From: Lophium mytilinum
Lineage: Eukaryota; Ascomycota; Dothideomycetes; Mytilinidiales; Mytilinidiaceae
Assembly (NCBI GenBank): GCA_010093605.1
Contig: MU004185.1
Coordinates: 1,695,334-1,759,333 of the forward strand
Direction of reading: 5' to 3'
DNA: 64,000 bases
The notes under the pieces were generated by a model. That model made no database searches. It was not told the DNA's origin and saw nothing but the letters and a program-made list of their open reading frames with translations. The translations under genes were made by a program, and so were the position numbers. Positions 1-64,000 of this stretch are shown piece after piece. How positions within the stretch are numbered: the first letter of the stretch is position 1; each line of letters begins with the position of its first letter.

Positions 1-358
1 TCAGAGATGAGGAAAGTCGCTGAGCACGGCCATACCCACCTTCGGTTGTCCATACCATCCAGGAAATCAAGGTCCACCCAGGATTGCTAATGAATGAGAG
101 TCTGCGGTGGTTGCCATCTTTACGGAGAGAGACGATGATGGAGGCTTTGTTGTCATCCCCTAGATCGTCGTGTTGGCGACTTGCTTTTTCTAAGAGAGCG
201 TCTTTTGTAAGGCGGCAGATATCACATGACAACGCTGACTTAAAAAATTCTGACTGAGGTATAGTGCAAAGGTCTTGGAGATCCCCATCTCCTAGATTAT
301 CTAAAGCTTGGCTGAGTTGAAGATCGCTACACCTGTCACACAGTAGTGCTGACACCAT
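1..358 (-). CDS. Partial gene, probable HET-type protein N-terminus (runs off left edge)
   Basis: Reading the minus strand from an ATG at 358, the frame stays open for 119 codons to the window edge. The start reads MVSALLCDRCSDLQLSQAL, and a second cysteine pair, SALSCDICRLTKDAL, follows about 45 residues later. Two CxxC pairs spaced this way, ahead of a beta-strand-rich stretch, resemble the N-terminal region that precedes the HET domain in many fungal heterokaryon-incompatibility proteins. The complete HET gene at 29212 has the same layout (CPVCGNL then CEFCALL). The HET domain itself would lie outside the window, so the family call is an inference from layout. A possible intron donor follows the codons for SWM near position 60, so the last residues before the edge may not be coding. 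Confidence 0.5.
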   Translation of the reverse strand, partial: MVSALLCDRCSDLQLSQALDNLGDGDLQDLCTIPQSEFFKSALSCDICRLTKDALLEKASRQHDDLGDDNKASIIVSLRKDGNHRRLSFISNPGWTLISWMVWTTEGGYGRAQRLSSSL

Positions 359-1150
359 GCTGTCACGGAGAGAAGGCCGGCCACGCGAAGGAACTGTTGC
401 CCCAGTATAGGTGGTCAACAACAGTAGAGAACTGGGAATAGCGGTATAAGCGCTCGTAACATTTAGTCTGATAGATTGTTTGTTTCGCGACGGGACGAAT
501 AGAAAGCGTCTCGGAGAAGCAGGCTGAAGGAGGTTGTTCAGCTTGGATTACGTACGCAGCCTCAAAACTCAGCAAGCTCATCGCCAAGTGAAAGCTTAAC
601 CCAGCCTTCCGCGGCCCCCAGCCACAGTGCCACGAATCTCCAGCTGGGCGGAAACCATGCAAGGAGGCTACGCTGTGGTTGTGGCAACGTATCGTCACCT
701 AGACGCTGTATAATAACAGCGACGGGGTAGTGTTTTGGCAGTGCAGCATGGCCACACTGGTGGCACGCTACGGGTATCAGAAGACGGTGTGTATAATTGA
801 CGCGTAATGGGATAGTCGACTTTGGCCAATTGTGACGTGGTGATGGCCTTTGTGTGGCTTAGTAGGGCCGACCTAGCCGCGCCCAGAAGCACGCCCCCGC
901 CGATTCCTCTACCTACCCTTGCTGTCGCATTCCTCGACTCCTCTTTTAACTTCAGCTCTTCGCGCTTCTACACCTCACTCACCCTCTGATTGACCACTCC
1001 GCGCATCTGCTTGTAGGTGTTTATTGACCGTCTAATTACAAAGACAACAGATACTGACAAAGGACAAGCGCCCAAACACCAGAAACCGCCGTCACTCTAC
1101 GACCTCCGTCACCGCCAACCTCCTCGACACCAACCCAATACCTCCACACA
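359..1150. other. Intergenic, no gene seen
   Basis: Between the edge fragment and the CYSTM-like gene. The open frames here are short and look like no family. From about 890 the + strand turns pyrimidine-rich, as expected for the promoter and 5' leader of the gene at 1151. Confidence 0.6.
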
Positions 1151-1674
1151 ATGTCTGCGAACAACTACTACCAAGGTCAGGGTCAGCCCCAGTACCCGCC
1201 CCAGAGGTAGGCCTCCACCACTGCCCATCAATCTCCAAGAGTTATCGCAGGTAGCTAACTTGCCATCAGCTACGGACCACCCCAGGGCGGCTACCCTCCA
1301 CAGGGCTACCCACAGCAGGGCTACCCTCCTCAGGGCGGATACCCACCACAGCAGGTACTTTCCCCTCTAGTTTTCCCGTAATACTAGTCGTAGGCAAAGC
1401 AACTGACAAGAGATAGATGCAATACCAGCAAGGTCCTCCTCAGCAAGCGCCACGCCAGAAGAAGGATCGCGGATGCTTGGGCGCATGGTGAGTGAAATCC
1501 TCTATCATTCAACTCAATTACCGCATCCCCCAAGCCTATGACAATCAAAGAATCTAAGAACATCACTGACGTAATACGTCTGTAACCAGTCTCGCCGCCC
1601 TCTGCTGCTGCTTCGTCTGCGAAGAAGGCTGTGAATGCTGCGCCGACTGCTGCGAGTGCTGTCTCGAGTGCTAG
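1151..1674 (+). CDS. Small Cys-rich CYSTM-type tail protein (4 exons, 98 aa)
   Basis: Exons 1151-1206, 1270-1354, 1417-1487 and 1590-1674 join in phase to 98 residues. The N-terminal two thirds are Tyr/Gln/Gly/Pro-rich with GGYPPQGYPQQGYPPQGG-type repeats. The C-terminus is a short basic stretch (RQKKDRGC) followed by a dense cysteine block, CLAALCCCFVCEEGCECC and on to a final CCLEC before the stop. A disordered PQGY region ending in a Cys-rich, membrane-inserting module is the plan of CYSTM proteins, which are tail-anchored and linked to stress tolerance. The three introns, all with GT..AG ends, fall at Q/P- and C-coding junctions, and every join keeps frame. The exact role is unknown. The family call rests on composition and order, not on a catalytic motif. 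Confidence 0.85.
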
Positions 1675-2487
1675 AACCCTCCTCCGAACTCGGCTATCCA
1701 CAAACCCGATTCACCCAATTTTCACAGCTTCAGCGCTTATACTACCCGCGTTGCGGCACGAACCCAATACCTGAACTGGACTGCGCCTTCTGTACATTCA
1801 CACCACTTTGCTTAGCTGCTTGCGAGACGATACGAGAGTAGGAAGGATGGATACGAGGGCTCCTGATGTTCGATACCCCACTGGATAGAGCATCATGGAA
1901 TCGATAACGAGCATATAAACGGCTGGGCCCTGTCTGGCGGAGTCTCTTTTACTCTTGCTCTGTGTTTGATTAGGCGACGTAGGCAGTCGGGTTTACTTTC
2001 TTATCCGTGGACAACGGAATTTGGATTCTCGAAGATGAAATATAATGAAGAGTTGCTTTGCTTCCAACAAAACTGTCTAACCCAATCCTCGTTCATGCGG
2101 AGCGCTGTGGGAGAACATCGCCACATTTAGATACGTCCTCTAATGCTAGCAGATTGTGGACTGCTTCGACATTCGAGTGGCTGCTGCGATGAACAAAAAG
2201 AGATTCGCGGGCTCCAGCGCAATATCAGTCTCCTGAAAATTGACTTTCGGACTTTCGACATGCACAGAATCGGTGGCCATGTACTTTGAAGCTCCAACTA
2301 CGAATACCACCGTGAAGGACGAGGTACAGGAGTACATGTTGACAGAGGTAGCGAAGGGCTCAATCATGGCTTGTTTTGTTATTTTTCGGAGTACAGGCTC
2401 GAGGCCGTGCGTCATCCTTCGGAGTGGGGATTCGGGGCTAGCACACATTCTATGTCAACTACACCGTTCCTTGTCTCATGTCCAAGG
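1675..2487. other. Intergenic between CYSTM-like gene and Zn2Cys6 factor
   Basis: About 0.8 kb holding the 3' region of the CYSTM-like gene and the promoter of the next gene. No RNA gene or repeat seen. An upstream in-frame ATG at 2452 would lengthen the transcription factor by 12 residues. Confidence 0.6.
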
Positions 2488-4614
2488 ATGCCACCGAAAC
2501 TCCCAGCTTGTGATCCGTGTAGATCTAGGAAGGTTGCTTGTGATCATTTGCACCCGCACTGTTCACGATGCAGAGACGCAAACCTGACAGCTGTTTGCAC
2601 ATACCGGTCACGACCGTTCAAAAAGAGGCAGATCCGCAGTATATCCAACAAGGTCCGCGAGCCATCACAACAACGGAATCTTGATGATCCGAGCACGCCT
2701 GCATCTCCCGGTGTACTCCTGAAGAGACCTCGTCAATATCCCAATCCAGGCTATCTCGGCTCGTCCAGCCATACCACTCTTTTCGACCACCTCTCATCTG
2801 GCAACAGCCCAAGCAGCGATGTTGATGACCATGACCAGGACAGAGAGAAAACTCGACACAAGTTTCGTCCGAGCCTGGTCAACGACGAGAAGATTGCTCA
2901 AGGTGCAGCGCTGATCAGACAAGTTCGTCTTTCCGCCAAAGCCTCGTCGTGGGTTTTGCTGGTCGAAGCTTGGACTGCCAAGGGAGTGAACCTCCCCCTT
3001 ACGGACTCATTTACGATGCAATGCGCTGAAACTGCTCAGCACATAGTCAAAAACCTAGGTTCTAGGGATGAGGATATCGTAACTTTGTCGAAAAAGCTAT
3101 TCCTTCACTCCTGTAGCTCGCTGACAACGGGTACTGATTCCACATTGAAAGATTTTTGTGGTACCTTTTGCGAGAGCAATGCGCGATGGGAGACTATGGG
3201 ACTGTTTTTCACTGCCGTCTCTCGAGCCACCATTGACCTACCATGCTTCGGTTTCCTCTACAATACTGATCTGGAGCGGCGCTACCTGCAAAGACTAGCT
3301 ATGCAATATTCGGATTCTTGCCTAAATCTGGCCCTCTCCCTCGACTGCTTGAACGATCTGCAACTGATTCTCCAGTATGAGAATTTTATCCTCCATTCCC
3401 TGGTAGATGGTGACCAAAGTAAGCGATTTTTGCTATTTAAACGGGCCCTACTAAGTGATTAGGCTACCATTCCTGGAGGAAGCTGGGAGACGTTGCTAGC
3501 TCATTGTTTGCTCTCGGATACCACGAGCAACTTGGCCACGAGTCCGCCGTGCCGACCTTCCTCGTAGAGTTGCGACAAGCAGCCTTCAACCGCGCTTATT
3601 CTGCAGACAAGAACGTCTCGATATTCTTGGGGCGACCGCCACGGATCCATAAAAAGTACTGTCCCATCGCATATCGAGTTCTCCAGTGGACACCGGAAGA
3701 GAACTTCACGTACAAGGTAGACACCCAATGGTCTGCTGTGTGTGCATTCCTTAAAGAAGACATCCTCGACCTTCGGAAAGAAGACAGCGACACCAAACTC
3801 CAGAAAGCTGGGTGGGTAAATTCTCGCCTTACTCCAAACCTTGCTGACAGAGCAAGGCTAATACAGGCTGATGCGGAAGCACAATGGGCGGCGTTACCTA
3901 CGCACTTCCATCTCGAAGAATCCATGATATCATACGATCGACGAGCCGTAGAATTAGATTTCATGGTTAGTGCGCGACTGAACTATCTGCACGTAATGTT
4001 CCTTTTGCGCTTGACCCTGGGACTTCGGATCTCAGAACCAGACGCCGAATTGCTTGTGGTCTCTGCGGAAATGCTGAGTCTTGTCGCTCAAGCAGTTGTG
4101 CTCAAACACCGTTTAGTGAACTCTGGAACATCATTGATTTGGAAGGCAAGTTTAGCCCTAAACTTCTATAGCCGATACTTATACAAAGTAGGTGGCTTAT
4201 TATGGACTGGCTGCAGCGGGAGTCATTTCTCTTGCTTTGCTCAAGGATGCTTTCGGAAGCGCCGACGCGGAGGTTTCTGTCTCCAAAGCTATCCGTGATT
4301 TGAGTGTCCTGGTCGCGGAGGTAGAGACAGGCGCCTTGGTTCAACCCCAAGATCCTAATTACGCATTACTATCGAGTGCTACGCAGACGATAAAAAGCCT
4401 TCTTGACCGGCTTATAACCAACAAATTCGCCAAGCAGGCAGTCACTCAGCCTACTTCTTATTCCCTCCCACAACCGTCGACCGCGTATCTAGATGAAGAT
4501 TGGAGCTATGAGACACAGGACTTTGACCCGGACTTTTGGCTTAATCTGGCCGAACACCCATTTTTAGTCGCCCCTGACGCCGCAATGCAAGGATCCTCAT
4601 GGACCGCTGAATAA
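2488..4614 (+). CDS. Zn2Cys6 fungal-type transcription factor (3 exons, 678 aa)
   Basis: Exons 2488-3418, 3463-4145 and 4192-4614. The Zn2Cys6 cluster is at the very N-terminus (ACDPCRSRKVACDHLHPHC, then SRC and a sixth Cys in TAVC), followed by a basic linker, FKKRQIRS. After an unstructured stretch, residues about 160-560 form the fungal transcription-factor middle region, with YHSWRKLGDVASSLFALG and IFLGRPPRIHKKYCP, as expected for PF04082-like domains. Intron 2 (4146-4191) has a GC donor (G|GCAAGT) and an AG acceptor; it restores WK|VAYYGLAAAGV, which is what this family shows there. The gene is convergent with the aromatic aminotransferase, and their coding ends overlap by 109 bp. Its position next to two Ehrlich-pathway enzymes suggests a local regulator, in the manner of yeast Aro80, but the DNA target is not shown. 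The start at 2488 was chosen because the zinc cluster follows at once; 2452 is an alternative. Confidence 0.92.
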
Positions 4615-6155
4615 AGCGACGACACTGAGTCAAGCTCAAGAACCGAAGACACAGCATCCCCGAAACGACTTACCGCACGATCCAAATCGCCCTGAGGCGC
4701 AGCTGCAAAGGTTAGGCGAAAGCAAATCTCGGCCGGATAAATGTGATCCACCCGGAACAAGCTACCTTTGTTGACCAAGACACCATTGGCCTTTGCCTGA
4801 GACAATATTTGATCTTCGATGCTGGAAGAGGGCAGAGGACCTTCTTGACGACCGTATCCAGGCGACATCATCGCACATTTCGACAAGTCAACCCTGACCC
4901 AAAGAAACATGCCTTCTGCCGGTATGACCCAGGAACATATGGACGTGGGTAGGTAGCGAACGCACGCTTCGACCAAAATGTCCCGACGCTGACGGTATTG
5001 AGCCGAAAGATTCCTGAGCCAACCCAAAAAACCCTCATGGCCCCAGGTTTCATCCAGTAGCTTATATAGCATGACTTGTGAGACTCCGCTGGGAGACACG
5101 GTGCTTACTTCTGTGCGGGCCAGAAATTTGGCTACGATCTGTGAGCATGCCGTCATCCAGCCGCAACGAAGTCCAGGAGCAATGACCTTTGATGTGGAAT
5201 CGAGGCGAATTACGCGGCCAGATGCGTCCAACGATAAGTATGACACTGGAAGCTGGCTCATATAACGATCCACCAGTGCCTGAGCGGAGCTATCAGCCTG
5301 CGGCTCGGAGGCATCAGTCTCCAGTTGGAGGAAGGAATACGGATCGTCTTCGATGATGAGTAGGTCGTGTGATTCAGCAATCCTGTATATCGCCTTGCGA
5401 CGTTCCGCACTTTGGGTTGTGCCAGTAGGATTATGTCCCGTTGGGATCATGTACAACACCGCCGGCTTCTTTCCACTGGCAATGTCCCATGCTCTCAGCT
5501 TCAAGTCGAGATCATCCGGTATCAGGCCCTGCGCATCCATCTTCACCCCGAGCATCTTCAATCCTTGGGACTTTGTCGCATCGATGGTTCCGGGATAGGT
5601 GTATTCTTCCGCGAGGATCCAATCGCCACGATTGCAGAGAATCTGAAGGATGAGATCGATTGCAGACGTTGTTCCACATGTCAGGCAGCACTCCCAGTCT
5701 CCGTACGGCGGATCGCGGATCATCTCAACGTGCTCCGTGACGAATCGAAGGAGCTGTGGAGAGCCAGCAGCGAAGCCGTAATTCAACGCCACAGCAAGAT
5801 CGTACCCATTTTCTCCCGTCGTGCACGATATTTCGGCGCCACCACGCTGTCGCCAGCTCTCATCCACCCCACGCATAGCCATTGAACGCCAGGGGTAGAA
5901 CTCTGCAGCAGGCCTGCCGGTCCCTAGTGTTATTGTGTCGTCAGGAGCCTTGACTATGGCGGCTGCCTTCAGCACCGAGGCATTCTGTTTCAGAGCGTCG
6001 CGGCTGAATCGATGCTCCCAAGATCTTGCTGTGGGTTTAAAATCGGATGTTCTTGTTTTGAAATGATTGGAGGACGTGTACGGTGCAGGGCCTGAAGGCA
6101 GAGGCTTAGAAGAGAATCGCTTCTTTTGCAGCTCGGACAGCTTCTCTCGGAACAT
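4506..6155 (-). CDS. Aromatic aminotransferase, Aro8/Aro9 type (PLP, fold type I)
   Basis: Single exon, 549 aa from the ATG at 6155 (MFREKLSELQKKRF). The frame extends 35 codons further upstream to 6260, but the shorter start fits family length better. The core shows the N-terminal substrate region ITLGTGRPAAEFYPW, the cofactor-ring motif with YTYPG, the conserved IPTGHNPTG loop, DDPYSF, and the PLP-binding lysine in DSTSKVIAPGLRCGW (about residue 320). In the known family, these enzymes transaminate Phe, Tyr, Trp and alpha-aminoadipate/kynurenine-type substrates with 2-oxoglutarate or aromatic oxo acids. The last 50 residues after the RFGDAV helix are poorly conserved, and the stop lies inside the opposite-strand transcription-factor gene. 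The gene diverges from the ThDP decarboxylase at 6616, which would take the phenylpyruvate or indolepyruvate formed here to the aldehyde. Substrate preference cannot be read from sequence. Confidence 0.92.
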   Translation of the reverse strand: MFREKLSELQKKRFSSKPLPSGPAPYTSSNHFKTRTSDFKPTARSWEHRFSRDALKQNASVLKAAAIVKAPDDTITLGTGRPAAEFYPWRSMAMRGVDESWRQRGGAEISCTTGENGYDLAVALNYGFAAGSPQLLRFVTEHVEMIRDPPYGDWECCLTCGTTSAIDLILQILCNRGDWILAEEYTYPGTIDATKSQGLKMLGVKMDAQGLIPDDLDLKLRAWDIASGKKPAVLYMIPTGHNPTGTTQSAERRKAIYRIAESHDLLIIEDDPYSFLQLETDASEPQADSSAQALVDRYMSQLPVSYLSLDASGRVIRLDSTSKVIAPGLRCGWMTACSQIVAKFLARTEVSTVSPSGVSQVMLYKLLDETWGHEGFLGWLRNLSAQYRQRRDILVEACVRYLPTSICSWVIPAEGMFLWVRVDLSKCAMMSPGYGRQEGPLPSSSIEDQILSQAKANGVLVNKGSLFRVDHIYPAEICFRLTFAAAPQGDLDRAVSRFGDAVSSVLELDSVSSLYSAVHEDPCIAASGATKNGCSARLSQKSGSKSCVS

Positions 6156-6615
6156 GTTTCCTGCGCAAACGGGCAAAGACAAGTATATGCGCAGATATTC
6201 TGCATTGCTTTTCGTCGCAACGTCTCGTATTTTATGGAGAGGATTATGGTGAAATCGCATGAGTCCGAAGACGCCGAGCGCTGTAGTTCGGGATGTCCAG
6301 AAGGGGCGTATCGGCGTAGTGCTCGGCGTGATCTCAACCGGAGTGATCTCAGTGCGGGCGGAGTGATCTCAGTGCGGGCGGAGTGATCGCGGGACCGACA
6401 CCACCAGTTTCAGACTGTTCACACCGACGCCGAGCTTACTTTTCTAGATTGGCTTGAACCTCCCGTACCAACTTCAGGGTATTAAGTCTATGGCATAGCC
6501 TCATTGCATGCCGAAGACTCCAACTCTAAAATCCAGCTACTTCTCTCTTCTACGAATCTCAATTCCTTAATTCCTTTTTCTTATATCTACAGTCATAAAC
6601 CCTGCAGTCAACGCG
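6156..6615. promoter_or_regulatory. Divergent promoter shared by aminotransferase and decarboxylase
   Basis: 460 bp separate the two start codons. The segment contains a 20-bp tandem repeat (6325-6390) with evenly spaced CGG triplets. Close to the decarboxylase start it turns T-rich (6540-6600). Shared control by the adjacent Zn2Cys6 factor is an inference from gene order and the CGG triplets. Confidence 0.55.
6325..6390. repeat. 20-bp tandem repeat, about 2.5 perfect copies plus one degenerate
   Basis: Unit GAGTGATCTCAGTGCGGGCG is present at 6341-6360 and 6361-6380, with a partial third copy to 6390 and a degenerate copy just upstream. Each unit carries CGG and CGGGCGG at its edges, giving CGG triplets on a 20-bp period. 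Confidence 0.9.
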
Positions 6616-8391
6616 ATGGCGACCGTTTTACTGGCGGAATACCTCTTCACACGCCTTCATCAGCTAAGCGTAGGCTCCATCCACGGCGTTCCGGGCGACT
6701 ACAACCTCGAGTTACTCGATTACGTTGCACCAAATGGGCTGTGCTGGGTAGGCAATGTGAATGAGCTGAATGCTGGGTATGCTGCCGACGGCTATGCGCG
6801 TATCAAAGGCATAGGGGCTCTAATTACCACGTTTGGGGTTGGTGAGCTCTCTGCAATCAACGCCATTGCGGGAGCGTATGCTGAGCGCGCGCCTATTATT
6901 CACATCGTTGGTACCCCAAACCGGGCCACCCAAGATGCACGTCTTCTTGTTCACCACACGTTCAACGATGGAAACTACCGCCGCTTCGGTCAGATGCACG
7001 CTCATGTCACCGTAGCGCAGACTAGCCTGAGAGACCCTTCGACAAGCCCTGAGCAAATCGACCATGTTCTGACGCAATGTCTGCTGCATAGTCGACCCGT
7101 GTACATTGAGGTTCCGGTGGACCTAGTGTCGGCCCCTGTCCTCGCAGCTAGGCTTCGATGCCCCATTGCCATACCAGATGCGTCACCAAATCCAACCTGG
7201 GACAAAGCGTTGACCAAAGTGCTGGACATAATCTATGCTGCTAAGCAGCCCATCATCCTCGCAGATGGCGAAAGCAGAGCTCTTGATATCGTTGAAGATG
7301 TGCAGGCCCTTATCAAGTCTACAAATTGGCCCTCCTGGACGACACCTTTCGGCAAAGGTCTATTCGACGAGACTTTGCCAAACTTCCACGGCATCTACAA
7401 AGGAACATTCGACGACCCAGCGTCTCGAGACTTTTTCAACCAGGCGGATCTGATACTATGTTTCGGGCCGCACTGGAGCTCCACCAACACATACGACTAT
7501 TCCACCATACCCAAAACCGACGCCAGTATATGTTTCACAGACACAGAGATCAAAATAGGCGATCAGATCTTGCGCGACATCCCAGCGAGACTCGCAGTTC
7601 GTCAGCTCCTACAGAAGCTCAATCTCTCGAAAATCGAACGCTACGACTCCGTCAACCAAAGCGACCTACTCAGTCCCAATCGTCGCCCCCTGACCTTCTC
7701 AGACGTCGCTCCACAAGAGCCTATCACCCACGCCAACCTGTGGAACATTTTCTCCGGCTACCTCCATCCAGACGACATCATCCTCGGCGAGACCGGCACC
7801 GCAGGCCACGGCGTCCGCGAACTCGTCCTCCCGCCTCGTGCTCGCCTCTTCGCGCCCGCCACCTGGCTCTCCATCGGGTACATGCTCCCCGCGGCGCAAG
7901 GCGCAGCGCTGGCACAGCGAGAGCTACAGCAAGCACGCAGCCGTGATGATGTGCTCACGCCGGAAACAAAAAGCGGCCGTACCATCCTGTTTATTGGCGA
8001 TGGCAGCTTCCAGATGACAGCGCAAGAGCTATCCACCATCATCCGGCACAATCTCAACGTGGTCGTGTTCCTCCTGAACAATGACGGCTATACGATTGAG
8101 CGGTGCTTGCATGGACTGCACGAGGAATATAATGATGTTGCGCGCTGGCGGTATATGCGCGCGCCGGGGTTTTTTGGGGCGGAGGATGGTGCGTTTACGG
8201 CGGCAGTGGGGACGTGGGGGGAGCTTGAGGAGGCTTTGAATGATGAGCGGTTGATGGGTGGCAAAGGTTTGAGGATGGTGGAGCTGCGCATGGGTCGGGA
8301 GGATGTTCCGAGGGGGGCTTTGGTTGCGTGTCTTGAGCGGGAGAGACGGCGAGTTGAGGGCGTTGTGACGAACGGAAAGGAGAGGAAGTAG
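6616..8391 (+). CDS. ThDP-dependent 2-oxo acid decarboxylase (pyruvate/phenylpyruvate decarboxylase family)
   Basis: Intronless, 591 aa. The N-terminal ThDP pyrimidine-binding domain has VGSIHGVPGDYNLELLD, the catalytic Glu at residue 50 (NVNELNAGYAADGYAR) and the paired histidines 113-114 (LLVHHTFND), all diagnostic of pyruvate and indolepyruvate decarboxylases. The middle domain follows. The C-terminal pyrophosphate domain has GETGTAGHG, the ThDP/Mg motif GDGSFQMTAQELS ending in LLNNDGYTIE, with the second catalytic Glu in the last residue. The reaction is non-oxidative decarboxylation of a 2-oxo acid to an aldehyde. Beside an Aro8-type transaminase, the likely substrate is phenylpyruvate or indolepyruvate (Aro10-like, Ehrlich pathway) rather than bulk pyruvate; this part is inference. 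The last 25 residues are Arg/Glu-rich and variable. Confidence 0.92.
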   Translation: MATVLLAEYLFTRLHQLSVGSIHGVPGDYNLELLDYVAPNGLCWVGNVNELNAGYAADGYARIKGIGALITTFGVGELSAINAIAGAYAERAPIIHIVGTPNRATQDARLLVHHTFNDGNYRRFGQMHAHVTVAQTSLRDPSTSPEQIDHVLTQCLLHSRPVYIEVPVDLVSAPVLAARLRCPIAIPDASPNPTWDKALTKVLDIIYAAKQPIILADGESRALDIVEDVQALIKSTNWPSWTTPFGKGLFDETLPNFHGIYKGTFDDPASRDFFNQADLILCFGPHWSSTNTYDYSTIPKTDASICFTDTEIKIGDQILRDIPARLAVRQLLQKLNLSKIERYDSVNQSDLLSPNRRPLTFSDVAPQEPITHANLWNIFSGYLHPDDIILGETGTAGHGVRELVLPPRARLFAPATWLSIGYMLPAAQGAALAQRELQQARSRDDVLTPETKSGRTILFIGDGSFQMTAQELSTIIRHNLNVVVFLLNNDGYTIERCLHGLHEEYNDVARWRYMRAPGFFGAEDGAFTAAVGTWGELEEALNDERLMGGKGLRMVELRMGREDVPRGALVACLERERRRVEGVVTNGKERK

Positions 8392-10056
8392 GGATCTAAG
8401 GAATCTGGCAGCTGATGTCTCTTGAATGGTAAGGCTGTGAACTGAAATTCTAATAGAGGGCAAGAAAGCGAAGATAAGAGTAGGATACTGAGGTAAAGTG
8501 AAGCAGTCTGGTTGATACCGCTTCTTTTCGAACCACTTGAAATATACATATATCGAACAGCCACATCCACAAGGCAGAATCAAACATCACAGAATCTATG
8601 CTTTTCAGTTATAACTCTTCGTCGGCATTGCAGAATAGTCGGGCTATTACGATCACTAGCACCCTTCGATACGTTTCCACCAACTCATGCAACTTTCTTG
8701 CTCACCCCAGCCCTCGACCAGAGTGAATACCATGCACCCACATCAGACTAAGAAACCGGATCCGACTCTACGTGGCTAGTTCATTCAGGGTGTTGACGCG
8801 CGCAGAAAGATTCCATATCAAGGTATAAAGCCAACATAATTTTCCGCTACCCCAAATCAACTGGGAAAGCTTTCCTAGGTCCAGGGGTCTCCCTCCTTGC
8901 ACGATGTCAGTCCCAAACGCAGTGAGTGCAGTGGACGACCGATGGCAAGGCGTTGCAAGGTTGGTGTGCCTCCCTAGATCAAGGCAAGCCGTACCAGTTA
9001 GTCCCGGGACTCGCGCGCTCCTTTTTTTTTGGTTGGCTGGGTTCGAATCCCGCATGAAGCCCACCGTCTTTTGGCTTTCACTACTTAGTGATTTGATTGA
9101 TGGCTGGGCGGGATCACATGATCATTATGTGAAAAGGTCGGGAATACTGTAGGAGGACTATTTTACGGGACCGCACGAACAGATACGCTAAGGGTTCCTC
9201 AATCTTCCTAAAGCTCCGTGGCGGGATGTCGAGCGCCCGACGTTAGAGATCAGAACTCTGAAAATTGAACATATTTCTTTGTGTACGAGCGTCCGGAGCC
9301 CTTCAACCCCCTGAAACCATCCCAAAAGAGTGTATAAAAACATAATCGTCTGAATCAGACCTCTAGAAACCGTAACAGTACGGGGTAATTAGGACTCTCT
9401 TAACCTCCTCCAGAGAAAATTGGTGGATTTCCACAATCTCGGGATCAAGCGGAGGACTCTAAATGTCGCGTTGGAAGTAAATGTAGACTGCCCCCTCCAC
9501 GTGTCCTACATGCCGCAGTCACGGGGGTCCGAAAGCCTTTGGCGCCCAACTCAGACCTTCACAACCTACTACTAGAAGCAAACGTCAGGACGCTTCATAT
9601 TTCTTTACGCCATGACGACAATCACCGAGCCTCAATATCGAACGCTCGCCAAACCAATGGCTCGAAAACCTCAGAGGGACCCTTGAAGCGCTTTTACTTC
9701 CACCAGAGAAGCTTCAAGTACTGACAAGTTCACACCTAACAGAAACACAACATATCAGAACAAACTTTATTAAAACCAACTCATCACCGCCGCCCTCACC
9801 ACTTCCCCACCCTTCCAAAGAAAGCTCAAAAGAAGCAAACAGCAACAAAAGAACCGCTACTACCATGCAAATGCACGCCCTAAAACGACAGTACCGCGTT
9901 ACACGAAAATGGCTTCCGTCCACTCTTTCCCTCCCTCCCATCCCCACCTTTCACCTCCCCACTCCCTCCAGCTTACAAACAAACACAAAAGTATTTACAA
10001 CCCCTTCCCTCTCTCCCTCTCCCACAGCCCACCCCCGCAATCATACACACACACCC
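8392..10056. other. 1.7-kb intergenic region, no gene supported
   Basis: Contains the 3' flank of the decarboxylase and of SLA1 (both converge here). A B-box-like GGTTCGAATCCC at 9049 has no matching acceptor stem and follows a T-run, so it is not called a tRNA. Near the SLA1 end (9780-10030) the + strand is rich in C and A, which is the SLA1 3' UTR side. Confidence 0.55.
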
Positions 10057-13000
10057 CTAAAACCCAAACGGATTCATCGGCGTCGCCTTACTCAAATCCG
10101 CCCGCCCCGTCGGCTGCGCCACCAGCTTCTTCGCCTTAGGCTGCGTGCCAAACCTTACCGGCGGCGCCGGCCCCGTCTTCTGCGGCGTAAGCGGCGCCAA
10201 CCCACCTGCCTGACCTCCAAAGCCCGTCGGCATCGGGGGCATCGGCGGTGCATTCTGCTGCTGCTGCCCGAACCCACTCCCATTCGTAGCGGTGCCGAAT
10301 CCCGTGCGCTGGGGCTGCAGCGCCGGCGGGAGGAACATGTTAATGCCCGTCGCCTGAGGGTTAAGCGGCTGCTGCTGGAAGGAGTTGAAGCCCGTGGGCT
10401 GGGGTTGAAAAGGCTGGGTTGGGGGGTCGGCGAAGGGGGAGGCGTTTTGCTGGAAGCCGGTTTGCATGGGCTGCTGTTGCTGGGGTTGAAATTGCTGGCC
10501 GAAGCCTGTGGGTTGAGGCTGCTGGAATTGCGGTTGCTGGCCAAAGCCGGTTTGCATTGGCTGCTGCTGCTGGGGAGAGAATTGGTTCAGGCCAGTTGGT
10601 TGGGGCATGATGCCGTTTTGGCCGAAGTTGTTGAAGCCTTGCTGTTGTTGTTGTTGCGGGAAGCCGGTCTGCATTGGTTGTTGCTGTTGCAGGAAGTTGG
10701 GGTTCATGCGTTGCATGTTTAGGTCCTGCAGGCTCTGGCCGGGTGGAGCGACTTGAGCATGCATGTTTGGTGCACCCTGGAAGCCGGTGAGCTGGGGCTG
10801 GAGCGGAGGAGGCCCAAATGCGCTTTGTTGGTTCTGAGGAGCTGATGAAGCCCTCGGAGGCGGCGGTGCGATCAAGCCACCGCCCAGAGACTGTCCTTGC
10901 GGTGCTTGTGGACGCTGCCTGGCTGCCGCAATCTGCTGATTTGGTGTTTGTGACATACCGAATCCGGTGGGCTGCTGTGTCATGAAAGAAGGCTGTTGAG
11001 GTGGTTGCGTTTGAGGAAGATTGGCGACCTGGTCAAATAGCGATGGTAAGCCACCTGTAGGGGCTGCTTGCTGAGGAGGTGCAGGTTGAGGCGCAGATAC
11101 TTGCTGTGGTGCTGGTTGCGGTGCTGGGGTTGGCTGCAGAGGAGGAGTGAGTAGAGACAACTCTACCAATGACCCAGTAAGGGCGGGAGTCGGTGCAGCC
11201 GGCGCTGGTGTTGGCGCTGGAGCTGACGCCTGAGGAGGCGGCGCTGAAATAGACACCGAAGGCTGTCTCGATGGCTTGACTTCCCAGGCGTTGTCATCGA
11301 ATCCGTCAAACTTCTTCTCCGGCGGAGGAAGACCGGCAAGTGGAGTCGCTGCAGCATCTGCGGGTGCCGGTTTCTTGACCGCATCGTCCGTCTTCTGCTC
11401 AAAAGCCTTTGCATCGACAATGTCGTTAGTTTGAACGGGCGGAGCTGGACGGCCTTTTCGCGTGTTGTTTCTCAAAGCACCTCCAGCACCACTGAAGAGA
11501 CCACCGTTCGCCTCGCCGTCCTCGTTGATGACTGAGGTATCGCCAAAGCTCACACCGCGCTTTTCCTGGTCGGCCCTTGACCTGTTGAACTTTCTGTCTA
11601 GGAACTTCATGACACGGAGAATATCGCCCTCTTTAAGACCTAGAGTGCGAAGCAGTTTTTCGTTGACGTCCGGGAGAACCTCTTCGCCCATCTCATCCCG
11701 TAAGAAGGCAGAGGCATACCGGTCGCATATCTGTGGATTGACACCACATCCCAGGAAGAAGTCAAACCAGTCATACTCGGGCCGCTTTGGCTTCTCCACG
11801 GTGATACCAGCTTTGCCTTCGGCCGAATCGCGCTCTTTTTGGCGTTGAGTATTTCTCCTCTTCAGGTCTGCCAACGGCTTATCCTCGTCCAATGAGATTC
11901 CGGTTGCCCTTTCGACGTACTCCAAATCCTCCATGGCCATCTTCGTCACCGGCACCGCAATTTTGACGCCATTGAGCTTATGAAGATGGATCTTTCCATC
12001 CCTGAGCCCGATGAATTCGGCTTCCACCTTAAACGAGCCAGATCGGTCGGTCCACGTACGGATTTTCGCTGCGTTGGGTTCTACAGAGATCAGTTTGATG
12101 TAGTTGTAAAAGTTCTGTATACTCACTCGGTTTCGCTGTTGCTGGGCTGTCTTTACTGCCGCGGGAGCCTCTCTGTGAAGTACGTCTATGGTCAACTTCT
12201 GTTTGCATCAAGCTGCTATGACGCTCAGGCAAAGCAAGGCCAGGGCCTACCTGTGCAGCGCCAGAATCACTCTCGCGTTTCTTATGCGCCTTAGAGGCTG
12301 CCCGGGTAAGTCTGTCCTCCTCCAGTCTGTTCTGGTCCACGGTCGATCGTCCTGTGTTAACGCCACTGCGACTCGAAGCCGAAGGTACTGCGATGGTCTC
12401 GGTGACCTCGACGAAATCCCGGGGAACAACACCCTCTTTCCCGTTCTTTAATCTCCTGACCTTCCACCACTCTTCACTAGCCGTATCATCAAGAATGAGA
12501 ACTTCATCGCCAATTCCAACTGTTACCTCATCATCGCCCTGAGCCATGAAATCGAACAAAATCTGGCCCTTCTTTTGCACGTTAGAGGTCCCTGAGCCTA
12601 CCGCAAGCACCTCCCGCAATCCTTCAGCCTTTGCCATTCCGGATAACTCGCCGAGAGACGCCAGGATTTCAGACGCAGTGTCCTTGGCCCCACAGTGGAA
12701 CTCAATGCTTTTGCTCGGCTTGACCAGCTCCATAAAGAGATGTTTCCCCTCTTGTGAATAATACGTCATTTTTTCCGCGGTCCACTCTTTCTGCGGTCCG
12801 TCGCGTGATTTCTCTGGTGCTATAAATATTGTCCCCTTTGGCACATTTATACCCAGGGTCATAGGCATCTTCCTCTTCTTTCCCATATGCGAAACCATCT
12901 CATGAATATTATAAAGGTGGAACCCAGCTGGCGAAAGCGGCCCGTGGGGATTACGATCGTCATCCCTATCGTCGTCGACATCTTGAAACTTTACTCGCGG

Positions 13001-13881
13001 ATTCGCTACTGGCGACATAGGCGGTGGAGACGCGGGTGATCGCGGAGAGGCGTAGTGAGTTGGAGGCGGTGAAATTGCCTGCAATTGAGGTCTTCGGGGC
13101 ATTGGAGGCGGTGCTTCTTCGTCAGACTCCTCTGGGGTGTATTGGGGCCGTCTTGATTGCGAAATCACCGGGGGAGGAGAAATAGGTTGTCTTTGCGATC
13201 CCGAATTCGCCGTCTTTTGCTGGAGCAGACCTGCCAACGCAGCGGCTGGACTCTGATGTACAGGGCTTTCTGGAGACTGGGATGTCGGGGGCTCATATTG
13301 TTCTTCGCGTTCTGGCTGCGAAGGGGCTCGAGGACGCCCTGGCAGTGTCGGTGGAGCGCTCTCCCCAGCGTCGATATAATTTGCTGGGGCAAAACCAAAA
13401 TCGCCATCCAAGCCGACCAGTGTCCAATCTGGATCCGTCGTATCGTATACATCTAGGGTCGTGTCTTCGCTGAAAGACAGCTCTTCGTCGGTTTGTCTAG
13501 TATAATCGTAGAGGGCCTTGGCTTTCTGTAATGGAACAGCCTGCGGAATAGCATGTTAGTACATGTTTGCAACAGAGAGTATATCCCAGAGAGGTTCTCT
13601 GATCCAGACAGGCGAGATTCTGCAGGGTTTTGAATCCCAATATGAATTGCCATCGTGGTCACAGCCTTCGCTCGAAAACTCACCTCCTCGACATAGTTGT
13701 TTGGTATTAATCCTTCAGGCTCATCATCGCTCTCGTCCGCAGCCTTCTTCTTAGCCTTCCACCAGTCATCGTCGGAGCTCTTCTCCAGGACGAAGAGGAG
13801 GTCGCCCTCCTTGATAGCTAGCTCGTTGTCGCCCTGCGGGACATAGTCGTAGATGGCGCGGTAGATGCCCAGGAACACCAT
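10057..13881 (-). CDS. SLA1: SLA1-type endocytic/actin adaptor (3 exons, 1211 aa)
   Basis: Exons 13881-13684, 13540-12127 and 12080-10057 (minus strand) join in phase. Three SH3 domains are visible: residues about 1-66 (YRAIYDYVPQGDNELAI), about 70-125 (KALYDYTRQTDEELSF) and about 390-450 (ILFDFMAQGDDEVTVG), with a Pro-rich stretch between the second and third. SHD1 follows (RTWTDRSGSFKVEAEFIGL), then the SAM-like SHD2 (DWFDFFLGCGVNPQICDRY). The C-terminal 500 residues are Gln/Pro-rich with many LxxQxTG-like repeats (LQPQLTG, LNPQATG, LQPQRTG), the sites that Ark1/Prk1 kinases phosphorylate in yeast Sla1. It links NPFxD cargo, Las17 and the End3/Pan1 coat at cortical actin patches. Intron 2 (12126-12081) restores AKPKPNAAKIRTW. 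Without it, two different frames seem to overlap, which would split the gene. Confidence 0.95.
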
Positions 13882-14693
13882 AGTGTAGATCCCAAGGGCG
13901 GCGGGACCGAGTCGCTAGCTAGGGACAATGGGCGGCACTGTAGCGAAAGAAGCAGTGAATACTGGCGTGGAGGTGTCAGTGCTGGGTCCGCATAAGCTGA
14001 GCGGACAGCACGGGGGTTGCTGGAGAGATCGGGGGCTTGCTGTGACGCGGCAAAGCGCGGCGCCGGCGGATAGCACGTGTCGAGGACAGCGCGAGAGCCG
14101 GGCAGCAGCTGGATAGTGAATATGTGTTTTGTCTGGGAGGATGGGTAGCGCGGAGGGCTGGTGATCAGCGATGGTATGGCTGCTAAGACCTGACATCGGG
14201 AGGCCTGTTCAGTCGCGCGCACAGGCCGCGAATGAAGCAACTTGGCGCCACGCCTCCGTCATCCAACGCACAGCATCAGGGCACCCCTGTCGAGCTGCAC
14301 TTATAAGGAGAAGGTGAAGACCATATTACTACAGACAGCCTCTATTCTCAATGGATGCTCTTCATTATTTTCCCAGGAGAGTGTGAGACTCTAAGTAGAT
14401 GATATATTCAATGCCGAGACGCTAACCGCATGTATCACGAGCTGTATAAATTATACTCAAGTCAAGTACACAGAGCGAAGGCATGCTTTAGAATGTGTGT
14501 CAACAGCCTTAACGTGCTGCTCTAGTTATTCCTTGTGCCATTAGATTCGCACAAAGCCTCGATAGAGCTGTCTGGATCCCGGCGGAGAATCGACGACACA
14601 TTCACCCTTCTTGGCCAATTCATAGAGTACCGGCTGTTGTTTCAATACCTCGTTAGTCATGCCATTAACTCATATCCTTCCAGGCCTTTAGCA
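13882..14693. other. Intergenic upstream of SLA1, 0.8 kb
   Basis: Promoter of SLA1 (minus strand) and the 3' flank of the allantoate-permease-like gene. No coding or RNA gene supported. Confidence 0.6.
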
Positions 14694-16301
14694 CTAGAAC
14701 GTGAATCGAAAGCCCTCCTGCGCGAGATCAGCAACTGCCCCTTCTCTCGACCAATCAGAAGACTTACGGTATTCTCGATCACCTTTTTGCCCTTCTTCTG
14801 CTTTTGGTTTGCTAGGAAGAAATAACCAGAAAACAAAATGACGCATGCAATCATCAGGATATGCGAGCTGCAAGGGCTGTCAGAAGACCCATCTGAGGTC
14901 AAGGGGAGAGACTTACCCTATGCTAACCCAGATTGCGGTGATGTAGCGCGGAGCTTCTGGCTGCCGTACTATGAAACTGCCCGCAATACCGCCAGCACCA
15001 TTGCAGGCTGTAACAGCAGCTGCAGTAAACACCCTCTTCCACTGTCTGTATCAAATATAAGCATCGACTGAATTTTGCGTATGTTGTGGATGCGCATCTT
15101 ACCCGACGATGTTGTTGGCCTGATATGCATTCAGGGCCGCCCAATTCGCCACATAGGAGCCAGTCGCGAGATACGTCCCGATGTATCTAACTGTTACTTG
15201 ATTGCTGAAACCGAGCATACAGAAGCCAACAATGAGGCAGATTGAGTTGAACACGATTACAGGGCCGCGAAGTCTAAAGCGGTCTCCGACCCACGATGAG
15301 AGCAGTGCTGGGATGACCGCGTAGTAGTACGGAGGGGCTGAGAGGAGGATCGCCTTGTTCGTGCTGAACCCCATCCCTCCTTGGAGAATGATTGGTAGAA
15401 AGTAGGAAAGCGAGGTCGAGACGAGGTTGAGGAGAAAGTACATGACACAAAAGCCGTAGACTTTTGGATCTGCAGCATGGCAAAGGACCTTGGACCAGGC
15501 AAAACCGTCGATTTGAGAGTCCCCTCTGTCTTTTTGGATCCTAGATGCCGCAAAAGCGCTCTCCTCTTTCGAGAGGAACAAAAAGCTTTTATGAGAACTC
15601 TCCGGGAAGTCGACCATCCACCAGAACGTGACAATCCCCAGGAACATGGAGATAGCCCCTTGCACGATGAACATCCACTGCCACCCCTTAAGCCCCTGCT
15701 TGCCGTTGAGCTGGTTCAAGCCATAGTTGACGATGCCGCCGGTGGCGAGAACGATGACCTCGCCGCTTTGCAAATACGCAAACCTCAGCTGTTGCTCTTC
15801 TCGCGTGTAGTACGTGCTGATCAGATAGGTCAATCCTGGGTAGATGCCCGACATGGAGATACCAAGAAGCACTCTCAGTGCAATCATCTGTCGCCATGTT
15901 CGCACAAAGGCGGTCGCAAGCGTGATGACGCCAAAGCAGAAGGTGATGAAGGCAAACCAGATTCTGGGACCAAACGTTCGAACTGCGATTGTTGAAGGCA
16001 GCTGAAAAGCAATGCTGGCAACGGTGAAAATGAAGATAGATACGGAATAGCGGTTTCCTTGATCCAGATGCAAGTCACTGAGCATCGAGGTCACAGAGGC
16101 ACTGGAGATGACGCCGCTGTCCAGCAAATCGAGGCTGCAGAGGATGCCAGCAATGCTGCATAGCCGTAAATCAATTTTCAATCGCAGCCGTCGCTCAATG
16201 GCTGCTTTCTGTTCATCTGTTTCATCTCTTTCGTCTCTGAGGTCGTCGACGTCATCGTCCTGGAGCAGCTCCGGCTCTGCGGAGGGAATGTTCTTCGACA
16301 T
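14694..16301 (-). CDS. MFS anion:cation symporter, allantoate permease (Dal5) family (4 exons, 483 aa)
   Basis: Exons 16301-15103, 15045-14917, 14867-14768 and 14717-14694. After an acidic cytosolic N-terminus with ERRLRLKIDLRLCSIAGIL, twelve membrane segments follow. Family marks are LRVLLGISMSGIYPGLTYLI with YYTREEQQLR in the first half and PRYITAIWVSIG in the second. The tiny last exon codes for EGFRFTF and the stop, the usual C-terminal end of Dal5-like carriers, which supports the gene model. The family moves allantoate, ureidosuccinate, nicotinate, vitamins and related organic anions with protons across the plasma membrane; the substrate here is not determined. Two genes downstream lie an amidohydrolase and a purine permease, so a nitrogen-scavenging role is possible but is an inference. 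Confidence 0.92.
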
Positions 16302-17045
16302 TGGTGCGAATTGGGGTGGGTGTCATGGTGGAAAATGGCAGAGACACACATTTTGTAATCGGGGTTTGTGATTGTCGAACAGGCCCCTCGTGCCTTCCTT
16401 CCGGCTCAGTTTCCAGCCACTCGTTCCCGATGCACCAGCGATGCAGATACCGACCTGCCGAGTCACGCTAGCCAGGAAAAAAGTGGCATTCTCAATCAAG
16501 CAGTTCAACAACGTCTGAGGTGGCCAGGAGAGTTATCACACATGCCAAAGCCTGTATTTCTTGAAGGCAATAGCGTACTAGAGGACTTCAGCTGGTTTTC
16601 AATCTAGGTACACAGAGATAGTTGGTATTACTTATAGATTCGATGAATGCTAATTTCTCCTGTCACTTAAGTACCACGCTGTCTTATGTTTCCTAGAAGG
16701 TAGGTGGACCTTTCTACTACTGCTTAGGGTGCTTCAATAAGTTTCTATATGGTCTAAGACCACGAGCTTCAAATGTGTTTATTTTTTGAAAAAGCTCTAA
16801 CGCACCAGTACACAACGGAAAGGGCAGAATAGAGTGCCACCTTTTTCATGCCCCGGGTGCGAGTGCGGAGGCTTTGGCTCCACCTCTAATCCTCCTATCC
16901 TTTCCGAGATCGTCAGCCTGTTGCTTACCAATAGCCGATGTGACTCACGAGCGTAACCATTGTCAAATGGACAGTGCCTTGAAACTCTCCAATCTTCGCA
17001 CAAGACAGTGGCTTGCAAAATCAATTCTTTCATTGACTAAAAGAG
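16302..17045. promoter_or_regulatory. Divergent promoter region between two MFS genes
   Basis: 744 bp between two start codons that point away from each other. No repeat or clear operator noticed. Confidence 0.5.
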
Positions 17046-18707
17046 ATGGCTTCTTCAACCTCAAGGGCACCTCACGAGGGCATAGAGTTACAGGCTATTC
17101 CTGATGAGTTACACATTTCCCAGCAGACGTCCAGAAATGGATCTGCATATGCGTCTTCATTGAACCCGGCACTAGACGAACGGCAATCGCCTCGAAATCG
17201 AAGGTAGGCTTCAATTGTCACACCAATTCATATATATTCAATATGTTTTGATCTCATCCTATCCCTGTCTCACAAACACTGTTCTATACCATATTCTTGG
17301 TAAGTCCTGCACAAGCTAACGAATGCAATATTCCACAATCCAGAAGAGCCATCCTCGTCGTCATCGCCGCCTCCACCCTCACTTTTACAGGCTGTGGTCT
17401 CAATTTCGCCTTCGGCGTCTACCAAGAACTCTACGAAACCCTCGATGGCCCATTCTCCCACGCTAGCCCCGCAATCATCGACCTCATCGGCACTCTCGCC
17501 GTCAGTCTAATGACCGTTCTCGCACCCCTGGCATCAGCGTGGACAAAAGCCTACTCACCGCGGACAATGACCCTCATTGGCGCCTGTATCTTCTTCCTTG
17601 CCAACATCCTCGCCTCCTTCGGCCAACAGCTCTGGCACTTTATCCTAACGCAAGGCGTGATGCTTGGCTGCGGAACCTGCTTAACCTATATCCCTGCCGT
17701 GACCATAGCACCGGGCTGGTTCGACACACGTCGCGGCCTAGCTATGGGCATAATCCTTAGCGGGTAGGTTCTATTCTCGGAGGTGTAACAATACGTGCGA
17801 CATGCAAACTAACAATCTCAGCACCGGTGTCGGCGGAGTGGTGTGGGCGCCAGCACTACGCTCTCTCAACGCCTCTATCGGATTCCGGAACACCCTTCGC
17901 TTGACCGGCGGCATCGCATTCATCCTCATATGCGCCGCTGCATTTGTACTGAAATGGGATCCCGACAGCGAAAGACGCAACTTGATCGAGTATCCGCCAA
18001 CCTCTTCCAAGTCCTTCGGAGCAAGATTCATCCACATCAAAATCCCGCTCGTCAACTGGCGAATCGCGCGCACGAAAATCTTCGTTGCGGAAGCGTTGGG
18101 CGCGATGTTGCAAGCGGCTGCGTACTACACTCCGGTGTATTTCTTCTCAGCCTATGCGAGGACGCTTGGGTATAGCGCTGCCAGCGGTGCGAGTTTCATC
18201 GCCATTTCGAATGCCTCGTCTGCGATGGGGAAGGTCGTACTGGGCTACGTTGCGGATCGGACTGGGCGGATCAATACACTCCTGGTGTGCACTGTCATTA
18301 GCGCTGTTTCTGCGTTGGGTTTGTGGTTCCCTTCAACCTCTGTAGCCGTCGACGAGGGGCAGAAGGCTAAATCCCTCTTTATCGCGTTCACTATCTTATA
18401 CGGCATATTTGCGGGCGCATACACAGCCCTCTTCCCAACTGTCCTCGTAGAGTTGTTCGGGGTTCAGCATTTCGCAAGCGTCAATGGCTTCCTATATATG
18501 GTCCGCGGATTTGGCACACTGCTTGGTACGCCAATCGCTGGCGCACTCATCCGTTCGTCTGGAGCTGGTGTCTCGACAGGATTCGGGCACAAAGCGATGG
18601 ACTATACAAAGCCGAGCGTTATGGTAGGTTCGCTGCTGGCGGCTGCAACAGTCAGTGTGTTCTGGGTCAGGTTGGAAGCCGGTGGTGTGACGAAGTGGAA
18701 GGCGTAG
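17046..18707 (+). CDS. MFS transporter, monocarboxylate transporter-like (3 exons, 487 aa)
   Basis: Exons 17046-17203, 17344-17763 and 17822-18707. A short Ser-rich cytosolic N-terminus leads into the first membrane helix (AILVVIAASTLTFTGCGLNF) with FGVYQELYETL, the usual first loop of fungal MCT/Mch-type carriers. Further marks are SLMTVLAPLASAW, the motif APGWFDTRRGLAMGI after helix 5, and GTGVGGVVWAPALR across intron 2. In the C-half, SNASSAMGKVVLGYVADRTG matches the MCT pattern. Members carry lactate/pyruvate-like monocarboxylates, riboflavin (Mch5) or unknown solutes. The substrate cannot be assigned. It diverges from the Dal5-like gene and converges with the amidohydrolase. Confidence 0.9.
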
Positions 18708-19161
18708 ATTGCGGTGCCCAACTGTACGCATATTGTACAGAAGGTGAAAAAGCGAGGTAGTGACCGATTCATCTCTTCAATGCTCAGAATTGACGTAACA
18801 GAATAACTGTTTACTTGCTTCTTGTTGAAGGCGAAGGCGATAGCGTAAGCTCCCCACCCTGCCAAAGCAAAGATCTCCTTGAACGAAGCCCAATTACAAT
18901 CCAATCGGCATATACACCTACATATTGTGACCTCCTTCCGAAAGTTCAGACCTCTTTGCGGAGTGCAGCCAGGTCGGATACAGTGACGTGGTGTTCACTT
19001 ATGTTCTCCATGCGGTACAGTGCATTTCTGAGCCCAACAGGCTGAAAGGAGGCATTTTCTTCTCCTTGCTGTTTCCCTTATCAGATGGCCTCTCACTTTG
19101 AGATTCCTCTTAACTCGACAAATTCTCACCCTTCTACCCAGCAGCCTTTTCGCATACTCTC
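18708..19161. other. Convergent intergenic, 0.45 kb
   Basis: 3' flanks of the MFS gene and the amidohydrolase. Nothing else seen. Confidence 0.55.
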
Positions 19162-20788
19162 TCAAACATACTTTACGCCCCACCTCTCCCCCGTCCGACT
19201 CCCGACTCCACTCCTCTCCCTAATCCCCCTCGCACACTCTTTCGCCTCCTCCATCAACTTCCCCTCATCTACCGCGACTAACTCCCCATCCTTAATTCTC
19301 ACAACCCCACCCACAACCACCATCTCTACATCCCTCCCCGTACACGCATGCACAATCGTCGTAACCGGATCCACCCCTCCCCCCTGCACCTCCCCCCAGC
19401 CCCACGGACTCGCCCCAATCCCCGGCCTCACCACCACAAAATCGGCCTGCTTCCCCTCCTCCAACTTCCCCACCTCCCCCTCCATCCCCAGCGCCCTCGC
19501 CCCGTTCACCGTCGCCATCTCCAGCACCTCATACGCGTCCACCACCCCCGCCTTCTTCCCCTCTGCACTATGAACCACCCCGGCGAGGTGCATCTCCCGG
19601 AACATATCATACCCATTATTACACGGCGCGCCATCCGTCCCCAAACACACATTCACGCCCCCGTCCCGCATCGCGGGGACCGGCGCGATCCCATTCCCGA
19701 GCTTCGCGTTCGAGGTCGGGTTGTGGCTCACACTCGTGCGCGTCCGCTCTAGAATCCCGATATCGACATCGAGATCCGGGTGCACGACGTGCGCGAGAAC
19801 GGTCTGCGGGCCGATAATATCTGCTTTTTCGCAGAACTCGAGGGGCGTGAGATCGTATTCTGAGCGGAAGATGGAGAGGTCGGCGGGGGCTTCGGCGCAG
19901 TGCATGGTTACGCCGATGGGGAGGGAGGCGTGGGCGTGGCCGATGGCGGCGTGGGTGGAGAGCGGGGAGCCGCGCGGGGTGGAGGCGGCGAGCCAGATGC
20001 GGAGGAGGGGGTTGTGGGTGAGGTGGTGGGTGGAGTGGGCGAGGAGGGCGGAGGGGAGGGACATGGAGGCGGCGTCTTTGTCGCGGGCGTCGGTGAGGTT
20101 GAGGAGGGCGTTGGTTTCGAGGGGTTTGACGAGTTTGGCCTGGGTTGGGGGTTAGGGGGGGATAGCAGCGAGTGTAGAGATAATAAAGAGAAGATATTAA
20201 GAGGCTAGAGGAAAGATTTGGTGGGAAAGGGGCACACACCAAACACGCCCTCACGCCCATCTCTCCCACCGCGCGAACCACGTTCTCGATCCCGGCTCGG
20301 TGCGTCAACATGGCTTCTAGGAAACATGTCGTTCCTGTCTTCAGCATCTCGGCTATTGTAAGCTTGGCGGCGATATAGCCATCTTCGCCTTCGTAGCATG
20401 CTTCCAGCGGCCAGATGGCGTCGCATAGCCAGGAGTGAAGGTCGAGGTCTTCAGCAAGGCCGCGGAGTAGGGACTGTGCGAGATGGGCATGAGTGTTTAT
20501 CAAGCCCGGGACGACTATCCTATTCTCGAGGGAGACTGTGGGTATGTTTTGTGGGAGAGCTGTAGGGGTTCAACAAGTGAGCATATTGCAGGGGTTGAGG
20601 GGAACCCAAGATGAACTTGACGAATGGATGAACGGACCTCCGCCTTTGTATTTTAGAGTCCCTGTTTTTCCAATTGCTGCTATTTGAGATCCTTCGACAA
20701 GAATGGAGCCATCGAGGATGATTTCGCGTTCTTTGTTGACTGTGATGATGGTGCCGTGGGTATAGAGGGTAAGAGAAAGGGAAGACAT
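19162..20788 (-). CDS. Amidohydrolase, MTA/SAH- or guanine-deaminase-like (3 exons, 474 aa)
   Basis: Exons 20788-20638, 20535-20240 and 20139-19162. It starts MSSLSLTLYTHGTIITVNKE, a typical amidohydrolase beta-strand start. Metal ligands follow in order: HxH in VVPGLINTHAHLAQSLLRG, His in TMHCAEAP, His in TVLAHVVH, and Asp in CLGTDGAPCNNG. AEDLDLHSWLCDAIWPLEA and MLKTGTTCFLEAML resemble the TrzA/SsnA/MtaD branch (5'-methylthioadenosine, S-adenosylhomocysteine, 8-oxoguanine and triazine deaminases). The reaction is metal-dependent hydrolytic deamination of a ring amine. The divergent neighbour is a uric acid/xanthine-type permease, which favours a purine-like substrate; this is an inference. 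The model needs both introns; the third exon has very high GC at third positions and produces long spurious frames on both strands. Confidence 0.9.
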
Positions 20789-21296
20789 GATGACTGAAAT
20801 TACGAAACAATGAGACTGAAATGAACTGGGTATTGTAGATAGTTTAAAATGCAAGATCGGCGAGAAAGAAGATCCTCGCAAGGTTTCCCAGAAATCAATC
20901 GCGGTGAAGTCCGATTTCGGGTCTGGGCATCTGGCGGGTGCCGCTGTCAAAGTGACCAGTCAGACCAATTGAATTATACGTATCTGTGCACTAGAAAGCT
21001 ATTATACGGATAACAGCTGAAAAAGGAACGCGAGAGGATTATGGATTGATGTAGTGTGAAGTGTATGAAGATGTAGTTCTGGATGATGGGGTCGGCCGTC
21101 GTCGGCCGAGATTCCAGATAGGACCCGAGCGAATCGGCGATAAGCCTCCAAGTACTCTAATGCAGTAGTGCAAGAGTGGAGGTCAAGTATAATAGTCTTG
21201 CCGCGCGGGAATGTGGAGAAGAATTAACAAAGTGTCTCCTGATTATTCTTACCACCCTTGTCCATAATCACACATCTGCTTCCAGATTGGACAATA
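20789..21296. promoter_or_regulatory. Divergent promoter, amidohydrolase / purine permease
   Basis: 508 bp between the two start codons. A direct double GTCGGCCG (GGGTCGGCCGTCGTCGGCCG around 21090) is noticeable. Co-expression is an inference from layout. Confidence 0.5.
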
Positions 21297-23197
21297 ATGG
21301 AGGCTCCAATTGACAAAGGAAAGGAGGCTGAGCGGGAGCAAGTAACCGCATATGAGCCTTCCACAACCAATGGCGAAGTCAGCGAAGAACAAGGACGATT
21401 TGGAGCGCTGAAGCGCACATTCCTTACGCGGGACGGATGGATAGGTGACTACGTGAGTTGCAAACCTATTTCAACTTCTTGAAAAGCCATAGTCTCATAG
21501 AATCCTAGGATTATCTATACCTAGTGACTCCAAACATCTGGCCCCTAAATCGAAAGTACAAAAACTACGAGGCGCCGTTCTATGGCCTGAACGATGAAGT
21601 TCCAATCCTACTCACCATTATCCTCGGACTCCAGCATGCTCTGACGATGATCGGCTCCGTGGTGTCTCCGCCGTTGGCGATAGCTGGAGGAGCTTTCAAC
21701 TTTGACCCTATCGTGACCGAATATCTGGTCTCGACCGCATTTATCACGACCGGAATCGCGACCGCTCTTCAGGTCACCCGGGTGCATATCGCCAAAACCC
21801 CCTTCTTTATCGGCACAGGTCTGTTGTCGGTTGTCGGTCCTACCTTTGATATCATCCCCGTCGCCATCAACTATGCAACCATGCGATACAAAAATGGAAC
21901 TTGCCCAGTTGCTGCCGACGGTACTCTGCTGCCATGTCCAGAAGGTTGGGGAGCTGTGCTCGGTACGATGCTTTGCTGTGTCTGGGTCCAGATATTCATG
22001 TCCTTCGTCCCTCCAAAGACGCTGAACAGGATCTTTCCGAAACTCATTACTGGAGGCCTGTTGCTCCTCGTGGGCGTCTACTTGGTGTCCAATGGAATGC
22101 AGAACTGGGGTGGGAGCTCCAACTGCCATGATGGTAAAGGCTTCTACGCGCTTTGTCCGAATGTGGCTGCACCACGGCCATTGGAATGGTGAGTATCGCT
22201 CCTCGTCGTCATATCTCAATGTGGATATTTCTAACATGTCCAAGGGCTGACCCAAAATTGATCGGATTGGGTTTCTCGGTCTTTGTAACCATCATCATTG
22301 TCGAGACCATAGGTGCGCCGCTTATGAGGTCTGCCTCAGTAATCGTTGGGCTTGCCGTAGGCTGCATCATCTCTGGAGCGACTGGGTATTGGGACCGAAG
22401 CCAGATCAACGAGGCACCTGTGGCAACCTTTATGTGGACTCATACCTTTAAGCTCTCCGTAGACGGTGCACTAGTGCTTCCGCTGCTGATCATGTTCATC
22501 TGTCAAGCTGTCTCATGTATGCCAGATATCCTAGCCACAGCGGAGATTAGCGGTGTCGAGATCGAGGGTACCAACTTCAACAGCAGGATCCAAGGAGGGA
22601 TTCTGTGTGATGGCCTGGGGAGCTTTCTCAGTGCCCTTGGTACAGGACCGCCTATGGTCAGTCAAGCGGGAAACAACGGTGTTATTGTCTTGACCAGCTG
22701 TGCTGTGAGTGCTTCCTCTTGGATGAAATGATACGATGGCTGACTGGAAGCAGAGCAGAAGAGCTGGTTGGTGCGCATCCGGATTCCTCATCCTCATGGG
22801 CATATTTGGAAAGTTTGGCGCCGTTTTCGCCTCGATGCCTCCATCGGTACTCGGAGGCATGCAAGTGTTCCTCTACAGTACCATCGCAGTAGCGGGTATT
22901 CGTGTTCTCGGTCTGATTCCCTGGACGCGTCGTGACAGATTCATCCTGTCAGCTTCTCTTGCCATTGGGTTTATCGACATCGTTCAACCGACTTGGTTTA
23001 ACAAGATTCTGAACTACAGCGGGTCGAATGTCCATCTTCAAGGCTTTGAGCAGGGCATCAACTTGATTGTGGAAACGCCTTTCGTCATTGCGGCTGTCGT
23101 TGGAGTTTTCTTGAATAGCTTTTTACCCGCGGATAGAATGAAGAAGATGGATGTGCATGGTGATGGGCACAAGCATCCCGTGCTAGGGGAGTCTTAA
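21297..23197 (+). CDS. NCS2 uric acid/xanthine permease, UapA/UapC type (4 exons, 579 aa)
   Basis: Exons 21297-21452, 21509-22188, 22245-22704 and 22754-23197. The N-terminus has GDYDYLYLVTPNIWPL across intron 1 and YGLNDEVPILLTIILGLQHA, where the QH is the conserved helix-1 pair. Later come the helix-3 region VSTAFITTGIATALQVTRV, the helix-8 stretch CMPDILATAEISGV, and the NCS2 signature QAGNNGVIVLTSCASRRAGW that crosses intron 3, then FGKFGAVFASMPPSVLGGMQ. This family carries uric acid and xanthine with protons at the plasma membrane in Aspergillus. The motif shows A/GxN-type variation (MVSQAGNNGVI), so specificity should not be assumed. Its partner is the divergent amidohydrolase. Confidence 0.93.
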
Positions 23198-24006
23198 TGG
23201 TGATGGAAAATAGAGAGATCATGGAGTTAGAGATGAACATCGAGCGGCTAAACTTAGAGGGATATAGAAGTAATTTCGCTTCGCTACTTTCTATTAAAAG
23301 AGTCCTTGTTTGCGATTTACTAGTAATACCTACTATTCTAAGCCTACTTGAAATGCTCAGCTCAGATCTAATAACGAGCATCTGACAAGCTCAAATGTCC
23401 ACACCCTTTCCTCTATTTAGTACCCAGTCTGGCAGGTCTTGGCCTTGTGTTGAAGGCAGACAAGCTTCTTTGCACTGCCCCGCCAGGGTCTGCGGGGTCG
23501 GGGTCCCCTGCAACGCGTTGTCGTATTCTACTCCCCACCATGACAGCAGTTGGGCATCATGCCTCTGTCGTCTTCAACACCATTTCCGAGCCTCTACTTC
23601 GACGTCTTTAGCCAAAATCGCGCCAGCTAGCCTGGTTTCGTTGCTGTATCAAACAAGGACGACTCCGACGCGTAGGCATTGCGTTGCCCAACCCCGGCTG
23701 AGATACATCCCCGGTACACCCCGACGAAGACACTAGTCCCCCAGCGCTAGGTAGAGCTTCAGCTGAAGGCGTGGAACGTCAGCTCGGTGGAGGTTGCGTG
23801 GAGCTTCGGTCTGAAAAGATACTTAGGGCGAGACAATCCGGTCTGTCTGAGAAGACTTGAGTCGTGGTCCTTTCAGCCTTCTACTTACGGCACAGCACCT
23901 CTCAACGGTAGTCTTGTGACGAGGCTGTGAAGGACAGAGGACACCTCTCCCATATTTCCATCTACACCCTACAAACCACCATTCCGGGTGTATTCAACAC
24001 TCAGCC
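23198..24006. other. Intergenic, 0.8 kb
   Basis: 3' flank of the permease and promoter of the next small gene. No feature supported. Confidence 0.55.
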
Positions 24007-24541
24007 ATGGACCCCATCTCTACCTCGAACCCTCCCTCCGCTGCTACAGACGCCGCTCCCATCTCCCCCGTCGCCCGTAGTACCTCCATCCCGCACAAGA
24101 CTACTTCAGCTGCGACGACTTCAAAACCCTCCATCGATACCTCCACACCAGCGATCAACACCGAGCCGATCGAAATGGACGCTAGCCCGACTGTTGAAAG
24201 GCGGGAGACTGGCTTGAGTGAGGAGGGGGAGGGCAGGATGTTCAGCCCGGATCAGGACGATGAGATTATGGAGGAGTTGGGGGTGAAGGGGGATGGAGCG
24301 GGTGTCAGGGAGGTGAGTTTGAATACAAGTGTTATGATAAGATATATGGGCTAATGGGCTGGTGGTACAGAAGAGAGCAGCTATGCTCGCGGCACGCAGC
24401 AAGGACCCGGCGGTTTTGGTGGATATCCCTCATGACCCGAACGCAGAGGAGGTCGCGGCAGCGAATACGACTGCAGGCCAAGTGACCCCAGCCCCGGAGA
24501 GAGCGGATCCATTGGAATCAGGGCAGCAGGAGAGGTCATGA
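24007..24541 (+). CDS. Hypothetical acidic Ser/Thr/Pro-rich protein (2 exons, 158 aa)
   Basis: Exons 24007-24312 and 24371-24541, with a GTGAGT donor and TACAG acceptor in phase 0. The N-terminal 60 residues are Ser/Thr/Ala/Pro-rich and look disordered. An acidic stretch follows (DQDDEIMEELGVKGDG), then after the intron a basic-hydrophobic helix KRAAMLAARSKDPAVLVDIP and a disordered end. No signal peptide, membrane segment or catalytic motif is seen. I do not recognise the family. The gene call rests on the clean intron, codon use and the conserved-looking helix. Function unknown. Confidence 0.65.
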
Positions 24542-26255
24542 TAATGAAAATAAAGGTGGGATACTGCTGGTGGATGATGGGGCCAGGAAGTGGAGGTAAA
24601 CGGACGTATGAATTCATGAGAGCGGATGTTAGTTTGAGCGTTGCCAGCATGTCCTTAGAATCGATTACGCAGGGTATGTATCTCTTGAAGTTTCAACTGA
24701 TATCTCTCATTACGATCTTATGGTCCCTGAGCACCAAGCGCGCTTTAATTGTTCTCTGGTCAGTTGATTCTGCTATCGTTCCTCACTCTGCATCTCTGCA
24801 ATCCTGAAGCTCCAACGCCCCTTTCCCGCGCCTCGATACTACTGGGAACGAGTCCATTAATCCCAAACCCCATGACACACGCGTGCACCCGCCCGCTCAC
24901 GTGCTAGAATGTAGGTTCTCCTATATAAAACTCCCCAATTCTCTTCTTACACTTCTTCCAGCATGGGTTTCGAGGTCTTGGGCTACAAAATTGTCCTATC
25001 TCCGCACTAATGGCCTGGTCTGCAACATCGGCTTTCGTCTAGCGATATGAGTCGAGTGGTCGTGTCTGCTTCCAAAAAGTCGATCAAACCAGTTTATGGT
25101 GTGGATGGGAGTGTGTTGGATTAAGACAATCACCTACAGCAATCAATGCTAGTAGCAAACAGGGTCGCTCCATGTACATAACGTAGCGTCCCAACTCAAT
25201 ATCAGATGCTACGGCTTGCAATCAACAGAGTGTGGGTCCCAAAAGCTGACACGAATTAAAGCCATGGTGTTCGGGTGTTGGGAAGTAGAAGGTTTTCTGG
25301 CACTGGCTGATGGAGGTGGCAGCTTCAGGGATTCGGTGGTGATGAGCGTGATCGGGGGATGCTGGAGAGTATTGGGAGAAAACATGGCGAGTGGAAGAGG
25401 TTGTAGAAGGAAGTGAGGGTTGGTAGGGGTCGGTGGTGATCCAAATCATTGCAGTTGATGATGAGAGCAATTGGAGAGCATGTCGAAGAATATACTCTGC
25501 TGTCGCTATCCAATCCCACTCATGTGTCCGGGCACCTGTATGATGTTGATCTCAGAATCTCCATGAAGTGCTTCTTGATGCAATTTTTCTGGGTGTTCTT
25601 TCCTTTTCTTCTGTGAAATTGTTTCCTAGTAGAAAAAAATCTTTATATGTAGATGTTCAGGGGTGTTCCGTGGCAGTCACGTGAATAGCACATGACTTAG
25701 TCCACCCAGTAGATATGCAGTATGCAGCAAAATTTAAGAGTAATCCAACCTACAGAGATAATTCCCTTCTCATGGAAACAAGAGGCTTGGCGATAAAGTC
25801 GAAATGCTCAATTAGATCGTACAGTAAGACCAGGAGACATTGAGAAGCATTTCTTGGCTGTTACATAACTTCAGGCTGTGATATATCTCAGATTCTACTT
25901 CCATGAGGTTGGGAAATGTGACACCGTCTATATACGAGCTTCTTATGAAGAATTTGAATACAAAATGGGTACAAGAGCCACACGAAGCTGAAGAGCGTGT
26001 GGCGCAGGAAGATATCGTGGGGGCCAGACAGGAGACGGGATCTACATGCACAGCCCCTAATTCCAGGCACATGCGTCTATGCCAACAACTGGAGACCTCG
26101 ATAACCATGATGAAGACCCAATTGACGTGTTTGAGCACACATACGGGTCAATGTAGGTGTTACTCTCTCCGTAATGCGCTATCTTCTGACCGCAATCAGA
26201 TATACCCATAGAGCTCCCCATGCTTCCTTGAGCTATACTCAACCCCTCCAATGCG
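24542..26255. other. 1.7-kb intergenic region before the kinase
   Basis: No gene supported. A TATA-like TATATAAA at 24922-24929 stands 34 bp before an ATG at 24963 that opens only 15 codons (MGFEVLGYKIVLSPH); this could be an ncRNA or a leader. At 26079-26156 a short frame, MPTTGDLDNHDEDPIDVFEH and on to a stop, looks coding-like and may be a first exon of the kinase gene (see findings). Confidence 0.5.
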
Positions 26256-27263
26256 ATGGAGGTAGCTCTACGACCCGCGCCTAGTAGCGCAATCGCCCAT
26301 GGTACCGCGGTGGAAGTTCCTAGGCCATCTGACGCGGGCAGCGAGCTCCAATACTCTCTAGAAGACCTCACCGAAACCGACCGACGGCGCTTCAACACCA
26401 CCCAAGTCCTGGGCCATGGCGCGTACGCCTGGGTCGAAGAGGTCCAAGACCTGGTCAAAGGGGACACAGTAGCCATGAAAGTAATACCAGCCCTAAAACG
26501 GAAGCGCGAACAAACCAGGAAACGCGTCCAAGAAGAGGTAGAAATACTCCGGAAGATATCAGGGCATTGTCATATCGTACGGCTGCGACACGCGTTTGCT
26601 GAGAAACGAGGATTCTGCATTCTAGTTGAGCCAGTTGCGGAATGCGATTTGGCGGCTTTTTACGAGCATTGCGCTGCGGAAAAGTTCCCCGGGAAGATGA
26701 TACGGGAGATTAGGATGTGGTTCTCGTGTTTGGCGCATGGGTTGGAGTATATACATTCGCATCGGATACGGCATAAGGGTGTGTTCAAGCACTCGCTTTG
26801 TTGGATATATGCTGATTGAAGCCCAGATATCAAACCTCAGAACATTTTAGTGAAGGATGGGAACGTACTCTTCGCTGACTTCGGTCTTGCGAAAGATTTT
26901 GCGTCCTCCGACGGCCTGAGCAGTACGACGGAAGGCTACACACAGAAGACGCCAATGTACGCAGCTCCTGAAGTCCACCAGCAAGGTGAAAGGAGGTACT
27001 CTGCGGATATCTTCTCCCTAGGATGCGTGTTCGCAGAGCTTGCGTGTCTCCTAAACGGTGGGCCTGTGTCCGCCTTCTATGACTTCCGGATTAAATCGAA
27101 ATCATATGGCTCCGAAACTCATGCGTTTCACGAGACGCTTGATCTTGTTGATCTCTGGCTAGAGAAAAGTACACTCCGGATCTATCATGTTATCATGGAC
27201 ATGCTTGAAGAAGAGGCGAGCCAGAGACCAACTGCACTTGAACTTCAAGTGCTTATTTCATAA
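26256..27263 (+). CDS. Ser/Thr protein kinase (2 exons, 319 aa as modelled)
   Basis: Exons 26256-26778 and 26827-27263; the 48-nt intron joins HK and DIKPQN. All kinase hallmarks are present: glycine loop VLGHGAYAWVEEV, VAMKVI lysine, EEVEILRKI glutamate, catalytic loop RIRHKDIKPQNILV, DFGLAKD, YAAPEV, and DIFSLGCVFAEL with RPTALELQ at the end. The catalytic loop reads HKD rather than HRD, which is tolerated in active kinases. Residues 1-45 before the domain are disordered. An alternative first exon at 26079-26152 spliced to 26285 keeps phase. Directly behind the TAA at 27261, the same frame reopens into a Ras-like GTPase, so this may be one fused gene. The target is unknown. It sits upstream of a HET-domain gene. 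Confidence 0.85.
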
Positions 27264-27275
27264 AACTTCCCGGAG

Positions 27276-28166
27276 ATGCTCCCGTGCAGTCATGTTCCGA
27301 CAAATTCAGAGGGCGCGACAACGAGACCTATTCGCCCGGGACATTATCAAGTGGATCCTAAACGCCGGAGTATCGTCCCATCGCTTGTAGCTGAACCAGA
27401 AATTGCCAGTTGCGCCGTGGCCATAGGGGAGCAGTGTCAGGCAACCCAACCCACCTCTATCGTGGACAGCAGTAAGGCCTTCAAGGTAGAGTCCACCAGC
27501 TCCAACCGAAAAGAAATCTTCGAGCAGCATCTTCGAAAGATAAAGCCACCCCAGATCGCGGAACCATTCTCAAAACCAGCTATTCATGTCAAAAAGAAAG
27601 CGCTTTTGACTCCGCCCAAAATGACCACCTCAAAAGTCATCGTTCTGCTAGGCGCCGCTGGTGCAGGCAAATCTGCACTCGTGCGATCTTTCACTAGTGG
27701 CCGCTTTTACCATGACTACGATCCTACAATCCAGGACACTGCCTGCAAACCCGTCACCACCCGTTCCCTAACTACGCTCCTCCGCATCGTCGACACGGCC
27801 GGCCAGGACGAGTATGCTGAATTACGCGAAACCAGCGCGCTCGATGCGGACGGTTTCGTCATCGTTTACAGCATCGAGGATCGCGGGTCCTTCGATCGTG
27901 TACTTGGTTTTATCGAAGATGTCCAGCGGGTTTGGGCGTGGGCGCAGCAGCAGGGGCGGAAAGAGGAAGGGCAGCATCCACGGTTCCTGACAATCGTGGG
28001 GGCTAAGGCTGATTTAAAGGGAGAGCGATGTGTGCGGGTTGAAGAAGGGGAGAAGCTCGCGAAGAGTGTTGGGTGTCAGTTCTTAGAGACTAGTGCGAAG
28101 GAGAATTGGAATGTTGACGTTCTCTTTCGCGATGCTGTTGAGAGACTGGTGGAAGGAAATGGGTGA
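27276..28166 (+). CDS. Ras-superfamily small GTPase with long N-terminal extension (or C-terminal half of a kinase-GTPase fusion)
   Basis: Open from 27276 with 296 codons. A classic Ras start, MTTSKVIVLLGAAGAGKSAL, lies at 27621, preceded in frame by 115 open codons. GTPase motifs are G1 GAAGAGKS, switch I YDPTIQDT, G3 DTAGQDEY, and G5 ETSAKENW. G4 reads VGAKADL, so the Asn of NKxD is Ala; this is unusual because it reads the guanine base. The C-terminus as modelled ends RLVEGNG with no CaaX box. A GTGAGT donor overlaps the stop, so a further exon carrying a lipidation signal is possible but I could not place it. The kinase frame and this frame are identical. Minimal Ras gene 27621-28166, extended Ras gene and fusion are all open models. 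Confidence 0.78.
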   Translation: MLPCSHVPTNSEGATTRPIRPGHYQVDPKRRSIVPSLVAEPEIASCAVAIGEQCQATQPTSIVDSSKAFKVESTSSNRKEIFEQHLRKIKPPQIAEPFSKPAIHVKKKALLTPPKMTTSKVIVLLGAAGAGKSALVRSFTSGRFYHDYDPTIQDTACKPVTTRSLTTLLRIVDTAGQDEYAELRETSALDADGFVIVYSIEDRGSFDRVLGFIEDVQRVWAWAQQQGRKEEGQHPRFLTIVGAKADLKGERCVRVEEGEKLAKSVGCQFLETSAKENWNVDVLFRDAVERLVEGNG

Positions 28167-29211
28167 GTGATGAGTACGCGCTCGCGTCGAGGTTATCGAA
28201 CTGCATCGCCCCAACTGTACCCTTTCCCGCCTTAGCTCGACATGTTTCGATGCCTTGGGAATGCTGGTAACGTCTGCAAAGGCCTGTAAGTTGAATGGTG
28301 TTGTTCCCCTTCGGTGCCCTCACTGACTGACAAACAAGCCTTGCGATAAGAGTCCGTTGCTAGTTGAAGAACGGCTAGCTTCAAGCTCTCGTTCTCGACC
28401 TCGCATTGAGTGTTCAGCATTGGACCCTTTCGAGGTATCCTTGAGGGCCATTCAGTCAACCGCTAGAGGCTTACCGACGCCTGCTAGGCAATGTGCGGGA
28501 ATAACGTATCGTTATTAACTTATTATGGGTGGAAAACTTGCGACGATGTCTCAAGGGCTAGCTCTGCTTTGAGACGGGCACATCAAGCTCAGCCTCTCTG
28601 GACGTCTGTAGCGCTGGGCTTCTTTCCAATTCGTCTGTGACTGGTGCGAGCAAACGCTGGGTATGGGCTGGCACACTCAGATTGGTCTACCCTGCAGCGG
28701 GCGAGCTGCAACACGAACATGCAGGCTTCGCAGCTGAGGCACCCTTCCGCAACGAAATCAATGTGTATCGGGCTAGTGGATTGAAAGCACCCAGCCTCGG
28801 AAGGTACTCGCCAAGTGCGCCAAAAGACTTCCATGTGTTTAGAATGCCTGGTTGTAGTCCTTGGAAGGTCCGGTTAGAGACCTACTGCTATACAATCTCG
28901 ATCTCTCGAACGGACATATACGTCCAGGCTGCAGCAAGGCTCTGCCGATTTGGATATGCCTCATGCAGGTTGGGGGGCTGTGTAGGCGGGGCTCGGGCCA
29001 TCAGCTTTACATACGGTCTCTTTCAAACTCCTTCATCATCGCCACTCCAATCTAATGACTTTGACGACATATTTGTGGATTAACAACACACAAAATCAGG
29101 ACTCAACTGATACTCGTCGCGTGCTCCGTACGCCCAGATACATTTCTTCGACGCGCGAGCTGGCGACGGCACTTCCGGTCGGTCGGATCAAGACCTTGGC
29201 CCAACTGGAAC
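28167..29211. other. 1-kb intergenic region, Ras-like gene to HET gene
   Basis: May hold a last exon of the Ras-like gene (a GTGAGT donor lies at 28163). Overlapping short frames around 28600-29080 look like no known family. No RNA gene seen. Confidence 0.5.
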
Positions 29212-31242
29212 ATGACTTCTACCAAATCCGCGAACGGGTCCTTACCCCTCTCATCCTCTGTTCAGGCCTTGAAGTGCCCGGTATGCGGCAATTTGGAGCC
29301 CAACACTCGACGTCCCTCGGGGCGCTATAAAACTCGCCTTGACCTTCTTCAAAAATCAAGGCAGGAAGGCTGTGAATTTTGCGCCTTGCTTGTGGATGGC
29401 ATACTTGCCCAAGAGTATGTTTTGGATGCCACGGATACCCTACTCATTACCATATATTATGACTTAAACATAAATTTGGAAGTTCGTAAAGTTTCTCTAA
29501 ACAAGGCGAAAGATGGCTCTAGCGGTACTTGGATCGCCAATTTAGAGTTTTTTACATATGAAGGTGAGTTCTCGTTCTCTTGTGCCTTCATATTCCTATT
29601 TCACCACTAAAAAATTGAAGGCTCAGAGGTGGCGCTGCCCCGTGTTCCAAATCGCCCACGCTTCAATGATTGTCCAAGCTCAGAAGAGAGCATTTTCAAA
29701 GTGAAGCAGTGGATTACTATGTGTGAATCTGCTTGGCACCATAGATGCAATGAATGGACTGTGGCATCAATGGCGGCTATCGACAAGCCGAAACGACTGA
29801 TATGTGTAGGCTCTCAAGACCATGCTCCGTTCTTATACGAGCCTTCTTTGGAATACCCAAATACGAAGTATATTGCCCTTAGTCATTGCTGGGGCAAAGT
29901 ACAGCCTATGCGCACACTCCAGGGAAATATCAAAGACATGAGGAAATCCATACCATGGATGGAGATGCCCAAGACTTTTCAAGATACCATCACAATAGCA
30001 CGGAAGCTGGGAATAGAATACGCGTGGATTGACTCGTTATGCATTGTGCAAGATGACCTTGATGACTGGGCGAAAGAATCTTCTAAGATGGGCGACATCT
30101 ACTCCGGAGCTTATCTCACTATCGCGGCCGCGGCGGCTCATGACAGTTCCGCGGGATTCTTAGGAGCACGTCAGAATCTTACAAAAGTGGTCTCTTTACG
30201 ACTGAAAGGGAGTTTAAAGGCTCACGATATTCATGTACGGCCAAGGCTTGATTCCCTGGGGAAGGGGCCATTGCAAGATCGTGGCTGGGCCTTCCAAGAG
30301 CGTATTTTGTCCCCAAGAATTCTCAGATTTCTGGAGCACGAGATGGAATGGGAATGTCACAGTGCAAGATGCTGTGAGTGTGAAAGCAGGATCTTATTCC
30401 TCAGCGAGCGGCTACCTATGCACTACACCTCGAACACAGACAGCACATATTTCTGGGGGCGTGATTTTGTTGCTGATTTCTCACGTCTGAAACTGACGCA
30501 AGAGATGGACACACTCCCAGCCCTATCGGGCATTGCTGCCTCTTATAGAGAAGTGACTGCGGAGGACTACTTGGCAGGACTATGGAAAACACACCTTGCA
30601 CCTGGACTTCTTTGGCGTTCCAAAACACCCGGTACACTACCTACAAGCTGGCGAGCGCCCTCGTGGTCGTGGGCTTCTGTAACTGGACCAGTTGACTATC
30701 GCTTCGCAGTTGGCCCAAACGTACACTCGTGTCACGTTGAAATCCTCCACGCACAATCCACGAAGGCAACAGCAGATCCATTCGGTCGCGTGTGTAGTGG
30801 GTTCATCGACATGAGAGGCCCGATCCTTCCGGCATTACTGAGCCGTGACAACTCGCAGCATCAAGTGATCCTCAGAGACTCACCAATGCCGCTTCGACCT
30901 CACTCCTCTAATGTCTATTTAGATACATGTATGGATGCGATGATCATTCCAACCTCGTCTGGGCCTCACAGGTCCCCCGTCAGGAGCCGCAACAAGCTTA
31001 AAGATCTAACCGAGGAGAGCCTTGTCGGAGAAATCTGGCTCATGGTCTTGTCTTCTGAATCAGGGCATCTATCTTTGTTTGGTTCAGGATCTCGAATAGT
31101 CTGTCTCATTCTTGGACTCTCGCCAAACGTGCAAGACTGTTATGAGCGGCTTGGTTTGTATGTCTATCGTTCCACAGCCCCATATTCCACAGCGCAAGAC
31201 TATATTGCCTCCATAGAGGCAAAAGAAGTCAGGGTCGTCTAA
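29212..31242 (+). CDS. HET-domain protein (heterokaryon incompatibility; 2 exons, 657 aa)
   Basis: Exons 29212-29563 and 29621-31242. The N-terminal region has two cysteine pairs (LKCPVCGNLEPN and GCEFCALLVDGIL), usual before the HET domain. The HET domain starts near residue 205 with the full run of motifs: KYIALSHCWGKVQPM, TFQDTITIARKLGIEYAWIDSLCIVQDD, then DWAKESSKMGDIYSGAYLTIAAAAA and, further on, GPLQDRGWAFQERILSPRIL. HET proteins trigger cell death on non-self fusion or act in fungal innate responses. Here no NACHT or repeat domain follows; the C-terminal 300 residues carry the common WRAPSWSWASVTG motif. Neighbouring kinase and Ras-like genes may or may not be functionally linked. Confidence 0.93.
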
Positions 31243-32239
31243 TGAAGAGGACAACGGAAGTTAGTGGTAGAAGCTGGAGGCTAAATATGCGCTGAGGACA
31301 ATCCCGGTATTGCACCTAGGTACTGCACTACACATCTAAGGTCTTCGTATGCCAAATGCCAAGTAATATTCAAAGCTGGTGTGAGATCAGACTCTGTGCG
31401 ATGTATCCGCCATGTCTCTTCTGCCAAACACAGGCCACCCAAAGTGGACCGAGCCTCGATCCAGCAAGTGGGCAAAACCATTCTCGTTGTCCGACTAGTA
31501 GATCTTTGCCAACATTCTCTGCCCATCCAAGTTAATGAGTTTTTCAAGCATGTGGCCTGCTCCAACACGCGTGCATATAAGACAAAGATACATTCATATT
31601 ATGATGAATAGTATTACGACTTCAAATGCTCTGGAATTACTAAAAACAAAGACCGATGGCCCTTAAGACAACGGGAAATAGGGGGATCTCTATGGCCGCC
31701 GTGATATTAGCTGTGTTTGTCTGAGTAGCTTGTGCTATACCATATCAAAGCCTTTATATCCATCTTCAGCTGAATCCCGAATGGGCTTCAGGTATAGCGG
31801 TAGCCCTCCAGCGTAGATCAGAGCTTCTCTACGTTTCCGGGGATATTAGCGCCTGCTAAAAATCAATCTTCATGCACGACATGCACGTCAAACAAAAGCA
31901 TCAAACACAACCCCTTAATTCGAAGCCTGTCACTGCCACCGTCTTCTGTGAGGTCGATTTCCCTTGATACCTTTTTCTCTCCATCACAAGATAGGTTTGA
32001 TTTTTGTGAGTAAAACCACTTACCAGTGTACCACGAGTCAAAGTTGTCTCGCAAGTTCCGCGCATGCAATCGGACCATAGCCTCTTTCCAATCCAGCTCC
32101 GCCTGTTGCTGCGGATAGATCTTTGTCTGGCCGGCGTCCCGCGTGCCTTTAACTCCAGCTTTCCGGCAATGAACCCGTCGAACCAATCCCTTTTGTCACT
32201 GCACTCACTGCACCACCTCCTCTATAATTCTCTTGAATT
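31243..32239. other. 1-kb intergenic, no gene seen
   Basis: 3' flank of the HET gene and the decayed end of the serine-hydrolase pseudogene. Short frames only. Confidence 0.5.
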
Positions 32240-33260
32240 TTTTGAGAGTTTGCACGAAAAGGCAGATTTTCCCCCAGTCCTTTCTCTTAGGTTGCAAGCT
32301 TGGCTTCGCCATTACAACGCCATTCTTGCAATCAACAAGTAGAAGCTGCACATTGGCCCCAGAGGTCATTAAGACCTGGCCGTTTCGATCCGCAATCCAA
32401 TACGAACGGTACGTGACAGCGTCGAAACTCGGTCATATTCACCCTTCTCCGCAGAAGCGGCAAACGGAGCCTGCAACCCATCGTCTAGAATGTCCTTGAT
32501 TCAGCTCTCGGGCAACATGCCCTGGCCACCTTGAAGAACGACTGACCAAGCCGAGCAATATCGCGAACAGTAGCGCAGATTCCAGCCGCGGCCCTGGCAT
32601 TGCCGCTGCGGTCTACAATGACAGCAGCGTCGCTTTCAGCCCCTATCGGTTGCCAGAGACATTCGCTAAGCGCTTCTAACAAGCGCTTGCCCGAGACTCG
32701 CTCAATGACCCAGCCCATAAGGTCGGCGTTGGCGGAGCTGTAGTCGAATGGCGGACTGTCCAGCCCATCAGCAGGCGTGGACAGCGAGCACAGGATTGTG
32801 GGGATGTAAGTGTGCAGATCCGTTGGCTGTTCATCTTACTCCAAGGGATATAAGCCCGTAGCTCTGCGATATGCGGGTGATGCGTCATCGTGGTCGACGC
32901 CCGATCGCATATCCAGCAACTGTCGAACCGTCACGCTTTCGCACGCAGATCCTTTGACCTCGGGACGTATGACGAGGCCAGAGCGTCGACGTCCAATTTG
33001 CCCTGTTCCACGAGTATGTCACAGAGGAGTCCGGTGACAGATTTTGATAACGAGAATGTGGCGTAGGCAGACTTTTCGGTGTTGGTCCGATCGTAATGAT
33101 CGTACACGACAACGCCATCTTGGGCACGACCAGCCCATCAGTTTCGGTTTGCGAGAGGAACGAGGATAAGTCCAAAGATGTGCTTTCCGGAAGATCGAGT
33201 CTAAAGCCGTCGAAAGCGTATGGTTTAGACCGTAAAAGTGGATGTTTCGGGACCTTCAAT
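32240..33260 (-). pseudogene. Decayed class-C beta-lactamase-like serine hydrolase
   Basis: On the minus strand successive pieces in different frames match one protein in the right order: KPYAFDGFRLDLPE, then DGVVVYDHYDRTN with the catalytic SxxK motif in ATFSLSKSVTG, LVEQGKLDVDALASSYVP, ESVTVRQLLDMRSGVDHDD, the YxN-type motif in FDYSSANADLMGWVIERVSG, AAAGICATVRDIARLGQSF, and YRSYWIADRNGQVLMTSGAN near the end. This is the plan of the beta-lactamase/6-aminohexanoate-dimer hydrolase/EstB family. About four or more frame breaks separate the pieces, and no intron with fitting ends explains most of them, so the gene looks dead. Catalytic motifs themselves are still readable, suggesting recent loss. 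Confidence 0.8.
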
Positions 33261-34929
33261 CGTCGCGTCGGTCTGGATGATTTGCTGACGTTTTGAAAGC
33301 CCCAGATATTGTGTCCTCACGTAAAGGCCTCCTTACTTAAAATCAACTTCTTTGATCCGATCCAATAGTTCCTGAAATCGACTCTAACGGCAAAAGAGCA
33401 TGGAGAGGTACCTAGACATTTCAGACTGATTTGTATGCATGAAAAGGGAAAGCTGGGAGGAGAGGTTGAGACTGGAAATCTAGAAACTTGGAGGGGGGCT
33501 TACGTCGACCTATAAAGCGAGTAGATTAATCAAACTTTTGGATAGGCAAATACGCAATTCTTCTTTAACACCTTTTTGTTTACTAGATTAACGGTAATAG
33601 AACCTCAAAAGGCTCTTCGGCTTGCATTCCAAACAAACCTGGGACTGATCACTGCGATAAATCGCACATTGTTACAGTCTCCCACAAAAGGAACTCTTTT
33701 CCCTGAGCTCATTACCCAAGCAGCTTCTAAACCACGTGATGCGCACATGGCTCTGCTCCGCTCCCGGTATAAAACCTCCCCCACACCCACACTGAATCTA
33801 CAGGAATGGCGGACGTTCTGTGTCCTGCAAAAATTTGCCAAAGCGAACGCGCATGTTGGCGTGGATACTTGGGGCCGGATCAACATCGGCCTTGATGAGA
33901 CGTCAAATTGGTGTGGTTCCACTTGCGAATTTGTTCATCAAATGCGTGAAACAAGGTCTCGAACGAAGTGAGGTCGCAGAGAGAAGGTGGAAAACATACA
34001 ACAACCTCGCCCCGTATGGCTGGCGGGACTGAGTGGGCGGTGGAGGGGTGTAGTGATGATATGTGTAAGTAATACGAGGCGATGTTGCCGAGTATCTTTG
34101 ATTCGAGAGGAGAAGTATCGGTGCCCCGGCTGGATGATGGTCTCGCGGAAAGGGGTGCTTCTCTGGCATCGTCAGGGGCTCTAGCATTCTCTCTTCTAAG
34201 ATCTCGTATCGACCATCACTGAGGAGTGATGGTGACCCTCATCTTCGAAAAGTGCGATGCGTACCTTCCTCTCACCCTCCCCAACTCCACTCCATGCAGA
34301 GTCTGTATCGGCACTTTTGATCCCCAATCCCTCCACCAAGCTCCATTTGACTGGAGGGAAGCTTCTGATCACGGAACCCATGATCCGTAGATTCGGGCAC
34401 TTTTTGAACACTTCCGAACCTCACCTCCATCTCGCTGCGAAGAATCTAAGTCCAGCTAGAGGAAGTAACATTATACCTCGCGTGATCCATAGTCACGTGG
34501 CTAATACGTGATATCAGCTGGCTCACCGACATATGTCTAGCGCAGCCCGTATAAGGACTTGTGGAATGGGATGATGCTCCGACGGATCACTTGGCTCAGT
34601 CTGGATGGTTTGCGATAGAATTATTGCTTTGCTAGAAGAAGGGCAGGAAGGAAGTGAGGTAAGAACTTCAAGAAAGGTTTCCTCACGTACCCCGAGCTTG
34701 ATTTGTGTTGCAAAAGAAGCATGAAATCGTACCAATATATTTCTCGAATAGTAATATAATACGTCGTAATAAGACATGCGTAGGCTCGCCAAGTAGGTAT
34801 CAAGAAAATCCAACCCCTTTTGTACCCCAAATATATCCAATTCAACCCAATCTCCCTCATCATCCAAATCATTACCTCCCAAGACCAGACTGCCCAAAGG
34901 AGAAGAAGCGAAAATGAACAAGTACACCC
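33261..34929. other. 1.7-kb region with only weak open frames
   Basis: One + frame of 131 codons at 33576-33971 (MFTRLTVIEPQKALRLAFQT...) has no recognised family and no neighbour support; it could be a relic. The remainder is 3' flank of the PhoD-like gene. Two CACGTG sites lie at 33733 and 34493. Confidence 0.45.
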
Positions 34930-37900
34930 TCACTTCCAGATCTTCCAACTCGCCCTCTTCTTCGGCGGCGGCGTGATCGTACCATCTGTATAATCTTCCT
35001 CGTCATCATACCTCCCCGCCCCATTATATGCCTGCCTATCAGGATATCCCCTAGCAGCACCCACACCGCCATCAGCTCTTGTGCTTGGCGTATGCGTGAG
35101 CACATGTGCATCGCGCTCAAACCGATCATCCCGCTCGTTCCCCAATATCCCGCCCATCGTCCGAACCTGCGGCTTCGGCTGTGGCTGCTGCGGAGGAGGC
35201 GGTGGCTGCGCTCTCGCGGCTGGCTGCACCGCCCTCCTTGGCGGCGAGTCAGGCTGCGAGTAGGAGATGCGTCGATGCCCGCCTCCGCCGAGAGTCATGA
35301 TAGGCTGCGCAGGCTGCTGAGGCTGCTGGGGTAGAGCAGTGACATTCGCGCCGAGGGCATCGCCGCCCATGGGCATCTTGCCTTTATTCTGGGTGGGCGC
35401 GGCGCCCGCGCCAGAGCTGCGGGGCGGGACGGCGTAGCCGTCCTCATCTTCAGTCATGTCTTCTTCCGTGTCGGAGCCAGACTGGCTGTAGCCGTCGTCT
35501 CCCACCGTTCGCTTCTTGCGGCCGGCAAAACGACCTCGGACCGAGCCAAAGACGGTGCCGATCTTGCTCTTTCGACGTTCTGGCACGCCAGTTGGTTGGC
35601 CTGTTGGTTGGCCTGTTGGTTGTACTGCAGATGGTTCCTCGTAGTCCAGTGCTGGGATGAGAAGGCGGTACGGAGTTGTAATGCCCGCTGGGTCTTTCTG
35701 GCTCACTTCGACATTAAGGACAATGTCGAGACCACCTTGTAGGTCAACCATCGCGGCGGTTGTTGATTTTCTGCCTATAAGCGTGGGTCGGCGGTGGAAT
35801 GGATTTGGTCGAGGCGGATTGGATGGGTCGGCAGAGACTGAGTTTTGTGAGAATGAAACGCTGTTGCGTGGGTTGCCGGAGATGCTATTTCGCTTGGATT
35901 GGGACGACCCAGGAGGTTGTTGAGGAATTGCGTCTGCCGAGTTACCCCGATTCATGAAGCGTGAAAGAGAGTTACGGCGACGGCCTCCAGTTTCCTCGGC
36001 AGTGGCATAGGATGGATTGTTGAAGTAAGCTGGAGGAGGTCCTGCTCCAGAACGTGAGAGTCGCCTTACGAGTTTTCCTGGAGCTGAGTCCGAGAGTGTT
36101 CGCATGAGTTTAGGGCCATTCCGAGCAGCTGAGGGTGATGGCGATCGCGAGGCTGGGGGAGTAGTCCCAGGATGATATTCGCGGAGGGAACACCAGTTGC
36201 GGCGAGGTAGGAGGTGCTTATTGTTTCTCGGTTTGCCGTCAACATCGTGAGAAAACATAGGAATCATGTCTTCATCAGTTTCGGCGTTGAGATGGTGGAT
36301 CTTATTGCGTTTGTTGAGAACGTCGGCCATCATGTCTGGAGGCGGTGTATTAACAATGGCCGAAGATACGATGTTGGGCATGTATCGATGATCGCGGTCC
36401 TTGGGAATGCCGAGTTTCTTGTTGGAGTAGAACTGCCCAACTGCACCCAGATGCACATCTCCGCCAAGGATGGTGATGCGGACAGATTTTTCAGCGGCGA
36501 GGTGTTGTAGCTCCTCTACAAACCAGTTGCGCTCCTCCTTGTGGTGTTTAGCTGTCCAGTGATCATCGAGATCGTCGAGAATCTCGACACCTCCATCGAA
36601 CTTGTTCACGAATCCGCCTAGCATTCCCACACGTCCCATGGCCTTGATAGGGTCCATGAGGCGAGAAGTCAAGACCATTTCGAGGAAGTTGAGTCGTGGG
36701 TAGGCAATAGGCTGTAAGCTGTCAGCAAATAGTAAATGATGACGAGTAGGAGTACGCACCACGCCAAGGAGGACAATGAGATGTTTTGTCTCTCCTTTGA
36801 TTATTTCGCGATCCAAGCGATCAAGGACGAGGTCGTAAGTTTTCTCGCTAACAATCTCATCTCGCTAATCGCATGTTAGTAATAGCATCATAACGCTAGT
36901 GAGGGAATATACCTGTCTCTCTGTGCGGCAGTCAAGGCCCAAGAATGCCACCTTTCTTCCGAGGAACATGAAAATGCTGCGGCTCAGCTCGTTGATATAG
37001 GGGCCAGGGCTGGAACCGAGCAACCAGGAAGGCTCGGTCTTCTCCGTCTCATCCACTACGCTTTGGTGTTGGAAAAGCATGTAATATTTAAAGGCGACTG
37101 CACCCACGCCCGTGAAGACTGGGGTGCTCATGAAGTGGTGAGGATATGATCCGAAGCCCTGTGAGAGATGTTAGCAATTGCATAGAAGCTAAAGCTCGAG
37201 CTTAGACTTACGTCAATAATATCGTGATCATCCCAGATGTTGACCATGGGGATCTGCGAATTCGCCATGCCAAATAAACCCTGTGAAAACCACATTGAAT
37301 ACCGATTGAGATAGAACTCTTCAAGTTCATTCTGCATTTCTGGCGAAAACTCTGCGTTGTGCTTGTGCACGGCGTTCTTGCTCTCTGTCCATTCGCGGAA
37401 TAGCTTTGTGTCTCGCATGGCAGCGTCGTTGTAGATCTGATCGCCACCTCCGAGCATTACATGGAATGGTCGTGTCTGATGGTTGTTTAGAACATCTCGC
37501 CACATCGGATCAGGCCCGCAGAATTCATTCGACTGGACGCTCAGGCTGAATCCGTTGCAGCTGTGGAACATCATGTTCATGGTCTCGCCTCTAGCAGGGA
37601 CCCAGAACCCGATTGCCGGTCCTCGATTGATCCGGTATGCCACTCTAGTCTGATGAGCGCTCAGTTCGACCTCCAGGTTGAATCGCCAGAACGTGACACC
37701 TCTTTCAGCATGCAGTCGAATGCCTGGAATCTCTTTTACTTTACCAATCTTTTCTCCGTCTTTATTTTTCACGCGCCTCGATTTTGACTGGGCGCCGCCA
37801 GAGCTGTTTCCATATGGCGATGTCCGCTTCTCCTCAAAGAGACCAGTATCATCCTCGACTCTGGATAAATCTGCCTCTTCTCGAAGCATGTCTACAGGTT

Positions 37901-40040
37901 TTACAAACAGTGTTTTACCGGACCGGGAGACCTTGACTTGGCCAGCTAACGGATCGACATACTCTGGATCAAGTTGCTGGCCACTCGCAGCGTCAAGTTC
38001 CACTGGCGGAGGGGGCAAAAGGTCCATAGGCTGTTTGAATAGGCGTAGTGTTGGTGGTGTTTGGTAGGAGGAATACTCATCGGTGGTTACGATCATAACA
38101 CTACCTCGCCAAATATCCCTAGTCATATCCTTGCGCATGCCTGAGTACCTAAGTAAGGGGCCACACTTCAGATACAGCGGAGGATTGAAGGAAGTCTGTC
38201 CTGCCTGTTCCTCGTATGTTCCGTCGTTATTGGCGTCTTTATAGGAGCCAGAGGCCCTCCTTCGCTGAGATTGGTTTTGTTCCCACCATGCTTTGTTTGC
38301 CGCATCAGATGCAACTTCTGGAGCCTCCAAATCGAGATCCGGGGCTAGGAGAGTTGCTGGCTTTCCCATTTTCCATTCATCGAGCACTTGTGGGGCTTGA
38401 TAGCGGCGTTCAGGATCGTGGTGTCGGTGGAAAGGATGATGTAGGGAGGCATGACTGTGTTGGTTTGATTCATGATTATGCGCAGCCACATCCTCTGGAT
38501 TCGTAGCGCCGAAACCAACTCGATCGCGTGCCACTTGTCCAGCAGCAGTTTGAGGCGGTATCTCGTAGGTTGGTCCGACTTGAGCATTCCGGACAGCTTT
38601 GGCAGGCAGCGGATCGGGCACCCGAAGCCCTCTCGAAATCTGAGACTTTTGACTTTGTTCCATGCGTTCTTGCTCCATCTGCCTCTGAGCTGCAAGAATG
38701 CCTCGGCTGTCTCTGGGGCCTGTTGCTTCCTTCGGCGCTGGAGGAAGTTCCTTGTCTACCAAGCGTTTACTATCGTGACGGCTGACGGGTGCTCCAGATG
38801 ACCGCCTCTGGCCTTGTGCTTCGTTCATGCCATACAGGCCTAACCCAGTTGCAGCAGCACCGCCTTCAACCATACTGTTCCGATCGCGTCGATAACTTTT
38901 CTGGCCAGCTACATCAGTGTTCTGCGTAGGCGCTCCAAATCTATCCCGGAAGCTGGCGCCTCTTGACACACCAACGGGCTCTTTCCCCCTGGCGTTGGCT
39001 GCGCCATGTTGGCCGTCGAAGTAAGCAGTGGGGACACTTCTGCGCTGTGAGCCAGACGAAGCTACATTCGTCTGATATCCTCGGTCTCCGGTTGATGATT
39101 CTCGAGATTGCTGAGTGCTAGGTGCAGGTGGTTGCGTGGGGTCCCATGGGGGTGTCAGGTCCACGAGCTCGCCCTCTTCTTCGCCAAGCTGACGAGCCAC
39201 CTTTGAGGGCATTGAAACATGGCGTCGGTTGCTAACTGTACGCATGGGCACAGTACCAGTTGGTCCTTGCCCCCCAGACACCACGCGTTTTTGTGCATTT
39301 GCAGCCGTCAGGGCCCGGCGCGCAGCCCTCTCAGCCTCAGCTCTTTCTTGAGCCGCTAATTCGATTTCTTGTATCCTCGCCCGCTTCTCTTCTTTGCTGA
39401 TATCGTCGATTTTCCTTTCCAAAACTTGAAGTGGCGAGCGGTCAGGCACAGAGCCTCTCCTCGCAGCCGATTCTCTCCGCAAAGCCGCATCGGTAGTAGG
39501 GGATACTGGTGAGTCGGGGGAGACGGCTGCACCCCTTGAGTCTAGAGGTCGACTGGAAGGAATCTGTATGGTAGGTAGGTCCCGGTTCACCTCCCGCATC
39601 ACTGGGGCTTGCGCCATGGGTTGTGGCGGGCCTCGTGACCTTGTCGAGTAAGACCTCGAAGTGCCCTGAGATCGAGAGGGGTTCATGGTGTCATATGGGT
39701 CTTTGTAGGAAGATGGAGGGGCTCGAGGCACATCAGGTGCTGCTGGAAGCGGGACGGAGTTCGCAGATGGGGGTGGTGCGTAATGCTGGCTATCCCGCCT
39801 GCGGTGGGACGTCGACCTGGATACTCCATTGGTGGGCTGGGCACCAGAATACTGTCTTGCGGTATTGCTAGGAGTATATCCCGGGATAACAGGCGATTCG
39901 CTGTCGGTAGCTATTGGCTGCGCCGGCTCAGGTGGACGTCTGTAGGAGGATCGCTTTTGTGGGTAGTTGTCGGGAAGTGCGCCTAATGGGGGCAGATTCT
40001 GTCGGGGGACATTGGAGCCGCTGGTCCTACGTTCGCTCAT
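34930..40040 (-). CDS. Large PhoD-like phosphatase-domain protein (4 exons, 1653 aa)
   Basis: Exons 40040-37212, 37158-36913, 36864-36760 and 36711-34930, all in phase 0. The first 550 residues are disordered, Ser/Arg/Pro-rich, with an Ala/Arg/Glu coiled-coil-like helix (EIELAAQERAEAERAARRAL). The metallophosphatase-like core follows: FHVMLGGGDQIYND, NIWDDHDIIDGFGSYPHHF across intron 1, FLGLDCRTERQ, and ITILGGDVHLGAVGQF, with HHLNAETDEDMIPMF after it. These are the metal-ligand positions of PhoD-like phosphatases (calcineurin-like fold). The C-terminal 400 residues are again disordered, with a triple QPTG repeat near 35600. Fungal members are large cytosolic proteins of uncertain substrate; alkaline phosphatase or phosphodiesterase activity is not proven. 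The start at 40040 (MSERRTSGS) was taken; an in-frame ATG at 40049 would add three residues. Divergent from KEX2. Confidence 0.92.
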
Positions 40041-40974
40041 GTTGCACAAGGATCATGTAGGAATGTATGTAGCGTGCGAAGGTGGTGGAGGCTAGATTGG
40101 GCGATGGAGGTAAATTGGGTGCGATGCGGGATTGAGACAGTCGCAAGAAAGATTTGGGGGTGCGATATGCAATACGCTAGACACAGGAATGTATTAAAAC
40201 CATACGGAATCAGTGGAATATCGGACAGAATGGCTACCTAGGAGTGACGAAGCATGGCGCAAAGGACGCTGACGGAGCGCATGCCCGAGATGCGAAAGTG
40301 CGGAGGGCTGCTGTGGGTGCCGACGGCAAAGGGCAAAATAGCAATTGACGGTAGAAATGAAGAAACAGGCAAATTGTAGAAACCCCAGGGCACAGAAAGG
40401 GATAGATATGTACAGGGAACGGGGGCGCGAGGAGGCTGGGAGTCGCAGTCCCAGCCATCGCGAATTGACGAACAGCTCAGAGCCCCGCCAAGACCTGTCA
40501 GATCGGCAAACCGACGCGCCTTCCCTAACATCACCTAGCCCTTCGGCCCGGACCCATTATTGAGGACAGATGAAGCGGCTCCTCCAGCAACCTCATTCAC
40601 CATTCATCCACCCACCACCCCCCGGACGACACCCACCGCCGCGCTCTGTACACGACCGCCCCCGTTCCGAATACCCTCCTCCTTTGTACACTACTCCCCG
40701 TGTCTTGGACTGGCTCTGCACGCCGCCGCCCGCTCCTTCTCAGCATCGTCTTCGCAAGCCGGCCTCCCTTCCGTGAACCTTGAATACATTGCTTGCCTGG
40801 TTGCCTGTCTATACCCCATCATCCAGTCATACTCCCGTGCACCTAGTCACTGGTGGCTCTGTCATCCTCCCAGGCCTCTACCGCTCTTTGGAATTCTGTC
40901 GCCATCTCCAATACTCCCTACATGGGGCTGACGTCCCTTTCGCTCTCCTAGCTTCCTCGCGGAGCCTCCTCACC
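40041..40974. promoter_or_regulatory. Divergent promoter region, PhoD-like gene / KEX2
   Basis: 934 bp between start codons. The KEX2 side (40600-40970) is strongly pyrimidine-rich, as in many fungal leaders; the upstream frame from 40780 is in phase with KEX2 but precedes the signal peptide and is likely leader. Confidence 0.55.
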
Positions 40975-43518
40975 ATGCGAAGCTCTTTACTATGGCAGCT
41001 GCTGGCAGTAGCATCATTAAGCGCTGCGAAATCCCTACCTCCACGAAATTACGCGACCCACGATTATTACGCTATACACCTCTCGCCCTCGACCTCCGCT
41101 GCCGAACTAGCGGAGAGTCTGGGTCTGGCTTATGAAGGAACGTTGGGCGAAATAAAAGATCACCATGTCTTCAAGACTACAAAGCAGGACGCCGACCTGG
41201 TCCAGGATGCCATAGAAGACCTCAAAAGGCGCCGGCGGAAACGAGACGTCACTTTGGAGGACCACCCGTTGGATGCCGTTCGATACTCCAAAAAGGCAAA
41301 GCTAAAACCGCGGATGTGGAAGCGAAACGTGCCTCCTCTTGTACAAAGAGCACAAGGCGGCGATGCCGTAACGCAGCAGAGGGAGATCGCGAACAGTCTT
41401 CAGATTAAAGATCCGGAGTTTAACGGACAGTGGCATTTGTTCAACACAGCCACGCCTGGCAACGACCTCAACGTTACCGGCGTCTGGCTACAAGGCATCA
41501 CCGGGAAGAATTCCACTGTCTGTATTATTGATGATGGTTTGGACATGGACAGTGAAGACCTGAAAGACAATTACTTTGCCAAGGGCTCCTACGATTTCAA
41601 TGACCACGTGGACGAACCGAAGCCGAGGCTGAGTGACGACAGACATGGAACGAGATGCGCCGGAGAAGTCTCTGCTGGAAAGAACAATGTCTGTGGCGTA
41701 GGAGTCGCCTATGAATCGCGTATCTCAGGAGTCCGGATTCTCTCTGGTGAAATCACCGACATTGACGAAGCTCTAGCACTTGATTACGAGCTGCAGGAAA
41801 ACGACATCTACTCATGTTCCTGGGGTCCTCCTGATGATGGCAAGACCATGCTGGCCCCGGACGCTTTGCTGGAAAAGGCCATGATTACAGCCGTTCAGAC
41901 TGGCCGAGGCGGAAAAGGTTCAATTTACGTATTTGCAGCCGGCAACGGCGCTGCTAGCGACGACAATTGCAACTTCGATGGCTACACCAACAGCATTTAC
42001 AGTGTCACTGTTGGCGCTATCGACAACAAGAATAATCACCCCTACTATTCCGAGGCGTGCTCTGCTCAACTTGTTGTTTCTTACAGCAGCGGTGGTGGCG
42101 ACGCTATACATACTACCGATGTCGGGGTGAACAAATGCACCAATGGTCACGGAGGTACCTCCGCAGCCGGACCGCTCGTAGCAGGCGTTTATGCTCTTGT
42201 CCTTGAAGTTCGACCTGAACTCAGTTGGCGGGATATCCAATGGCTTACCGTCATGACCGCTCTACCTTTCGATCAACCCAGCGACTGGACCACCACCAAA
42301 ATTGGGAGGTCTTTTAGTCATCAATTTGGATATGGCAAAATGGATGCTGGTGCCATTGTGGAAGCTGCCAAAACTTGGGAGCTTGTCAAGCCTCAGGCCT
42401 GGTATTGGTCTCCCTGGATGCATGTCAAGCAAAAGATTCCGCAAGGAGACAAGGGTCTTGCCAGTGTTTTCGAAATTACCGAAGAGGAAATGAAAACGGC
42501 CAATCTTGAACGATTGGAGCACGTTACTGTTACGATGAACGTCGAACACACCCGCCGTGGCGATCTCAGCGTTGAACTGATTAGCCCTTCTGGTATGACC
42601 AGCCATCTTTCCACTACTCGACGCGACGATGACTTCCGTGGCGGCTACAGCGACTGGACCTTCATGAGCGTAGCACACTTCGGCGAATCTCCCATCGGCA
42701 AGTGGACCATTGTCGTGAAAGACACCAAAGTCAACGAAAACGAGGGCAACTTCACCGACTGGAAGCTCCGCCTCTGGGGCGAATGCATCGATGCCTCCAC
42801 GCAGAAACTCCGCCCTATGCCCACTGAGCACGACGACGATGACCACGATGTCATCGCCGCGCCCCATCACACTGTCTCCGTCAGCGTCCCGTCCAACTCT
42901 CCAACCGCGGCCCCCAACCCATCGGACCTCCCCTCGCGCCCGGTAAACCAGAAACCAACCCCCCAAGCGCCCTCCTCCACCGCCCCATTCGAACCACCTA
43001 CTCAAGCCACCTCCGTTCCCACCTCCTCGCCCACTTCTCCCTCTGATCAAGAGCACGACCACTTCCTACCCCACCCCTTCCCCACCTTTGGCGTCTCCAA
43101 ACGCACCCAGGTCTGGATCTACGGCTCGCTCGCGCTAATCCTCTGCTTCGTAGTCAGTCTGGGCTGCTACTTCTATCTCGCACGGCGCAAGCGACTCCGT
43201 AACAACCCACGCGACGATTACGAATTTGAGGTTCTCGACGACCGGGGCGAGGACGACGAAGGCGCTGCGTTGACCGGTGGTCCTGGAAGGCGTGGGAAGA
43301 GGAGGGCCGGCGAGCTGTATGATGCGTTTGCGGGAGAGAGCGATGAGGATGTCTTTAGTGACGATGATGAGGACGTTGGGGGCGTAGGCGGTGTGTATAG
43401 GGACGTGGATGAGAAGGATCAGGGGGCGGAGGAGTATGACGAGAAGGCGCACCTGAGGGGGAGGGGGAGTGGAAGCGGAAGTAGTTTTGAGGGCAGCGGG
43501 AGCAGTGGGGTGAGGTAG
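40975..43518 (+). CDS. KEX2: Kexin, Kex2-type proprotein convertase (847 aa, intronless)
   Basis: Signal peptide MRSSLLWQLLAVASLSAAKS, a propeptide with dibasic sites (LKRRRRKRDV about residue 83-92, MWKRNV about 114-119, the likely self-cleavage), then the subtilisin-like domain. The catalytic residues are Asp186 (TVCIIDDGLD), His224 (DDRHGTRCAGE), oxyanion Asn324 (FAAGNGAASDD) and Ser396 (GHGGTSAAGP). The P domain follows (about residues 480-625, with HTRRGDLSVELISPSG and GKWTIVVKDT). A Ser/Thr/Pro-rich stalk leads to one membrane helix (about residues 711-730, VWIYGSLALILCFVVSLGCY) and an acidic cytosolic tail with a Gly/Ser end. It acts in the late Golgi, cutting after Lys-Arg and Arg-Arg in secreted precursors. 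Start chosen at the signal peptide; the frame is open 65 codons further upstream. Confidence 0.96.
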   Translation: MRSSLLWQLLAVASLSAAKSLPPRNYATHDYYAIHLSPSTSAAELAESLGLAYEGTLGEIKDHHVFKTTKQDADLVQDAIEDLKRRRRKRDVTLEDHPLDAVRYSKKAKLKPRMWKRNVPPLVQRAQGGDAVTQQREIANSLQIKDPEFNGQWHLFNTATPGNDLNVTGVWLQGITGKNSTVCIIDDGLDMDSEDLKDNYFAKGSYDFNDHVDEPKPRLSDDRHGTRCAGEVSAGKNNVCGVGVAYESRISGVRILSGEITDIDEALALDYELQENDIYSCSWGPPDDGKTMLAPDALLEKAMITAVQTGRGGKGSIYVFAAGNGAASDDNCNFDGYTNSIYSVTVGAIDNKNNHPYYSEACSAQLVVSYSSGGGDAIHTTDVGVNKCTNGHGGTSAAGPLVAGVYALVLEVRPELSWRDIQWLTVMTALPFDQPSDWTTTKIGRSFSHQFGYGKMDAGAIVEAAKTWELVKPQAWYWSPWMHVKQKIPQGDKGLASVFEITEEEMKTANLERLEHVTVTMNVEHTRRGDLSVELISPSGMTSHLSTTRRDDDFRGGYSDWTFMSVAHFGESPIGKWTIVVKDTKVNENEGNFTDWKLRLWGECIDASTQKLRPMPTEHDDDDHDVIAAPHHTVSVSVPSNSPTAAPNPSDLPSRPVNQKPTPQAPSSTAPFEPPTQATSVPTSSPTSPSDQEHDHFLPHPFPTFGVSKRTQVWIYGSLALILCFVVSLGCYFYLARRKRLRNNPRDDYEFEVLDDRGEDDEGAALTGGPGRRGKRRAGELYDAFAGESDEDVFSDDDEDVGGVGGVYRDVDEKDQGAEEYDEKAHLRGRGSGSGSSFEGSGSSGVR

Positions 43519-43695
43519 TGGTTTGAAGAGTGTGTATTGTTAGCAAACTGCGTGGCGTTTGGGTTCGTTACGGGTGGTTTGTGGGATATGATTTGGTATG
43601 GCATTGCGTAGGTAGTTCATTGCATCCTCAATCTTGTTCCTTTCTGCACTTTTTCCTCGGTGTTTTGAGTTTTGCGGCCGGGGCGGAAACTACTG

Positions 43696-45121
43696 CACGT
43701 GAATTAAGCACTGATCACGTGCTAAGCAAAGGTCGCCAATCGACGGAAGGTATAAAGTCTTTCAACGGAGATTTGTCTTCGGCATGGAGGAATTTTGAGA
43801 GGATCAACAGGAAAGGCCATCAGTAGTTATAGCGCTGGTACTGCAGCTCAGACTGGTGAGGCATGAATAGTTCGTGGTGGCAAGTGAAAACTGAGAGTTC
43901 GACGATCGTATGAGCTCGGATCGACCAAGTCTCCTGGATCTAGTTTCATGTGGTAGTCGGCCATTTCCATTCAACAAGTCGACGATCATAATACGCACCA
44001 CCAAACCATGATGCCGAGAACCTACCATCATCAACGCTTCTAATCTTCTACTAACTAGAATCAAGAGTCTAGTCTAGTGATAGTGATGGCTATCATAACC
44101 CTGCCTAGTGGCTTCAAAGTTTTAATCACTGCCGGTACTCGCCATCATCACTCTTTTTACTTCCCCCCTCTCCATTTCTCATCGTGTTCGTCTGTTTACA
44201 CACCACCGCAGCAGCCATATACCAGCACCTCCCCCAGTCTTACTGCCCACCATGAAGAAGTAGTGACTGCCTGTTGCACACCAGCCCCACAGCCATGAGA
44301 GCATCAGCGAAATATTTGACTCTCCGCCATGGTGTGGATGCTGGTACGGTTCTCGCACTCCGCTTCTTCCTCCAGCCATCGAATTGCACTGTAGCAGATT
44401 TGACTCTCACCATCATAGGATTGGTCGTGGTTTTTTTGCACGCCATCCACCCAGTGCACTCTTCCCCAGGTCTCACAGCCATAAAGGTGTGCTCCACAAG
44501 GCTTTGCACTCCGTCGAATCCTCCACAACTCCTGCAGAAACACTGGAGAGCGAGTCGGGCTGAGATTTTATCCCCCCTCGGGGAGGTGAATTTGGATGAG
44601 CACGTGGCGAGCACGTGGCAATTCCTGCAAGCCGCGACGCAGCTATTCCGTCTTTTGAAGCTGACTAGCATGAGTGAAAAAGTGTGGTCTAGAAACAGAG
44701 CGCACGTGACTGTAGAAGGTTCACAAGTTGGTCGGGAGATCATCTATTCACTTCGAGAGAAACAGGACGCACGTGATCGACCTGATTTGAACATTCTCAT
44801 TCTAAAGTTTAGTAAGCTGAGTGAAGATGTGTCTAGTGAAGATCAGAAGCAGGGAAGAAACTAACGCGCTTACCACGTGGCAATAAGCGAAACTTAAATC
44901 GGTGCATAGGAGATGGCGAGCACGCGAGGAGTCTGGACTTAGTTAAGATTTGTCTAGTGATGATAACAAGCAGTGAACAAACTAATGCGCTTACCGCGTG
45001 GCAATAAGCGAGACTTGGCCAGAAGCAGGGGAGATGGCGAGCACGTGCTGACTCTAGACTCGGTGAAGTATGTCGTAAGCGAAAGGTGATAATTTTGCGG
45101 ATGGAAGATAGGAAGCACGTG
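43696..45121. promoter_or_regulatory. Cluster of nine CACGTG (E-box) sites
   Basis: CACGTG occurs at about 43696, 43716, 44601, 44612, 44703, 44770, 44874, 45042 and 45116. By chance one would be expected per roughly 4 kb at even base use. CACGTG is bound by bHLH factors such as Pho4/Cbf1/SREBP types in fungi. The sites lie upstream of neither flanking start codon (KEX2 and catalase both end here), so a promoter role is unclear. Confidence 0.6.
44820..45061. repeat. 121-bp imperfect tandem duplication
   Basis: Copies 44820-44940 and 44941-45061 align along their length, sharing TGTCTAGTGA, GCGCTTACC with CGTGGCAATAAGCGA, and GGAGATGGCGAGCACG. A more diverged third copy may precede at about 44670. 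Confidence 0.8.
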
Positions 45122-45233
45122 ATTGGACCTACAACGGTGAATTGACTTAGGTAAGAGCAACGGATGGGGCCGCGACCGAGGCCTCTTTTACCCCGCTCAG
45201 GCGGAGGTGCCTGCGGTGACGCTCTGGGGACTT

Positions 45234-45860
45234 TAGTTGCAAGTTTTTGCAGAATTGACTGCGCGAATGGAATTTTAGGAGACGCCGAGGGTACGCGGGT
45301 CTCTCTGTGTGGTTGGGTCTGAAGCTGGTAACTACAGCTTGAGAATCAGCGTACTGTTTGGAGGTTATGTGAGACCCGTGGAGTCCTCCCGTTGACAAGC
45401 TGGGTAGGCTAGTTGCAAGTTCTTACGGAATTGACCGCGTGAACGATATTTTAGGAGACGCTGAGGGAACACAGAGGGTACTTTTTGTAGTTACTTCTTG
45501 ACCTGTAAACACAGCAGCAGAATCAGGTCGACGCTCTTAGGATTCCAAAAGCAAGCTGAGGTCGTCCGATAGAGGGAGAGGGAAGCTTAGTTGCAAGTAC
45601 TGACAGAATTGACCGCATGAGAGCGATTTTGATAGTCGCGGCGTGTGCGTAGAGGGTACGAAGTCTAGTTGTTACTAACCCGTAAAGGAAGCGCCAGAAT
45701 CAGACTGCCGTTTTTAGGATAGGAAGGGCAAGCTGAAGGCCTCCCGTCGAAAAGCTGAGAAAATCGGTTGCACGTTTGTACAGAATCAACCGCGTAAGAC
45801 CAAACATAGCAGACGCGGAGGGTACCCAGCGTGCATCTAGCGTAGTTACTTTGGCCACTC
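45234..45860. repeat. Tandem repeat of about 177 bp, four diverged copies
   Basis: The landmark TAGTTGCAAGT (CGGTTGCACGT in copy 4) starts at 45234, 45410, 45588 and 45765, giving periods of 176, 178 and 177 bp. Each copy continues with CAGAATTGACCGCG-like sequence, a GGAGACGC-GAGGGTAC block, a GTAGTTACT-like block, AGAATCAG and an AAGCTGAG end. Copies are well diverged, so the array is old; the last is partial. Confidence 0.85.
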
Positions 45861-45997
45861 AAGTTGTCTAATATTGCCTGTGCATTATTAAGTAGCAGTA
45901 TCTTCTAATTGTAGGAGCGCAACGAGTTATCAAAGAGATACCTGAGGCCAGTCCTTCTATCCGATTCTAATTCTAAAGTCTCAAAACTCACAGTCCC

Positions 45998-47755
45998 CTA
46001 TGCCAGGGTAGCCGCCTCGATCTTCTTCCCAAGCTCTTCATCTACTCGCTTGAACATAGCTATGAACTATTAGCAACATGCTCGTACAAGTTCGAATGGG
46101 TCCAACTTACCAAAGGTTTCCTTCTGCACCCCCGGAACGGCTTGCTTCAATGTCGCCGCCACGTTCCCCACAAGATTCTCCTGTTGTCCCTTCTGTCTCC
46201 CCAACACATCCCACAGCCCTTTGGCCTGCACAAAATCTTCATCTGTGACCTCACTTGAGAAGTCGCTGACCTCGCCGACCCACTTCTCATGTGGATTGTC
46301 CCTAGCAATTGTAGCCGTCTTGCGGAAAACAACCTTCTTTTGAGTGGAGCCGACGTAGTTTGGGTCACCGCCGTAGTTAGATCCGAATACCATACCGCCG
46401 TCACGCTGGTAGGGAGAGTAGACAGGGCATTTGGCAGCGTTGGGAGGGAGGGTTTGGTAGTTGACGCCGAGGCGGTAACGGGCCGCGTCTGGGTAGGCGA
46501 ACATGCGGGCCTGGAGCACTAGGAGGAGGAATGTTAGTTTCTCAGTACGTTTGTCTGTAGTAGGTCGAAACTTACTGGGGTCTGCGGATGGCGCTATCCC
46601 GGGGACCATATTAGAAGGTGAAAAGGCGGCTTGTTCGATGTCGCGATAGTAGTTGGATGGGTTTTCATTGAGCGTCAACTTCCCCACTGGTCGGAGCGGA
46701 TAGTCCTTCTGTGGCCAGACCTTCGTCATGTCAAAGATGTTCCAGCGGTATAGCTCCGCATCTGCTGGGTCCATGACCTGCACGAAGAGGGTCCATGACG
46801 GGAAATCTCCATGTGCGATGGAGTCGTGGAGGTCTTGAACATGAGCATCTGGGTTCTCGCCGGCGAGCTTCGTAGCTTCAGACCTCGTCAAGTTCTTGAT
46901 GCCTTGATTCGTCTTGAAGTGGAACTTCACGTATTTGAAAGATCCGTCGTCCTTGACCAGCTTGTAGGTATGTCCGCTGTAAGAGTTTATATTGCGTATT
47001 GAAGCGGGGGTTCCACGATCGCTGAAAAGGATCATGAGTGCATGAATGCCTTCCTGGTTGGCGTTATGAAAGTCCCAGAACATAGACCAGTCGCCGAGGT
47101 GGGTTCGTGGATTTCGCTTGTGCGAGCGGTTGACGGAGGGGAATTTGATGGGATCTCGGATGAAGAACACTGGCTTGGGGCGCAGTCAGTACCGTCCTAG
47201 ACATTCGATCCAACGCATAATTCTTACAATATCATTGAACACAAAGTCCTGGTTTCCTTCTTCAGTGTATATCTTCATCCCCCATCCTCGAACATCTCGG
47301 ACCGTATCTGCCCCACCTGCTTCAGGCCCCACCGTCGATACCCGCAGGAGGCATTTGGATTTCTTGCCAATTGTGCTAAGGAATGCAGCCGAAGTGATAT
47401 CGGTCACGTCGTGCGTGACTTCGAATTCGCCAAATGCGCCAACAGCGCTAGCATGGACCACTCTAGGATGTGTCAGCGAGCTATAGCGAAACAGGTATTT
47501 GATTAAATATGATCCATTGGCGCAGCGTACCGTTCTGGGATTCTCTCACGGGAGAAATGAGCCAAGGTTTCAATTAGTTGCGTATCTTGCAGCAATACGA
47601 GTCCCTTGATGCCTTGTCCGCCGAAGTGTTGGGCTGAAGCTGGATCGGAAATGGGACGCCCTGGTGTCAAGCATTTAGAAATCGCTAAACGAGAACAATT
47701 TGATTGGAGGAGAGGTCGTACCTTCGGCCAATGTATACAAAGGAGCGTTAGTCAT
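45998..47755 (-). CDS. Monofunctional heme catalase (6 exons, 488 aa)
   Basis: Exons 47755-47722, 47660-47531, 47462-47228, 47173-46576, 46518-46111 and 46059-45998. The catalytic His is in [19 protein letters not shown], the catalytic Asn in [17 protein letters not shown] (as in yeast Cta1, which has YNN there), and the proximal heme Tyr in [18 protein letters not shown]. The C-terminal flavodoxin-like domain of large-subunit catalases is absent, so this is a small-subunit enzyme. It decomposes H2O2 to water and O2. The C-terminus, EAATLA, carries no SKL-type peroxisomal signal, and no signal peptide is seen; cytosolic location is likely. The first exon codes only 11 residues and a base. A Yap-like bZIP gene lies 327 bp upstream on the same strand. 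Confidence 0.95.
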
Positions 47756-48081
47756 GGTTGAAATGTTGATAAGCTTTGGAGATTGGGTTCGTCACTTCAA
47801 TAGAAAGATTCGAGCTGGCGGGATAACATAAATATAATAAACGCCAAACACCACAATGACGAAACCTTCCCTGGTATAACTCTTGAAAACTCCCAGGAAA
47901 GCCAATACGCATAACGACAGTCAAGCTGACAGACTCGGGTAGGCATTTCAACGTTGCCACTGGTATGAGAATCAGGGCGGGCTCGCCACTGAAGCCCCGT
48001 GCTGACAATGCATGCCTGTAATGCTTGTGCAGGAAGCAAAGATCCCTCCGGGAATAAGTGGGCTCCTGACGCTTTGAACCC

Positions 48082-48840
48082 CTACTCCATGCCCTCTAGC
48101 AGGTCCAGCAGTCTCTTTAACCGAGTGGCTCTTTTGGCCTGCTCGTCGTCGGGCTCTTCTCTTGCTGCACGGTCGTCCCCGCCCATTAGCAGCGCGACGA
48201 GCGCCCGCAGTCGGTTGCACTCAGTCTTGAGCACGGCATTTGCTGACTCCATGTCCTCGGATTTCTTTGTCAGGTCTTGGACTTTGACTTCGAGTTCCCG
48301 AATTTTCGCTTCTTTCCTTTCTCTGAACGCTCGTTGGCTTTGGCGATTTCGCTCTCGACGCTTCTGTGGCTCTGGTCAGTGCTGGTTCATGTGGGGAGAT
48401 AGTATTTCGCGATCTAGGGGCCAAAAGGGCAGGCAGCTGCGTTACTAACAGTGAGTAACAGCATAAGGCACTTACCTCGGTCACTATCCCGTCAATAGTG
48501 CTAGCGTGTTGCTCGTCTATTCGCTCGGAGGTAGCACTAGTCGTATCCGACATAGTTCGAAATGGGCTCTGCAGTGATTTCCCAAAGGGCTGGGCTTCCG
48601 AACCGCTGCCAGAGAGCCCTTCTGAACTCTCTGATCCTTGTCGTGAAGACAGTGAGGGGTATGGGAGTCCCTAGCCATCGTCTATCAGCAATGAACCGCG
48701 ATCAGGCCATGAATACGTACCTGTGAGGAATTGCTGATAGCCTCGTAAGGATACTGTGAGTGCATGCCGAGGGGTGCTCCACTTGTGGATAAGAAACCGC
48801 TTGAGACTGGCCAGGGGCCTGAGTAATAGGAGGTCATCAT
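48082..48840 (-). CDS. bZIP transcription factor, Yap/AP-1-like basic region (3 exons, 198 aa)
   Basis: Exons 48840-48721, 48670-48476 and 48363-48082, all phase 0. The N-terminal 100 residues are Ser/Gly/Pro-rich. The third exon carries the basic region KRRERNRQSQRAFRERK; its NxxxQxxFR pattern is that of fungal Yap/Pap1-type factors rather than Gcn4. A leucine zipper follows (IRELEVKVQDLTKKSEDME and on to L-A-V-L-K heptads). The C-terminus ends in LKRLLDLLEGME. At 198 aa it is short and lacks the Cys-rich domains of Yap1, so redox sensing through those is not expected. Its position directly upstream of a catalase suggests an oxidative-stress link, which is inference. Confidence 0.92.
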
Positions 48841-49518
48841 TGAATATGTCGTGCAGTGAGATGATGGGTTAGATATCGAAGAATTCCGTCTGGATCGAGC
48901 GATAGAAATACAATTCTCAAAAGCAGGTATAATATGCTAGGCTAAAGGAGTAAAGGACACGGAATGCTGACTTACGGGAAGTTGCCGCCGGTCTTTATAG
49001 GACGCGAAGGTTCCCACTTAGATAGTCTGGAGAGCATTCTCCTGCATTAGAAACGCCAAGCGTTACTCAACATGACTAGCGGAATATGCACTGCTAAGAT
49101 GCATGCTTTGTCCAAAACGATGAATTAGCAAGCACCTACCCAGTAGAGCTCCAGTTATGAGCCACTGACGTCGGGGTGGTATGTTCAGTCCCGGTGCTAC
49201 TGTTGCAGGCTTCTATGCCGCCAGCCTATACACGTACAAGGCTTAGCGAGTTTGCGTCAACGATTACGCTGCAACCCGTATTCTCGCTATCGTTGATGTT
49301 GCGATACCACGGCGGTATGAGGAGGAACCAGTGAGGGACACGCCTAGAGGCCTGACAAAAACCCCAGTTCATTCTATTCATGGAGAATGCCGCCAATTTT
49401 GGGCCTCTTTGGGAGAGTACAGCCGTTGGGGTAGATTGTATTCGCGCAGGAGGCTGTCTGACGTCTTTCAACTGGTCTTCTTGATGGTGAGAAGTCGGGA
49501 CACAGCATGGTTCGTGAT

Positions 49519-49551
49519 ATCTGACGGAGATCTGACGGAGATCTGACGGAG
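49519..49551. repeat. 11-bp tandem repeat, three copies
   Basis: ATCTGACGGAG three times in a row. Purpose unknown. Confidence 0.9.
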
Positions 49552-50406
49552 ATCATCTGGAGAAAAAGAGGTCCGAACGGCCTCCGGTTCCGAATAGCGG
49601 CCGAGATAAGATTGCTCCAAATCTGCCAGGTTCAAAATGTTTCGAGAAAAAAGCCCCTAGTTGACACAGTACAGCCTAGTATTTGCCGATTTGAATCTCG
49701 GAGCTACTCATTATCCCCGGGGGCACACTAGGTTTCCAACCGTTAGTCTGTATCCATAAATAATGCAGGGCTCTAAAACTCCAACGTCGTTGCACACATC
49801 ACCAATTGTTGACTCCTCGGAGCATTCCACGTAGCCCAGGCCCGATATAGGCCTTAGAGAATTGCTTGAATGTAGCTCAGTGCCCGATCATCTCTCATCC
49901 CTGGTGTCAACCACGGCACCACCCGAATCCGAGCCATAACCACCGCGATATTTCCACGTCACATGCCACGCACCCAGACACGCATACCACTGCCTCTTCA
50001 GACACTGACACAGCAGCTGGCGATATTATCTTATGCCTCCCACAGGCTGCTCGCCGTGCGTTGCAGCTGAGTCACCCACTTCCCCAGACGCCTCCCTGTC
50101 ACCCTGCGCCGGCCATCGCCGGACCGGGCTTGTTCTTGGCCTCAAGCCTGCTTAGATATTCGAAGAAATATCACGCCCGATTCTCGCGCACCCTCACCCT
50201 TGCGCAAATCATTCTCCTTCTTCTTGTTCCCCTGCACAGTGCCCGCATGCCGTCACGCTTACGTTCTCTCTTTGAACGTCTCTATGGTTTGCCAACCCTC
50301 CGTGGCTTCACAACGTAAGCTTCATGGGCCCTTGCCGGGCTTCCGATGGACCCATTTCGGTGCCGAGATTGTAGGGAATGTGCTGTGTCTCCAACGGTGG
50401 AATTGA

Positions 50407-50414
50407 TATAAATA
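50407..50414 (+). promoter_or_regulatory. TATA-like element of the GMC gene
   Basis: TATAAATA 138 bp before the GMC start codon. Short GTATCAGA/ATCTGAGCATCAGA repeats follow at 50439-50470. Confidence 0.55.
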
Positions 50415-50439
50415 TGGGTGTGGTCCCGCACGAGGGTAG

Positions 50440-52580
<2,141 letters not shown>

Positions 52581-53838
52581 TTGGAAAAAGTCTTCCTTAT
52601 TTACGGCTTGGGGTAGAGAATCTTGTCGATCGATCTAATGAACCTTGAACTTAGCTCAGATATTAATGTTCCATACCAATATGAATTGTGTTACCTTGAA
52701 GTCTGGCTTGTCAGGGCCTTGATGGGGACTCCCTTTTTGAAGCTAACGACTTCAACGTGCTAGTTTGGCAAATACTCATAGATATACCCCGTAAGCCTCG
52801 GAATTCGAAGCCAGCTGTCCGGGCCTACATTGCCTAATAGTCTCTAGGAATCTCGGGGGCACATGAACGTTAACACACAGCTTGTGTTCTTGTGCAAGGA
52901 AGTGAACTCGTAAGTCTAATCGCCCTTGTGCAACGCGCGTGGGTATCGCTGTCACACGCCGCTGACCTCCCAGTCGTCGCGACCACGGCTACGAGCCTGC
53001 ACTTTGTTCAGCCAGGCTAGGAAGCGGGGGCGGTATTCACTTCGTGCACCCAAATGTAACAACGAGCTCATCTCTACCATAGTAGCCCGTCACACGAAAC
53101 CCCCTCGAGCACGCATATATGCTTGAACACATAGTTTCTCCCTAAAGCATAGACTCACCATGCACGCCGCTTTCACGGTTCAATTACACCCCAACGCAGG
53201 TTCCTGGAAAAAGCCCCGCCGAAAACAGACGTTTGTGACGCCGTTTTGTGAGGGCCTTTTCTAGCTATACCAAGAGTAAAGCCGCAGCCTCGCGTAAGCG
53301 CGCTAAGGCTCCATCTAATAGTAAGGTTTAACCCTACTAGGTGATATTTAGTAGGAGAGTTGCCGACCATATAACTAGCATGAGCATATACGCGTCCCCT
53401 TGTTTCGCCCCCGTCAGTCTAAAGGGGAGGAGATGGCTAAATAGATGAAAGGTGAATGTCGGTAGCCAAATGTGGAGATCGGATGACCGGGTGGTGAAAG
53501 CTTGTGGAGAGCCGCACCGCCACGTGTGTCGATCATGTAGTAGGATAAAATTGCTGTTTTCCGGGAGCAGCACCCTCAGACTCGAGTCAAGTGAGAACGG
53601 AGAAGATTAACATTGTTTTCATGATACAGAAACGAAAGTATAATATGTAAATATGGTGGTAGGAATCGTGATGTGTGTAGTTCGACAAGCAGTCGGAGAA
53701 GGAATTGTCTTGCTATAGGTAGGACGACCAGGTGTCCCCCAAATGTCGGCAGCTAGCCTTAGAAGCCCCGAGGCTTAGTAAGCTCAAATACCACGTGATC
53801 CAACCCCAAAGACATGCACATGTCCCTGAACCACAGAC
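52581..53838. other. 1.3-kb convergent intergenic
   Basis: 3' flanks of two convergent genes. Short frames only, no RNA gene or recognisable repeat. Confidence 0.55.
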
Positions 53839-55248
53839 CTAAAATTTCGCAGCCTTACCAAGCTGAATTAGATCATCTAGCACCTTAGAAACGTCGTCAC
53901 AATCCGCCAAGTTCATAACAGCATTCTTGACTTTGTCGTCCTTATCCTTCAAAGATAAGGCTTTGAGAACCGTCGCGTACTTGTCCTCAGCAGCCTGTTG
54001 GTAACCATCGTCACCTGGAAGACCTGGGTACCCTGTGACAGTAATGTTGACAAGTTCGTCGCCGATGTTGAACGTCATATAACCAAGGAAGTATTGAAGG
54101 TCATCAGAGATGGACACCGTCTTGATATTTCGTGTAAGATCTTGCGCAATCGGGTTGGCTACCAATGCGTCGTTAAATTCCAGCGGGTTCCGCATGTCGA
54201 CGACAAGTGGAGCTACGATATCAAAAGGGATGCTGTACTGAGCCACAGCAAGCGTCGTGACATTCTGGATCCAATTATCGGGGTCAAGAACAGCCGGGCC
54301 AGCGAAGACGGTGATGTTGCTGATATCCGATGGGCTCCAGGTACGACATTGTCGGTACTGGTCAACGGCGTAGACGAACCCGAGGCTTCGAGCATGAACC
54401 GGCAACGTTTTGAGAGTCTGGGCAGAACTCTCCCACTTTTCACCTAAACCGTCGATCAAGAGAGTCGGGTCGGCGTCAAGGGCAAAGGCGCGGAGGTAAC
54501 CATATTCCTGTTCCATGACGTTGAGTGGGCCTTTGATTCCGGCTTTGGCAAGGAATGCAGCTTCAGCACCGAGTTGGCCTCCGCTTGCTGGATGCGTTCG
54601 TCGTGTTTCTGCTTCGGTATGGAGCCACGATGAAAGACCGGCTGAATTGGATGCCGCAAGACCCATGGCCGAAGCGATCATTTCGGCATCCCAACCCATC
54701 AAGTTGCCAACTGCAGCAGCTGTAGCTGGAGGGGCATTGATCATGGCATGGAACGCTGTCTCTTTCTCTACCACCTCAGAAGTCTCGGAAAAGCCGACAG
54801 TAGCGAAACCAATACGAGTCGCGTACTCGTATCCAATAGCCATCGCTGAGAGAAACTCTTTTCCGGATTTGTGGTTCGCGGCCGCGACGCAAAGTAGTGC
54901 GGGAAATACTCCCGAAGCGGGATGTGAGGCGGAAACAACATGTTCGAACTCGAAGGCTGCAGCGGCAAATCCCATCATGTACATCTGGCCCGAAAGTGAG
55001 GTTTGCGTGCCATCAAGAGTAGCGTAGCTGACGTTGCCCCTGCCGCTTCCGTGCGTGATCTTGACGGCCTCAAGTGCAGATTGGTAGATGGGTTGAGCCC
55101 TTCCAGCCAGCATGACGGAGAAGTTGTCGAGCATCCAGATTGATAGGAGGAGCAGAAAGCTCGCAGGTAGGGCCTCGAAGGTAGTATTGGCTGCGAAGGT
55201 GGCCATCTGGGCCGTATAGGAAGTAGCCTCTATCGAGTGGTTCCACAT
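53839..55248 (-). CDS. MmgE/PrpD family protein (2-methylcitrate dehydratase / cis-aconitate decarboxylase superfamily, 469 aa)
   Basis: Intronless. The N-terminal helical domain shows the family plan TTFEALPASFLLLL, then LDNFSVMLAGRAQPI in place of the usual LDTLGVALAG. The key region is FAAAAFEFEHVVSASHPASGVFPALL, where the His and acidic residues correspond to the family's FDD-H-SHPG motif. Next come GYEYATRIG and AAVGNLMGWDAEMIASAMGLA with the SHAGLS-like NSAGLSSWLH. The C-terminal domain is shorter than in PrpD and ends DLIQLGKAAKF. Activity (dehydratase, decarboxylase or isomerase) cannot be told apart by sequence. The start at 55248 is used; MATFAAN at 55206 is an alternative. A TATA box lies about 96 bp upstream. 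Confidence 0.85.
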   Translation of the reverse strand: MWNHSIEATSYTAQMATFAANTTFEALPASFLLLLSIWMLDNFSVMLAGRAQPIYQSALEAVKITHGSGRGNVSYATLDGTQTSLSGQMYMMGFAAAAFEFEHVVSASHPASGVFPALLCVAAANHKSGKEFLSAMAIGYEYATRIGFATVGFSETSEVVEKETAFHAMINAPPATAAAVGNLMGWDAEMIASAMGLAASNSAGLSSWLHTEAETRRTHPASGGQLGAEAAFLAKAGIKGPLNVMEQEYGYLRAFALDADPTLLIDGLGEKWESSAQTLKTLPVHARSLGFVYAVDQYRQCRTWSPSDISNITVFAGPAVLDPDNWIQNVTTLAVAQYSIPFDIVAPLVVDMRNPLEFNDALVANPIAQDLTRNIKTVSISDDLQYFLGYMTFNIGDELVNITVTGYPGLPGDDGYQQAAEDKYATVLKALSLKDKDDKVKNAVMNLADCDDVSKVLDDLIQLGKAAKF

Positions 55249-55343
55249 GATGAATGATCCAGAAATGATATGATGGAAGGTGGAAGGTTGTCTCGGTGAC
55301 TGAGTGGATGAGTGGATGAAGCTGATGTGGTCGAACTCTTTTA

Positions 55344-55352
55344 CCTTATATA
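55344..55352 (-). promoter_or_regulatory. TATA box of the MmgE/PrpD gene
   Basis: TATATAAGG on the minus strand, about 96 bp before the start codon at 55248. Confidence 0.6.
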
Positions 55353-55889
55353 CCGACCCCTAGTCATTGCTTTTGGTAGTCTACCACACACTTACAAGTG
55401 ACAGGCTTCTAATTGCCAGAAGAAATGCTCAGCCCCGCGATTACGTTCCATTTCGCAACCTTCATCATTTTCAGCAAGGCGACCGAGATTCGGCTGCTAG
55501 GGTACCGTTAGCAGCCGATCTACTTGCGCGTATATTGATGCCAAGTCATGTTGGTCCATTCTAGGGCATAAGCACGGATATGAACAAGAAAAACCCCACT
55601 ACGTAGATAACCATATTGAGGGCTAATTGCGACTTGCTACTGGTATAGTCAGAGGCGTAGCAAAAAGTTAGATGAAGAGTGTGTGTGCACAGGAGAGAGA
55701 TCCAAGGTTGGGGGGCTTGGCCTATAGCTGCTGTCGTCAGGGAAAAAGTTACCAGCATTTTTCCAACATTTAGCCGCAACTTGCTGCCAAATGCGCGTAC
55801 TGCGCGGTTTACGCAATAGCTTATAGTATTATTTTCGCAGCGGCAACTTACCGCAATCTATCTAGTACTAATTTTGTATGCGCCTTGGG

Positions 55890-56215
55890 CGCGTTAGACG
55901 CAAAGTGCTGCACTTGCTGCACTCGCCGCACTCTGCGCATAACGCAGTAAACTGCGCACTCTGCTACAAGCTGCGCACTTCGCAGTAAACTACGCACTCC
56001 GCTGCAAGCTACGCACTCTGCGCATAATGTAGTAAACTGCGCACTCCGCTATAAGCTGCGTACTCTGTAGTAAACTACGCACTCCGCTGCAAGCTATGCA
56101 CTCTGCGCATAACGCAGTAAACTGCGCACTCCGCTATAAGCTGCGCACTCCGCAGTAAACTATGTACTCTGCTGCAAGCTACGCACTCTACTATAGGCTA
56201 CAGTAAAGCGCTGTA
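55890..56215. repeat. 85-bp higher-order tandem repeat built of about 21-bp sub-units
   Basis: CTCTGCGCAT marks the repeat start at 55931, 56016 and 56101, and the next register (56186) begins a decayed copy, so the period is exactly 85 bp. Each 85-bp unit contains four sub-units of about 21 bp, alternating GCGCACTCCGCTATAAGCT-like and GCGCACT-CGCAGTAAACT-like forms. GCGCA-type motifs already appear in single form from 55790. Confidence 0.9.
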
Positions 56216-56400
56216 TTAATATTATATAGTTTAAGCGCGAAATTATTATATTATTAGGTGCTAGTATTAATAGACTAATAATTATTAGAGTATATAAGAT
56301 ATACTATATAAGTAAGCTCTATCTACTATTTATTATATATTTTTAATGCTATAATATAATATAGAATTTTAGATAAAAATATCTAGAATTTTAATAAGAC
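56216..56400. other. Very AT-rich tract next to the repeat
   Basis: Dominated by TA dinucleotides and ATTATTA/TATATA runs, in sharp contrast to both sides. This is the look of DNA hit by repeat-induced C-to-T change or of an old decayed element; no element family can be named. Confidence 0.7.
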
Positions 56401-56402
56401 TA

Positions 56403-56654
56403 GCTACTACCGACCGGATCCTCAAGTGGGAATCACCGGCTGTCCGTAGTTGGGGCTCTCTACAACAACTGGTAGCATTGACGATGAACTCGCAGCCGCC
56501 TTCGGAATTCGAGAATACGGGTGCGGGAGTCAAGACGAGCGCGGTGTGGAAGCCAAAAGTCAAGGTCAGAGTGGATTCGGAGAATAAGGTACAGATCGTT
56601 GTTAGTGACCGACCGGGGATGTCAAACGTGCTACCGGGAGAAAAGTACACTTGA
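56403..56654 (+). pseudogene. Possible 3' remnant of a gene cut by the AT-rich tract
   Basis: A frame that comes open straight out of the AT-rich tract codes ATTDRILKWESPAVRSWG and ends with KVQIVVSDRPGMSNVLPG and a stop. The composition is normal for coding DNA here, but there is no start with context other than an internal ATG at 56484, and I do not recognise the family. Minus-strand frames overlap it. Confidence 0.3.
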
Positions 56655-56908
56655 GTGATGGGCGTGGGGTTAGAGACTGGTATGCTTGCATGTAAGAGCA
56701 TGATGCTTTCTTTTCATAACAACGACGGACGATGATGACATGTATATTACCTAATTCTGACACTCTTTTGCCACAGCGTGAGGAGTTTCATAGCAGTTTT
56801 TAGCTTTCCGAATGACAGAGAGTTTCAGCATTTCGGACAGATAGTACACTCCGCAAGACTATCTCATATATTCGACGTGTCTTTGCTACCGACAACCTCG
56901 AACTAGCC

Positions 56909-58215
56909 TCATTCTGAACTCATCCCGGTCCCATTCCCATTCCCACTCCCACTCGTCCCAATAAAAACAACCTGCACAGCCGCAAACCTACACACTCATT
57001 AGTCCAATCCCTGAAACCCCCCTCTCCCCTTCCCTCCAAACCACCACCATGAAAGAAAAGGAACACTCACGCAGCAGTAGCAGCAAAAACCTCCCCCCGC
57101 CTCACCGTCGCGCACCCCGCAAGCAAAAACGCAAACAGCGTATCAAACCCCGCCATAACCCCCAACCTCGCCTTCATACTACTCAGCGAATACAGTATCA
57201 CCACTGACACGACCGGCAGCAACGACGCCGCCACTGCGGTTACGACGGCGGTGACGCGGCAGATCACCGAGCAGCGCTGGAGCTGGGCTTCGAGAACGGA
57301 TTCGCGGAGGAAAGGGAGGGATTTGGAAGTAGTAGTGGTAGTTTTGGGTTTGAAAGAGGGGGCGGGGATGACCGCACGCAGGAGGCGGAAGGGGAGGAGG
57401 AGGTACGAGACGAGTGTTGCGGAGAAGCGGTCTTCGATATTCGCGAGGGGCGCGATGAGGTCGCGGGCTTGGTCGGTGGTTGTGAAGCGGTAGCCCCAGA
57501 TGCGGCAGTCGCGGCCGATGAGGGAGTATTGGCCGCCGGTTGGGCGGGCGAGCCAGTCTTGGAGGGTTCGGAGAGCGGATTTAGAGGGGAGTTGGAGTTT
57601 GGCGAGGGATTGTTGTTGGAGGAGTGCTTCGTCTGGCGTTATCATGTATCAATGTGTATGCTGTGAAGCGGTAGGGCCGGTTGGAAAGGGTTTGGACGTA
57701 CTGTACTCTTTCAATACTCCCCTCATTCTCCTTACAATCCCCCATTGCCGCCCATCCTCATCTTCTTCGCTTACGCTCAACCAAAACCAATCCCGCGCAT
57801 ACATCCGTCTCTTTCCCTTCTCCGTCTGTGCGTCAAGCTTCTCTTGCGCTCTTAACTCGAACTCGAGATGCTTCAATTCAGCTTGTAGATACAGGAGGTT
57901 CTGAATGTTCAGCGCTGTGAAGCGTCGTAGGATGACGGTTTCGGGTGCTAGGCTCATGAAGCCTGCGAGGCGGGGATAACCGGCAACGAGCTCGTCGGCG
58001 GGAGTGTAGCGGGCGGATGTGGGCCCAGGGGGTGCATCGATGGAAGTGTGGGAGGGCGTGGATGAGACATCTGACTTCTCGTCGGTAGAGTCGTCGATTT
58101 GGATGATGAAAGGGGATTCCGTAGGCTGTGCTGGGGCGCATGGCGGATGTGTGAGCGTCGTCAGCATTGTATAAATACTTTGATCAAAAATGTGAGTGCA
58201 ATTCTGAACTTCCAC
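56909..58215 (-). CDS. DUF6594 fungal membrane protein (3 exons, 384 aa)
   Basis: Exons 58215-57702, 57632-57071 and 56987-56909. After a Ser/Thr-rich N-terminus comes the family core: ELVAGYPRLAGFMSLAPET then RRFTALNIQNLLYLQAEL and KHLEFELRAQEKLD, a coiled-coil-like helix. Three membrane helices end the protein: VTAVVTAVAASLLPVVSVVI, GFDTLFAFLLAGC, and FAATAAFAAVQVVFIG, the last of which is completed by the short third exon. Without that exon a false stop follows FAATAA. DUF6594 proteins are widespread in filamentous ascomycetes and their role is unknown. The start could also be the Met at 58167 (MLTTLTHPP). Confidence 0.88.
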
Positions 58216-58700
58216 AAAGATAGTATGGAAGTGAGGAGGTAAATACTCGTTGGCCTGTACTGAGGGTCAGGAGGCAGTCCGATAGAAGTCAGCCTCGTCT
58301 CGACGGCTTCTTGCATGCAGTGCCAACAGTATTGCCACCTAGGCCAATCGTCCTACCGCCGAGACGCTGCAAAGCCCCCGAGGCGGCTATGACGGTGCGT
58401 GAGACCAGTGTCGTGGGACCGAGTCAATGCCTTGTTAGGTGTAAATGGAACCGATTTCCATCAGAGCAAACACTCTGACGTCAATACTTTGTGGTGCCTA
58501 TGTGTGTGACCTCAAAAACACAAACATGAGGCTGTGCCGAAGCGTACTGCACATATCATGATAACAATGCAGTCTAATTCTTGGTCTACGTACCCTTATA
58601 GCCATAAATCATACCCAGATTACTCGTCTTTTGACTTTCAATTCCGGAACTCCGCAAACTCCAAATTTTCGATGTCCAGGGTGGTAATAATGACCCGTTC
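58216..58700. other. 0.5-kb intergenic
   Basis: Upstream of the DUF6594 gene and the 3' flank of the GH43-like gene. Nothing seen. Confidence 0.55.
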
Positions 58701-60032
58701 CTATACCTGGCGTAAGATAGTTCCATGTCTAACCTTTCTAGATACTCCGTCTGGCATATCGACCATCTTGGTCCAATTCCATAGGTCGTTGCTATCAGCA
58801 TACATCACGTGACCGTGGTAGTCGTCTGCCCACCTGTTTATCATCAGAACCTTTTGCACACTTCAACTCTCCCATGAACCAGAATAAATGAACTTACATT
58901 CTCCATCCACCACCCGGCTTCTGCACAACAGCCGGGCCTTCCTTAATGCCCCACCCTGCGAAATCCCCCTTCTGCACAAATTCCCATGGTCCCTCTACGC
59001 TAGCCGCTGCTAGGTGCTCAATGTGCTTTTCGACCTCATTTTTCATGAAGCCGTGGTATGGCGTTGCTTTGTCGCTGCCATTGTAAATCACAAACATGTC
59101 GATATAGGAATCTGCAGGGGTAAGTCCAATGACATCCAGTTGCTTCCCGGGGGTCCACGACTTGAGATCTCTCGAGGTGGCGGTGAAAATGTACGGGGCG
59201 AAGTTGGTTTTCATTTCAAAGTCCGGTTTTGGCTCGATGGGAGAGGGCAGTCGGAGAGAGATGATGATGTGGATGTTGTTTGTTTGCGGATCGCGGAAAA
59301 ATTCCTGAGGTTTGAGATCAATGTGAGGTTCCCGAAGCTGTGAACATATACCGTTCCACTGTAACGGAGGAAGCACATACCGGGGCCCAAGACTGCGCTA
59401 CTCGAGGCTTGTTGTCTTCAACTTTCAGGTCTTCATCTGTCAGCTTTATCTTGATGGTGACCACGTGATCCCAAGTCTTCAAATCTTTGCTCCTGATGAG
59501 AGCAAAGTCATCTCCGTTCCAGCTCGTCGTGTGGACAACATAGTACCAGCCGTCATCATGCAAGATGATGCTAGGATCTCGCAGCAAACTGTTCTCGGGC
59601 ACATAGGCCCCCATCACGTAAGGGGCGAAATGGATTCCATCCGCAGACGTGTAAACATCGAGGGTGCGTTCATCTTTGCCATTCTCACCACCAAAAGTCG
59701 TGAAAATGTAATTGAAGCAAGCTGGAGGCGAATCGCAGATTTGTTGCTCCTTTGCTGCTTTGGGGCCCGACGAAACGAGCGATAGCGGAGAGTTCGGGCT
59801 ATCTCGAAAAGCAACGGTGAGGAAGGAGGACAGCGCAACAACTTCAGAAAGGGAGTCCATAGTCAGAAAACGGGATCAAATTGATCCAAAAAGGCTTCAA
59901 GAAGCGTGATTCAGGGACTGGGGATTTGTGGATGCGGTGGAACTGGGGGAAAACGAGGAAAAACTCACGCAGGAGCGCAACAGCTAAAACTAATCTCACG
60001 ACGCGCCTTCTACTCCTCCACCGGCCGTACAT
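58701..60032 (-). CDS. GH43-like glycoside hydrolase with N-terminal membrane anchor (4 exons, 354 aa)
   Basis: Exons 60032-59969, 59841-59381, 59304-58898 and 58833-58701. Exon 1 (MYGRWRSRRRVVRLVLAVAL) joined to exon 2 gives a single hydrophobic helix behind an Arg-rich start, i.e. a type II signal anchor or uncleaved signal. The five-bladed propeller core follows: DPSIILHDDGWYYVVHTTSW carries the catalytic-base-like region, DLKTWDHVV is a blade repeat, SWAPEFFRDPQTNN (formed over intron 2) is the usual WAPE-type region with the general acid Glu, and KEGPAVVQKPGGGWRMWADD precedes the end RHGTIL. The fold fits GH43/62-type arabinofuranosidase or xylosidase enzymes. Substrate is unknown. If the first exon is wrong, the start would be MDSLSEVVALSS at 59860 without an anchor. 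Confidence 0.83.
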
Positions 60033-60953
60033 CGTGAACACGCAATGCCCACGGCACACAGCCAACGCCGCAGTCGATGGCAATCTAGAATAGTCCAATC
60101 GTCCAATGTCAGGGTCTCATCGGATGCAGCGTTCGCCACGCTGTTTGCCGCCAAACGCACGATAGGTACTCAGCTCAGCGCAACGACTCATGCCACTGCA
60201 GAACCTTTACCTCCATCCGCGTGCCTGCATCGTGACCAGCCTCGTGATACGTCGCCTTGGCACAGACGGTGGGGAATTGCTCGATAGAGACGGTCTGGCC
60301 CACCGGATTGCCGAACACGTATCAGGTGGAGACGAGACGGCGTTGTCGTGGCGCACCTTGCATGTAGTGAACGGTGAAAAGACGGTTTGGGGGAATGTGC
60401 AGCGGATGAACTGCGCTTTAAATCGAAAGAGAAGCGAGAATCTGATAGAACGATGGAAGAAAGAAGAAAGAAAGTGGTAAGACAAGGCGAGCCAGGAACA
60501 CGGGCTGACTTGCAAGCGCGACGTGACGACAGTAGCACGTGATGTACATTACTGCGTTCTATTTATAGCATGATGAGAACTGTTCGAGCCGAACACTGTA
60601 TCTAGACAGAGGTTGAAGAGCATGAAAAATGAGATTTGAAGCAAGAGTGTTGGAATCGCAACTCAGAGCGTGGCAGAGCGATATGATTGTCACGGACGTG
60701 AGTCGAGTGCGCATTAAAGCATAAAGGGTCCGTGCGTTCTGCTTAAAGACGCACGGGCCCTTTATGCCTTGATGCGCACTCACGCACTCGACTCGCTTTG
60801 CGAAGTACAACGAATAAGCTAGATATCTAGGGGCAGCGATGTTTGTTTTCCGCGTCGTAGTGTTTTCAACGAGGCAGTATTCGTAGCAGTGGTTAGATCC
60901 ATGAAAGTTTAAGTCTCTCTACATTCCATTGAAATATCGGATTATCGTACCCC
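60033..60953. other. 0.9-kb intergenic with hairpin and a weak small frame
   Basis: Holds the inverted repeat at 60705-60781. On the minus strand, 60321-60175 is an open stretch of 48 codons (YVFGNPVGQTVSIEQFPTVC and on) that looks protein-like but has no start in frame; see findings. Confidence 0.5.
60705..60781. repeat. Inverted repeat: 33-bp arms, 11-nt loop
   Basis: Left arm 60705-60737 and right arm 60749-60781 pair over 33 bp with three mismatches, around an 11-nt loop (60738-60748). In the + strand RNA two of the three are G-U pairs and one A-C. The right arm is followed by a short duplication (CGCACTCACGCACTC) and then matches the left flank again. Confidence 0.9.
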
Positions 60954-62825
60954 TTAAGCATTATACCTGCATCCCTTCTCATGTTCGGTATTTCCCCTCT
61001 TCCGAATCCGCACATAGTCCGCCTTGCAAAGCCAGCAGAACTCCCACCTACACCTCGAGCAAGTCATATGATCACATCCATCTTTCTTCTCGATCCACCA
61101 CCCGCATTCCGGTCCGGGACATTGTTTTGCAAACTTTTGAAGAGTCCACTCGCTCCAACGCTCTTGTTCGAGCTGCTCGTGAGTTCGTCGGGACATGCTG
61201 ATGCGGGTATTGTACGCTTCGCACGACTCGTTGGGGTGTGAGGGAACAGGGTCCGGGGAGTCAGGATGATTGGTACAGAAGCTGTGCTGGCATGCGACGC
61301 AATTAAATAAGGGGAAGTGCTCTGGGTCGCCGTGGTGGACTTGACCGGATGTGCAGTTGAGAGAGGGACACCAGAGGAAGTTGGGGATGGTGGAGAGGGC
61401 GGCTCGGGTGGTTAGCGTGTCGTATCTATGTTCAAATGAGTATGCTAGATTTGTAAAAGATAGCTGGAATCACAATACTAACCTCGCAAATGTTTCTGCG
61501 GAAGCAAGACTCTTTATGTCCTCATACTCCAGCTCTCCAGAACATTGGGCGCAAGTGATACGATCGAGACCATTGCTCTCTATGCTCGACGCAATCCAGG
61601 TCTCAAAGCAGTCGCGACAAGTTTGCGAAGGATGATTACAGTGAGATACACGCATGGGAAAATCCCATAATGGTCTCAAATCGCTGCATACTACACATGC
61701 CTGTGACTCAGGCTTGGGAAGGGTGTTTTCGAAGCAGCGTCGCGTTACTGGATTCAACGGTATCAATGGCGCTCCTGTCGATTCAACATCTCTCCAAGTC
61801 GGTACTGCAAAGCCCTGGTGTGGTCCATGAGGTACCCGATCTAGCGGTTGCGCTGAATCCGCTAACTCGGATGGATTTGTGATCAGTGATGTCGGCCATT
61901 CTAGTTGTGACAGAAACTCGTCTGCTGGAAAGAGGGCCGGTAATGACGGTACGTAAGTAAGGTTCGCGTATAGACCCTCGGATGGTGGAGACACACGACG
62001 CTCACCACTTGGAGGACCAGGCGCACCTGTGGAACTCGTGATACTTTCCCACAACTCTGTGTATGTATGTCTCGAAGGTGGTATGGTTTGAACAAGTCGA
62101 TCAGTCTCCGCATTGATTCGTCTGGTCTCCTCATTGAGCTGTAGGGTCTCCTCATTGAGCTGTAGGGTCATCTCATAGAGTGCTCTGATATCCGCCTCGA
62201 TGCTTCCGGTTATAGACTCAATTCTTGTCCTTTCCACTAGGGCGAGTCTGCTCTCAGCATGGCCATGCTCTCTCTCAGGAAAGAGTTGCGTGGTCTCCGG
62301 CTGAAATGTCTCCGCGATGTCGTATAGTGCTTGAAGTGGCTCTAAAGGCGGTAGTGACACTGGGCGACGCTCCTGTGCTGTCTTTCTTCCCAAATCTCCT
62401 CTTGAGGAAGCCAGGCGCGCACGATTCAACGATCGCTGCCCGATAGTATCGATAATCCTCCTACCTGCACCGGCTCCAGATTCTTGCGTGGCTCCATACT
62501 GTGATTCCCTAGCAGAAATGGAGAAGTCTGGCGGGATAGGTGTGTGATCAAATGATTCGAGAAGTCCTGTCGGATACGCAATTGGTGTAACAAAATCCGT
62601 CGTGAGTTCCAATTTCGGTAACCTGTATGTCGGGGTCGGACTTGCGCACTGTATTGTATACGGTGATGGTGTTTGCTGCTCTAATTCGGGCGTATGCTGC
62701 TTTTTGGATAGTGCCTCCGCCATCCTACCCTTCGTATGAGGACACTGCCGACCCCTCTTACACTCACAATAACGATCAGACCTCCGCGAGTTTGAACACA
62801 AAAAAGGATTGCAAGCCGCCACCAC
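60954..62825 (-). CDS. RBR (RING-IBR-RING) E3 ubiquitin ligase (2 exons, 604 aa)
   Basis: Exons 62825-61483 and 61425-60954. Residues 1-385 are mostly disordered, with a coiled-coil-like heptad run (LQLNEETLQLNEETRRINAE) coded by a 21-bp tandem repeat. RING1 starts at CVVCSDLRPLWDF and closes with TCAQC; the IBR domain contains FLWCPSLNCTSGQV and ACQHSFCTNHP; RING2 has KQCPGPECGWWIEKKDGCDH with the catalytic Cys in DGCDHMTC and CRWEFCWLC. RBR ligases take ubiquitin onto the RING2 cysteine before passing it to the target. The intron falls between RING1 and IBR (ETFAR|YDTLTT). No Ariadne or Parkin-type accessory domain is seen. The start could also be the Met at 62723. Targets unknown. Confidence 0.93.
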
Positions 62826-64000
62826 AACGCTGACGAGGATGCTGCGGTGTTAATGGCCAGCGCACGAGCCCGAGGCAGACACAACTAAAAACGCCCTGGC
62901 TGTTGGATGAGGGGAATCCAGCCCTACTAGCCCTGCTCCCGTTTCATGATTCGAGGAGATGACCTACCGTGGTTCGTCTATTCTGTCAGCGGAGCAGGAG
63001 GGCTTAGAATAATACGACGCGCGCGCATGAGCGATATCCGGTTCTACTACTGGACACGAGGCATGGCTCCCCACGCCGCTTGCCGCAGTCAGCTCGCCAG
63101 CGGAGGCAGAGAGGTAGCGTGATTGCCTAATGGGCGATAGGTGCCATGGTAGTGAGGAATGTCGTTGGATCTAGGTTGGTTGAGACGAGAATAGACTTCG
63201 CCGTACCAGCTATTTTTGGCGATTCGTCTCAATTGTCATTACGGCATTGCATCATTGATTATATGGAGGTACATACAGTCCCAAAATTGATAATGGGCAC
63301 GAAAATGATGAGGTTCAGATTCTCAGGTAGCTGAGGGATGAGAATGAAATGAGCCTCAGGGAGCCTCCTAAAGTTGAAGTTGCACGGGCCTCAAATTCGC
63401 CTGTCGCTAGAGTTATTCTAAGCCCCATCCAACACCCAAGCCTCTAGAAAAGCCTCTGTGAGGCTGATACTCCTTGTAAGGCTGAAACTGTGCTCGATTT
63501 GAGAGACATATTTACGGTTTCAACAGCCGTAAACTTGCATTAAACAGGAAGGCTAGGAAATCTAGTTCGCTAAACTCCCACGCGCCCCCCGCCCCCCCGC
63601 CGCTCACCACAAGAACACCGGCGGACCACGACAATTGGTGGGCAGTCAACAGTGCAATCCGTGGAATGAGACTACCACCATACTTCCAGATCTGTAAACT
63701 CTTTACCCAGCTACCCCAAGAGGATCATTAGGGTGAACAAAGCTGAGTCGGGTAGCACGTGACACTTAGTCATCTACAAGTCAGCCAAACGACTGATCTA
63801 TACACCCTGAACGGCGAAGCTAGTGCACCTAGTCGGCATGAAAATAGCAAGAATGTGATCCAATTTGGTCACGCTCTTTTGACTCTTTCTAACTCGACGG
63901 TCAGAGTAGATTTCACTATCGCCATGTCCTAAGAACTACATCACTGCCCTTGCTTGACTCCTTCACAGGATGGAAAAGACTTTAAGTATTGAAGAGATCT
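62826..64000. other. 1.2-kb right-edge region, no gene supported
   Basis: Promoter of the RBR gene and unexplained sequence. A C-run (CGCGCCCCCCGCCCCCCCGCC at about 63580-63601) stands out. No frame reaching the edge is convincing. Confidence 0.5.

What the first reader, a model, noticed from the sequence alone, without database searches (positions are those of the whole stretch)
26256..28166. Ser/Thr kinase and Ras-like GTPase in one reading frame: possible fused signalling protein
The kinase frame ends in TAA at 27261; the same frame reopens 12 nt later and stays open for 115 codons before the canonical Ras start (MTTSKVIVLLGAAGAGKS at 27621). A random stretch would rarely stay open that long in just this frame. 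A candidate intron 27249-27311 (63 nt, GT..AG) would remove the stop and keep phase, joining ALELQ to GATTRPIRPG. A kinase fused in front of a Ras GTPase is not a standard fungal architecture, so either a new fusion or a tight gene pair with an odd N-terminal extension is present.
Basis: partly seen in the sequence, partly recalled or inferred. Interest (0 to 1): 0.72.

Follow-up and report, generated by a model that had tools for sequence, protein, structure and literature searches.

The report
Split kinase–Ras reading frame in fungus
In this fungal genome a protein kinase and a Ras-type switch protein sit in one reading frame interrupted by a single stop codon, and an uninterrupted Ras–kinase frame elsewhere in the same genome shows that such combined proteins are encoded here, although whether the pair in this window is made as one protein is unproven.

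Summary
A kinase (exons 26256-26778 and 26827-27260) ends in TAA at 27261; the same frame is then open through a 119-codon linker into a Ras-family GTPase (27621-28163). The linker has coding-like codon use (1 of 219 non-coding windows scores as high; a harsher control is weaker, 7 of 26). The proposed intron 27249-27311 is poorly supported: no donor with G at +5 and no CTRAY branch site in 27150-27420. As the DNA stands, the kinase stops at TAA. I favour one frame in origin, now split: two proteins from one message (next ATG 12 nt after the stop) or a fusion broken by one codon. Transcripts would decide. The best support for fusion lies elsewhere: contig C8 holds an uninterrupted Ras-linker-kinase frame whose Ras half is a Ras2 copy with a lost P-loop. 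Both kinases belong to one expanded family; 8 of 26 scanned members (of 32), C8 included, carry ankyrin, HET, RhoGEF, CDC24 or Ras parts in a kinase frame. The two Ras-kinase unions are probably independent and are in opposite order.

The parts
26256..26778 (+). kinase exon 1 (N-lobe to the catalytic loop; glycine loop LGHGAYAWV, lysine VAMK)
   Evidence: PF00069 E 1e-19; motif names recalled
26779..26826 (+). intron inside the kinase, 48 nt, GTGTGT..CCCAG; holds the in-frame TGA at 26817
   Evidence: removal restores HRIRHKDIKPQNIL, the motif of paralogues
26827..27263 (+). kinase exon 2 (DFG, APE, C-lobe) ending in TAA at 27261-27263 after RPTALELQVLIS
   Evidence: PF00069 E 3.2e-17 to profile position 257 of 263; family profile matched to 290 of 313, where 20 of 32 family rows reach 305 or more
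   Evidence: donor GTGCTT; no +5 G donor and no CTRAY in 27150-27420; 0 of 26 reference introns start GTGCTT
27276..27620 (+). linker: open frame from the first ATG after the kinase stop to the Ras start; coding-like codon use, strongest in 27465-27620
27621..28166 (+). Ras-subfamily GTPase domain (GAAGAGKS, DTAGQDEY, ETSAK present; NKxD reads AKAD; no CAAX box), stop TGA 28164-28166
   Evidence: PF00071 E 1.1e-40; best solved chain R-Ras2 E 3.4e-28; alignment; tree; box names recalled
28163..28168 (+). GTGAGT, a donor-like site overlapping the Ras stop; the true C-terminus may lie in a further exon
   Evidence: with this donor, none of the 27 acceptors tested down to 28697 gives a CAAX tail

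Best explanation
The locus was laid down as one kinase-linker-Ras frame of an expanded fungal Ser/Thr kinase family whose members pick up partner domains, and it is now split by one in-frame TAA. As the DNA reads, the kinase is made as a 319-residue protein ending near its domain end; the linker-Ras part is either made as a second protein from the same message by re-initiation at the ATG 12 nt after the stop, or is the tail of a broken fusion. Inferred function: the GTPase domain would switch or place the kinase, joined or as a partner made from the same message. Shown: the domains, one open frame apart from TAA, coding-like codon use in the linker, an uninterrupted Ras-kinase frame elsewhere in the genome. 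Inferred: common origin as a fusion, co-transcription, regulation.
For: Same frame on both sides of the stop, with a 119-codon opening expected in about 1.8%; in-frame codon use of the linker like coding sequence; no donor with G at +5 and no CTRAY site across the junction; PF00069 matched to 257 of 263 before the stop; no CAAX box in the Ras part, unlike the genome's Ras2 (ends CVIL); among 37 merged Ras-type places and 116 merged kinase places (a lower bound: 119 of 282 candidates scored) only this pair and C8 lie within 11 kb of each other, with 0.17 same-strand pairs within 1 kb expected; 8 of 26 scanned members of the kinase family carry another domain in a kinase-bearing frame; re-initiation after a short intergenic sequence is shown in yeast with a fungal sequence (PMC10352335, passages).
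Against: The stop is there, and the Ras ATG at 27621 stands in a good context by recall (CAAAATG), so a separate Ras gene is possible. A harsher control leaves the linker's coding signal unremarkable (7 of 26 open wrong-frame windows as high), and its first part (27264-27464) scores only 0.012. No transcript data. No relative was found in viral or bacterial/archaeal contigs, but no fungal collection is held, so conservation is untested. Long-read work found no polycistronic messages in the ascomycete Neurospora crassa (PMC4503453, passages). C8's kinase is not a sister of this one, so C8 does not prove that this pair was ever joined.
Confidence: 0.5

Rival explanations
1. Two ordinary neighbouring genes: a kinase ending at 27263 and a Ras gene starting at 27621; the 119-codon opening is leader or intergenic DNA that happens to be open.
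For: In-frame stop; PF00069 nearly complete at the stop; good start context at 27621 by recall; 7 of 26 wrong-frame open windows score as high as the linker; first part of the linker only weakly coding-like.
Against: Chance of the opening about 1.8%; 1 of 219 non-coding windows has codon use as coding-like; Ras part without CAAX.
Confidence: 0.27
2. A living fusion: the message is spliced across the TAA (27249-27311 or another site) and one kinase-linker-Ras protein is made.
For: In-phase GT..AG pairs exist; Ras and kinase are joined in one frame at C8.
Against: No donor with G at +5 and no CTRAY site in 27150-27420; 0 of 26 reference introns start GTGCTT; the donor lies in an 8-bp hairpin stem; CAG at 27309 precedes the in-phase AG, and that out-of-phase version fits the kinase profile slightly better (279.8 against 276.9 bits).
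Confidence: 0.1
3. The TAA is a single-base sequencing or assembly error, or an allele of this strain only, and the species makes the full fusion.
For: After the kinase intron only one codon interrupts the frame down to 28163.
Against: No reads or other strains available to test it; no direct evidence for an error.
Confidence: 0.13

Closest known systems
DAPK1 (kinase first, ROC GTPase later in one protein)
   Same: order kinase then Ras-like GTPase; the review places DAPK1's kinase at the extreme N-terminus (PMC4104024, passages)
   Different: here a Ras-subfamily domain (PF00071 139 bits against PF08477 43 bits), no COR match, and a stop between the parts
LRRK1/LRRK2 and other Roco kinases
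   Same: C8 has the order GTPase then kinase in one frame
   Different: no COR match, Ras2-derived GTPase part; [quoted passage not shown]
Fungal Ras2
   Same: C8's GTPase part is sister to the C9 gene that I call Ras2 by recall (96/99), with the same intron position; the window's Ras part lies in the wider 7-row Ras clade (96/94)
   Different: window domain has no intron at that position, lacks CAAX, G4 altered; C8 lost the P-loop
Bicistronic genes of Glarea lozoyensis (IGG1) and the derived IGG6
   Same: a short intergenic sequence joins two genes into one message in a filamentous fungus; with IGG6 the second frame is made by re-initiation (PMC10352335, passages)
   Different: here no transcript evidence; I did not see the IGG letters and could not compare them

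Membership tests
Eukaryotic Ser/Thr protein kinase (PF00069) | full kinase domain with catalytic motifs | tested here: met
   profile 2-122 and 123-257 of 263; DIKPQN, DFG, APE present after removing the intron
Expanded kinase family of this genome | falls in the supported clade of family kinases | tested here: met
   within the 32-row clade (96/97), beside L023, L071, L036, L073 (95/88)
Ras subfamily small GTPase (PF00071) | profile match and place in the Ras clade | tested here: met
   E 1.1e-40; seven-row clade (96/94) with rows that I name Ras1, Ras2, Rsr1-like and Rheb-like by recall
Ras subfamily small GTPase (PF00071) | G1, G2, G3, G5 boxes intact | tested here: met
   alignment; box names recalled
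Ras subfamily small GTPase (PF00071) | G4 NKxD | tested here: not met
   reads AKAD
Ras subfamily small GTPase (PF00071) | C-terminal CAAX box | tested here: not met
   frame ends VEGNG; with the donor at 28163 none of 27 acceptors gives CAAX
Roco / DAPK (ROC-COR with kinase) | COR domain next to ROC | tested here: not met
   no COR match at E 0.001 in the window frames or in C8
Single kinase-Ras protein | uninterrupted or well-supported spliceable frame | tested here: not met
   TAA at 27261; no donor with G at +5 in 27150-27420
Single kinase-Ras protein | transcript or protein covering both parts | not testable with these tools
   no RNA data held
Bicistronic message with re-initiation | short gap between the two frames | tested here: met
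   12 nt between TAA and the next in-frame ATG
Bicistronic message with re-initiation | one transcript over both frames | not testable with these tools
   no RNA data held

The most novel reading that the evidence does not exclude
The kinase family is a fungal set of sensors that carry captured copies of the cell's own polarity and Ras-pathway proteins (a Ras2 copy with a dead P-loop at C8, Cdc24-like parts at L070 and L072, a Ras domain at this window) beside a kinase output, in the manner of integrated decoys in plant immune receptors (concept recalled): something that attacks Ras or Cdc24 would trip the kinase. The window pair would be a member that keeps its kinase and its Ras bait as two proteins from one message.
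Probability: 0.12. Interest if true: 0.85.

Novelty: new variant of a known kind. Interest (0 to 1): 0.5.

Why it matters
[quoted passage not shown] Two separate unions of a Ras-subfamily domain with kinases of one expanded family, in opposite orders, would be a fungal convergence on the same idea. The family's other partners (RhoGEF, CDC24, HET, ankyrin) tie it to polarity and, by inference, to self/non-self responses.

Tried and rejected
Splicing across the TAA: the in-phase GT/GC..AG pairs listed all have weak donors; rejected as the main reading, not excluded. Testing stop, read-through and intron versions against the family kinase profile did not separate them (276.9 to 279.8 bits for the four that keep the domain end; 262.4 and 262.8 for the two that cut into it). 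C5 (this window) and C8 as one old fusion: the kinases fall in different supported groups; the Ras halves are apart on the tree, but holding them together is not rejected (p 0.30). Stop-codon read-through: no data; TAA followed by AAC is not the TGA CTA context that I know by recall. Structure prediction of the 27276-28163 protein alone gave mean pLDDT 38.7 and was not used. Relatives in viral contigs and genome contigs (bacteria and archaea): none. A first coding test crashed on N and was rerun with another model; one search was a first, cruder intron list, replaced. The adjoining HET gene (29629-31242) as part of the system: set aside because the genome has at least 152 HET matches.

Papers: PMC2838846 abstract, passages and the section Domain distribution; passages only of PMC4986451, PMC4104024, PMC10352335 and PMC4503453; the others only as search listings.

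Changed on checking: the count of partner domains went from 7 of 25 to 8 of 26, because L068's last kinase exon is in the frame with ankyrin repeats; wording on DAPK1, on the re-initiation paper and on the kinase end was mended.

Full report
What is there. The window lies in a 43.2 Mb assembly of 24 contigs; that it is a filamentous ascomycete is my inference from gene content (HET domains, short introns), not from a name. On the + strand, a kinase starts at 26256. The second exon ends RPTALELQVLIS and TAA at 27261-27263. The next in-frame ATG follows 12 nt later at 27276; the frame stays open to the Ras ATG at 27621 and to TGA at 28164. Pfam gives PF00069 in both exons and PF00071 in the last part. 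Best solved chains are R-Ras2, Rap2A and Rheb for the GTPase and CDK2 for the kinase.

Is it more than chance? A 119-codon opening in a named frame comes up in 1.8% of 20,000 dinucleotide shuffles of the stretch, and 50 of 7,940 sliding windows in five non-ORF parts of the window are open for that length. A codon model trained on 51 long frames and 17 non-coding stretches puts the in-frame linker 27312-27620 at 0.074; 228 coding windows average 0.076 (124 at or below the linker), 219 non-coding windows average -0.071 (1 at or above). The later half carries the signal (27465-27620 at 0.151; 27264-27464 at 0.012). Against this, an earlier Markov model gave the linker 0.03, best of its six frames, but 7 of 26 open wrong-frame windows inside genes reached that, and only 4 of 139 coding windows were as low. 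I read the linker as probably coding, at least in its second half.

Is it spliced into one protein? In 26 introns of this genome (23 placed by fit to a Ras or kinase profile with a margin of at least 5 bits over other donors, out of 29 tried, plus three placed by eye), +5 is G in 21, C in 3, A in 1 and T in 1; none begins GTGCTT. Some of the five without G may be misplaced. In 27150-27420 none of the 12 GTs has G at +5 and there is no CTRAY branch site. The donor also sits in an 8-bp hairpin stem (27234-27252; z -2.16, 6 of 200 shuffles fold as well). The family's kinase profile gains nothing from the read-through or in-phase intron versions. The kinase match ends at profile position 290 of 313; 20 of the 32 family rows reach 305 or more, but several, among them the HET- and RhoGEF-bearing L075, L077 and L070, also end at 288-289, so the end is not odd for the family.

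A second case in the same genome. A search of the assembly with the window's Ras frame and kinase exon 2 led to contig C8, where both matches lie in one 877-codon open frame. Pfam on it gives Ras at residues 31-183 and a kinase at 511-798. With a first exon joined at the intron position that the C9 Ras2 also has, it is an 874-residue protein; its first part aligns with Ras2, but the P-loop GDGGVGKT reads GENPEDCT and DTAGQE reads NSAGQG. So it is a probable non-binding copy. The first exon is my own prediction. Among 37 merged places (57 Ras matches plus one Roc match that one search shows to lie in an IF-2 gene) and 116 merged kinase places (119 of 282 candidates scored, so a lower bound), only C5 (this window, 394 nt between matches) and C8 lie within 11 kb; 0.17 same-strand pairs within 1 kb are expected.

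Are the two related? The kinase tree (39 rows, chosen largely by likeness to the window's kinase) holds a 32-row family clade (96/97). C8's kinase groups with L030, L027 and L031 (95/92), the window's with L023, L071, L036 and L073 (95/88). In the Ras tree (28 rows, exons joined roughly) C8 is sister to Ras2 (96/99) and the window's domain sits with L012 (90/93) in a 7-row Ras clade (96/94); holding C5 and C8 together costs 5.9 log units and is not rejected (p 0.30). Two separate unions, in opposite order, is the likelier reading.

The family. Of the 32 clade rows, 26 had at least one kinase-bearing frame scanned with Pfam (not so scanned: L029, L067, L033, L027, L038, L069). Seven of those frames were cut at the end of the locus (L023, L032, L035, L071, L073, L075, L077), and L028 and L068 were scanned in one of their kinase frames only. 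Eight carry another domain above its Pfam cut-off in a kinase-bearing frame: ankyrin (L037, L039, L068), RhoGEF (L070), CDC24 calponin (L072), HET (L075, L077) and Ras (C8). In L068 the kinase part of that frame is known only from my family profile (residues 1-89). L035 has ankyrin just below the cut-off; L026 has an XPC-binding match that may belong to a neighbouring gene; L023 and L073 have weak TPR and DUF3659 matches below cut-off; the window's own pair is not counted because of the stop. L072's Cdc24-like part has one other match in the genome, a C12 gene (33% identity) that also carries the only other CDC24 match, and the L070 tail matches a frame just after L072's and the same C12 gene (29% each). 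L075 and L077 sit on long branches.

How it may work. As the DNA reads, translation of the first frame ends at TAA. A ribosome resuming 12 nt later would make linker-Ras. A 9-bp sequence derived from a Glarea lozoyensis operon gives expression of a second frame in yeasts and in Aspergillus nidulans, and tests in S. cerevisiae point to re-initiation (PMC10352335, passages). I did not see that sequence and cannot compare it. In Neurospora crassa no polycistronic messages were found (PMC4503453, passages). The alternative is a fusion broken by one codon. In either case I infer that the GTPase switches or places the kinase, as discussed for LRRK2; for DAPK1 the review notes that kinase activity does not fall when nucleotide binding is disrupted (PMC4104024, passages), so placing rather than switching is also possible.

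Compared with what is known. The domain section of a survey of 30 fungal kinomes reports 72 domain types and discusses no Ras domain; the word Ras occurs once in that paper, in the reference list; its full domain list is in a figure that I could not see (PMC2838846). A table passage of the fungal NLR survey lists PKinase among the annotated domains (PMC4986451). I file the find as a new variant of GTPase-kinase combination, not as Roco or DAPK: no COR match.

Verdict. Observation confirmed; fusion in the sense of one present-day protein is unproven and the proposed intron is unlikely; one frame in origin, now split, is my best reading at 0.5.

Noticed in passing
L041:1939-4572 (-), G000 contig C8: Uninterrupted Ras-linker-kinase frame of 877 codons; Ras2-derived part with lost P-loop (first exon predicted), kinase motifs HRD, DFG, APE present.
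   Followed up: yes
L070:702-2393 (+), L072:372-2048 (-): Family kinases joined in frame to RhoGEF and to a CDC24 calponin part; the genome's only other CDC24 match is in a C12 gene (L085).
   Followed up: partly
L075:2-2701 (-), L077:157-2799 (-): Kinase followed by a HET domain in one frame.
   Followed up: partly
window 29629-31242 (+): HET-domain gene next to the pair; the genome has at least 152 HET matches, one of them just left of the window.
   Followed up: partly
window 27234-27252: Perfect 8-bp hairpin GCACTTGA/TCAAGTGC with a 3-nt loop, ending 8 nt before the kinase stop.
   Followed up: no
window 28163-28168: Donor-like GTGAGT overlapping the Ras stop; the C-terminal end of the Ras frame may be mis-set.
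   Followed up: partly
L043 near 2460-3233 (-), contig C3: Another diverged Ras-subfamily gene, sister to the window's Ras on the tree (90/93), with no listed kinase match within 15 kb.
   Followed up: no
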